DNA of 64,000 nucleotides from Datnioides undecimradiatus (lineage: Eukaryota; Chordata; Actinopteri; Lobotiformes; Datnioididae), in NCBI GenBank assembly GCA_008933995.1, contig WARS01000012.1, positions 7,821,001 through 7,885,000 of the forward strand. The letters run 5' to 3'. Every line of letters starts with the position of its first letter. Position 1 is the first letter of the stretch. This document shows positions 1 to 64,000 of this stretch, piece after piece. The position numbers and the translations under genes were made by a program. The notes under the pieces are model-generated. The model was not told the origin of the DNA, did no database searches, and saw nothing but the letters and a program-made list of their open reading frames with translations.

Positions 1-3000
1 AGCTTGGAGGTGTAAGTTTATAATTCCACTGAACTTGTTAAAAATTATTTTTATGGATTTATTGACAAAATTGTAGGTGTTGATTTGTTCATTGCACAAT
101 ATCCCCTGGATTCTGAATCTTTCTTTTCAGATTTAAGACCACAATGGAAATATTTCCTGTAGTCCTGTACTATAATCTGTGTAATTTAATGAATTCCCCC
201 TGTCAACTAAAGTAAACTGAAGTTACAGTAGGTCCCCATCGAGAATCACAATTTCCTCAGGGAATGGGTGACATTATAGGGTCAGTTTACCTAATTTTCA
301 TGTATTTTCTCACTTATCACACACTAGCTTTATATGACATGACATTTTAAAATTAAAAGTGTGACATCATTTTAGAATCAAGACCCCAGTTTACCCTATA
401 TAGTCCACAGACCACACTGTGAACGGCCTCCTTTTAAATTCCGTATGGATGCAAACCTGATTCAGTGAGTGAAAATTCAGAGGATCTCATGATCTCACCC
501 ATCTATGGGAGATTTGGGACTAACATCAACAAAACTGTAAATGAAAGATTATCTTTTTGAAGAATAGTGTACTCTCCAGCGTTTTCCCTAGTGGAAGCAA
601 CTGTGAGAAGAAAAATGGCAGCTTGTGGCTTCATCCCCACAGAGAAAAACAGGCCCTGACGTCTGTAATTTGGGTAACTATGAGCAGACTCCAGCTACAG
701 AAATACAAAGAAGGGGCAACCTTGACAACTGGCACAAACTTTAAAAAACAACAGCGTTATATTTACAGTTTTCTTCCATGAACCTTAAGCTGGTCACCAT
801 GCAAGCAAACAAAGTCACATTTATCTTCTTCCAAGTTGTTTTCATTGTGTTTCATGCCCTACAGACACCGTTTGGTTTTCTGCATGAATGTAGCCACTGC
901 TTGCTTTGAATTAAGCCATCTCATCTTCTCCCTCCCCGTGAGCTCCACTCTTTTGTCCTATTAGCTCACCGAGCCTGATGGGAAAATGATGCTGGACCTG
1001 AAAACAATGTTGTGTTCAACCACCGCAGGGCTGAGATGAGCTGCTGCCAAATGACTCAATTCAAACACAGCACTTTAAATTGGATCATTATGTGTATCTG
1101 TCAGAAGAGGGAATCCAAGGAGAAATGAGAATCACGACCAGGGCCATAGTTTATTTTAGTATTTATTTCAACACCTTAGTTGTACCTCTATCATGTTGTT
1201 TATCAGTATATACTGTATTTTATTTAAAGCAAATCTTTATATATATATATATTTATATATTTATATATACCTTTTATCTCTGCATACTTATGCTCATACT
1301 GTATGTAGTCATATTCATTATGCATTTCACTAGACCTAAAATACTTTTTAAAATCATAGTATGTAATGCTTTCTACACTACTGCTCAGTCCTTTCACATC
1401 TCAGAATAGTCCATCATGAGATAGCATTGAGGCAACTCAGCATGAGAGTACAGAGTCATGTTTTAACTCACACAGAGAGAATACGCAGTAACTAACGTGT
1501 GTCAGCTGCACTGGGGTCACCACAGGGCGAGCAGTATAGAAAGCATATCCAGAAAACCCAAAATGAAAACAAAAACAAAACAAAGCTTCAAAGAATTTGT
1601 CCACACTATTTGGAAGACGGAGATTCTTAAAAATGTTTACATACTTAATAATATTATCTTTATTATTCTATATTTTATGTTATCATTGTCATCGTCATCA
1701 TTACATATAGATCTATAAATGATGTGTCTGCCTTACAGTTGAATTCACTGCAGGGAATGGCTAAATTGGTATGTGTAAAAAAATCCAGGGCCTTCATGTT
1801 CATGTCCTCTGTGTAACATACAGTATTTACTTTAAATCTATCACTTTGAGAAAAAACTTTTGAAAAGTGGGTCAGAATACTTATTTTCAAGGGTTGATGT
1901 GTGGAATAGGGAACCATTGGGATTGTCAACAAGTGGGGAAAAAACATTTTTTTTGTGACTATTATATAAATATGTTTTGGAAAAGGCATTAGAAAGAGGA
2001 AGGTGTAGGTCAGGGAAAGCATTTGGCCACCAACACAGGCTGACAAACACTCACACGCACAAAATCAGACACACAGACTCACAGAGGCTGAAGGTTGAGG
2101 AAGTCAGGCAGACAGAGAAGCAGTAAAAAGCCCTTTTTGATCACTGCACCTGCTGTGTGAGAGAGAGCGGTCAACATAATGGCATTAAAGAGCATGAATC
2201 CATCCCTTGACCTGTGCTATGGCCATAAACACCATTAATGTCTAAGAAAAGATGATCTGCCATTTCTAATGACATGCAAACCTTTTCAATTCCTCTCCAA
2301 AATTTCCTCTCACTTCTATAGAATAATCAGGAAAATAACAAACGGTTGTTTCACAACAATATTTTCTCAATATTTGTATGTCCTCGTTATGCACAACTTG
2401 AATTCAACATTTATAAACACCCTGACCTGTTTGAAATGAATGATTGCGATCAGCACTAAGTACAAAACAAATGGTTCTACTAATAGTGAATCCAGTTTAA
2501 CATGTAAGATATATTTAGTGCTGGCAAAGTACATACATACAGAGCTTATTGGGGCATCCTTTTTGGGGGGATATGGCAAATATATAAAAAGTACTAGTAC
2601 AAGTACTTGTACAAGTAGTACAAGTACTATTGTTTAGCATTTTCTTCTATCATCATTTACACACAACCTCTTCACTTATATCCTGACTTTGGCTCCTCTA
2701 TTCACAGCCACTTGATACTCTGATCTGCTTAAAGCTACAAAACTGATGGTAGGATGTGATTCATAAGTGTTTGCTTTCACAAAGAGTTTCTGCTTCACCC
2801 ACAACCAGTTACATTTTGTTGGGATTTACCCTTTAAGCAGCAACTTTTAACTTTTCTTTGAACTTAGACTGAGTGAGTCTCAGTGCTGCTAAGCAGCAGA
2901 TGGTGTGAGAATCCATCTGTCAGTGTGTGTGAAAATATGAGAGTGTGTGTGTATATGTTTGTCTTTTACAGCACAAATTGGTGTGTTAATTAAATGCCTG

Positions 3001-3629
3001 TCCATCAAAAGTTTTAAAGTATATTTTCAGCTGAAAAGAATCATTTTCACATTATATTCTTAATTTCTTCACACACCTTCTTGAAGCATAATTGTTCCAC
3101 AAATTTTATAAACAGTACTCTCTACATGTATAGAAAGTTGGCAAGAAACACTTCCCCACACATTTATCTTTCAGGCTTATTTTAACACAACCTGTTGATG
3201 TCCACTGTTCTTCACTTGCACATCTTCTGTTATTGTTCATCTTTTTCAATTTGTGTCTCTTTCTTTCAGCTTTGAATCACCCCTTCTCTCTTTCAGTCTG
3301 TGTCTCGGGGGGAAGTAGTGACATGCAAAGGAGAGGAGAGCCGCCTGGGGAGAGAAGGAGGGCAAATAAAAGAATAAGAATGGGTAGAAATGAAATAAAG
3401 AAGGAGCAAAGTAAATAGGGTTGATAAAACAGGTTAATAAAGAGAAAGAGATGGAGAGATGATGAGATAACTTATCAAATTATATGTATCTAATGAACAA
3501 AAAAGGGATGGTCCAGCTAAATTGAGTGGAAGGAATGAGACACTTTGACTTTCCTTCACCATCCAGTGTTTCCTTTTTGACCTTTTGACCCCGATGCCTC
3601 TACGTGTCCCAGAGTCTATTAGTCCTCCC
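1..3629. other. shank1 3' flank, probably containing its 3' UTR
   Basis: No convincing coding sequence on either strand. The shank1 stop codon lies at 3630-3632 on the minus strand, so its 3' UTR must run leftward into this stretch. Candidate minus-strand AATAAA signals, seen as TTTATT on the plus strand, occur near 1658-1663, 1219-1224, 1162-1167 and 1150-1155, which would give a 3' UTR of about 2-2.5 kb; I cannot choose among them. The rest is AT-rich, with a TA-rich run near 1230-1267 and a self-complementary GTAC-rich cluster at 2590-2628. The short open frames here show no codon bias, no domain and no splice partners. Confidence 0.5.
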
Positions 3630-4530
3630 TCACCTGTCAGTGAGTTTCTTCAGTGCCCTCTCGATGTTCATTCGATGTCCCACACGTGTCACTCCAAGGT
3701 CCAAGAAGTCGTCCTTGGTGAGTGAAGGCAGATGTGATCCATCAATCTCATTGTCTATAAAACGCTCTCTGTGTTCGCCCAGGTTTAGGTAAGCCAGCCA
3801 GTCAGCCACGTCATACTTGGTCCAGAAGGGCAGAGGTTTGACTGCAAAGGGTTTGGCTGGCGGAGGAGGGGTGAGATGGGGATAGTTGAGGCAGGATGGG
3901 CTTGGGGGCAAATGCATTGGGGATGAGGCTCCAGAGAGAAAGTGGGTGGGGGAGAGAGAGCGAGAAACAAGTAGAGGGTTTGGACTTGGCACACCAGATG
4001 GGGAGAACAACGGAGGAGTTGAAGCCTTGTAGGTATCTCCCAGAGGGAGACCAGGTGAAGGAGGAGTGAGTGGCCCTGGGAAGTCAAAGGGGTTGTTGTA
4101 GACAGGTGTACTAGGAAGAATTGGTAGGGAGGAAGGTCTGGGAGGGGTGGGGTTTGCCTGTTCAGTGTTATAGATTAGAGGGCTGGGAGCGCGGCGTCGG
4201 GCCACTGAAGACCGCATCTCTTTAGTGGGACTGCACTGGAAATCAAAAGTCTGCCTGCGCATCTTGGAGCGATGTTTTGGTGATGTTGGGTATGGGGAAT
4301 AGGTCGGGGAATGAGGAGGGTGTGAATGAACAGGTGAAGAGGGCATTTGTGGAGATGGGGAGCGGGTCCAGTTGCGCTGAATTGGAACTTGTGGGGAAGG
4401 AGAGACTGAAGGAGTGGCCGACAGATTTGGTGTCAGGATCTGACGGTGTTGCGGGGAGGATGTGGGTAATGGTGATGTGGAGCGGCCGGTAGGGGGGCTA
4501 TGAAATGCGTCGGTATAATCTGCAGAGTAC
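3630..4530 (-). CDS. shank1: shank1 last coding exon: proline/serine-rich tail and SAM domain
   Basis: Final coding exon, about 300 residues, ending in TGA at 3630-3632. Its first base completes an Arg codon whose other two bases end the preceding exon (AG|G), and a good acceptor (tttttcag) sits just upstream on the minus strand. The first two thirds is Ser/Pro-rich with repeated SPxP and TPP patterns. The last 66 residues form a SAM domain, recognisable from KYDVADWLAYLNLGEH, DNEIDGSHLPSLTKDDF and LGVTRVGHRMNIERAL. In Shank proteins the SAM domain polymerises head-to-tail and drives synaptic targeting. The long frames on the plus strand here are shadows of this exon. Confidence 0.96.
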
Positions 4531-7500
4531 CTGAAAAACACAAAAAAAGCCCCAGAGCTTTAATTTTAACAACAAGCTTAAATTAAAACAAAACATAAAA
4601 ACTTTATTGTAATGTCAATGGCTCATTGAAAAAAAAAACAAACCTATGCATGGTTGGAGACTTTGGAGTGTGGCTCCAGTCATCCATGCTCTTCATGCTA
4701 CTCATCTGTTGCAGCTTGGAGCTTAGCTCATTGATAATGCTGGCTTTCACGCCCGAAAGAGGTGAATGAAGTCTGCGTCCTTCCAAAATCATACTGTCTC
4801 TTTGCACTCCACCAAGGTCATGCTCGCTGATCTCAACCCAGCCCACAGACCGAGTATCCATGGGTCTCTCCAGGCAGGCAGCCAGAGCAGAGCTAAAGCC
4901 ATCCTCCATTTTGGATCTGCTCTGCTTGCGCTTCCTTTCATCTGCAAAGGATCCATCTAACCTAGCGTCTTCTTGGTTGCTTTGTCTGTGCAACTGTAAA
5001 GGAGCAGGGTTGGTGCTGTTCTGCCTACGTAGTGCTACAGTCGGACCCCTCCCTCCCCCCTCCTTGTAATGAGTCATCTTTGGAAACACAGGGTTTGCCA
5101 GTTTGGCGCTGTGCACCTCAAATGTTTGCCCACCTGAGTAGGTTGTGCAAGGATCCTGATGCTCACCCCCCCTCTCTCCCTCTCCTCCTCGTCCGTCTCC
5201 TCCAATCCCTCCCCGCTCTCCTCTTAGCCCACTCAATCCCAGCATTTCTAAATGGTGGTCACTACTGCTGTGACTGTCCAGCTCCTCAATCCCAGAGTCC
5301 ACCACAGCATCTTGCCAGTCTCCACTCTTGGGAATAATGGTTGGGTGGTGACTGTGGTCAGCAGCTTTACTCCCTGTGCTGAGGCCGGACTTGGGCCCTG
5401 CCGTGGTCATGCTATAGTCAGAGGATGACGGTGAGGTTGTGGTGGTTGAGGCAGCAGCAGAGGCTGTCATGGTAGTGGTAGCATAGGTCATGGTGGTGGT
5501 GAGGGTGGCTGTGCCTCTGTCTTGGGCCAGGGTGTGCCCACCTACTGACGAGTCATTAGAGCTGCTGTAATAGGGATGGGAATGGGACATGGGCTGAGGT
5601 CTGTGCAGTGATGTGGCAGGCAAAGCTGCTGTAGAGGTGGTGGTGGTGGTTGAAGAAGGGGGAAATATCTGTGGGGATGGGTAAGATGGAGAGAGAGCTG
5701 ACTGGGTAAGGTTGGCTACCTCGCTGTCGTAAGAGGTAAGGCTGGAGGCAGCAGAGTCACCACCCTGTGGAGAGGGTTGAGGAGCATTTGAGGGTTTGGT
5801 AGATGGAAGAGGGGGTGGAGGAGGTGGTGCAACTTCAGCAGACTGTTGACTTGGGTGTTGATGCTGCCGAGGAAAGTCTTGGACTCTTTCGTTCTTACCA
5901 TTAGCAAATTGCAATGGAGGGGGCAAGGGATCTGCAAAGACAAACTCATCATCTGCATCTATTGATGGAGCGGGTGGAGGGAGAACCATCAGTCCTAGAC
6001 CTCCACCTGCACCTGCTCTTGCTTCTTCCATAGCTTCAGGTGCCTGTGGTGGGGCTGTGGGGACAGTGTACTGAGGAATGTAGCTGGTGTGGGGAGTGCT
6101 TTCCATCTGCAAAAAGGAAGGTCTGCGGGGTGCAGGTTGAGTAGGCGGGGGAGGAGGCTGTATGGGTGGAGCAGGTCTGCTGTCATACATTTCTTTTTCT
6201 CTCTCTCTCTCCCTCGGGCTCTGTGGGTAATACTGTGTTGAATACTGATTAGTTCTGTCCTCTGAAAAGCGAACTCTAAGACCCTCCCTGGGTCCTCCCT
6301 CCTTTTCTCTCTCCAACCTTTCCCCACCTCCTCCTCCCAAGCGTAAAATCCTTGGTGACTGGGGCCGGCTCAGAGATGCAGGTGAGGTGGTGGCAGTTGG
6401 GGAGTTTAGGTGGAGTGACACTGGAGAGGTGTAAGCTGACTGGGTAGGGGTTGCAAAAAGGGAAGGAGTTGGGGTCTGAACAGGGGTAGGGAAAGCTCCC
6501 ACTGTGGACAGCTGCCGACCAAAGTGTCTCTCCTCTCTGCGCGTCCTGCGGTCATCCTTTAGGGCCCTCTCTCGTGCAGCTAGGGCCAGGCCAAGAGGGG
6601 ATGAGGGGTCCAAAACTTTCCCTGTGAGTGGATGGATGAAGGTAGTAGTGGGCTGGGTGCCATACATAGAGGGTGCTGATTTGGGTTGGCCATCCTGACT
6701 GAGGATAGGGGAGGAATACTCAGGCAGACCAAAGGCTGGGGGCATGCTGCTGGAATAATTGACGTAACTATCTCCAGAAAACATGCCCTCGTCTATAGAT
6801 TTAGAGGGCCGTAGACGAGGGGTGGGCACTTCCATTTGTGAGCCTTGTAAAGGCTGAATTCTTGCCCCTAGTGCCCCTCCTCCTTCCCCCGCTCCACCTC
6901 CTGCCTCTCCTTGAATGTCCTCCTCAGACGAGAGGAAGAAAGAAGCGCTCTTCCTTCTCATATCTCGGAAACGCTCCCTTTCTCTGCGTGCCCCTCCTGC
7001 TCCTTCACCAAAAGCTGTGCCAAATGTTGAAGTATAATCCAAGTTTTCCAAATTTTGTTGTGAAGAAACAGATGTGGCAACATTTGATGAAGGCAAAGAA
7101 GTGGATGTAGGGGGCTGAGGTGGTGAGGGGTTGAGTGGTGAGGGTAGATTGGTGTTAGGGATGTCTGTGGTTGTGTCTGCTGAGGTGTTGTCTTCTGCAT
7201 CGTTGGAGGGCTCAGCTTCCATGCTGCTCCCCTGGCTGCTTCGGCCGCTGCTGCTGGTAGAGGGTGCTTTAACAATGATGGTGGGGATAGGGATGGAGCT
7301 CTTTTCTTTGGCTGCACCTCCCTTTCCTCTGTGCTGTCTCAGCCCATCTTCTACTTTTGACTGCTTCATCAGGGCTCCTCGACCACCCCTCCTAGCTGCA
7401 CCCCTCCCAACCCCTCCACCCTGCTCCCTGTTGGCCATGTGTGGATGATGTTGTGGCGCTTGTTGGGCTTTAGGCTTAGCACTGGTCGGTGGTGTAGCAC

Positions 7501-10500
7501 TGCTGTAGCCTCTCCTTAACCCTCCCATCTTTCCACCACCTCTCCTGGGTGCTTCCGTTTCTCTTACACACAGTCCTTCTGATTGTCTCCGGAGGGTGGG
7601 GACCATGACCTGCTGGTTCATCCCACCAGGTCCTCCCCTCTCCCAGCCTGCTTGAGTAGGATGACCTGGCTGGGAGTGGAGTTGGTAATGGGCTTGAGAA
7701 ACAGGGGGTATGGGCATAGCAGGCCCTCTCACAGGATGAGGGCCTGCTGATAAAGGCGGATCTGGGGCGGATGTATTAGGGGGTGGGGGGATTTCTTCTG
7801 GACCTGGCACTGACAGGCTGCGAGCCAGCTTCATAGCAGGTGGGTGAAGATACTGCCTTTCCTCCTCTGTTACACCTGAGAACAACAACACAGACACTTA
7901 CAGACACTTAATAAACTCATATATTGAGGAGGCAGAAATCATTGCATGAAAATTGCCATTACCAATTGATTTTTGACGCATCATGACTGCATGCTGACCA
8001 TGGCCTGGTTGAAAATGAGCTTGGTTGTAGCCAAAACCTGGTCCGTGCTGCACCATACTCACAGAAGACTGCTGCTCGTAGGGTTGCTTAAGTCATCGAA
8101 ACACATTTTAAAATGGAGCAAAACAGAAATTGAAAGCAAGGATAAAGTAAAGAGAGGAGACATTTACTCAGATTTAATCAAGTCCAACTGATATTGATTT
8201 GATATATAGTACAAAACAGTCAGTCCAACTATTAGTGTGTCAGGCAATAGAGCAGAGATGAATGGACACAACCTGACTCACTCTTAAACAACACTGTTTT
8301 GGTGTAGGTGGTTCATTGTCAATCATTTTCTCTTAAGTGTGGTGAGGGCAGAGCTAAAAAAAAAAAAAAAGACACTAAAGACCAAGCTACATTATAGATA
8401 GGAATCTTGTTTTTTTGTTTGTTTTTGCTAGCATTAGTCACTTCCATGACTAAATATGTGATACACCCTAAAGCAGTGGAGAAGCTCTGTTATGTATTTG
8501 AATCTGATATGGTAGGGCCGGGAAACAAGTTGATGACTATTTATTATTTATTAATATTTTGCAAATTCAGGATTTGAGTCTAAAGAGCCAGCAAGACTCC
8601 AAGACATTGAAACAACCAAAACTAGGATCATTTCCTTCTAATTCCCAACTGTACCTCATTGGAGACATTTGGAACAATACTCTTGCTCCGGTCCCTCTTG
8701 CCTCCGTGACCCCTCTGGCCCTGGTTGTCTGATGTAATAGTGTGTTGGGCAGCAGCCAAGATTTCATCCAGTTTATCTAAAAAAAAAAGACCATGCAGGA
8801 GCAGAGCAGAAGAGGAAATGTAGAGAGGTGGTGAGAGGGAGCATAAAATAAAGGCAGAAACATAAAAGGGAGGATTTCAGTGAGCCCCCTCCGGTCCCCT
8901 CGAGGTTTAAAAACACCCTTTTACAGTATGACAAGAGCAGTGAGAGTGATTTCTTACTTAGTGCCATCTGATAGACTGTCCTCTTCTTATCAGGACCCTG
9001 AGATGAGTCGTATTCTGAAAAAAGGAGGAGAAAAAAGAGCATCAAACAGGCTGACTTTTAATTAAAGCTCAGGGGCTGATGGGGGTAATGATAAAGGCTG
9101 ATGTTCACCTGCTTTCTTTTTCCATGGAGAGGCAGCTGTAGCATACATAATTTGGGAAACAGAAATTAGGTGTGACTAGAACTGCTGTGTAGTCATGTGT
9201 ATTAAGCAGATGAAAGGATGAAGTACATACTCAGACACATGTGATGGTATGAATGCTGATGTGATGAGAGGGATGGCGATGGGGGACGGAAATGATAATG
9301 AGAGCACACAAATCCATGATTCTCCCACCTTTGTCCACTGTTTGCAGCAAATTTGGTTCAGAAGAAAAAGAAACAAAGAACAGTCTGTCACAGAGTGGCA
9401 TTAGAAAGTATCATTTCATGCAATGCCTTTATATTGATTAACTATTTAATTATCATCTTTCTTCTTCATAGGTAATATCAGTAGTGCAAATGAGTCAAAA
9501 TGCTACTTCCTATCAAACTATTGTCTTTGTGAATGAAATCACACCTCCAGTGGATAATTGTCTTGCCTGACTCCATCAGTGTGGTTAATATTTAATGCTT
9601 TGTTTATCTAATGGTGCCATGGTACTGAACCATCATCCTGCAGAGAAGCCTCTAGCCCTCCTCAAAAGCTTTTTTAAATGTACCCCCCCCCCGGAAAAAA
9701 ACTGAGGGGGACTCTAATCTAATTTATTTTTTACTTCCTTCCAAACCTACCCCTTCTTAATCTATACATTCAGCCCTTTGTCCCCTCTAGCATCTTACCC
9801 ATGTCTTCCAGCTCTGATGTCATTGACTTGGAGCGCAGGGCAATGGCAGGAGGAGTCAGCCTTTTAGTCTGCTGTGGGGCTGCTAAGGGAAGCCAGCCAA
9901 ATGCAGACTTAATGTTTAGTATCCTCATATAAACATGCATTCACCAATGTCTACACTGAAACAGGCTTTTAGGGCAAAGTAAACATGCAATCAGCTTTAT
10001 CGTCACATCATAAACATAGAATGGAATTGCCATACGAGGAAAATTTGATGCTTGCCTCTCTTCCGAGCAGTGTCCTCCAGTTCAGGGTTTCGAGCAACCA
10101 TCACAACTTTCACCATGAGACTGTTGCCGCCCTGTCGGATCATGTTGACCACCTGCCTGTGGCCAACCTTCACCACATTCTGACCATTCACCTGACACAA
10201 AGACAAAGAAATGCTAAATGGGCTGATATACATTTATATCCATTTAAATTAAACAATTAACATGTTACACAACACTTTTGTTACAAGAAATGGATACAAA
10301 AATTTACAGGTAACAAGGGTCTACTAGCGACCACCGATTCACCTAATGTAGCTTACTCATATTTAGTGTATAATATTAGAATTTTCTAAGATTTGGTTTT
10401 AAATGTTTTTTTTACAAAATTGTGCAGCATTTTGGATAAGTGCACCAGCAATTCAAGCAGCGACTACAGTAAATCAGAAAGACTGAAGCAGCTACATAAG

Positions 10501-13500
10501 TGACTCATATTAGGTTGAATACTAATTAGAAGTGTGTGTCAGCTTTAATAGAGGTCTGACAATCACCATTTTTAGAGTTTTCAAGGTAACATACTGAAAC
10601 CTTTAAAGGTACAAAATGGCCAGAAATTTACTGCCTGAGCTGCTGGTGCTTGGTCGATGACTAGCCACAAGTATGATGGAATGAAATACAAAATATAAAC
10701 TTAGAAACAGTAAAAAAAAAAAAAAACTATAGCCAAAATGACCACTGTTGCTGGAGGTGCAGTTTGCATAAATTTGACCATCAATGACCTGTAGAATCAC
10801 CACAGCCTGGAACCACACTTTACCTTGTTGGTTAAGACATTTAAGTGTGTAATTGGCGGCATTTACCTTTGCTTTTACCACCATCTCCACATCCTCATAC
10901 ATTGGCTTTTTGTTTAACATGAATGTGTTTATTGCCCATTAATGCATTAATTATTATAAAAATGTGGTGGAAATCTAACCTCTGTCCTTATGAGGCCTCA
11001 CTAAAACTGAAACTCCAAACTCCAAAACACAGTGAACAATTTGAAAAATACTATTTTCTTTATAAAATTGGTATTCGCTGCAAGGCTACTGTACTGTAAG
11101 ATGTTATATAAGATGCTTCTGTTTCCAGCCCGCAGATATCATCGATCTGTGATGCTTGGTTCAGTGCCTCCAAGAAGTTACTTTGTAATGAAATGTAGTT
11201 TATTTTGGTTTACCCACTTCTGTTCACCCTGTATGGTCTATGTCTTCTTCATTTCCTACATTTATGAGAATGAACTGTGAAACTCTCATTCAGTAAAAAG
11301 TAAAATTTGAATCTCTCACCCAAAATGTGACATTGAGTTCTTTATTACTTTACTGTTTGTGAATTATCCTAACTCAAAAGGGAAACTAGACTAGTTGGAA
11401 ATTGGAAATATACAACATCCAACAAAAACATGGACTAGAAACACATCATATAATGGTGTTTTTTAGTCCAAAATGCATCTCGTTCTTACCTCAATGAGGA
11501 AATCCCCCATCCTAAGCCCCGCCCTCCAGGCCACGCCCCCCTCATCAACAGACTCAAGGTACTGCAGCGCGGGGAATGCTGGCGTTGGAGTGAACTCCTC
11601 TATGGGAGTCTGAGCTGCAGAGGACAAGCCAAAAGGATGGGCATGAGTGGACACAGATAACAAGAACATGGGTTTGAAAATGAGTGAGTCGATAGAGAGA
11701 TTAGAGAGAGAGAAAAAGAGCATATGAGCCTGAAAAATCTGTAAGACAGATAAATATGAGGTGAATATTGGAAGAAGAGTCTCACCTTTGGCTCCCCTAA
11801 GCACAAAGCCAAAGCCCTCATTGTCTTTCTTCTGTAGGAGCACTGTCTTCTCCTTAATGATGTAGTCACTTAAAGGATGTAGCAAGGGAGCAGAGGGGAG
11901 AGGGAAAGGGGGATGGAGAGAGATGGGGAGAAAGAGAGAGAATTGGAGAGGAAGAGAGCTATATGACTTCTATAGCAACATAAAAGTCTTATTGTCATGC
12001 AAATAAAGCATTTTCTGAATGTGGAAAACAGCTATACTGCATCACATTATGAAATCACACTGCAGCAAAAGATATGTTGGCTTGAGAATGTCATGTCACA
12101 AAAAGCTCTAGTGCACAAAAGGGTTGATGGCAGGGATACAGTTAGTGTCACAATGGAAGGAAGTGTATATGAGGTGACATCCCATACTATGAACTAATCC
12201 AGCTAGAGCTGACAAGCACTGGGCCGGGGGGTGTGGGCTGCACATACACTTCAGTGATAATGGAAACTTCCAAATGCACCTAAATCGCTGCATTAGCTTT
12301 CACTGCCTCTGGCAGCTTTTGCAAGGATACTGCTTTACTGACTTCAACAAACCACTACCGGTCATACATGACACTTCAAATTATGTACAAGAAGAAGTCA
12401 GACAGGCCTCTAATCTCCCTCCACAAACAGCCCCTCTCAGGGAGAAAAAAACTACAGTCCGGGAAAGCAAACACAGTGATCACTGACATTGGTGATGCAA
12501 TCTTATTATGAGATTGTTGGAGTAGTGTAACAGCTGGCCCAACAAGCTCCTTCATTATTCTATTACCATGTCTGGGACGTTTGGCCAAGCTGCTTTACAA
12601 CCCTTTCTCTAATGTAGGACTGGTTAAATGGACTCCACACACACAGCCACATCTCATGACTCATTTCTGGACTTGACTTTCTAACAATGTCAGTTCACCC
12701 TGGTTCTGTTAGAGAGCCCGGGGCTTAAGCAGAGCTGTATGATTTAAGAGGAATTCCAGATATTTCTTTCCAAGGCGGCTCATTTCTGTGTTAGTTTATG
12801 CTCCTCAACTTAACTCAAACTGGCAATTGACAAATCAAAGTATTTGCTTCTCCTGAAGGGCTGAACTATATGTGAACAGGACGAGTGGCCTGTTCGAAAA
12901 GTTGTCCTTTATTTACAGTGATAGCTTGACTGCCAAAACAATGCAGTAAAAATGCTCTTGGTATACTCAAACAAATAAATTCTACTGGGAATACAGTTTT
13001 TTGCCCTTGCCTCCATTAAATGGGAAATTTAGGGTATATTGTGTGTTTGCTCAATCAACTTCATGAGAAACAGCATAGGTAAATTATATATGTTGCCCCT
13101 GAGATTTCAGGCACTGCTTACTCTCAGGCTGCATACAAATTTTGCATCCTTTGCTAGAGTTAAACCCGAAACCCATAGCAAAAAACTCAGCCTTAACTAC
13201 CTGTAAACTAGAAAACAACCATTTTATTGGCTGCCGGTAGCCGGGCATTCATCAGAGTAATTTGGTCGTGTAACCACTTGGAAAAAAACAAATTTATCCT
13301 TTAAAATGACAACATGTCGATTCACTCTTTGGTTTTAAGCAGCAGATTTGATTTGTTTTTCATGTCTGGCAGAGGAGCCCATCACTCTGACTTTATTCTG
13401 CCTCTGCCACTTCTGAAACACCCATGTGTATACTGGCACTGAAATAACAATAACAGTATAATATTATATTCCACACTGTCTCCTACAGCACAGACCCAGC

Positions 13501-16500
13501 AAGGTTTTGTGTATTTAATTCGTCAGAGGATGTAATAAAGTTTGACTGTGGAATTGCAGAGGTCCAGCAGAGTCATGAGCGTTGGCCTACAGGCCTGAAG
13601 ATCCAGACTTCGACACCAAGCCGTAACTTTATCACTGAACAGACGATCGTTAGTTTCCCCTACTGAGGTCCATCCCTTGTGTGTTCTCCATCAATGTTAC
13701 TGTTTCGCCAACGCACAGCCGCCTTCCAGCCATCTGCTCCTCACACCTCATTCCTTTTTCTCTCACCCTGTCCTCCATCATGCTTTCCCTCTCTGAGGAT
13801 CAAAGTAACACGGAGTGGGTGGACAAATCCATCGGGCTCTTCATCCATCCATTTCTACATGGGGCGAAACATGGCCAGCGTTGGTCCTCCAGGTGGTTCT
13901 AAGTTGTGCTGCAGGCTGGCTTGCACTGCAGTAACACACCTGATTTACTTTACATACATCAACCTATTCAACTTGTCTGCCACATTGACCATCGCTTCCT
14001 GGACAAGTAGGGCCAAAAAAAGCACAACCATCCCCTGCTAATCTCTGTTGGCTTGTAGGACATGCTCTCTTTGAACTGGCTGCACTGAAGCTGGAAGCCT
14101 ACTAGAGACCAGAGTTATTATGTACCCTCCTGAGTCATCCTCTCTTCTATCCACAATTACTGAGAAAAAAGCAGCTTTTTAACCATTCATCTGCTGAGTG
14201 AACATGCTGTCTATGTGGGGACAATACCCACACACCACAAGTGAAGCTCTTGACAGATGTTACTGACACACACTGTGGATGGAGATGTGGTAGATGGTTG
14301 AACATATATAGACATGAATATATGTACAGGAGAGGTACACCCACAGCAATCAAGCACTATGACGTATACACTCATATGTGAAAACGACACATAATTTATT
14401 CAGTGTATATAGTCGCATGCACACACACATGAACACAAATACATGCACACAAACACACAGACATGCACAGAAATGACCGGTCTCTCAAATTAGAGCTGAA
14501 GAGGAGCTGATAAACCGCAGTGGTGCCAGTTATTGACTTATTCAATTTCATCCATCCATACAGTCAAAATCCATCACATTGTTAATGACACAATGAGACA
14601 CATAAAAACTGGGATGTGACAATAGCCTTTTTTAAAGGAACAGGAATAAATGAGAAGTCCTGGTGAATGAAAAATATCTGCTTAAAGAAATCATGACTCA
14701 AACAGAATGAAATACACCCACACTGTCTGACTGAAATGCATCAATATGTGCTCCCTTTCATGCACTGACACACACGCACACGGCGTTCAGAGACACACCG
14801 GAGGAAGACACAGAAATAAACATGCTGCAGAGTCTCCATTCAATAGCCACTTCCGTCCCACAGATATTCACATGCATAGGAAAAATACAAATTTAAGACA
14901 CGCACACACTTGGCGACACACACACACGCACAGAATACATAGCTTATTAGTCTGTCTTTGAAAAGGCACGGCCTCTCAATAGCATCATCTACCTCTCCCC
15001 TCTCTCCATTGTCCTCTCCTCACATCCATAGCCAGCCAATGAATGAGGAAACAGCCGCTACCTGTAAATGAACCACACGCTCCTGTTTCTGGGGCCCAGT
15101 GACGGCCACGAAGAAGAGAGGGAGAGAGAGAAATCTCTCTCTCCGCATCCCCCCATTGCCATGTCCCCCCCTCCTCTCTCTCGCGCGCTCTCCACCACCT
15201 CCTCCTCCTCCTCCCCTCCTCCCTCCTCCTCCCGGTCTTCCAGCGAGAGCTCAGCCAGAGAGAGCCGCGAGAGTGGAGGAGAGAGAGCGAGAGAGGTGGG
15301 GAATGAGAGGGAGAGAGAAAGCGCGATGGTCTGCACCCCGCATACTTCAGACGAGAGAAAGACAATGTGAAAGAAAGAGAGAGAAAGGGAATACCAGCGA
15401 TTATCACAACAGTCAGAGAGTGAATGGTGTATGAGTGTGTGTGCGTCTGCTGGTACATGACAGGAAGAAGGTTTGGTTGCAAAATAGAGGAGATGTGGAG
15501 CTGGATTTGCGGGGTGGGGATGCGGGGGATGGGTATAAATCTAAGGCGACGCAGGGAGAGACAGTGCTTGTATTTGCACATCCACTGACTGGTGTATCAC
15601 AGATATACTAACAGCTGATTCTCACCCTGGATTTATACACACAGACACACACAGACATTTGCAAACTTTCCTCCCTCACTCCCTCCTCTCCTCTTCTCTA
15701 AAGCAGAGCTGTCATCACCACAAAGGCTGACAAACACTCTTCCTCTCTCTATCTCTCTCTGAAATAGTAATTGACATTCTCCCCACAGTGAGGGAACATG
15801 CTCCAGATCACCTTGCTCTTAATTGAGCACCACTTCACCATGGTGCCGCAATTACGCTTAACCAACTTAGCACAGGTAATATAACCCCAGTGGCTGCTAT
15901 TTCCATTTGGAACACAAGCACAGCTGCATTAAAGTGAATGCCTTTTTTGAATGACAGTGAGAGCCGCTCAGCACAAGGGTAATGTCAGCTACAACGTGTA
16001 AGAGGCTGTAAAACCCTGGGGTGGCGACTGGTAAGTCCTTCTCACAAGCCTGGGGACCTAACCAACGCTTGGTGTTTCAGCCTCCTCATGACTCATCAGC
16101 AGGATGATGTATGTACACGCAAAGACACACAAAAAGGCATATTCACGCACACATGTTAACTCTCAAACAAACATGCATAGCTTCATAATACACACTTGCA
16201 GCTGCCCGGGGCTGAGCTGCAGCTTCAGACAGATGCCACGGAGGAGGAGGAATAACCCCCCCACCAACACCACCAACACCATTCATTATGGCATTATTGT
16301 GTTCAGTGTAAACAAGCAGCCAGAGAGGAGAGAGAAGCATGTGGATGGAGGTATCAAAGAGACAAGTGCATTTGTCTGGTGCAGCCAAAAAAGGGGCAAA
16401 GCTGGAAATGACATGGCTGCTCTTTGTGCTTTCAGAGCAGACATGTTCACACGGGGAAACAACAGAGAACAAGTGCTGTTCAGGATCAGCAGAAAACAGA

Positions 16501-19500
16501 CATGCAGCACGCAGGAAGACGTGAAAGCACAATAGGTAAAACAAGTCAGCATGCACACACAAGAACCTCCTGTAACCTGTCAAACAAGAGCGTGTCAACT
16601 GTTTCAATCACCTTGACTGGCCTTACAGGCTTACCCCACAGAGCAGACAGTTCAGTTACTGCCCACACTCATGTGACAATCCACAGCTAGAACTACTGTA
16701 TATCAGAAGCCGCAGTCAGTACTGTTTATTTTAGGTTTAGTACTCCATCTATTTTCTAAACTGCTGTTCTGTTCAGGGTTGCGAGGGACTTGGCCTTGTC
16801 CCAACATACGTTGGCAGAGAAGTTGGGGACAGTTTGACACAAACTTATAGTCACATTTACACATTTCCAGCAGTTTAGACTTTACAGTTCACAAGGCAGC
16901 AGGCCCTTTTTCCTGCAGGACTAAGCTGACAGATTCGGTCATTGCAACTTTTCTTACCTGGGGCCATCAGTGCCATCATATGCTCCGACAGTGACGTTAC
17001 GGAAAAGCTTCCTCTTGGCTTTCTCACTGCGTGTCTCTGCAGAGGCACATGCAGACAAAACACATGCTCAAGTTAAACTTTCAGCTTCCGTCAATGACAC
17101 CTTCTCTGTCTCACTGCAGAAGTGTTGTGTCTTCAGCGAGACACACAAATGAATCTAATATATATACACCCTGTTTCTGTGCCTTGTAAGCAGCATATGG
17201 TTTGCTTGCAGCATGAACAGTGCCACTGTAAAAACAGGAGGCAAATTCATGTCTGTGGCGTACATGTGCCACTGTCTGCTGGGTAAAATGGGCCTGCTGG
17301 TAAACATGTGTGACATGTGCTGAGTGTTACAGTTACTTAAAGGATAAATCCAGCCTGAGGGAGTATGTAACCCATTTATCAGCAGGCCCTTCCTCCAACC
17401 TATGTGTTACTTTCCATGTATCTCATCTGCACCCCACATCCTCACATTGTTAACTTCTTGAGTTTTATCTCAAAACTATCCTGAGACCTGTTTCTCTATA
17501 GAATATCACAAAACCCAAAGGTTCTCTGTCAAACAGGATAAACACTTGCCATGGGCAGAAGAATATTTTAAAATTCAATAGTGAAGTGAAGCTGATTACC
17601 TGATCGATTATCTTTGGAGAGACCTGCTACCTCTTCCACACAGTCTGAAGGAAACCAGCCAGTTCGGCCTTTCACTGTTCCCTCCCAGTATCCCCCCTCT
17701 CCAACACTTAACACTGAGAACCATAGGACAGATAAATCAGAACAAGAAGAATCAAAATCAGGTTTATTGCTGCGTATGTTTACTTATGCATTTGTGTTGG
17801 CATTTAGGTAGATAAACAGATACACATGCAGACATAGATAGAAATTTAATCTGGGTAGTCATTCCATTGTCACAAGCACTCTACCTCTGTCTGTGCACAT
17901 TCCTTGTTTAGCTTTAGCTACAATTTTTAAAATAACAGTGTACAATCCACTGAGAATAAATAGGAACATGTACTGCTTTGTGATGACCGGATGTGTCTGC
18001 AGGTACTTCTCCTCTTTCTTGTTCACAATCCTCTCTTCCCTCATGCACATCTCTTCCTGGCTATTGATGTTTTTGATGCAGTAGCCTACATATTCTTTTC
18101 TGCATCAAACTGTCCTGCAGCTGCACTGGACGTATCTCAGCATCATGTGAAATCATTCATGTGATTAAATGTAAAACAACATGTTTTCAATGTCAAGAGC
18201 TTTTTTCCCCTCATATTTCAACATTTGTCTGTTCAGCCTGTATCTCACCTTTAACTTTGTCCCCTTTGCTGAGCGAGAGCTCTCTGTCTCCACTAGCAGA
18301 GTGGGCGCGAGTGGCCACATAAACCCGCCCTGGCACTGCACTGTACATACGCTTCATCTGACCTCCGCCACTGCCCGCTGAGGTTGCACTACCGAGGGAG
18401 AAGAGAGTGAGAGATATAGAGTGAGAGAGAGAGACTGGCTCTTTGAAAACCGCAAGATAAGAATGTGCTGCACACTGTGTAAAAACAAGTGGGACAAAGT
18501 GAGACGACTTACAGCTTGTCAGGCTACATCAGAGACAGTCAGTCGTTGAGTCATAGATATCAGTCATACCAGCATTAGGAATGCATACTGGAATCTTGTA
18601 TTTACTAACAGTGTCTAGCATTCAGTACATATTGTATGTCAGGTATAAACTATATAAGGTGCTAACAATTTCAACACATTCAATGTACCTCAATTACGTG
18701 CAATAATAATACTTTGAAGAGGACACTATTTTTGTAGTTAGTATGGAAGAAATGAATGTTGGGTAGAAATTTATGACATTTAGTGAACAAAAAATTAGTG
18801 TGACAGTGTTTTGTACTGGTGAATGAACTATGAAATAATGTGGAGGTGGACATCAGTCTGTCTTTCAGTCCATCACTATGGTTCAGACTGAAATATCTCA
18901 ACAGCTATGGAATGCTGTGGCCACCAGTAGTTTCTAAATAAAAAATAATAGTAACAAATATCACCATTGTCATGTCAACTGCCAATATACCTGCAAAACT
19001 AATTTAATGTAGGCTCAGCCTACTTGTGTTTAATGCTAATAAACCAGTGGTAGTATATTAACACCTTAAACTAAGATAGGTGAATATGGTAAAAATCAGC
19101 ATGTAAACATTTGTCACTGTTAGCGTGTTTGCAAGCTGATGTAAGCATTTGCCCCAAGAACAGCTTCATAGCTTCTAGCATGGCTCTAGACTACTGCAAA
19201 ATCTTGTTTATTTCAAAATTGTGGCCACAGCTAGTGCACAACTAGCTCTTCAGTTACTGGTGCTTTGCAGGATAACTATGTCCATCCACACCACACATAA
19301 AACATTTTACATTCTTGCACTTAAAAATAGTATGCAGTATGCAACTGAGACAGAGATAGTAATTTTCCTACATACAGCTGATGGTAATTGGAGATCAGTG
19401 ACCCCTGGCCTCGAAGGACATCATCAGAATAAGAACCCAACTCTCTCCCTCTCTTCATAATGCAGTATACCTTCACAGGCTGCTTACCCCTGCCTCCCTC

Positions 19501-21607
19501 TTGGCTGTCGGTGCCTCTCCTCTGTGTCACTTTGGCCTCCTCTCCCTCTGGACGGGGAGCGAGTACGAGTTCTGGGGCTGCTGGAGCTTCTCATGCCTAT
19601 GGAGGCCCTGCGCTGTCCCTGCAGAAACACAGCAAGTCCCATATAGAGTGTCAAAACTGATCCTGTGACTTACTTTAGGTGAAAGTCTGGAAAAGCAATG
19701 CATAATTAGTTAAGCATATCTAAGATCACAAAGATGAGCAGATGAGCATCAACCTAATGGTCCTCAGTACCTGTCCTGTGTTGGGATTGGTTGCAGCCTT
19801 GTTGGGCGGGGCCAGAGGGTCAGACTGGGACATGGTGTTATCGCTGTTAGCGCGCAGTAGTGGGTGAGAATGAAGTGAGGGGAGAGGCAGAGTGTGGGCG
19901 CTCTCTTTTCGCTTGGGAACGTACTTTGGTGATTCCAAAAAGGGCACTGAAGATGACGTGGCGTTTAAGGGTGAGGGGTGATGAGTGAAAGGAAAGTGAG
20001 GAAGGGCAGTGGGGTTGGATGTGATGGAATAAAATGAAGGGAGAAATCAGGTACATTGTTAGGGGAAAGGAGGGGAGATTATAAGGGCAGATTACAGATT
20101 CAGGAAAGCACAAAGAAAAGCAGATGTCAGGAGTTACTGTAACACATGAAAACCCCCTGAGAAGAGACAGTTTGGCATGAAGGCTTACCTATGTCAGTGT
20201 CTTTGTGGTTTTTGATGATTTCCCCGAGTTCAAAGTGACCAGACATTATAGCTTGCTGCAAACCCAAGAAACAAAATGAGATGTGATTGTTCAGCTTTTG
20301 TGTTGCCATTTCTTGTTTTTTAAGTTGTCTTGGATTTGATATTCACCTGAAAAGGGGTTTGACCATGCTTGTTCTTTGCTTCCTTATTGGCTCCCCTGTA
20401 CAGAAGAACACGGACGCAGCTCTCCTGATCATTCAGAGAGAGAAAGTGATCGGTTAAAACCCTTAGAAAAAATGCATTGCAGTTATTGGGATGATAATTT
20501 CATATAAGGGATCTGCTTCCATACTTGCCTTGTTGTACAGGGCAGAAATGTGAAGTGCAGTGTTCCCTGAGGCATTTTGAGAAGAGGTGTCTGCCCCATA
20601 GAACAGCAGATGCTCCAAGTGCTGGGCAAAGCCATTCTGGCACGCCTTTCAGTGTCAAGAGTGACAGAATTATCCTCAAATTTTCATCGTTAGAAAGTAT
20701 AAAAAGAGACTATTTGAAGCGAGGAGGATGATTTCATGTAGGACTGTTTCAGTGGAGTAGAATGAGTCAGAAAGAGGGGAAGATGAAAGATATTGCAAAA
20801 GATATACAAAGAGAAAGAAGGGGAAATAATATGTCTTACATCCACATTTAGATCCATAATTACTCTTACAGAAAAACAGGTCAGAGCCAATTACATTGCA
20901 CCATAGTGGAAAAGAAAAGAAAACAAAAACAATAAAACAACAGAAATGAGCTTTCAGCAGCCTGTGAGGTTTCCTCATATTTTTCTGCAGGGACTAAAAT
21001 ATCACAAGATATGTACAAAGTAAAGAAAGAAAACACACAGCACGGCAAAACCAAAATAAAATACCATGACAACCGGCTCGCAGCACAAACGCAAATTTAC
21101 CAGAATGTCACGGAGACATAATGCAGGCAATGCACCCGTATCTACAGTAAGAAAGAGATAATATCCAATGCTCTTTCTGAACTGGACTCAGCTTGATGTG
21201 ACCCAGGTTTGAACAGGTTTGAGGAAACTATGTGGCCACTTCACAGTATCTACATTTTTATCATATCTCAACTCTCAGTGCCTTTGCCTTTCAAAGGCTG
21301 GAGGGTATGATGAGATGGGAGGATGAAGGGTACCTTATGTATTTCTTCCATTCCAAACTCCTCTTCATCCCTGTGCTATGGAGAGAGAGAAGGAGGGGAG
21401 GAAGGAGAGAGAATGGAGAGACGAGTGAGGCAGGCACAGAGGGGGGTGAGAAAATGCAGAGAGAGACTGAAGGTGATTGTACGAGACGTCAACCACGGAC
21501 ATAAAAGGTGGAAATGTTGGTGCATTGCTTAAGTTTAAATGAAGAAAGACGACGACCAGAGATGTTTCACATGAAAATATGAAAGGAAACCAGGAAACCG
21601 TAGAGGA

Positions 21608-21665
<58 letters not shown>

Positions 21666-24600
21666 GTTTATATTTGTTTTTTATTTAATTAAATCTAAAC
21701 CTAAAATCTGTAACTGTCCACTGGTACCTGATGAGACTCATCCCAGCCATTCTCATCCCTCGTCCCCAGCTTGGCCCTGTAGTACAGCAATGTCTCACAG
21801 CAGGAAGTGTCGCCCCCTGTCAGTACAGTGTGGTACAGTGGGGTCAAGCCACAGCGGTCTCTGTAGTTTGGAGAAGCTCCAAGAGACAAGAGAACCTGGC
21901 AAGACAAAAGGAAGGTGTTACTTATCAAATGTGTATATTTATATATGAAAAAGCTGAGAAAGAACATTTAATGCAGGATTGGCAAAGTCATTTCAAGGTC
22001 ATTAGAGACTTGAGTATGTTTGGATGTCTGCAACCGTAATTCAAAGGCCTTACCAGCAGCCCAGCGTGATTGTGAGCCCTGACAGCTTTGTGCAACGCTG
22101 TCAGGCCGTCTCTATTTCTAAAATCCAAATGAGCGCCGCCCTGAACCAGCACCCTGATGCCCTCCACCGGCAGGCCTGACTGCACGGCCAAAGAGAGCGG
22201 GGTCTCTAAGCCACAGATGAGGGAATGGGTCAGGGAGGATGGCAGTGAGAAGCAAAATCAACCCTTTAAATACTACAAATATAATATCATCACTTAATAA
22301 GACTTCAAAGAGTGAATCTATGTAAATCATGAATAACGTAATTTCCACAGAGAGGCGAAACACAGGGTTAACTCACCTCCAGTGTCAGGGTCATGAAAAT
22401 TTGGATCAAGACCCTTCTCAAGGACTTTTGCCATTTTATCTATTGTCCCAGTCTGAATGTAATCCAGGAACTTCTTCAGACTGGCCTGAGAGGGGTAGGA
22501 GAGGGATGAAACAGATAACAGTGAGTAGAAACAAATACTCCTCAGCAGCATGTTCATCAGATGTGAGGTGAAATACCTTGGTGCTGAGTTTGGAGAGAGC
22601 CTTTTCATCCAGATTTGTCTGTTTATAAACTCTGGTTTTGTACCTAAACTGAAGGCAAGAAAAAAAAAGATGTGTGAAAACTGTGATTCATCATACTGCA
22701 ACACACCTCAGTTTAACAGTTTATCTGTTTGTTCATTAGTGATAGTGCACATCGAAGAAATTACAGAAAGATTTGTATTTGTCTGCTTGTCAATCTGTGT
22801 TTTAGATGGTGTTTTACAGTCCGAACAATCTTTTTTTTTGAAGCAGATAAACAAAGCAGGTAATCGATTCAATGAACGCTGGCTTGAGCTTTTGGGGCAA
22901 ATAGTTAAATTTAGTTAAGTTCAGCATTGCAGCTTTAAAGCACAAACAGCACCATTACTCTTGTTAACTGCAGCTAAACTCTCACCCTATTTCCAGAAAT
23001 TTGCCCTCCCACTCAAAGTCTTTTTGGAACCGCTCCATGATATATGTCTTTAAGATATAATTATATGGACAGATTCACTGTTTGAACTAGACTGAAATGT
23101 GTGTGTGCAGGAGTATTTTGCCTTTTTTCATTTGATTGGGTAATAAATTTTGAAACTGTAATAACTGGTTTTTACCTGTTAATCAGTTCCTGATGATAAC
23201 AAAAAGATGTAAATATTTCATTTACTCATATTTGTCATGAAGCTTACCTTTATAGTTAATGAAAGTGCCTGTCAAGTCAATACATTTCTTTGTAAAAAAG
23301 CAAGTGAATTAATGGTGATTATTTATTTTAATGGTGATTAAATCTCTTTTACCAGCCAGATTCAGTATCTAGTGCAGTTTTTCTTTAACACCAGCCAGCA
23401 CTACATGTCCTTATAAGGCTACGTGCATCACAGGATCTGACATACTGTATAGTCCTACATTTCAAAATATTACTAACTCAAAGATAATATATTCTGACAG
23501 GCTATTTAAACACCTATATCATGGTAAAAGGTGACCAGAACCTAAAAAAAAAATGTTTAATGTAGAGTATTCCTACATGTGATTTAAAGTTTAGGAGCTT
23601 TTTGTTGCAGGAATAAAAATCTGGTGGTGAAATCATAAACTAAAATATGGTCTGGAGAACCAGCCTTGAGTCATAAACATCCTTCAACAGATGAGTAAAC
23701 CAAGTTCAGGTGGGTTTGCTTTCCACCTCCTCTTTGAATGGAAGACCACGTCAATGAACACTGAATGTGCTGTCTCCACATCAGTGCTGTTCTGTGACGG
23801 CAAGCAAACCATTTACAGACGGAGGAGTGTAGAGCTGAGAGGAGGAGTCTAAGCTCCCATCTAGCAGCTGATGGTTGAGCTGAACTGAACTACACACTGC
23901 ACCTCAGACCATCAGAGAGCAGCTATGTCAAGCATCAGAGATGCATTTAGCTAGGATAAAGAAACGTATCTGTCCAAATGCTTATAATAAAATAGATATA
24001 ACAGACTTATTAGAAAGTGATGTTCACACTGTGGGTTCACAGTAACAGTATCCAGAAACGACCCTATAACAGTGGATACTGTCGTTTAAGCACATACGTG
24101 ATTCAAGATGGCAGTACTCATGTTATAAATACATGCACTTATGGAGCAGTGAGATACATTCTGCTGTGGGGCAGAATTTAGTTACAAGGCCTCATCAGCA
24201 CACAGACATGTCCTCATCTGGAACCTTGACAAGAATGTAAATACCCTGGTTTGAAGCCAAACGCTGAGTGCAGGATACTCTTTCAGCCCCACCCAGTTCA
24301 TCAACATGTACAGCAGCTGGACCACCAGAGGGCACTGTGAGATAATTGTTTCACAGCATGACAACTTCACACTGATGTCGTCACACAGGCCACTTTTTTA
24401 AAGGTGGAGAAATGTCATTTCGTTTGCATGTTACTTGATGTAAGCTATGCTTGGTGGATACTATGTTTTTCAAGATTTGTTTACAATGTATTAACTGAAT
24501 GTGGCATGCCAATTAAAAAAAAATAAATCTGAGTGATTTATCTGATCAACTGTAGAACATCCACTGTAGTTTTTACTTAGTTTTGAGCACTTGAATTTTG

Positions 24601-26990
24601 AATTTTTGAATTTTGAAGTATGTAATTATATCATCAACTTACAGAAACTGCAATGACAAAAACAAGTACGTTAGCTGACCAACGGCATTTTTGCCGTATT
24701 TTCCTGAAGACAACTAAAGAGAATATATATATTTTAGACTTTAACTATGACAACCTTTAGGCCAACAAGCAAAGACATAAAATAAAAGTAAATAAAAGTG
24801 TTTCCTCCACAACATTGTTGTTCCAGGCAGTGTGGAAACTTTCTGAAACAGCATTTTAAATAAATTTTGGAAATGAAATGGCAACCAATTTATAGTAAAC
24901 AGGTAACTGTAAAGATAAAGCATTAAAAACACAAATATTCAAATAATTCCTAATTCAAACTCTTCACCCATAGCTGGTCAATTGTATCAGTGGGGATGCT
25001 GGTATTACGGCAATACCTTGGACCTGTAAATAGTCACAGTCCTGCCATTTCCACCTTCATACCTCCAGATAAGGCACCCCTTTCTCAAAGGACTGTGAGT
25101 AGTCTCGCAGGACCCGCTCCTCCTCCAGGAACTTGGCGTCCCGTCCGTCTCCAGCCGGCTGGAAGAGGCCATAGTTGTAGACATCCCACAAAGACTCACT
25201 GAGGGAGCAGATGATCTGCTGCTTCGCATTCCACACCGTGCTGTCCAGATCAAACTGGAGACACCTCTGAAAGACACAGAGAGAGAGCACAGGGCAGCAT
25301 GGAGGTCAGAGGACTCAGAGGTGGAGATGTTCTCTCATCTACACCTCTACACCTTGCATATATGAAGAAATGTTCATATATTCAATCACACCTCACTGTG
25401 ATACTCCACTACAAGTAAAATCTGTACTCATTCTGTAGAAAACAATGCCCTTTGTCAGTGATCAACTATTATATATGATTTTTAGTTTGCATTACTGCTG
25501 CACTCATTTGTTGTATTTTACATGCAAAACATAGCTTTACATTGTAGCTAGTTTTATATTTAATACTAATGTTACTAAGAACAAGCTAACAGTCAGTTAG
25601 CTGCATGTATAACTGTTGCTAGTTATTTTAAGATTTTACAAATACCTATGATGCAAATATAATACAATGTTTCAGATTGAGATGAAGTACTGCTGAATGT
25701 CAACGAGTTACAACATTAAAAAGCTGGTCACATGTATAGTAATATACAGGCAATCATATATGATGATGTAACACACTGACAGATGCCATTCTGCATAGAT
25801 GACTTTTCCTGATAATAATTCTGTACTGCAACTTAAGTTTGAATTATTATTTTTAAAATAATGTGATAATTCTTCTTTTACTGAAGTAAACTGTCCTAAC
25901 ACTTCTTTAAGTGCTTTATTATGAAGCTGAAGCTTTTTAGCTGAAGCTTTTCTCTGATCTGATTCTTTTATTCTTTCCTTCAAGAAACAAGCTCATTTCT
26001 GCCTCTACAGCCACCACTTCTGCAAGTTGTGTTGTATGACCTATCTTATGTGCAAACCTGCACTTAATTATATTTATACACACAATTTCCACCACATTTA
26101 GTCTGTTTGCTTAAATATCTAGCCATTTTATTTTTATGGCTTAATAATGTAGCATGATGGTTTTAACATCAAGTGGTGAATGATGAATGCATGTGGTGTG
26201 TGCAGAATATGAATGTCTTACTCTTAAATAATTAATCATCTGTCATATTCATGGAAATAAGAAGTCTTATGCTGTCCTTATAGTCTGTGCTGTCAGGGTA
26301 TTTGAGTCAAGCTCACATCTATTTTCATACCAGTTTATCTTCTTACCCCGTTCACAGAAGTAAAGATTCTATACTGGGATAAAAATTTCCCTTTTCGTTA
26401 TTTTCCTCTTTGATCTCTGCATGCATTATGTTAGATTTGTGCAAAAATCTAGAAGAGAAAGAACAAAATAGTCTGAGAGAAAAGCTCCTTTGCCTCTTTC
26501 TATGTGTGTGTGTGATACACCAGAGGCTCATAGGCCACAATGAAAAAAATACGCATGTGGTACGCCTAACTAGATTTCACAGTGATTTGTGCACTGCCCA
26601 TTTCCTCATATTATTCCAATTTTTTGCATTTCCACAGGAAGACCATCTTTTTTTGCCCTTTTCTTATTAAAGTTTGGAGCCAGAGGACAAAGCTGACCGG
26701 GAGTAGGGCTTTAACAACAACACTGTGAGGTCTGAATGAGACGTATGCATCCATGATACTGTTCCATCCCAGAGAACTGTAAGTAAAATTGCACAGCTCA
26801 GCACACTTTCATGTCCCCTCTGCCCCCCTGGAGTCCCCACCACCTACAGCCCCCACCCCCCACACTAGGTTGCACTATTTGATAGTGTAGCCAACTCTAT
26901 TGGCATGGCAACCAGTTCATTAGTGAAGGCAGGCACCCGTTGCCGTAGCAATGTCTTGGTGGTCCCTGGGAGGTAAACCACATGATGAGG

Positions 26991-27042
<52 letters not shown>

Positions 27043-27148
27043 ATATGTGTGTATGTGCATGCATATAAGTAAGTTGTAAAGTATATGTGTGAGTCTGTGT
27101 GTTCTTATGGGAGTGAAATTGTGCAGACTAGTGCATATATTTCATAAA

Positions 27149-27209
<61 letters not shown>

Positions 27210-29533
27210 AGAAAAATATTGAGTGGCTACTAATCCCTGGGAGAGAAGTGTAATGTAATGTACACTGTATATTACGGTGACACTTTGTTCTGTTTCTTAC
27301 AATCAAGGATTATCTGATATCTTTGTGGCACTCCTTGTCTGCAGTCAGGAGGGTTATTTAGACCCTCACTGTGCAGTATTATGGTTGATATAAATGCATA
27401 TATCTTCTTCTTTGCTTATTCATATTCCATTTCTCTTCATAGGATTCATTTCCTCTCTCGGTCTCTTTAACAAGCTCCTACATTCACCCCCTCTCTTCAT
27501 CTCTCTATTTAATTCAGCTCAATAACATTTCAGCTGCAAGGTTCAGGGGTGCGGCGTGTTTGTCAGTGGTGTGCAGAGCTGAATATGACGCCTGTGGCTG
27601 AGACCTAGGAGCATCACAGATGCCTTCTACATATTCCTTCCTTTCCAGAGTCACTCACTTCCCCAGCTCTCCCCAAACTCATTAAAAACCTATTAGATAA
27701 TTAGCAATTACTGTTATATTGAGGGCAGATTAGCTGACATGTAGAACAATTGGCATGTTCGGGGAGTTGAAAATGGAGAAAGGAAGATGGAGGAGGGGTT
27801 ACAGTGGGGCACCCGTTCTCACCTGGATATGGCGTGTGTAGGCTGGCCAATTCTCACCTGCCACCACCATACAGCTGAGAGCTGCTGTAAGTGTGAATTG
27901 ATACTAACTTCAGTTTTGGAAACTCATTATGACCATAACTGACCCCCGGCAGATGCTTACATGGTGTTGTTGACTGAATATGATTATGCCCTAGACTGCT
28001 GCTCAACACAAGTCCTACTTCCTTCAGGGACTAATCCCTGGGCTTGTGGGATAACTGGAGTTAAAATGTTTTGAAATAAGAGATGTGCTTGTACAGTTTT
28101 GCATACTATTTGGCTAATGTAAAAAAATGTATGCATCAAGTACCCATGGGTTCTTCTCCGCAACTAATTTAAAACAGATGTAGAGTCATCACCGCCGCAG
28201 AAATACAGTTTTAGTTCAGGGATGCAAGACAATTTTTGCCAGAGGGGAGACAATTTTGGATCCTTTCAGCTCCCACCAGGAAATTCAGAGCAAGCTTAAG
28301 AACAAAGAGAAAGTCAGGATAGAAAAACAGAGGATGAACACATATACTTGCTAAGGGATGTCACATGGGAAAAGTGTGGGCCAGAACCCTGTCGAGCTTA
28401 TGTTCTTACCTAATCTCTTTTTACTAGTGTTTGAAACATTGTCAAAAATCTATTTACCAGCGTATATTTTGGAATTCATTTGACACAGATTAAGCACAAC
28501 TGATGAACCCTGCCTTTACAAAAGTGATCTCACTGTAACAGCTTTAGTTATGTCTGTGCTTGCACCAAAATCAGAATCAGTAAAGGTTACATAAGCCAAA
28601 TGCCTGACTGCCTGAACATCGTAAAGTAGCCCAAACTATTATTTTTTAAATTCTGTTTGTCGGATTAAAGCTGTCTCTCTCTGAGGCAGTAATACCAGAG
28701 AGACTTGGCTTGAACTACTTCCTCATTTGGAAAGACCTCAAGTGCCCTCTTTGCAAGGGAAACTTATTTTTACATAGATTACCAGACTTTAAAATGTTTG
28801 CTTGTGACAGTCCATTCCTCTAAATTTTAGATATGAGAAAATGATCTGTGTGCTGCATTTATTTTGTGTCTGCCTCGACTTTTCTGATTTTTTTTTTTAT
28901 AGAGCCAAATCACTTTCAAATTAGGGATCAAGAAGAACCTGGGTTTGTTTCACGTGTAGGTGTTTGTGACATGTTTGAACAGTGTTTGTCCATACTGATG
29001 AGAACATGCACCTACTGTTTGTTTGATGTCAGGAATTCCAATGCGGAACACCATCATGGTCAGGAAAGTGTCCTCCAGCGGGGCCACTGTGGTCATGCTG
29101 CGCTCCATGAGAGCTCGTCTCTTCTGCAGCGCATTCAGGCCCGGGTGATGAGGCTGCTGATTGGCCGCGATGAGATGATGCTGTTGCTTATTGGCCAGTT
29201 GATGATGTAGCGGGGCTTGATTTGTCATGTATGTCATACCCCGGTTGCCCAGGTTACCCGGCCTCAGCGGTCGGTCTGCTCTCTGTCTACCGACCACAAT
29301 GGCTGCTGGTTTCACCACCTCGCCACCTTTCCCTTCCCAGGATTGTCGTCCTCCCGTCATTTCCTTCTCCTCCAGACCCTCTAACCCTCCATTCTCCGTG
29401 TCACGTCCACCTTCCCCTTTTCTGTTTTCTCCTCCCTGCTCCTCTTCCTCCTCCTCATCCTCCCCATCTTTGTCATCCTGACCGGGATAAAAGTGCTCGT
29501 TATTTCCCAGCATCCTTTGCGGTGCAGGGGTCA
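3630..29533 (-). CDS. shank1: SH3 and multiple ankyrin repeat domains protein 1 (Shank1), 24 coding exons
   Basis: Postsynaptic-density master scaffold that links receptor-adaptor complexes to Homer and the actin cytoskeleton. Exons in transcript order: 29513-29016, 25266-25063, 22648-22577, 22485-22377, 22205-22054, 21895-21728, 20645-20529, 20424-20347, 20255-20189, 19946-19771, 19618-19488, 18388-18249, 17713-17600, 17036-16958, 11868-11786, 11614-11490, 10191-10056, 9882-9799, 9135-9109, 9014-8958, 8776-8655, 8086-7963, 7875-4644, 4530-3630. They sum to 6996 nt (2331 residues plus stop) with every junction in phase. Domains: SPN ~153-258, ankyrin ~259-488, SH3 ~603-667, PDZ ~703-805, proline-rich to ~2030, SAM 2266-2331. 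Human SHANK1 is about 2160 residues, so this is slightly long. SHANK1 rather than SHANK2/3 is favoured by SKSIDEGMF, the PPAMKxxRSLSVPG stretch, DPLPPPLQFAN and the nearby VGLUT1 gene. Splice sites were set by eye; the two least certain are the start of exon 22 and the 5' end. Confidence 0.95.
4644..7875 (-). CDS. shank1: shank1 giant proline-rich exon
   Basis: A single 3232-nt exon that stays open throughout and encodes about 1077 residues. Giant penultimate exons of this kind are a hallmark of the SHANK genes. It opens with the PPAMK..RSLSVPG segment, followed by basic/Gly-rich and Ser-rich stretches, the IPIPTIIVKAPSTSSSGRSS block, SKSIDEGMF, FIHPLTGKVLDPSSP and LGLALAARERALK. A PPxxF Homer EVH1 ligand (PPLQF) lies at 5906-5920. 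Long Thr/Ser/Ala runs occur around 5400-5700 and several poly-proline runs around 5800-6200 could bind SH3 proteins. Near its end is the conserved SIINELSSKLQQM block. Donor is AG|gtttgt at 4643; acceptor is ctcag at 7876. Confidence 0.95.
7963..9882 (-). CDS. shank1: shank1 linker exons 18-22 between PDZ and proline-rich region
   Basis: Five small exons in transcript order: 9882-9799 (APQQTKRL, then LRSKSMTSELEDM), 9135-9109 (a 27-nt microexon encoding ASPWKKK), 9014-8958 (KKRTVYQMAL), 8776-8655 (KLDEILAAAQHTI) and 8086-7963 (ending RQKSIG). Every block matches the SHANK1 linker in order, and all phases join. The acceptor of exon 18 is a NAGNAG (minus strand ttagcag), so the exon may begin at 9882 or 9879, adding or dropping one codon. 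The start of the 8086-7963 exon uses a pyrimidine-poor acceptor and is the least certain boundary. The introns at 8087-8654 and 9136-9798 hold nothing else I can recognise. Confidence 0.88.
10056..11868 (-). CDS. shank1: shank1 PDZ domain exons
   Basis: Three exons, 11868-11786, 11614-11490 and 10191-10056, encode a complete class I PDZ domain at about residues 703-805. The carboxylate-binding loop is GFGF (residues 720-723). It is followed by the SHANK-specific long beta2-beta3 loop, IEEFTPTPAFPALQYLESVD, and then GDFLIEVNGQNVVKVGH, where the last His matches the alpha-B His that selects Ser/Thr at ligand position -2. In the family this domain binds the C-terminus of SAPAP/GKAP. The last of the three exons ends in a GC donor (AG|GCAAGC on the minus strand), forced by the reading frame. 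The 1.3-kb intron 10192-11489 contains no other exon that I can see. Confidence 0.95.
15121..15144. repeat. GA/CT inverted repeat within a CpG-containing purine/pyrimidine patch
   Basis: Two perfectly complementary 11-base arms (GGAGAGAGAGA and its complement) are separated by AA. It lies inside a patch that alternates GA-rich and CT-rich stretches, including several CGs around 15180-15190. It could form a hairpin or, through the polypurine runs, a triplex. Function is unknown. Confidence 0.7.
16744..16840. repeat. degenerate copy of a common teleost interspersed repeat
   Basis: The run CCATCTATTTTCTAAACTGC, then TGTTCAGGGTTGCGAGGG, then TTGTCCCAACATACGTTGGC follows the layout of a repeat found throughout teleost genomes (tail-like CCATTTTCTA..CCGCTT, GGGTCGCGGGG, CCTATCCCAGC). 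I recognise the pattern but cannot assign the family name with certainty. It is heavily diverged and lies in a shank1 intron. Confidence 0.55.
16958..18388 (-). CDS. shank1: shank1 SH3 domain exons
   Basis: Exons 18388-18249, 17713-17600 and 17036-16958. The SH3 domain is read from MYSAVPGRVYVA, through LSLSKGDKVKVLSVGEGGYW, to GRTGWFPSDCVEEV, about residues 603-667. The third exon is a basic linker (SEKAKRKLFRNVTVGAYDG) that leads into the PDZ domain. The start of the first exon was chosen at a strong pyrimidine-tract acceptor (ctcggtag) because the nearer CAG at 18378 breaks the frame. The introns at 17037-17599, 17714-18248 and 18389-19487 look AT-rich and empty. Confidence 0.92.
19488..19946 (-). 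CDS. shank1: shank1 linker exons between ankyrin repeats and SH3
   Basis: Exons 19946-19771 and 19618-19488. The first encodes VPFLESPKYVPKRK and the LLRANSD block; the second encodes a Ser/Arg-rich stretch (RTRTRSPSRGR, then RHRQPRGR) that matches the SHANK1 linker. The first ends in phase 0 and the second in phase 2, completing a Gly codon with the next exon. The Arg/Ser character suggests a phosphorylated, disordered linker. Confidence 0.9.
20189..22485 (-). CDS. shank1: shank1 ankyrin-repeat exons
   Basis: Six exons in transcript order: 22485-22377, 22205-22054, 21895-21728, 20645-20529, 20424-20347, 20255-20189. They encode about 230 residues of ankyrin repeats, for example GLDPNFHDPDTGETPLSLAV, GAHLDFRNRDGLTALHKAV, GASPNYRDRCGLTPLYHTVL, DENGWDESHQACQNG, NASGNTALHISALYN and GANKEAKNKHGQTPFQ. 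In the family this block folds onto the SPN domain and binds cytoskeletal partners. The 20645-20529 exon ends in a GC donor (AAG|GCAAGT on the minus strand). Intron 20646-21727 carries a GATA microsatellite. Confidence 0.95.
21609..21665. repeat. (GATA)n microsatellite
   Basis: About 14 uninterrupted TAGA/GATA units inside a shank1 intron, ending about 62 bp from the ankyrin exon that starts at 21728. Likely length-polymorphic. Confidence 0.97.
22577..25266 (-). CDS. shank1: shank1 SPN-domain exons
   Basis: Exons 25266-25063 (68 codons) and 22648-22577 (24 codons), both phase 0 to phase 0. The protein reads RCLQFDLDSTVWNAKQQIIC, then YNYGLFQPAGDGRDAKFLEE, then DYSQSFEKGVPYLE, then FRYKTRVYKQTNLDEKALSK. 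This is the ubiquitin-like Shank/ProSAP N-terminal domain, which in the family binds active Ras/Rap GTPases and packs against the ankyrin repeats. The 2.4-kb intron 22649-25062 and the 3.7-kb intron 25267-29015 contain no further exon that I can find. Confidence 0.94.
26992..27205. repeat. two (TG)n arrays in shank1 intron 1
   Basis: Pure TG runs at about 26992-27041 and 27151-27205 are separated by about 110 bp that is itself rich in TGTG and TGCATGCATA patterns. Alternating purine-pyrimidine runs of this length can adopt Z-DNA. Probably one ancestral array split by point changes. Confidence 0.95.
29016..29533 (-). CDS. shank1: shank1 first coding exon (acidic N-terminus and start of SPN)
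   Basis: Ends in DTFLTMMVFRIGIPDIKQT followed by gtaggt, the exact point where SHANK1 continues with the SPN domain. I take the start as the ATG at 29511-29513 (MLGNNEHFYPGQDDKDGE), giving 166 residues in this exon. Upstream, a good splice acceptor (ccctctctgcag on the minus strand) ends at 29534, so the exon itself probably starts at 29533 and part of the 5' UTR lies in an upstream exon. The N-terminus is very acidic (a run of Glu near residue 25), then His/Gln-rich; it does not resemble the mammalian N-terminus. Confidence 0.85.
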
Positions 29534-31972
29534 CTGCAGAGAGGGCTGAGTGACATAGCTGTCATGGAGACAAAACATGGCTATCCCATGAGACTGGCTT
29601 CATCCTTAGAAACATGCTGTGGGAAACAGGCAGAGAAGGGAGTAAACTTGGTCATTTAGTTCTCAACACTTCATTGGTAGAGTGACTTCAGATATGCAAA
29701 GAGACACGTGCAATAATAGAGAAACTAGCCACCGGCAATGCTAATAAGTCCACATGTGTGAATGAGCACAGAGCTGGTCCACATTTTCCATTTAGCCACT
29801 GGGAATGCATCGGGGAATAGCAGGCTGATGAAAGACAGGCTATATATAAACTCTGTGAATTTGCATCACAGGTTCTTTGCAGAAGAGAGTGAGCTGGAGA
29901 TGCAATTTAGTTTCACACAAGGTCAAGATCATTGCTACTTTTGTGGTAATGGAGCTGACCTATGTCTGAGGCACAACCCAGGGCTAACAGCTAAATGTGA
30001 GCTCCTTAAAGGAAAATTCCACCCTCAGACACTTGAACACTACTACACATTGTCAGTCAACAGTTGTTCGATGTGATGCAGGTATTTTTTTGTGTTGTGG
30101 TGTGATTGAACTACACACTGTCCCTCCGCCTGCCTCGCTGACATGGCTCAGTGATGTGACACTGACAAACTCTGGAAACATGCCCAAACTTGTTGCGCAA
30201 AGTGCAACAGTGCACTTACATTGGACATTGTGAGAGCAACATGACTGCCGGTAAATCAGGTTTATGTGTACAAGCAAGGTAGTAGATTTGCAATACAAAA
30301 TGAGGTATATGCTTTGATTGCTGCTGTGTCAATATTTCCCGCATGCTGCAGTGATTTTTCTTACTCCCCTTAAGCACACACTCACCTAATGTTCTACTTA
30401 TTAAAGTATCAACTGTGTTTCTCATTGCTTTAAAGATCCTATGAGTCACCCACGGCCTGTTACACAACTTCCAGGCTTTTTCAACGGGCATGGATACCAT
30501 TAAATGAACAGATTATCTGAATATCATCAGTCCACTCTGAGGCCATCTTTGGGCTTTTTAGTTTCACCCATCAAAGGTGATAATTCCCAGATAACTTAGA
30601 AAACCCTCCAGTTCACATCTAAGTCACATCTAAGAAAACAGGTATTTGCTCAGTGGGCAGTTGTTGTCGTGCCTTGAGAATATTCGAAAATCAATTTAAT
30701 GTGAAGCCTGACGCCAAAGTCTAAGAGTCCAGCAAAGAAAAGTCATGCCCCTTAATTTAAACCCAACGAGTGTAGTGGCTACATAGCGGTCTGGTCTGCT
30801 GAGGGCTCTTTGAGTAGAAAAAGTGCTTTATGTGAAATGGATTTCTTCCTTCGTGAATAAAGTCTACAAAGAGTACCTTGCTCTTTGATCCTGAGGGACT
30901 GACATCAATACATGATCTTCACTTTTGATGGTTTAGATAGCTGAAACTTTTCATGAAAAATATCTTGCTGGGAGACGTACATACGTAAGAACAAAATCGA
31001 CCTACAGATACAGCTTGCATCACCAGCAGCTATGTGAAAACAGTCTCAGGGTGGATTTTTGCTTTAAGATTGTTTCATTGCTTCACTGTGTTTCAGATTT
31101 GGCATACTGGCGCCTCCATATGTTCTGCCCTGGTTTTTCTGTGGTGAAGTCTGGCTAAAGGGGCTTTGCCATCATGCAGATCTGGATTATTGCCAACAGC
31201 CGTTTTAATGATGGTGAATGACGCAGGGAATCTCCCACTGTCTCATTGGCGGTTTGGTGCTCTGAATATCATATGAGTTGGGAGTCTGAAATAGATGGGT
31301 ATCAGAACGCTCAGATGGACAGATGGAACTCAATAAAACATCACAAGAGACGATGGAGACACAACTCAAATTAGAACACAGATCTAAACTCACTCAATCA
31401 CAGATTACCAACATGCAGATAAAGAGTCAATTGGTTATTGATCATATATGTAGAAAACATGGTGTTAATGGAGGTTAAAGGGGCATTAAGTGATCTATGA
31501 CTTTTGACTTATCAACCTCTATCGGTGACCAAGGACATCGACAGGTGTCTGGCACAGCTTACAGTGGCCTGTAATTGACATAGATAATAACGTAGAGATG
31601 AAGAAGCTAGCTGATAGCAGAGATCCAACAAATACATTTGATTAAGCTGCACTGAGTAAATGTGAAAGCAAAACAGTGCAAAACAAGAGCTTTGCTTTGA
31701 GAATTAAGTAAAGAGCCAGGTTCAGGATTTTGGTTATGGGTTAAGGCAACCCTTCTGGCTTATGACCCCTTAAAACAAAGCAATACCTGATATCAACCCC
31801 TCAACATTGTTTGTGTATGTCTAAGAGTTTCAATCTGTTTACAAAAATCACAAAAGCAAACATTAGACAAATGACAAATGAAAACTAAAATGACCTTTGG
31901 GTCGCAGGAATACATTTTTTCCTTAGAAATTAGTTTGCCCACATCAACTTTCGAGACAACCATCTTTTAAAT

Positions 31973-32009
31973 GTCATAATTATAAATTATGACAATTATA
32001 AATTATGAC
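31973..32009. repeat. AT-rich near-palindrome with tandem 16-bp unit
   Basis: A 21-bp near-palindrome beginning GTCATAATTATA (31973-31993) shares its last 16 bases with an immediately adjacent direct copy (31978-31993 and 31994-32009, AATTATAAATTATGAC twice). Confidence 0.85.
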
Positions 32010-35000
32010 AGCAGTGTTTGAGTGATTGACCGAATGTATACAAAGCAACCCAAGCCTGGTCTGTGAGTGTCTCACTGGCCAAAAGGAAGTCTGCTTGTTG
32101 AGCATTTCTGGGCATAAGATGGATACCACAGAGGGAAGAACCGTGGTTGATTCCCCAAGATGCTTTGAGAGTGACAGGGTGGGCCACTTCAACACAAACA
32201 CAATGTCTGTCAGAGCAAGTGATCCAGGACAATAAAAAAGAGGAGAAATCTGAATGCTGGTTTCAGAAAAAAGTGTAACCACTTGGGAAAAAGAGTGTCT
32301 GAGCATTGACTTTCTGTTGCTTACTGAGACCATGCTGTATGTTGTATCTTGCCACTTAGGATAGGTGTGGATACAGTGAAAGTGATCTGATAAATGAGTA
32401 AATAAAGTGAGAAAAAGTGTATGGCTGGTAACACTCATAAAACTTTTTTTCATTAAGGTTTTATACCCGTGGCAGTAAATTTAGGGTCTTGGTGCTTCTA
32501 AATAGATTTAAGAGGGCTCAGCTGTTCAATTACCTATTGCCCAAATTCCATATTTACAATTTAACCAGCAGGAAGACGTACACTACAGGACATTGTTGTA
32601 TGATTTACCCAATTAAAATGTATCACATCTAGGTTGAAAACCTATCCAATCAAAAGTTAACAAAGAGCGGCGTGTTTTGGGAGGTTAATACTATCATTCA
32701 AGTACAACAGGAGAGAGTAGAGGAGGTTGATTTATGAACAAAGTCTCATCAAATATTGAACATCATTGAGCCTGCACCAGGCAAAATAAGGAGCTAAAGG
32801 GACAGACTGAGAGTAGATGGGAGCCTAATGACTGGGATGTAAGTGAAAGGGGAATACACAAGAGAGAAGGATGAAGATAGTTGTAGTTTGCATAAAGCAG
32901 AGTAATCAGACTGAGGGATAACAACTGGGGGGAGGGGAACAAGTGTGGCTGGAAGAGGGATGAGAGCAAATGCAGAAGTAAGCCAAAAACAGTAAAGGCC
33001 AAAAAAAGAAACGTACTTGAAAAAACAAAATAAAATGAGGTGCAGTGATTTGTAGATAGACACATGCTACTTGATGTCATTTTCTAACTATGGCGACTAT
33101 AATCTCACCTCCTGAAACGCTCTCCTCTGCCATGATGGATGGCGCAACTCATCTCGTCTTTGCCTTCCCTGTCACGTCGCTCAACTCCTACGCGCTGCCA
33201 CAACAATAGCTCAGACTTAGTCACATTCCTCCTTGCCAGCTGTTTGGCTCTCCTGTCCCTGTGCTGGCCATCATCTCTCCAACTAGTCTTGACTTTTCTT
33301 CCCCTTGGGAACACGGTTGTGGGAGAGAGGAATGAATTTCTCGCTCCTGACAAAACTGTCTCTCTGCATCGTCTCAGAGGCAGAAAATTCATTTTTCACT
33401 GTCTTACATTGAATCTCCTCTTTATTCAGCCACTTACTTGCATTGTTTATCATCCTGTATTTTTCCTATTTATTCTCAAATCAGAGAAATTTTGTCAGGT
33501 GGGCTGCACCTCTTAAGTATGGGTAGCTTGTAATGTCAGCAAGGGATTTAAGCCTCTTTTCCTGTTTTAGGGCAGGAACTCACAACATGATCTGAAGACA
33601 GATCAGTTTCCTCTCTTTGCTCTGATGATTGATTTTAGGGATGTAGAGAGGTGAAAATGCAACTCACAATAGATAATGTTAATGTTTCATTCAGATTGAT
33701 TTATGATTTATATGATTTATAGGCTTTCTGTTTTTTTGCTGAGGTGCAGTGAAGTCATCGTAACATAAACTGGTCTTATCTTGACAGTTGAAGCTTCATT
33801 TTAACTCCCGATTAACTTTGGACTTAATTTTCCACTGATGAATGTGGACTTGCATCTCACATAACTTGTAGTGAAAGTGCATCAGGAAGGGATCTTGTAA
33901 ATGCCATTTACGGACATGGGGTCAATGATTAGATCAACAGAATACTGTTCACATGACACCTGACAAATGAATTAATATATAATTCTTTGATGCTAAGTGT
34001 ACACTTCACCATATTATGTAATTATAGTATTTATTTTTAACACATAAGCTACAAAAAATATCAGTTTGATCCGACGCAATTCAGTGACGTCATGCAATTT
34101 TTCAAGACAAAACTCGGGTACAAATTTCAACCGTCATGCAATGGCAGACTAGATAAGAAGGACATCTGAAGATTTCAGAAGTTGGCAGGTCTGTCTACCC
34201 ATGGGACGCCAATCCAGCAGCTTGACTTCTGATCATTAGAAGCCACGAGGAGGCTCAAATAGAGGATTTCAATAGATCTGGGCCCGGCTTGGGTCCACAG
34301 ACAGTAAGGAAATGGAGTGAAAGAATCAGGAACTGATTAATCATTACAACAGGGACAGAGATGGATACCCTCCTTGAGCCACTGGAAAGCAGAAGATGGA
34401 TGGATGGAGAGATTTGCAGAGAGAGGTCACTGGTTTCTCACGTCTCTGTTCATCTTTGTCTTTTTGCAAAGCATAGCAAAAGTGGCAATAATGACTCTGG
34501 GGCTCATTTGTTTGCTTCAGTCCTTGGGGTTCCTTATAAACAAAACATTTTGCAAGCGTTGGCTAATAAGTCAAACTGAAGTTTACTACAATCCAAAGGA
34601 TGCACAATGCAAAATAACGTTAGATAAGTGAGATTTAACACGTCATCCCTGTTTCACCATTTTGTGTCTGTGTATGACATATACTTATGAATGTCTTTCA
34701 ATCTATACATGATCTTTTTATAGTATCTCACTGTTTATACATACATTATCTATGTGTGCTCTGTAGACTTTGCTGTGACGGAGTGTTGCCTGTGTGCTGC
34801 AGGGTTTTCTCCTCCTCTTTTGGCAAGTCTCAAATGAATACTCATAAGCAGAGTCCCAACACAATATACTATAACGACCTAACAGACAGTCAGTTCAACT
34901 CATACTCATATTTCTTCTTTTTGTCAATCTCTCTCTCTCTCCATCTCACTCACTCACTCTCTCCCTATGTAGGACAGAGCATGTGTATAGATATATTTTC

Positions 35001-38000
35001 AGTGTATCGGTCCCCAGAAAGTAGAATTGGAGATCATCCAAGGAACAGATTGTCCCACTTTTACGTCCTGCAAAAGTGGAGCGGCCAAGTTCTGTCCTCT
35101 ATATCCCTCTCTTTCACTGGGTCTCCACCCTTCAGCCTCTCTTACACTGCCAGTGACGGGGAACCATCAAGAAAGCTCTAGTCCTACTCCAACACAGGAT
35201 GGATGGGATGAGTCACTAAACTGAGGGGAGAGGGCACTTAGCTTTAGATGAATGGTGCATTGCTAGCCATCAGGTCTGGGGGTGGTGCTCTGACGTAGTA
35301 GTTTTAGGGGGAAGGGCTACATGATAAAGTGGGTACCCTACTGTACATAGCAGCAGCGCTCAATGGTTACCTCCAAAAGGAAACACAATGAACAGATCCT
35401 TTAAGTTTCAATGTCTAAGATCTATAAAACATGGAAAAATGTATTGATTTTAGGCTTTCCTGTTACCATTTTCAAGCCATAATTAAATATGTTTGATAAA
35501 AATCTGATTAAATACAAGTTATTAATTGAACTACACCAGCAATAAATTCAGCTCCTTTGCACCCAAAGATCGTATCATTTCCCTCAGCGGGGGGCATAAA
35601 TTCTTCTATCCATCATGAACATGCACCCTTTAGTCAATTTGAAATCTGATGCAATGATCAAAACAAAAAAACGATAACCCTGCTAATCAGTAATTTAGTG
35701 GGTGATTACAGTATTGACGCCCAGCTCTCCATTTCACAATAAACAACCTGCCTCTTTGAACTGCGTCCCAGCTCCGTCCACATTCACCCACTTCACCAAG
35801 GACGATCTCTTTTTAGGAAAAAAGGGGTCACAGCTACTTTACAGGTTACGCACCGCTCGCCTGATGCTCCAAACACGTGTGCAAGCGCAAACACACATGC
35901 TGTATGACCGCACACACGTACCACAGTTTGACTCTTTAAGCAGCACTTGAACACATCTGTCCTGGAAAAATGTCTGGCAGAAAGCAGCATTAAGTGCCAG
36001 ACCAGTCAGCTCAAGCTTGGCTGGCGGTCTCGTGTAGATCAAAGTGGGCTATCTTTCCCCTCAGACTGGATATAATTGGGTCAGGTGGAGCATGCGCTGA
36101 GGGCCTTGCTTGGGCTAAACTTGGCCGGATGGGCTGGGAGACCTCAATGCAGCACAGATTTAGGAGTGAACATCCCTCTGCGCTATTTTTAAGACTTCCC
36201 CCTTCCTGTAAACATAGTTCGATACAGTAGCTATTGTTTCTTTGTCCGACGACACAATAGAAATCCACCAAATTTTCAGGACCCAAGTTGTATGAATTTG
36301 CATACAGCATAGTTTTGTATCATATTTCCAAACTCAAAATGCAATGTAAAGTAAAAAAACATATGACAATTTGGCTCTTTTATTAAAATATATGTTGTTA
36401 TATAATGTTAAGGCTGCAAATGCTGTGCAAACCTGTACGCACATCAGCCAACCCTTACGTGGGATACTGACTCCCAGACTGAGGACCTCTTCCCCAAATA
36501 ATGTTTCAGACCTTTCAAGCATGGTTTCATCTGCACCTTCAGTCATAATATAATATTAATAAAGCAGACTTAATGTCTTTGAACAACCAATGTTTCATAT
36601 GTGTTATTGGAGGTTATTATTACAGGTTAATGAGCTAAACCATATGGGCCAATATATGAGATGCAATGTTCTTTTTAATGCTGTGTAGCACCAGAGCATT
36701 CCCTTCAGCATTATTTAAATGAAATCTGATCCAGGGCCATGTACATGTGTCTGTGGAGCTGAAATCAAACTTTTAAATGTAGAGCTTGAATGGTGGCATT
36801 GAAACAATAAGTAGTCTAACAGTCAAATGTCTGATTTCTACTTGATTCCATATAACATAGACTCCCCTTTCACTCATTACACATAATATGACAGAAAGTG
36901 CGTTCAGATGTCATGAAAACAGAGAATTCAAAGGCAACCATGCAGCAGGTTTTCTTCTGTTCACAATGACAGAAGGAGGAAAGAAGCATAGATGCAGGGT
37001 CAAAACATTTCTAATCAAACAAACCATCAACAGAAATCCTTTTATCAAAAACTTTTCATGTACATCTGCTTTTTATGCTTATCTCAGAGCTCCTGACAAG
37101 GGAGAGCTCAGGCCCCAAACACAATGAAAGCAGGCCACAGACAAACTAGTCAGACAAACAGAGATGAGCGCAGATTTAAGGCTTTGAGGTGGATTTTATG
37201 GCAGATAAACAGCTGCAAATAGACTTTCCACTGGTGACACTTTCACTTACCTTGCTCGTCCAGTGACATTAAGGTAACACTGAGAGACAAAAGTCAACAA
37301 GATACTAATAAATGCTGTTAGACATGGCTGACAAAGTGAGGACCATGTCGACGCCTGTCAGGTCCCATTAGAGTTTGTCCACCTTCCAATGTAATGGGGT
37401 GTAACTGGTTCTACAGACAGGAGGACTCTTCATTCTTTGCACTTACACTTAATGCTAATACAGCTGTACACTTAAAATCAGTGATTTTCTGGTAAACTTT
37501 TCTCTTAAACCTGTAATATTTAATACCTTGGAGGCCAAGAAGAAAGAGTGTGAACAACACCTTTGGTATCTGTTTTTGGGGGAGAACCTTAAAAAATAAC
37601 TGCAGTTAGGTGTTAAATGAAGAAACAATGAATCTTAACTGTGTGCTTTCTATCTGAGGTATTTTGTGGAAATTGTGGATTTTGTGTGCTTTACACCTGT
37701 TCTTGACTATAATTGCATCAACAGTACCTTCCTATGATCCCAAACTGAGCCCATAAAATGCTGGCAGGGCCATGTGGCCCTATTGACTTGAAACTGGTTT
37801 ACATCTGCAAACAGTGAGGTTAATGAGCTGAGACCATTATACTATACCTAAAGATGTATGGCTTGTGCTAAAGCTGTCATTCTGTGATTTATTACTCCTG
37901 CTTTCATGTCATAAGTTATGTCTACCTACTCTAACTTTCAATGGCTGCCAAGTGACTGTTATAAAGTCCCTTTAATGAGTCCATCTAAAACCCAGTTGTT

Positions 38001-41000
38001 CCTTTTTGAGCTGTGTGAGAAAAGTGTGACTGTATTTTTCAGCCATTAACCTGAAGTTGTGTTCAGAAATCATACAGCAGGAGCTATTTGAGCCCTTCAT
38101 AATGGTGGATGTGTTGCACTGTGCTGGCTTCTGTTTTCTTGGCTTACGGCAATCCTCCAGATCTTTCCCCTGGGGGAAATCTCCCTGTATGTAATAATGA
38201 AAAGCCTGCAGAGTCAGGGGAAACAGCTCCTCTCTCTCGTTCCATCTTAATGAGCACTACAATTAGACTCCTTCAGTTTGGCAAATAACAATTAGAAGTT
38301 CATTAAAAAATCACATCAGATGATAAGTTTTATTTACAAGTGGAATTACTTAAGGTTACTTGCTGGTGACACTTTAAATGTCAAATAGAGGATGGTCCGT
38401 GGTATTTCTTCGCAGTGGTTGTCCTTGCATTAAAAGCCAATGTGTGTGTGTGTTCCAGTGTGTGGATTTAAAGTGGCGCGTGTGTGTGTTTTGTTTTTTT
38501 TATAGCTCCATACAGCTGTAGCCCAGTTTAATACTCCCAAGGGACTTTAAGGAACATTTTTGTTGTGGGTTTTTGCATTTCTGCCTCTTAGATAGAGTAG
38601 TATCTTGCAGCTAATAGAGCCTAGCTATGCTGCTCCACAGCAGTGAGCTGTCACTGGAAATATTCTCTCAGCATGTCTGTCTTTTGTCCTTACACTCTCT
38701 CCATACCAAACCCCAGAGAATTACTGGACCATATAGCATTGTCACATCTGCTACACTGACCAGCCTGTTTATCGACTCCTACTCCTCTAGGAGAGATGGG
38801 AGAGGACAGAACAGGACCAGGCAGGAAAGAACAGCAGGACAGGATGGGGGGGAAGAAGTAGGCAGTGGTGGTGGAAATTTCCTACAGAGAAGCAAACATC
38901 TTCACTGACACATAAAGCTTTCTGCTTCAATTCAGTGGATTCCATGTCTTTTATCTTCCACTCAATTGTTTCATAATCACATTCTTTTTTGGCATTAGTC
39001 ACACATTACGTGTAATCACTCCAAGTCCCTCTCGATTGATAGCGTCACCCAGCTCCTTTGTTCCATTATGATCAATTGTTTTGTGTTTGTTTGGAAGCCA
39101 TTAATCTTGGTGTGCCTGCTCGGCTCTAAATTGCCCAGTTTATTCTCTTCCTTTTCCAAATGAATTCCCTCAGGTGCACTTCTCTGAAAGAAAAATATGC
39201 TTTTAAAGCCAGTATAGCTCGTTGTGCATTACAGTGTGCAGGGCAGGTCTTTGGAGGCTTTGTAAAGTCAATTATGTTGTATCTTCAGCACAGGATGAAA
39301 ATGAACAGAGCCGGAACACACCACAACGTTTAAGTGTGAGTGTCTGCACAAGTGTGTGTTCTCTGGGGTCCTCAGAGGGTTTCCACCTTTCCACCAGCTG
39401 ACACCACAAATGCTGTGAGCAGGTAACGATTTTGACAAGTCGCGGCTGCAGAGGTGTGTGAAATGTGGGTGTTGATGAGCTCTCGTTTGACTCCTGTAAA
39501 ATGTAATGCAACTCTGTAAGTGTCTGGATAGCATTAAAATAGGAATTATATAAACACAGTTTTTACATAAGAACAAGTATAAACATTTTGCTCTAAATTC
39601 CCAGACTGATTTCTCGCTAATCTTACCTACATCAATTATTCTCCCATTTGCCTCTGTGCATGTCTCACTGCAATACAACAGGTCATAACCTACTTTGTAA
39701 CTGTGTGTGGGGGTGTGGGTGTAAAATACTGCAATGTGCAATTATGATCCATAATGAACATGGAATAATCTACATGAAACAGGGTCTTAACAAGTCACAG
39801 GGGATTCAATTATGGCCATAAAAGTTGGATGCAGCATGAAAGTCTCATTTAGAGAAATGAACTTTTCCACCATCACTGCCAACTGTGTCCAGCTGGAAAT
39901 GTCTGTCTGTGTCTTTTTGTGTTTAAACCTCCACAATTCACAACTGTGAGTAAACAAATTTGCATTTTGCTGCACTACAGCTGATTTATACCATAGCTAA
40001 TAAAACCGATGTGTGTTAGAGTGGAGCAGTGCGCTCCCATTAATCAGTGGTAAAGCTGTTCTGGAGTGATAGTTGCAAGTTTTCTTTGAAGACTCTTTGA
40101 AGATCTTTGTAATTGTCTTTCTGTGTCCCACTTTACTCTTCCTCCCCACCTCCATAAAACATGGGAATCAGACCTCAGAGAATGTTTACCCCCTGCTCCT
40201 CACCTCTCTCTCTCTCTCTGCTACAGTCTCAGCAGCACCCAGTTCTTCTTGCAAAGTGCTGTTACTTTCACCCTCACACTCCTTGCTGCTTAAGATCCTT
40301 TCTTTGCTTCTTTGTGTGCCAAATACTTCTTATTGCATGTTCTTTAAATTCTGTTCATAGTTCACGCACACACACCAGGTCTCTATCATCACTGTCATCT
40401 TCTTATTGTTTTGTATTCTGAACACTTTGCATGACTTTGATTGTGAAATACATATAGCAGCAGTTCTAAATCAAGTTAATTCCAAACTAAATATCAGAGT
40501 AAATAAATGAACATTAAAAAAGTAAATACCTTTTAATCTGCAGTTCAGGCTGTGCTGCTCCTCATTTTATCCGCAGCGACCTCCTTGATAAGCCATAAAG
40601 AGACTAAAAAAAGGGTTAGAAAAAGAGAGAAAGATCCAGTTGATGAAATGCAGATGAGGAAAAAAGGAAGAAAAATTTGCCTTTTCTCTTTCAAAATCAC
40701 ATTTTCATGCCTTCTAGTCTTTAAATGTGCATTGGTGTGAGCCAGCCTGAGCCACTGTATTATGCAGCCTCTCTTTCTCTGTTTCATTCACACACACACA
40801 CACTTTCACCTACTCTATGCCCTGATTTAGCGGTCTCTCTCTTTCTCTCTCTCTCTTACACACACATTCATGCATCCTCTCTCTCTCTCGGGCATGTTGT
40901 ACACGTTCCCTCTCCCTCTCTCTCTGCTTCTCTCTCTCGCTTACTTCAGATGCTAGATTGATCTCTCTCCTCCGTCCTCCTTTCTCTCTTTGTACTTCCA

Positions 41001-41527
41001 CTGTGTACTGACTCGTTACCCTCTATCTGTCGGATGCTCTCTTTGCTTTGTTTGCACCTAAGTACTCTTCTATTCAATTATCCCCAATTTTCTTCATTAC
41101 TCTCTCCCTCCCTGTCTTTTTGTCTCTCACTGTTCCACCACATTTCACCCTCTCCTCCCTCTCTCTTGCTCATTATTTCAGTCACTCCATCAATCAAACG
41201 CACTCACACTCGTCCCATGATATGATTCGCTCCCTTTATCTTCCCCCGTCTGACATGTACAGTGGATGGATTCAGGCCACTTCACTGTTCCCCTTTTGTA
41301 ATTTTAAAACAGAGGTCATCATAATAATAAAGAAACCTGTTTTCAATTCTTCATTATCTATTTAGTAGCAATAAAAGACAAATAGAGGTTTTGCATAAAC
41401 ATGTTGTGAGAAAGTTCTGACAGTATTTAAGAATCTACTGAGAAAGTGACCGACCAAGCCTTGGAAGAAAACATGGAAAAATGATGGACAGCTTTCTGTC
41501 ATTTAAAGGGTCTATTCACCTACATCA

Positions 41528-41528
<1 letters not shown>

Positions 41529-41574
<46 letters not shown>
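41529..41574. repeat. (AC)n microsatellite
   Basis: About 23 uninterrupted AC units in the intergenic region upstream of the Fc-receptor-like gene. Confidence 0.97.
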
Positions 41575-41576
<2 letters not shown>

Positions 41577-42514
41577 TTACAAAATAAATAAGTACAATAA
41601 ACATATTTTTGCAGTGACTCCTTGGGGTATCAAGCCAAGCAGACATTTGTGGTTTTATTTGGTGAGGTTTTGAGATACTTGCAACTGGGACTTCTGCCCA
41701 AATCCCAGTGCAGTGGAGCTGAGTAGTATTGGTTTGCTGTGCTCACCGCACTGAAAAATTACATTTGAAAGAAGAAAACAGCAACCCAAACAATGCTTCC
41801 TCAACTCTGGATGATCCTCAGACCTAAACATACTTTTTTTTAGTGGTTCAGACCAGATGAGAATGATACAATCACACATTAAATTCCTTACATAAGAGGG
41901 TAGTAATGGATCTGCTGCATTGTCTTTCCAGGTGATTTGCATATGCAGATATGCATTTAGAATAACACTGACTGACTGAGGATTAAAAAAATAAGAAATA
42001 TGTTTATCATCTTAAAAACATCTTAAAACACAGGCTCAGACACAAATGTGGACCCTCTTAATTTCTCACACCCTGACCAGTCACTGAATGAAGTCAGTGT
42101 GAATGTTAGACGTTCGGTTTTGATTGATTATAGAAATTGTTAGATTCAGGCGGCTTCTTTCAGTAGTGTTAAAGCATATTGACCTACTGGTCAAATGTTC
42201 CCTAAGTTTTGGAGACATTAAATAATGAATAAATGCATTGACTGGACAGATGGCACTGTTTCTCTTTTACTTTTAAGTAAAAAAAATATGGCAGAGAGAG
42301 AAAGAGAAGTATGACATGCAACAACGGTCCCCTGGTGGAATCAGAGTGGGAACACTGGGACGAGCTTTAACACTGAAGTGCAAGTCCAGTTCTGATGAGT
42401 CCTGGTGATGCACGTGGTTTGTGACTCAAAGACTGACTGCATCATTATCTGTGTCCCAGTGAGTAAATGTTTGGGATCTCAACATGACCCATGCTGATTT
42501 TGCATGGTAAACTA

Positions 42515-42732
42515 CACTGTTGCCCATAAGCTGGGAATAAAATATTTTTTTATTCTTCTCATGAAATGATTGTGACAATGGGATTTATTCTTGATAGATA
42601 AAGTGCATATCTTCTCTCTTCTCAAAACCCATCATTGCACCTGGTCAAAAGTGATTACTGATGTGTATAAATAGGAATAAAAAGAGTAAAGTGTCTGAAA
42701 ACAAAATTATTCTAACTTTATGGGCAACGGTG
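42515..42732. mobile_element. MITE copy A, 218 bp, TA target site
   Basis: Starts CACTGTTGCCCATAA and ends in the near inverse, TTATGGGCAACGGTG, flanked on both sides by TA (42513-42514 and 42733-42734). This is the structure expected of a short non-autonomous Tc1/mariner-type element. It has no coding capacity. A second copy at 55703-55919 in opposite orientation is about 95% identical by hand alignment (about 11 mismatches), which indicates fairly recent transposition. Confidence 0.88.
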
Positions 42733-45584
42733 TAGTTATGACAGAGCTTCTGGTACATTGGTGGTTGAGACAAATACAATAAGGAAGTTGAGGTTTGTCA
42801 TGCCCGCCCTGTAACTTCTTTCCCATATTTCCTGTCTGTATCTAGAGTCAGATAAAAGCAAAATGCTACAAAATATTCAAAAGGTATTATAAAAGTAAAA
42901 AACTTACTTAAGCAATAATCAATTCAGTTCTTTGAACTTTGGATATGTGTGAGCAAGCTAGCTTATGTAATAATTCTGTTGCAGTGAGTTACATCCATGC
43001 AGCTGGAGTGTTTGAGTGAATACCTGTCCTTATGCTTGCTTTATGCTTTTAGAGCCCATCAAAGAGAAAGGTGGGGGATAGAGGAAGGTGAGCTTGGTTG
43101 AAATACATTAATGCACACAATAGTGGACTCTGTCGAGAGGCGATGTAGATGAATCCTGCCGAATCAGGCCTCTCAAGGACGACATGACACCTGCATTGTA
43201 ACCCTTGATAGGAGCTCTAGTGGGTTCTTTCCTTTAATGGTGCACCACTCCATGGTGTATATTCACCATGCTCTCATCCTGCCTTAGTGCTTCCACTGCC
43301 TTTGCTGCCCAATGTCCTTATTCTGAGAAACTAGCATTCCTCCTGACTTCTGTGTTAATGCCTCTCAAGCCAAAGGCAAGGAGAGAAAAGTGGGTCATGG
43401 ACAGATGGAGCACACAGTAGTAAGAATACGCTGGCTCAATTTTTATGCTTTCTGTTTGTTTTTCTGTGTGTTTTAGTGAGCGCAGTTTCTTTGCTTTGGG
43501 TGAAGTGGAGTCAGACTGAAAACAAAAGCAAAATGAGAGAGAGGGAAGTCGAGGAAAGAATGAGAAAGACGGTATTGATTTCTGGAATCGAAGCTCATGA
43601 AACAGACGGAGTATTGCTTTAAATCTCTGGCCTCAAATATAAAGGCATGTCTGAACATTTTCAGTACAGTAACATCACATAATCATCAACCACAGTTATT
43701 TTTATATTTCTCAAGTAATTCAGATTTTTAGATTCACAACTTTATGACTGCTGCATCTGCAGACTAAGCCTGCTCTGCAAACTCACAGCCCTTAATCCAT
43801 CTGCCTACTGCACACACACAGTCAGTGAAACACAGGCTCAAACCTGCTCTCAGGTCTCATTCCTGCATCAACTTCTCCAGGAAAATCGAGGCAGTGCTGG
43901 GCTCTGGTGGTCACTTCAAGGAACTGAAACTGAGTTTTTGAAATGTGAGCAATACCTGACTGATTGATTAACATTTTGGAGATGTGTCAACATTCACTGT
44001 TGTAAAATGTAGTTCTTCAAAGGTAGTTCCTCAAAATGTTTGTTTCAACATTCAGGCTGTGGATTAAATCTATTTTCCTCTTCCTCTTAAGATAAAATGT
44101 CACAATCAAATAATGATAAAAAAATAAAACTAAAAATGAAAACAAATGAATATTTGTAGTCTGGAAAATGTTAAGATACTTTTTCATTTTTATGTATTGG
44201 TGTTGCTACATGAGTTTTTTTGTAACAAAAGGAAGTCTACAAATTCACACTGCAAAAAAAATCCTCCTCCTCCTCATACGGATTCTGAGTTCTCAGAATC
44301 ATGTCATGTTTCTAAACATGGCTGAGAAACAGCAGTACCCACTGTGTGTCACATTATCACAGTGAGCTGATGAGCCATAAGATATCTGCATATATCAATC
44401 CTTTAATGTTTTTTGGATGGTTATAATAGTTTGTATGCAACACATTTAATTGCAGGAGTCTATAAGTTTGGTTTTTTTATCATGTGCGACCTGTTAAAAA
44501 AACAGTGCTCTTCTTTTGCGCATTTAAAAAAAGCAGAAGCTGCTTTTTTCCTCCAGTGTTTAACTGTTGATATCAGCAGAATTGCATTTGACACCCAAAA
44601 GCCACAGTGTTCTCAGAAGACCAACACATAAACGATTGATTACAAAGTGCTAGTAAAAGCATATGTAACTGAATTATAGCTTTCTCTCTTTAATACTGTC
44701 TCTCCCATTTGATCCCATACATGCATTTCACAAAGAAAACCCAAATACACGTTTTTGCTTACATTTTATAGTCTGTTTTGTGTTTGGTTATGGGTTGAAT
44801 GTGTCTTCGTGTTGGTCATTTGCATGACCTACCAGTGAATCCTTTCTAAAGAGGATGTCTTTTTAGCTTTTCAGTGTTACATCATTCATTTTAAACATGC
44901 TCTGGGCACGTGTGGTGTAGATTTGATAAAGCATGATAAAGAATATCTGTGCATTGATACTAAATGTTGCATGCCATATGTCAAGTGATGATTATCGCAT
45001 AATTTTTAAACCAGACTATATTTGTTTTTCCTCTTTCAGCCTCAGAGCCTCTCTATATGTCTGAGTCACACCCCTGTTTTACACTGTGGTGTCAATGACC
45101 AGCAACCACAGAACTCATCTGGTTTCTGCTGACAAATAGCCGAAACGATTTCTACATACACCTCTCAGAATCTTTTTACTCAGAAGCCAAATAATGGTCA
45201 GAAGGTCAATTCTTATAATTCATTGCATCAAATGCAAGAGTGGAAAATTTGGAGTCTCGAAAGCACCATAAATGGATATTTTAAAAAATGTTTTTTTTAA
45301 TCTGATTTCTATTTATCTAAAATAACATTAATAAGAATTTAATGCACTGTGTCTGTTTATGGTGTTAACAAAGTCTTCTACAAATGCATTGGGTGTGTGA
45401 TCGCACATCATATCACCAGGTATTTGGCTTTTAGTTGAGAATCAGTCATATAAAGTGGACAAAGACAAACTGTAAAATACTAATTATAGAAGTCACAGTA
45501 AAACTTCTGTTTTTAATTTTTACATGTTGCCAAGTGGCAAACTTAGGCGTGCCAAAAATCCCTCCCCCACCAAACTTCCAACTG

Positions 45585-45597
45585 CTACTTCCTTTAC
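45585..45597. promoter_or_regulatory. candidate ETS/PU.1 site upstream of the Fc-receptor-like gene
   Basis: On the minus strand the sequence reads GTAAAGGAAGTAG, close to the PU.1-preferred AAAGGAAGTG, about 85-95 bp upstream of the proposed start codon. PU.1 drives many myeloid Fc-receptor promoters, which tend to lack a TATA box, as here. A single motif is weak evidence. Confidence 0.35.
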
Positions 45598-45680
45598 ATG
45601 TCTCAATACGTACTCTGGTCACTTCTCACTACCTCAGTCACTGTGTTGCCTCTCATGTTGCTGTGACTGGCGGCAAGACG

Positions 45681-47692
45681 ATGAGGACAGGAAAACATCT
45701 GCTGCTCCTGGCAGGTAAGAGGGGACCAGTGAAACATGAAAGGGCTGCTGCCAGGGTTTAAGGTTTGTTGGTATGTTTTCAGTATTACAACTCTAACTCT
45801 ACTATTGCAACTAGTTCTGTCATGTATTCAATCACGAGCTACTCCCAACACTGCCAAAATATACTAAAATCTCTTACATTTAGCTGAATTTTATGAAATA
45901 GCATTATTTAACAACAATTTGTTAACAATTTAACAGTTCTGTAAAAGTTTTGCCTATATAAAAATCACCACTGTCTTCTTTAGAAAGCCACTTAGTCATC
46001 ACTCTAGCGTTGATGTAACGATAATAAATAGATCATTATGAGAGAGGAACAGGGTGTTGTTTCCATCTTTGAAAAATTATTAAACTAATACTTAAAAAAT
46101 ATTAAAATAAAAAATGTAGATTTATCTTAAATAATGGAAATGAACAGCTGGAAAGAAAATTTTGTATAATATTTTTTTTTTGTATAATTTAAAATGCAAT
46201 GAATTCTGCAGTCATGTATGTAGTGGGAAAGATCTGCAGGCCAAATCAATAAAAAAAAGTATTTTGATAGAATTAAAGAATAAGGCACAAATTAAAATAA
46301 AATAACACTTATTTAAGGTAATAAGCAGTTAATATGATGTATATACATACACATACCATGCATGCATATTTATTTATTTATGAGGATACGGTATTGACTT
46401 TAAGAACAAAAACAAAATGCACAAAAACAATTAACAAAATGTTTGTCTCAAAATGTTGACTGCACTTTTGTCTTCTTTTTTTTTTGCATTTTGATCAAAA
46501 TGCAAAAAATAAATAAAATAAATACCTCTTACCCACTGGTAAACCATTTTGTGTCGAAATTGAATATGATTGATAAATTCTAAGATGATGCTTAGATATT
46601 TATTTCTTATCTATTTATTATATCGTTAGGCCACTACAGAGGACTTAAAACTTGACTTACCCCTGAAAGACGCTAAACCCAAATATTGTCACATTTGCTG
46701 TCACTGCACAGCATGTAAGACTTTAGTTCTGCAGAATGGAATGCAATGGTTTGGCGTAATGTAACAGTTTAATTATATAATCCTTCCTTAATTTTATAAC
46801 CAAACAAGCCATAATCGTTGTGTTATGACTCTACAGGTGATATCCTGCATATTTAAGAGAAATTAAGAAAAAAGCAGACTCAGAGAGACAACAGTGAAAT
46901 TAGTCTCTTCGCTCGTCATCTATTTTCTTCACAGATTCACTACAAAAAACGTCTATATTTATTCTTTACCTCTCACTTTATAAAAGTGAAAGGTAAAATA
47001 TTTTTACTTACTTCAATATTACTATTTGACCGAACGGCGAAGCTCTCCGTTTACCAGTCAAGCTACGTTCCACTCCTCACCTAGGATCACGAGCTGACGG
47101 TAGTGACCGAAAGCACAAGATCGTGAATACAAACGGCCGAAATGAGCTTTCTCCGGGTGGCTGGGCTCAGCCCCAGAGATAGGGTGGGGGACACAGACAT
47201 GGAACTCAGAGTGGAGCCACCGCTGAGGTGGTCTCCCTAGGGAAGTATTCCAGGTATGAGGGAAATCCCGAGGCAGACCCAGGACACGCTGGAGAGACTA
47301 AATCTCTCGGCTGGCCAGGGAACTCCTTGGTATCCTTCGGTGGACGGTGGAAGTGGCATGTGGGGTGGGGGTGGGGTGTCAATATTACTTCAGTTTGAAT
47401 ACAGACAACTGTGTAGCAGTGACAGATAGTGTGGCTAAAGGGAGAATATAAATTGGCACCACCCACAGAAACTTTAACTTCATTACCTGAAAATCCCCCA
47501 GAAAAGTACATTCTGCAAATCATCATTTGAATATTGACTAAAATAGTGAGTGAAATGTTCTGATTAAAATGGGCAGAGACTAATATAAACAGATTATTAT
47601 GAGTCTTGAAAGAGAGTTTATTAAAAAATAACATTTGTTGAATTTTCTTACAGCGGTCGTGCATTTGGCAAGATCTCAGCAAAAACCAGAAG
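45681..47692 (+). CDS. split signal-peptide exons of the Fc-receptor-like gene
   Basis: Exon 1 (45681-45714) encodes MRTGKHLLLLA and ends G|gtaaga. Exon 2 (47654-47692, 39 nt) follows a cttacag acceptor and encodes AVVHLARSQQKPE. Joined, they give a basic n-region, a hydrophobic core and a likely cleavage near Ala/Ser before Gln. The 1.94-kb intron between them contains a dead retrotransposon fragment at 47029-47375. Intron 2 (47693-48048) is empty. Confidence 0.82.
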
Positions 47693-50600
47693 GTAATCAG
47701 CACCTTTGCTCTGCTGTCTTTACTGCTACTCGTCAGCAATGGTTGAAAAAGTATTCAGATCCTATTAATAATACCTCACTGCAAAAATACTTCACTTGAA
47801 ATATAAAAAGTAAAAAGAAATGGAAATACTCACGTCCCTCAAATCCATCCTTAAGCAAAGTGCTTGCGTGAATGTCCTTAATTACATTTCACTGCTGCTT
47901 CTCCTTGGTGGGAAATGTCCACAGGTGGCAGCAATAACCATGTACAACAGCCCTCTGTACTGCAAATAATAGCTGATAATAGCAATAATAGCAAATAATG
48001 ACTTTATGTCTTTAATGTCTTTTTCCTCTTTGTCCACTGCTTCTTCAGTTTCTGTGACACCCAAAAAGCTGATCTACAACGGGGACATAGTTTACTTGAG
48101 CTGTAACAACACCTCAAATACGGACAGCGTTAAATGGTATTTCAATGATACTTTAAAGCTGGAGAACAACACCTGGAAGATAGTAGGTGCAAGCCACAAT
48201 AACTCAGGCTCTTATCGATGTGAGAGCAGTGGGCAAAAAAGTGACCCTCTCGTCATCGACGTCTTGGGTAAATGTACCACATGACCATGAGTATCTGAGT
48301 CCAAAATCCCCAAAGTGTAAGTAGAGACACACTATACATACAAATAATGGTATCATTTTTTTTTTATCATACAGCATGCCTTCCCAGAGCCTCACTCACC
48401 ATCAAAACGGGCCAGCCGGTGATGCGGCCTGGAGGTTCAGTTATCCTGGAGCTTGAGAATAACAACGGTCTGCTGGGATGGAAATGCTGGGTCTTAAGGG
48501 AACATCAGAAGAAGAGGATTAAGTTGAAGGTGAACAACGAGAGCATTAGTCTGGCCTTTCAATCCAGACACCTGCTCGTTCCAGAGACCATTTTCTGGTG
48601 TACTGATAGAGATGAGGACACAAGAAGTAATCAGATCATAGTCAGGACCTCAGGTAGGCTGACTGCATTTAACATTTGTGTGATTACATGTTACCTATTC
48701 ATTCAGTTTACAGAAGTGTACAGTATTTCATCACTTTTGAAATGGATATGGCAACCTTGTTAGCAAACTATTTCATATTTAAATATCCAGTACGTACAGG
48801 GCAATATGAACACTCATTAAGAGTCAGACTTTGGCCACCTGGCAAACAAATGTCCAATACATGCTGAATCTCTTTCAGCTCTGTTTCTGGTCCCTGTAAA
48901 CTCCTGAAGGAAATATCTAGCTCTTTAGCTGCTGTGTCATTTAAAACTATATCTAATCATAATCTTCTTCTTGTAGAGAAAGACATATCAATGGAGATGT
49001 ATCCTCTGCCTGCTGTAGCTGGGCAGAGTCTGGTTTTGAGGTGCCTCGTCTGGGGCACGGATCAGATTACCCACACTGTTTTCTACAAAGATGGTAAACT
49101 AATTGATACAGCTCAAACGACTACCTATGAAGTCACTAATGTGACAGAATCTGCGCAGGGGAATTATAAATGTGATGCCAAATTCACTTACAAGGCCCGC
49201 ACTGATGGACCTCCATACCATATGGCCTCTGATAGTCAACATCTGTTTGTTAAAGGTATGAATATCCAATGGGTTTATCTAGCTCTGATACTGTATGTTT
49301 TACACATGCATTGTTTTTAAATGCATCTCCTCTTGTGTTCTTTTTTCAGGGCCTCTGATGCAGGCGTTTATCTCAGAAAACATTGGCTTATCATGCTCTT
49401 GCCCAGGGTGTCCCAGTGACATCTCTTATCATTGGTACTACAAGACTGATGATCAACAGCCATGGGAGTCAGTCAAGTCCAGCCAAGAAATCATGATGCC
49501 AAAGGAGAGAGGCACATATGTATGTTACGGTTTGTGGGCCAAAGGGCGGTCACTTCCCAGCCGCAGTTATGTGTGTGAGTTCCTGCTTTTGTTTTGGACT
49601 TTGACTTTGTTTCTTGACGTACTGATACACATTAAGATCACTTTTATGCCTGAAAGCACTGAGTCACAACATCTTACAAACAGCTTTATGGAGTTTGAAA
49701 GATGTAGGCACGTACCAGTCAGGAATGGTCTAACAAATAAAGCTAGAGCCAGTATTTCAGTCTTTGCTAATACTTGAGACTAAAAGTCTGGATATCTCTG
49801 CACCTGCTACATCAAATATTACCACTCTTTTTAATACCACACTTGTTAGCCACCAACTATATTAAAATTAAATTGCTGGAGTTGCCTTTTAGTTTAAATT
49901 ATTTTTTTAATCAATGCAACTTCAGTCTGCTAACAGATTACTTGGCCTGTTATTTGTCACGTTTATTTCATATCAAGGTGCTGGCGGCCAGATCTCTTTT
50001 ATACTGCCAAATGTTAACAAGAATTCAGCTAAAACGACTTTTCCTAAGGTCGCAGGAATTTCATACAGTCATGACAAGATGTATTTTCTGTCTCTGTTTC
50101 AGATAAACCACCGATCCAAGTCATTCTCATACTTGTGGGGGTCATCTTGCTGGTGATTCTATGTTTAGCAGCTGCCATATTCTATTTTTGCTATAAGAGA
50201 AGAAATTCCACAGGTGAGTAACTCACTACTTGTTTTCCATTTTATGCATGAACACTTGAGGCATCTCATGGCACTTTATGTTCTTTAGGACCAGTATACG
50301 AGGATGTGGGACTGAGGTCCTTAGACAAAGGTGATGACAAATATGAGAAGCTACGGAAGCCACCCGGTGCTCAAAGGGAGGGCGAGTACGATACCCTTCA
50401 TCCAGAGGCAGCAGGTCAAGAGAAGAAAGAGGGTGACTATCAGAAGCTAAAGAAAGAGGGAATGACAGAGGGAGTGTATCACACACTGGGGATGGAGGGT
50501 GCAGGTGGAGGAGCGGGGGGATATGAGGCACTGAAGAAAGAGGGAATGAGAGAGGGGGTGTACCACACCCTGGGGACAGAGGGTGCAGGTGGAGGAGCGG

Positions 50601-50818
50601 GGGGATATGAGGCACTGAAGAAAGAGGGAATGAGAGAGGGGGTGTACCATACCCTGGGGACGGAGGGTGCAGGTGGAGAAGCAGGGGGATATGAACCACT
50701 CAAGAAAGAGGGAATGGCAGAGGGGGTGTACCACACCCTGGGAATGGAGGGTACAGGTGGAGGAGTAGTAGGGAAGGACAAAGACACAAAAATTGAGATA
50801 CTGGAAGAAAAGATGTAG
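45681..50818 (+). CDS. Fc-receptor-like immunoglobulin-superfamily receptor with multi-ITAM-like tail
   Basis: Eight coding exons: 45681-45714, 47654-47692, 48049-48267, 48375-48653, 48977-49255, 49350-49574, 50103-50213, 50289-50818. They total 1716 nt (571 residues plus stop), and every internal junction is phase 1, the usual rule for Ig-domain genes. Order: signal peptide split over two exons (a trait of Fc-receptor genes), four Ig-like domains, one transmembrane helix, cytoplasmic tail. D1 (KWYFNDT, NNSGSYRCESSGQKSDPL) and D3 (SLVLRCLVWG, VFYKDGK, GNYKCDA) match D1 and D2 of mammalian Fc-gamma receptors. Five or so N-glycosylation sequons. The transmembrane segment has no charged residue, so no adaptor dependence is expected. 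The tail has 11 tyrosines, ten in YxxL. Start ATG has A at -3. A fish FcR/FCRL family member; ligand and orthologue unknown. Candidate poly(A) signals at 51578 and 51593. Confidence 0.87.
47029..47375 (+). mobile_element. non-LTR retrotransposon fragment (dead)
   Basis: The stretch reads, with stops and gaps, like the C-terminal end of a LINE reverse-transcriptase protein that is abundant in teleost genomes: HELTVVTES, AEMSFLRVAGLS, RDRV, LRVEPP, then a remnant matching PRGRPRTRW..LSRLAWE. An in-frame TGA near 47126 and an internal deletion near 47218 make it non-functional. It is in the same orientation as the host gene, within its first intron. GC content is clearly above the flanks. Family name uncertain. 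Confidence 0.7.
48049..48267 (+). CDS. Ig-like domain D1 exon
   Basis: Encodes VSVTPKKLIYNGDIVYLSCN through GSYRCESSGQKSDPLVIDVL. Canonical B-strand and F-strand cysteines (LSC and YRC) with the Trp of WYF between them. The SDPL..V ending is typical of Fc-receptor first domains. Three N-x-S/T sequons. Phase 1 at both ends. Confidence 0.88.
48375..48653 (+). CDS. Ig-like domain D2 exon with non-canonical cysteines
   Basis: Encodes ACLPRASLTIKTGQPVMRPG through FWCTDRDEDTRSNQIIV. The F-strand Cys (FWC) is present, but the B-strand position reads VILELEN, where Leu replaces Cys. A different Cys appears in GWKCW around the C strand. The overall pattern (ASLTI, GGSV, GW, RSNQI) is that of fish FCRL second domains. 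Disulfide pairing must differ from the usual. Confidence 0.85.
48977..49255 (+). CDS. Ig-like domain D3 exon
   Basis: Encodes EKDISMEMYPLPAVAGQSLV through the VTNVTESAQGNYKC region to SDSQHLFVK. Canonical cysteines (LRC and YKC). LVLRCLVWG and VFYKDGKLI closely follow the second domain of mammalian Fc-gamma receptors (LRCHAW, LYYRNGKA), the domain that contacts IgG there. Confidence 0.88.
49350..49574 (+). CDS. Ig-like domain D4 exon
   Basis: Encodes GPLMQAFISENIGLSCSC through ERGTYVCYGLWAKGRSLPSR. Canonical cysteines (LSC and YVC) plus an extra pair in CSCPGC. It is short (about 75 residues), consistent with a C2-type membrane-proximal domain. Ends phase 1 before the transmembrane exon. Confidence 0.84.
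50103..50213 (+). CDS. transmembrane exon of the Fc-receptor-like gene
   Basis: Encodes a short stalk (YKPPIQ), a hydrophobic run of about 24 residues (VILILVGVILLVILCLAAAI then FYFC) and a basic stop-transfer YKRR. No Asp, Glu, Lys, Arg or His lies within the helix. Confidence 0.9.
50289..50818 (+). CDS. cytoplasmic tail exon with tandem ITAM-like repeats
   Basis: One 530-nt exon encoding 176 residues plus the stop TAG. Tyrosine motifs in order: YEDV, YEKL, YDTL, YQKL, YHTL, YEAL, YHTL, YEAL, YHTL, YEPL, YHTL. Spacers between consecutive YxxL motifs are 9 or 11 residues within the repeat block, and 11 between YEKL and YDTL, inside the 6-12 range of ITAMs. No motif has the hydrophobic or Ser residue at -2 that an ITIM needs. 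The rest is Lys/Glu/Gly-rich and looks disordered. The two minus-strand frames across it are shadows. Confidence 0.88.
50438..50773. repeat. in-frame 84-bp tandem repeat (4 units)
   Basis: Units begin at 50438, 50522, 50606 and 50690, each exactly 84 bp, 28 codons. The consensus runs YEALKKEGMREGVYHTLG followed by a Gly-rich spacer of 10 residues. The two middle units are nearly identical at DNA level, which suggests recent unequal exchange or slippage. Each unit adds two YxxL motifs. Confidence 0.95.
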
Positions 50819-51620
50819 AGGAAAGTCTGAGCAAAAGAAAAGTTGCTTTAATACCTTTAATACAGAGATTTTAAAAAATACATTTCCTACAAAAAGAGTC
50901 AGGTGACAGTTAAGTCACAGTCCTGAATATGAATTTCTATGATTAGACATCAAAAGTTTTTAGTGGTGTATGGGGAAATGTGTAGAACTTAACTTGAGTA
51001 ACAAAAGCCAAATTTGGTTTTTTTTCTAAAGGCAAGACTACCAAATAACACATTTAAAAAGTGCCTGTATATCACACCAGGCAAATCTAAGATGTTAGCT
51101 ATGCTGAATATCCTGGAAGTAAATGTAAATATGTTAGTTCGTCTTTAATTTCTTTGACTGTCTCATAATACATTATTCCCACAACTTTCATAATACATTT
51201 ATTCATTTAACTCACTCAAACTTTTTTCTTACTTGTAAACTGTATTGGGTGCTTGAACAAACTATTAAAATCTGCTTACAGTGGCAGGGGAAAGGTGCAT
51301 AAATTGACTTATTAGAAAAAACAAACTGCTTATGCTTCTTTGTGAAGTCATGCACTGCACTTTTGCACTTTTTTACAGAGACAGTCTCATGATTTGATTT
51401 TTGTGTCTTAAACTGTTTTTATTTTGCTAATACTTTGTTTTTATTTGTAAACATAAAAAAGTGTAATACTATACAGATTGTATTTTTGAAGTACTTTTAT
51501 CCTTAGCTTAAGCTGATCCACAATCTGCTTAATTTGCAGCATGTTAAGAGAAAGCTTTTTTGTATTTTATATGCTGAAATAAAGCAATTTTAAATAAATT
51601 TGGTTGGTTTGTTTTTGTAA
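50819..51620 (+). other. 3' UTR of the Fc-receptor-like gene with poly(A) signals
   Basis: AT-rich non-coding sequence after the stop codon. Two AATAAA hexamers at 51578-51583 and 51593-51598 make cleavage near 51610-51620 likely, giving a 3' UTR of about 800 nt. Confidence 0.65.
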
Positions 51621-54600
51621 GCGAAATCACTCACAATTCATGTTTACATGAGATAAGCCTTTCAATCTATAAACCAGTTAATGCCTATGAAGGCTCAAGG
51701 ATCAGAATTCATTACACTTACAACCCTCAGATGTCATGTCTATACAATTCTTACTCCAGTAACAGTATCAGCACTGGACAATATTTTGTTTGAATATTAA
51801 GTCTGAAAAGGCTGTGTTGTTTTATGCAAGGACTATGTACTTTTGAGTCTGTTTTGCTCTTCCCCTTTTAGCTTTGGCCTTCAGTTCTCACCACACTATC
51901 TGTCTGTCAGCCACTAAGGAGCTCATATTCTAAGCCCATAAAGTTTATTTTGCTGCCTGAGGTTGATTCATTACCACAGAAAGAGGAAAATTCTCAGAAG
52001 TGGAAAAAAACTGTATGTACGTATTTGCCAAATATGACATTAGAAGATGGGGAATCCAAGCTGTCCACCAAGTGCTCCCCAGGTTGTTTTTGGAGGATGG
52101 TTGCAGTGGTGTGGTTTACGCGATTAAATGAACACAGACCCTATCTACTGTGGGGTATGTAGGTGTGTTGGCCTGTGTTCTTTTATACACCCTCTTACCC
52201 CCTGCGGTCTGTACTAACCTTTCTGCAGGGGCTGCTTGCCCATGGTTGGATATCTTCCACACTGGGTGTGTCTTGGAGCCAACCAACAGTTTGCTACGAG
52301 GGGTCCTCTGACTGAGACCTCTCACAAGTGAGACCCCCATCTCCCCCAGTGGGAGCTCCAGGTAGCCTTGATGGTCTGCCCTTTGAGTCCTTTGAGCAGT
52401 CCTTCATTGTATAGATAGAGGCTGTGCTCGTCATAGCATTTTCCTAAGAATAGTGGGCAGTGGAGCTGCAGCTGTTACTGCACAGCAAGCCTGATGAACT
52501 CTTTTTCTGCCACAGCAAGCAAGGTTGGAGCAGATGCACTCACTGGATTCTGGCATTTCCTTTTCAGGTCTGGCTATCTCCTGGTCTTCCACATCTATGT
52601 TTGGGCAGTTGTATCTCAGGGACATAACATCTGATTGTGTCTTACTTGGTTATTGGTATAACATCTGTGGATGTAAACTCTGGACTTGATCGATGACTTT
52701 AGATCATTTTCAGCTCTTAGCCTGGACACCCCTAGGTGAGTGGCCATCAATGTTTTGGATGAAAGTGCTCTCAACTGTGTGGTTTCTACCTCCTGAATGA
52801 ATAGTTAGAGCAAATATCTGACTCAGGGTCCCAAGACGGAGTCATGATGAGGTAAATCAAAGCAACAGCAAAGTCCCTTAGAGGGAAGCTCACAGTGATA
52901 GAGTTGCAATTACATCCAGATAACTAGTATTTGTCCTACTGGCAGATAGATGCAGGGCAATCTCACTGATTATCAAGTCCCTTGCTCTGGTGCCATCAAA
53001 ATCTATTTTCCTCTTCATTTCCATGCTCTAATGCTTCAGTTCAGTGGTCGATTCACTGTCTAGAGAGGAATACCGCATTATGGGTAACATGACACCACTG
53101 TATCAAAAGATTTACAGACCTACATTGTAAGTGGATGAATCAGGCTCAGAGCAGAGGAATTTTGGTTCGTTCAAGGAAAAACAGGAGCTGCAAATAAAAA
53201 ACAGAATAATTAAAATTGTTACATTCATTTGTAATCATCTGGTTTTTAGTAAGATGCACGTCTTAATACCAAACATTAAACATAAAAAATGATGTATAAG
53301 CATGAACATTCTAGAATATCTGCAATTACTGTATACTGTAGGTTTTATTATACAATATATTCCACGTGTACATGACTTTTACATATACAGTTTTAGGTTA
53401 AATCCAGAACAAAACATTTAACAATGAATAAATGAAAAATAACAAAAAACAGTAAAAACCCTAACATGTTATAGTTAATCTATCAGTGAAAGAGTATCAG
53501 ACAGAAAGATACCATTTAATGATCTATTACAGGGATATTTTTTTTTAAACGTAAACCTTCATGTTGGAGCTAGCTAGGTACATTACAACATCTACTAACA
53601 AAAATGAATTAAACATGTACAGTGAAGTGTGTTGAAAATCCCCCTTTAAACAAGATTAACTTTAAGATCTACGTCCTCATTGTATTTGCAGTTTTTCATT
53701 TTGACACAACTGTTACCACACAACAGCCTCGGCTCATCGTGTTTGTCTCATGATTTGCCACTGTAACAGAGCAGAGACTGACGTGCTAAGGTTCTTCAGT
53801 CAATATGGTGACAGCAAAGTGCTCTTCCTGATGTTAACACTTAGAGCATGAATTGCCTGAACACAACAGTAACATGATAGAATAACATTAATAAAGCATA
53901 CATTACATATAAAGTGTATTATACAAAATTCAGATGTTGGATTTTGAAGAAGATACCTGAAAGAATATAAGTGTCTCTAAACTAAAGCAACTAATTTGAT
54001 AAAGAACTTATTACCCTGGATAATGACATTGCTTTTTGTGCTATTTGAGGCATTTTTATTCCCCAGTATGTCAGCAGGCAGATGGGTTTTAGGCCTAGTT
54101 CATAACAACATTTTTGGATGAGGACATAAAAATGCTACAGCTATGAATGCCAGTATGGGCTATTTATACAGTAATATTTGCAGGTGTTCAATTACTTTCT
54201 GGGTAGAGGAGTAAACCAATACTACAGAGCAAAATATTTTGTTGTATTGGCACAAGAAACATGCTTTTTCGTTAAAGTGTGTGCACATTAAGGACAAAAC
54301 TTAACATTTTTTAGGAAGAAAAAAAGCCTTCATGACATTGTGTGAAAATCTTGTAGCTCCAGTCAGGTGATTTCCTGTTAAACCTAAGTGGAGATGCAAA
54401 GTCCTTTAACCATTTTAAAACTTAAAAAAAGCAAAAAACCAATCAAACAAACTTAATAGGTTCTCACCTACCAGCAGTAATGCGCTTGTCACCAATGTGC
54501 ACCAAGAAATTTATGAATTTGAATGATTCAAAATATAAGTGATAGGCATACAAATGAAATCCAGATCCTGTCTGATCATATAGAAACTCTACAATTATTA

Positions 54601-54967
54601 CAATGAATAAACATCAAAGAAAGCCACACCAGGCCTAAAACACAGCCAGCACAGTTTGTTGGGAGGCTGATGAGTCCTAAAACACTCTTGCTTAAATTTT
54701 CTGTCACACAAGGTACACAACTGCAATCACACACAAACACACATTTTACACGTTCTAACGTCCTCAGCTTCCCTGCGGAGTCTCTTTATATTCAGTTCAG
54801 TTATGATAATATTACAGCAGACTTGCTGAAAATGGTCCCCTGCTGCATTCCTTCTTTTTTAAAATCCACACTTTCAAAGTTCTTCATGACTGCAGGTGAA
54901 TTCCACACTGTTGATGCACTGTTTCTCCCTCACTAAAGGCTACATGCAGAGAGGATGCTGCTGGTTT
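51621..54967. other. convergent intergenic region, right part probably slc17a7 3' UTR
   Basis: The Fc-receptor-like gene ends from the left and slc17a7 from the right. Minus-strand AATAAA hexamers at 54056-54061 and 53344-53349 are candidate slc17a7 poly(A) signals, implying a 0.9-1.6 kb 3' UTR. A GC-richer tract at 52150-52640 keeps two frames of about 64 and 74 codons on the minus strand, without a recognisable domain. The remainder appears empty. Confidence 0.5.
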
Positions 54968-59933
<4,966 letters not shown>

Positions 59934-62900
59934 CTGTGAAAAGACAAGCAAATGGAAAATGTGATGTAATTTAGACTTGGGCGTCTGGGCTACACATAAG
60001 TTGAAAGAATGTTGACAATGCACACTAAAACCAAAATTATCTTCACGATTCAGCTGACAGGAAATAGCCAACCAACTAGAAAAGAAAGACTGGTATTCAG
60101 TTTAATCTTAGGTTTTAACAGTGAACATAGATGCAGGTCTGAAGGGTTTGCAGACTGACAACTTGGTTTGATAAAAGTGTGTAGATCTGGACGTACAGAC
60201 AATCTTTCTCCCTGTCTATTTAACCAGTAACTCCAGTGTCTTAACAAGAGACAGTCAGCACAGCTGTCTTACTGTCCTACCACTTCTGGAGCTTGCTGAC
60301 ATAACTTTGACTTATCCTGTCTGCTCAAGGTGTTCGTATATTGGGTGTTTTCGTATTGCAGACATTCATCTCCTGACAGAACTGGCCCACAGTAAAGAAT
60401 ACAGTGTAAGAAAAAGGCAAACAGTGCTTGAAGAAGGCTCCTCTTCTACTTACTCCTCATTTTTCTGCTCCTGTCTGTTGTGTTCTTATGGTCTTACTGA
60501 GAAACCCTGATAAACTATGACTTCTGCCAGGCTCCAGTCTAACAGGCATCAAATATGTATCCAAACGCAGCAATCATCTATTAAACATGACATGTGCAAT
60601 GCTGAGTTCTCAGATCAGACTTGAGCACTGCAGGTCCAGAGCACAGAGCTCCTTTTACATTACAGCTTTATTTAGTACGCATACATAAGGTTTTCATATC
60701 AATACGATGATGTTAAAAGCAAATATGGTCCCTATGGCATTGACATGGTGACATGTAATTTACGAGCTCCATTGTAGATGCAGGTGCAGACAGTACATGA
60801 AAGCAAAACATTCAACTGAGCCCTGCAGCTTTTAGCCAAAATACAACACCCAACAGTGCAGGGGATGAGTCAAGCTTGGATAACAGGGCGATTGTATATT
60901 TTGTAGACTGTGTTATTTCACAGCTAATTGTACAGGACAGTTTGACATGGATCCTGGGATAGAAAGGACCATATTTAAAGGTATTATGATTTTAACTGAC
61001 TGAGTCACTAGGACACTAGGATACCCCATTAATACCAGTGCCCCCACACAGACCACTGAATTGCAATTGCTAAGGCAAAAGACACAGAAGGAGGAAGTGA
61101 CAAATAACATCTTTGAGTACATGTGCAGGGTGAGCAGTTAGTATAAGATTAACCAGACCACCATATTTGAATATCTTATTCAGTTCTGTATGCCAGTGTG
61201 GTTGCTGTGACCACATGCTCACTGTCAGTGAACACAAAACATGTGAACCCTGACTATGGGGTCAACTACACTTTGTTGAGTAAATGCAGTATTTTCAACT
61301 GCTGCAGTTTAGTTCACAGTAAACTGGCAAACTTGCCCAGCTTCAAGATGTTGTGCTGAATCACAGCGTTCCTCATTATTTATTTACCTTATCTATATGG
61401 ATTTTAAATCTTTATATTGGGCATCATTAGATGGTTGTAGGTGCAGAGATTTAAACACAACAGGGGCAACGTGGTGTCATCCATGGATGGTGAACAGCAT
61501 TAAGACCGAGGTGTTTGTAACGCAAGCCCTACTCATTTTCTACATCCTACTTACATAAAAGCCAATGTTACAATCTAATTCAGGTCGATTCTGTTAGCTG
61601 TGTGAGACAACTAGTAACTAGTGACAAGGACGAGATCCACAACTCTGAAATACTAGAGGAAAAAAAGCATAATCTGATCACTGGAGATCTTCAGACAATC
61701 TTTGGTGCAACTTTAACTGAATTTTTACTTTGAACAAAACAGAAGGTATGCTGGGAAATAACAGCTACACAATTATGAGACATACATGCTCTATTAGTTA
61801 CTGTAAGCAGGGGTTCTAACAGTCTCCAACACTGATCAAGTATTAATGATTTTCACTCTTGAATTATTAATATCTCTGGCTCTCTTGGACTATTTTTGTC
61901 TGCATGGGTCTCTCTCTTCATTCTTCCTGTCTCCTCTTCATCTTTAACACTGCCTTTTACCATCAACTCCCCTGATTCGCGCACAGCCTCGCAGCACAAT
62001 TCACAACATTTCCTCCTTCTTCAACACCAATTTATTTCCACCAGAGTTTCCTTTTTTCTGCAATACAATTTCCAAAATACACATGCCTGTTTTCTTCTAC
62101 AATTTTCCTTACACTAGACCATATCAGCTATCTGCTGCAGTGACTTTTCATGACTGACCCTGAGTTGAAGAAAATCCGTTGTAATCCTTACAAGCTAGCT
62201 GACCTTCTCTCTGCCAGGCTTGTCACACCATGAGGAAAGGTCCAGATGCATCTGTGAACTAATTTAACTAAAAAAGAAAAAGTGCTTGGTCTTGAATCTC
62301 AATGACATGTAATAAATATGATTTTACATGAGCTTCTGCCCAGAGAATGTTCCTGGTTCTCCCTCAAGTTAATCTCTTGGCTCATACAGTGCAAGGACAA
62401 ATGTCAGGGCAGTTCAGCAGCTTGGAATCATTGATTGGATCAGTCTAATAACTGGTGCACATTGTTTGAAAGATGGTGAAGCTCTTTGTGACATCACTGC
62501 AATGGACCTACTAAACTGAACAGTACATTATGTTACAATTTAAAGACGTTTAAGGATCATTTGTGTGCATTACATTTACAGATACTGAAGAGTGTTCAAA
62601 CTCAATAACAGAAGCTTGCACCACAAAAAGATTTGCTTTTATGTCAATCACATCTGTTCTCTCCGCAGACATTGTGGATCAAAAGTATTTTATGAGGTCC
62701 ATATTTCAATTCTAAAGAGTACTGAGGGCAGTTTATTCTGGAAAAGGATTCAGGGATGAGACGCCAGCAGCCCCAAGAGGAATACTTATTAATAAATACC
62801 TATATTTAGATCTGCAACTTTGCTTTGTTTAATGTTCTCAGATGTGAAAGTCTGCAGTTTTTCCTCATATTAAATTAAACATTTTGGACCACCGGCCAGA

Positions 62901-63260
62901 CAAAACAAGACAGCTCAGTACATTACCATAGGATTTTAGAAACCTTTGATGGATGTTTTTAATTGGTCTCTAATGTTACATCCTAACAATTAATTGATAA
63001 TGAAAGGCATGTTTAGTTGCAGCTTTTATAAACTGTAGTTAGTTGCATGACACAAGACTGTGAGTGAGTTAAACTACATAGTTTTGTCATACTTATGACA
63101 CATTTCAGTAAAGATGGTCTCAGTAGAATAGACCATAATATGCCACTGATAAACAAAATCAATTAAATTAACATAGGTTAGAGAGAATGGAGTATGTTTT
63201 ATAGCTCCATACTTAAAATATAGTAATATTATAACAATAAAGACAAGTCAATGGGGCTGT
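59934..63260. other. slc17a7 intron 1 / upstream region, no exon found
   Basis: AT-rich, with no exon that ends in the required phase and spells a VGLUT N-terminus. Scattered open frames of 60-70 codons are not supported. I therefore take this as the first intron of slc17a7. Confidence 0.5.
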
Positions 63261-63640
63261 GTCAGCTTTTCTCTGTGTGCGCCTTTTCAGCATGTTGCGT
63301 GCAGAGAACAAGACCGGGGGACGGGCCGGTGCGCGTTACGCACGGTAGCAAGGTACCAAGGGAGCACCTGAGAGCACGTGCGCTCCACGGAAATGAAAGC
63401 TTATAGGCAGCTGCGGGCTCTGCCGTAGGTCGTGTGGCCTAATCCAGGTTGGCTGTGAGGAGCCCTGAAGAGGAGGAGAAGGATGGGGGAGGGACATGAT
63501 GACGAGCTATCCGGCTACTTAGGCAGAGGGAGAGAGGTGGCCAAGGTGTACGGCCTGCAGGGATTTACGTGGGCCGACAGCTTGGACGAGCAAGAGGCTA
63601 TTTCTGGAGAGGATTTAAGTGTTTAGACGCTACATCAAAT
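63261..63640. promoter_or_regulatory. GC- and CpG-enriched tract, candidate promoter or exon
   Basis: Composition changes sharply: about 63290-63430 is rich in CG (for example GGGACGGGCCGGTGCGCG), unlike the AT-rich flanks, followed by a GA-rich stretch. The palindromic GCACGTGC E-box core lies near 63375. This could be an alternative promoter of slc17a7 or the 5' end of a plus-strand gene that continues beyond the window. A 47-codon plus-strand ORF starts at 63483. Confidence 0.4.
63483..63626 (+). CDS. small unidentified ORF (47 residues)
   Basis: ATG at 63483-63485 in a strong Kozak context (A at -3, G at +4), TAG at 63624-63626. The product begins MGEGHDDELSGYLGRGREVA and is acidic with a central VYGLQGFTW. 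It contains possible GT donors (AAG|gtgtac near 63543), so it might instead be the start of a spliced plus-strand gene. I recognise no family. It may be a chance ORF in a GC-rich promoter. Confidence 0.2.
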   Translation: MGEGHDDELSGYLGRGREVAKVYGLQGFTWADSLDEQEAISGEDLSV

Positions 63641-64000
63641 CCCGAGAGAAAGAAAGGGGAGTCCATCAACACCTTTTGCATCGGATATCCATCACAGGAC
63701 AGATTCCTGACCACCCTACACACCGTTTCTCAACGGGGAACGTGTGTCGCTTCTTTTTCTTTATTCCTGTGGTTTGCAGCTCACTGAGAGCAGGTCTGGT
63801 TGTGAATCTGTGGGCATTCCATATATCCCACACACTTTAATTCTTTTCCACCTGATGTCAAAAATAACACATTTCCCGCCATGTTCCGACCTTGATCCAC
63901 GTCCCCAGCCAATCATTACAAGTTTTTCAAAAGTCTTCCCAAGTTCAGTCCCATATGACAGGTCTTAGCAGGCCGCAGAGCCGCCTGAGGCCTGCTCACC

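Follow-up and report, generated by a model that had tools for sequence, protein, structure and literature searches.

A putative Fc-receptor-like gene of Datnioides undecimradiatus with an in-frame tandem array of ITAM-like units in its cytoplasmic tail

Introduction

It is not settled why certain immune receptors require multiple ITAMs. According to the available passages of a 2025 review, data on a specific mechanism for ITAM multiplicity in the TCR have been lacking (PMC12058738), and the abstract of a mouse zeta chain study (PMC4428620) states that having several ITAMs amplifies TCR signalling and matters for certain T-cell fates. A tandem array found in the genome of the fish Datnioides undecimradiatus, in a stretch of 64,000 nucleotides that was analysed as a whole (the window), may bear on this question: could the tail of a single Fc-receptor-like chain be built from a repeated signalling unit? 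An earlier note, made from the sequence of the window alone, had read the array as an immune receptor tail made of an exact minisatellite of ITAM-like units. Here we describe the gene, the array and its motifs, and we weigh the functions that the tail might serve.

Gene model and receptor identity

The gene model has eight exons and 1716 nt including the stop codon, and it encodes 571 residues with no internal stop (Table 1). All internal exon joins are in phase 1, and the six internal exons are bounded by AG and GT sites. Exon 1, kept as a candidate only, is the weakest part of the model; it had the top donor match (5/6) among the 25 candidates listed and was not the most hydrophobic of them.

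Table 1. Features of the Fc-receptor-like gene, in window positions
Feature	Position	Strand	Basis
Exon 1, candidate, signal peptide MRTGKHLLLLA	45681..45714	+	upstream scan; phase 1 join onward
Second signal-peptide / N-terminal exon, 39 nt, ...VVHLARSQQKPE	47654..47692	+	AG/GT, phase 1 at both ends
D1, Ig-like, Fc receptor D1 type	48049..48267	+	PDB Fc epsilon RI alpha, query residues 9-86
D2, presumed Ig-like	48375..48653	+	without Pfam match
D3, Ig-like, counterpart of domain 2 of Fc epsilon RI alpha in the alignment	48977..49255	+	Pfam Ig_2 2.4e-7, above cut-off
D4, Ig-like, weak	49350..49574	+	Pfam Ig_2 3.8e-4, under cut-off
Transmembrane exon	50103..50213	+	translation; hydrophobicity judged by eye
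Terminal exon, cytoplasmic tail, 530 nt, stop TAG	50289..50818	+	AG acceptor, phase 1, stop
Diverged fifth unit, YEKL-x11-YDTL + 13-residue linker	50342..50437	+	protein shuffles; DNA support mixed
Unit 1, YQKL-x9-YHTL	50438..50521	+	Tandem Repeats Finder and unit table
Unit 2, YEAL-x9-YHTL	50522..50605	+	Tandem Repeats Finder and unit table
Unit 3, YEAL-x9-YHTL	50606..50689	+	Tandem Repeats Finder and unit table
Unit 4, YEPL-x9-YHTL	50690..50773	+	Tandem Repeats Finder and unit table
ATTAAA polyadenylation-type signal	51264		
Two AATAAA polyadenylation-type signals	51578..51598	+	

Comparison of the joined ectodomain with the PDB placed Fc epsilon RI alpha (9.2e-14) and FCRL5 (2.3e-10) at the top, with weaker scores for CEACAM and LILRB2 entries, among the best 60 of 114 matches. 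The signal for FcR-type Ig domains comes from D1 and D3, which align with domains 1 and 2 of Fc epsilon RI alpha, respectively, and is weak in D2 and D4; the Pfam match of D1 (Ig_4, 1.8e-6) is under the curated cut-off. The phase 1 joins found throughout the model are the rule applied for FcR-like genes in Xenopus, as described in passages of PMC2413239. The same passages give 30 and 21 bp as the sizes of the signal-peptide exons in mammalian FCRL1-6, Fc gamma RI, FCRLB and a fraction of the Xenopus genes; here the two exons measure 34 (candidate exon 1) and 39 nt and differ from these sizes. A charged membrane residue, as expected of adaptor-dependent activating receptors, was not seen by eye in the translation of the hydrophobic membrane segment, IQVILILVGVILLVILCLAAAIFYFCY, which thus gives no hint that the receptor depends on an adaptor; activating FcRs are described in the available text as pairing with subunits that carry the ITAM, for example FcR gamma (PMC2413239). 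The ectodomain, the phase 1 exons and a signal peptide apparently spread across two exons are likenesses to the Fc receptor/FCRL family, and the earlier proposal of an Fc-receptor-type immune receptor is borne out by the ectodomain matches and the membrane segment. On sequence grounds it is sound to regard the gene as encoding an Fc-receptor-like, type I membrane receptor. A G6f-like identity was also considered and was set aside on tail architecture only. In D2, the first Ig cysteine is seemingly replaced, as judged by eye, though this domain is flanked by FcR-type domains.

An 84-bp coding array in the terminal exon

The array lies at 50438-50773, wholly inside the terminal exon, and consists of four head-to-tail units of 84 bp with no indels, all sharing the exon's reading frame, as the unit table confirms. 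Tandem Repeats Finder reported it at 50450-50765 with a period of 84, 3.8 copies, 91% matches and 0% indels. Each unit of 28 residues reads YxxL-x9-YxxL followed by an 11-residue Gly-rich linker, which gives eight YxxL across the four units, in agreement with the earlier description; stops are present in frames +1 and +2. The word exact, used for this minisatellite in the earlier note, applies to the length of the units and not to their sequence: the six pairwise DNA identities are 86.9, 84.5, 79.8, 95.2, 83.3 and 83.3%. Units 2 and 3 differ at only 4 of 84 bases (95.2%), the remaining pairs showing 79.8-86.9% identity, so that the central units are indeed almost identical. This similarity supports the notion that they might result from a recent expansion or contraction.

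The motifs were also compared with chance. Two of the four units were shuffled and read circularly, and YxxL-x6-12-YxxL occurred in 210/200000 and 187/200000 shuffles. The DNA pattern TAY-N6-YT-N28-TAY-N6-YT occurs six times in the window, with an expectation of 2.66, and six or more were obtained in 8/100 shuffles; four of the six matches are the array units, at exact 84-base steps. Taken alone, the motif count is therefore weak evidence, and the evidence for the array is its periodicity. The 84-bp array is real and non-random.

The 96-base segment directly upstream of unit 1 is a diverged fifth unit. Its protein alignment score against each of the four units was reached by 0/3000 shuffles, and its DNA alignment score by 0/3000 shuffles against units 2 and 3 and by 32 and 36/3000 against units 1 and 4. 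Both of its YxxL are kept despite the divergence. The eight YxxL of the earlier note are thus correct for the four-unit array, and the tail as a whole has ten, plus a YEDV. The Tyr-to-Tyr steps along the tail are 10, 15, 15, 17, 13, 15, 13, 15, 13, 15 and 13 residues, the first step leading from the membrane-proximal Tyr to YEDV.

In Pfam, the tail had only matches under the cut-off (for example ribosomal L18A, with 20.7 bits against 22.9 curated). The PDB gave no match to the whole tail at E<=1 and none, at E<=10, to a 51-residue stretch covering two unit types. Among the viral contigs scanned with the tail, 13 pattern matches and no relatives were found.

Signalling motifs and possible function of the tail

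In every second YxxL of the units, His occupies the Y+1 position, which is unusual in an ITAM and counts against an activating reading. The broad definition of the ITAM, YxxL/I-x6-12-YxxL/I, as given in passages of PMC3528668, has eight matches in the tail, with spacers of 9 and 11. The strict consensus, with a spacing of x6-8 according to the available text of PMC12058738, has none in the tail, and this also counts against activation. The term ITAM-like, used for the units in the earlier note, is therefore valid under the broad spacing and fails under the strict one, as the spacer within the units is 9. Moreover, the x11 spacer between units fits the broad ITAM too, so that the array need not be four fixed ITAMs, and "four ITAMs" is just one register of it. 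The Pfam ITAM model PF02189 had no match in the whole genome, but it also matched in 0/14 control genomes; it did not appear among the matches listed for the tail, or among those of three unit types and the fifth unit when these were scanned singly.

In our view the gene probably encodes a single-copy, self-signalling activating Fc-receptor-like receptor whose tail docks several Syk-family kinases. Provided that the gene is expressed and that its product meets a ligand, clustering by this ligand would lead Src-family kinases to phosphorylate the YxxL tyrosines, and phosphorylated neighbouring pairs would engage both SH2 domains of Syk/ZAP-70. A tandem-SH2 kinase may bind at any two neighbouring YxxL, with x9 or x11 between them, and a flexible tail rich in Gly could hold four to five kinases per chain, with a maximum of five on ten motifs. 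Several docked kinases per chain would give higher gain and avidity. Signalling by a receptor through an ITAM that it carries itself has a working precedent in fish, G6f-like: the available passages describe a molecule with four Ig-like domains, one membrane segment and an ITAM of its own, which signals via this tail ITAM and requires both of its tyrosines (PMC3528668).

The spacers of 9 and 11, which exceed the strict ITAM spacing, might instead indicate an inhibitory or dual receptor, whose YxxL would recruit the SH2 phosphatases SHP-1/2 or serve as a sink (inhibitory ITAM). Passages of PMC4016189 describe ITIMs as overrepresented in FCRL molecules, and catfish IpLITR 1.1b has been proposed to recruit Syk via tandem ITIMs (PMC4810170, available text). 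Nevertheless, the tail has no match to the ITIM pattern [ILVS]xYxx[LVI], the residue at -2 of the ten YxxL and of YEDV being Gly, Asp or Pro, and we regard an inhibitory or dual function as unlikely.

Possible selection on the repeat units

The composition of the array might also suggest a neutral coding minisatellite, in which G-rich slippage would have multiplied an ordinary Gly-rich segment, the number of motifs being meaningless and only the frame selected. The + strand of the array has a G fraction of 0.45 with seven G2-type runs (and no stricter G3 quadruplex-type runs), and 34 of its 112 residues are Gly. Against this, dN/dS between units (Nei-Gojobori) is well below 1 in all six pairs, ranging from 0.10 to 0.37, and the Tyr and Leu of the eight array YxxL are conserved at 16/16 residues. 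The four units differ at 22 variable columns, distributed 4, 6 and 12 over the three codon positions; numbers are small in each class of codon columns, with 2 synonymous and 0 replacement changes at Tyr/Leu (n=4), 2 and 2 at the inner motif positions (n=4), 1 and 1 in the 9-residue spacer (n=9), and 2 and 5 in the linker (n=11). The invariance of Tyr/Leu beside a variable linker, together with the retention of both YxxL in the diverged fifth unit, makes a purely neutral origin quite improbable. A broken, unexpressed or wrongly joined gene is, for its part, very improbable: exon 1 is uncertain and D2 and D4 match poorly, but the six internal exons have AG/GT sites, the last exon has its AG and stop, and every join is in phase 1 over 571 codons without a stop.

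Under the activating reading that we favour, the array could have gained copies of the 28-codon unit, with the frame kept, through unequal exchange or slippage. The copy number of the minisatellite, if variable among alleles or species, would then set signalling gain, and a length polymorphism would tune immune activation; we consider this extension possible though doubtful. In principle, the number of repeats could determine how strongly the receptor signals, and natural alleles, if existing, would allow ITAM dose to be studied at near-constant motif sequence.

Comparison with known systems

A period of whole codons and near-identical central units are features shared with other coding minisatellites; the units of these are typically structural or mucin repeats, whereas the unit found here is a signalling motif. 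CD3 zeta (CD247), an adaptor without the Ig ectodomain of the Fc-receptor-like gene, resembles it in having several tandem YxxL pairs per chain. According to the available passages of PMC12058738, zeta contains three ITAMs with the x6-8 consensus, other ITAM subunits having one each, in contrast to the four near-identical units in one exon described here. FCRL1, a member of the FCRL family, is described as carrying two ITAMs within its cytoplasmic domain (PMC12981233, available text), against an array of near-identical units in the fish gene, a comparison made by description only. Xenopus FcR-like tails are reported, in passages of PMC2413239, to have one to three YxxL/I/V, against ten YxxL here, and to be encoded on one to five exons; a one-exon tail is therefore not new per se. 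G6f-like, also compared by description from passages of PMC3528668, differs by one ITAM over two exons and a YxN site. Catfish LITR are likewise fish immunoregulatory Ig-type receptors that use tyrosine-based tails or adaptors; the passages available describe a multigene family with adaptor chains and ITIM tails, and no minisatellite (PMC4810170). The fish Fc receptors of flounder and largemouth bass are presented, in the accessible text, as two-domain membrane or soluble forms. In limited searches of the open-access literature, covering titles, abstracts and passages, no vertebrate Fc receptor tail built in this way was found, in line with the earlier note. Within that scope, the new feature is that ITAM-like units of an FcR-like receptor form a minisatellite inside one exon.

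Paralogue searches and genomic context

The fish's own genome (581 Mb) was searched with each of the domains D1 to D4, with membrane plus tail and with the unit, the match counts being lower bounds. The unit (E<=0.001) had four matches listed and the membrane plus tail (E<=10) three, all in the Fc-receptor-like gene itself. At E<=1, D1 had at least 14 matches, at least 13 of them elsewhere (best E 0.015), and D3 at least 27, at least 26 of them elsewhere (the top-scoring with 35% identity, E 1.9e-4). For D2 and D4, one weak outside match each was listed, that of D2 having E=0.34 and a stop. No similar tail was seen by eye in the open + frames of 39 outside loci inspected for at least three Yxx[LIV], each spanning at most ~3.2 kb so that farther exons would be missed, nor on both strands of two further stretches of 5 and 8 kb inspected for at least two Yxx[LIV]. 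Judged by the searches with D2, D4, membrane plus tail, and the unit, which gave no significant match elsewhere, the gene seems to be single-copy in this genome.

Most of the outside D3 matches listed (20/26) fall in a cluster of Ig-type receptor exons on contig C5, at about 1.82-2.06 and 2.71-2.74 Mb (loci L006-L013, L015-L021, L026-L029 and L031), with D3 identities of 28-41%, highest over short stretches; we presume that this cluster resembles fish FcR-like/LITR genes. On contig C463, within 10594001-10602000 (L050), the minus strand carries an exon resembling FcR domain 2, which we take to read like FCRLB. The small contigs C379 and C396 have D3 matches of equal score on opposite strands and may therefore be haplotype copies.

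The neighbours of the Fc-receptor-like gene in the window are a SHANK1-like gene and a vesicular glutamate transporter-like gene. For the former, in the region 3633-29561 on the minus strand, the PDZ frame 11466-11969 matches Shank1 (1.4e-36). The long frame 4607-7897 and the frames 22330-22707 and 28953-29561 resemble further SHANK parts by eye only; none of the three had a Pfam match, and the last had no PDB match. The transporter-like exon, at 57893-58297 on the minus strand, matches VGLUT2 (4.1e-18), and its whole frame had no match in Pfam. We assume that these SHANK1 and VGLUT neighbours recall the synteny of human 19q13.33, which lies closer to the leukocyte receptor complex than to the FcR locus at 1q23.
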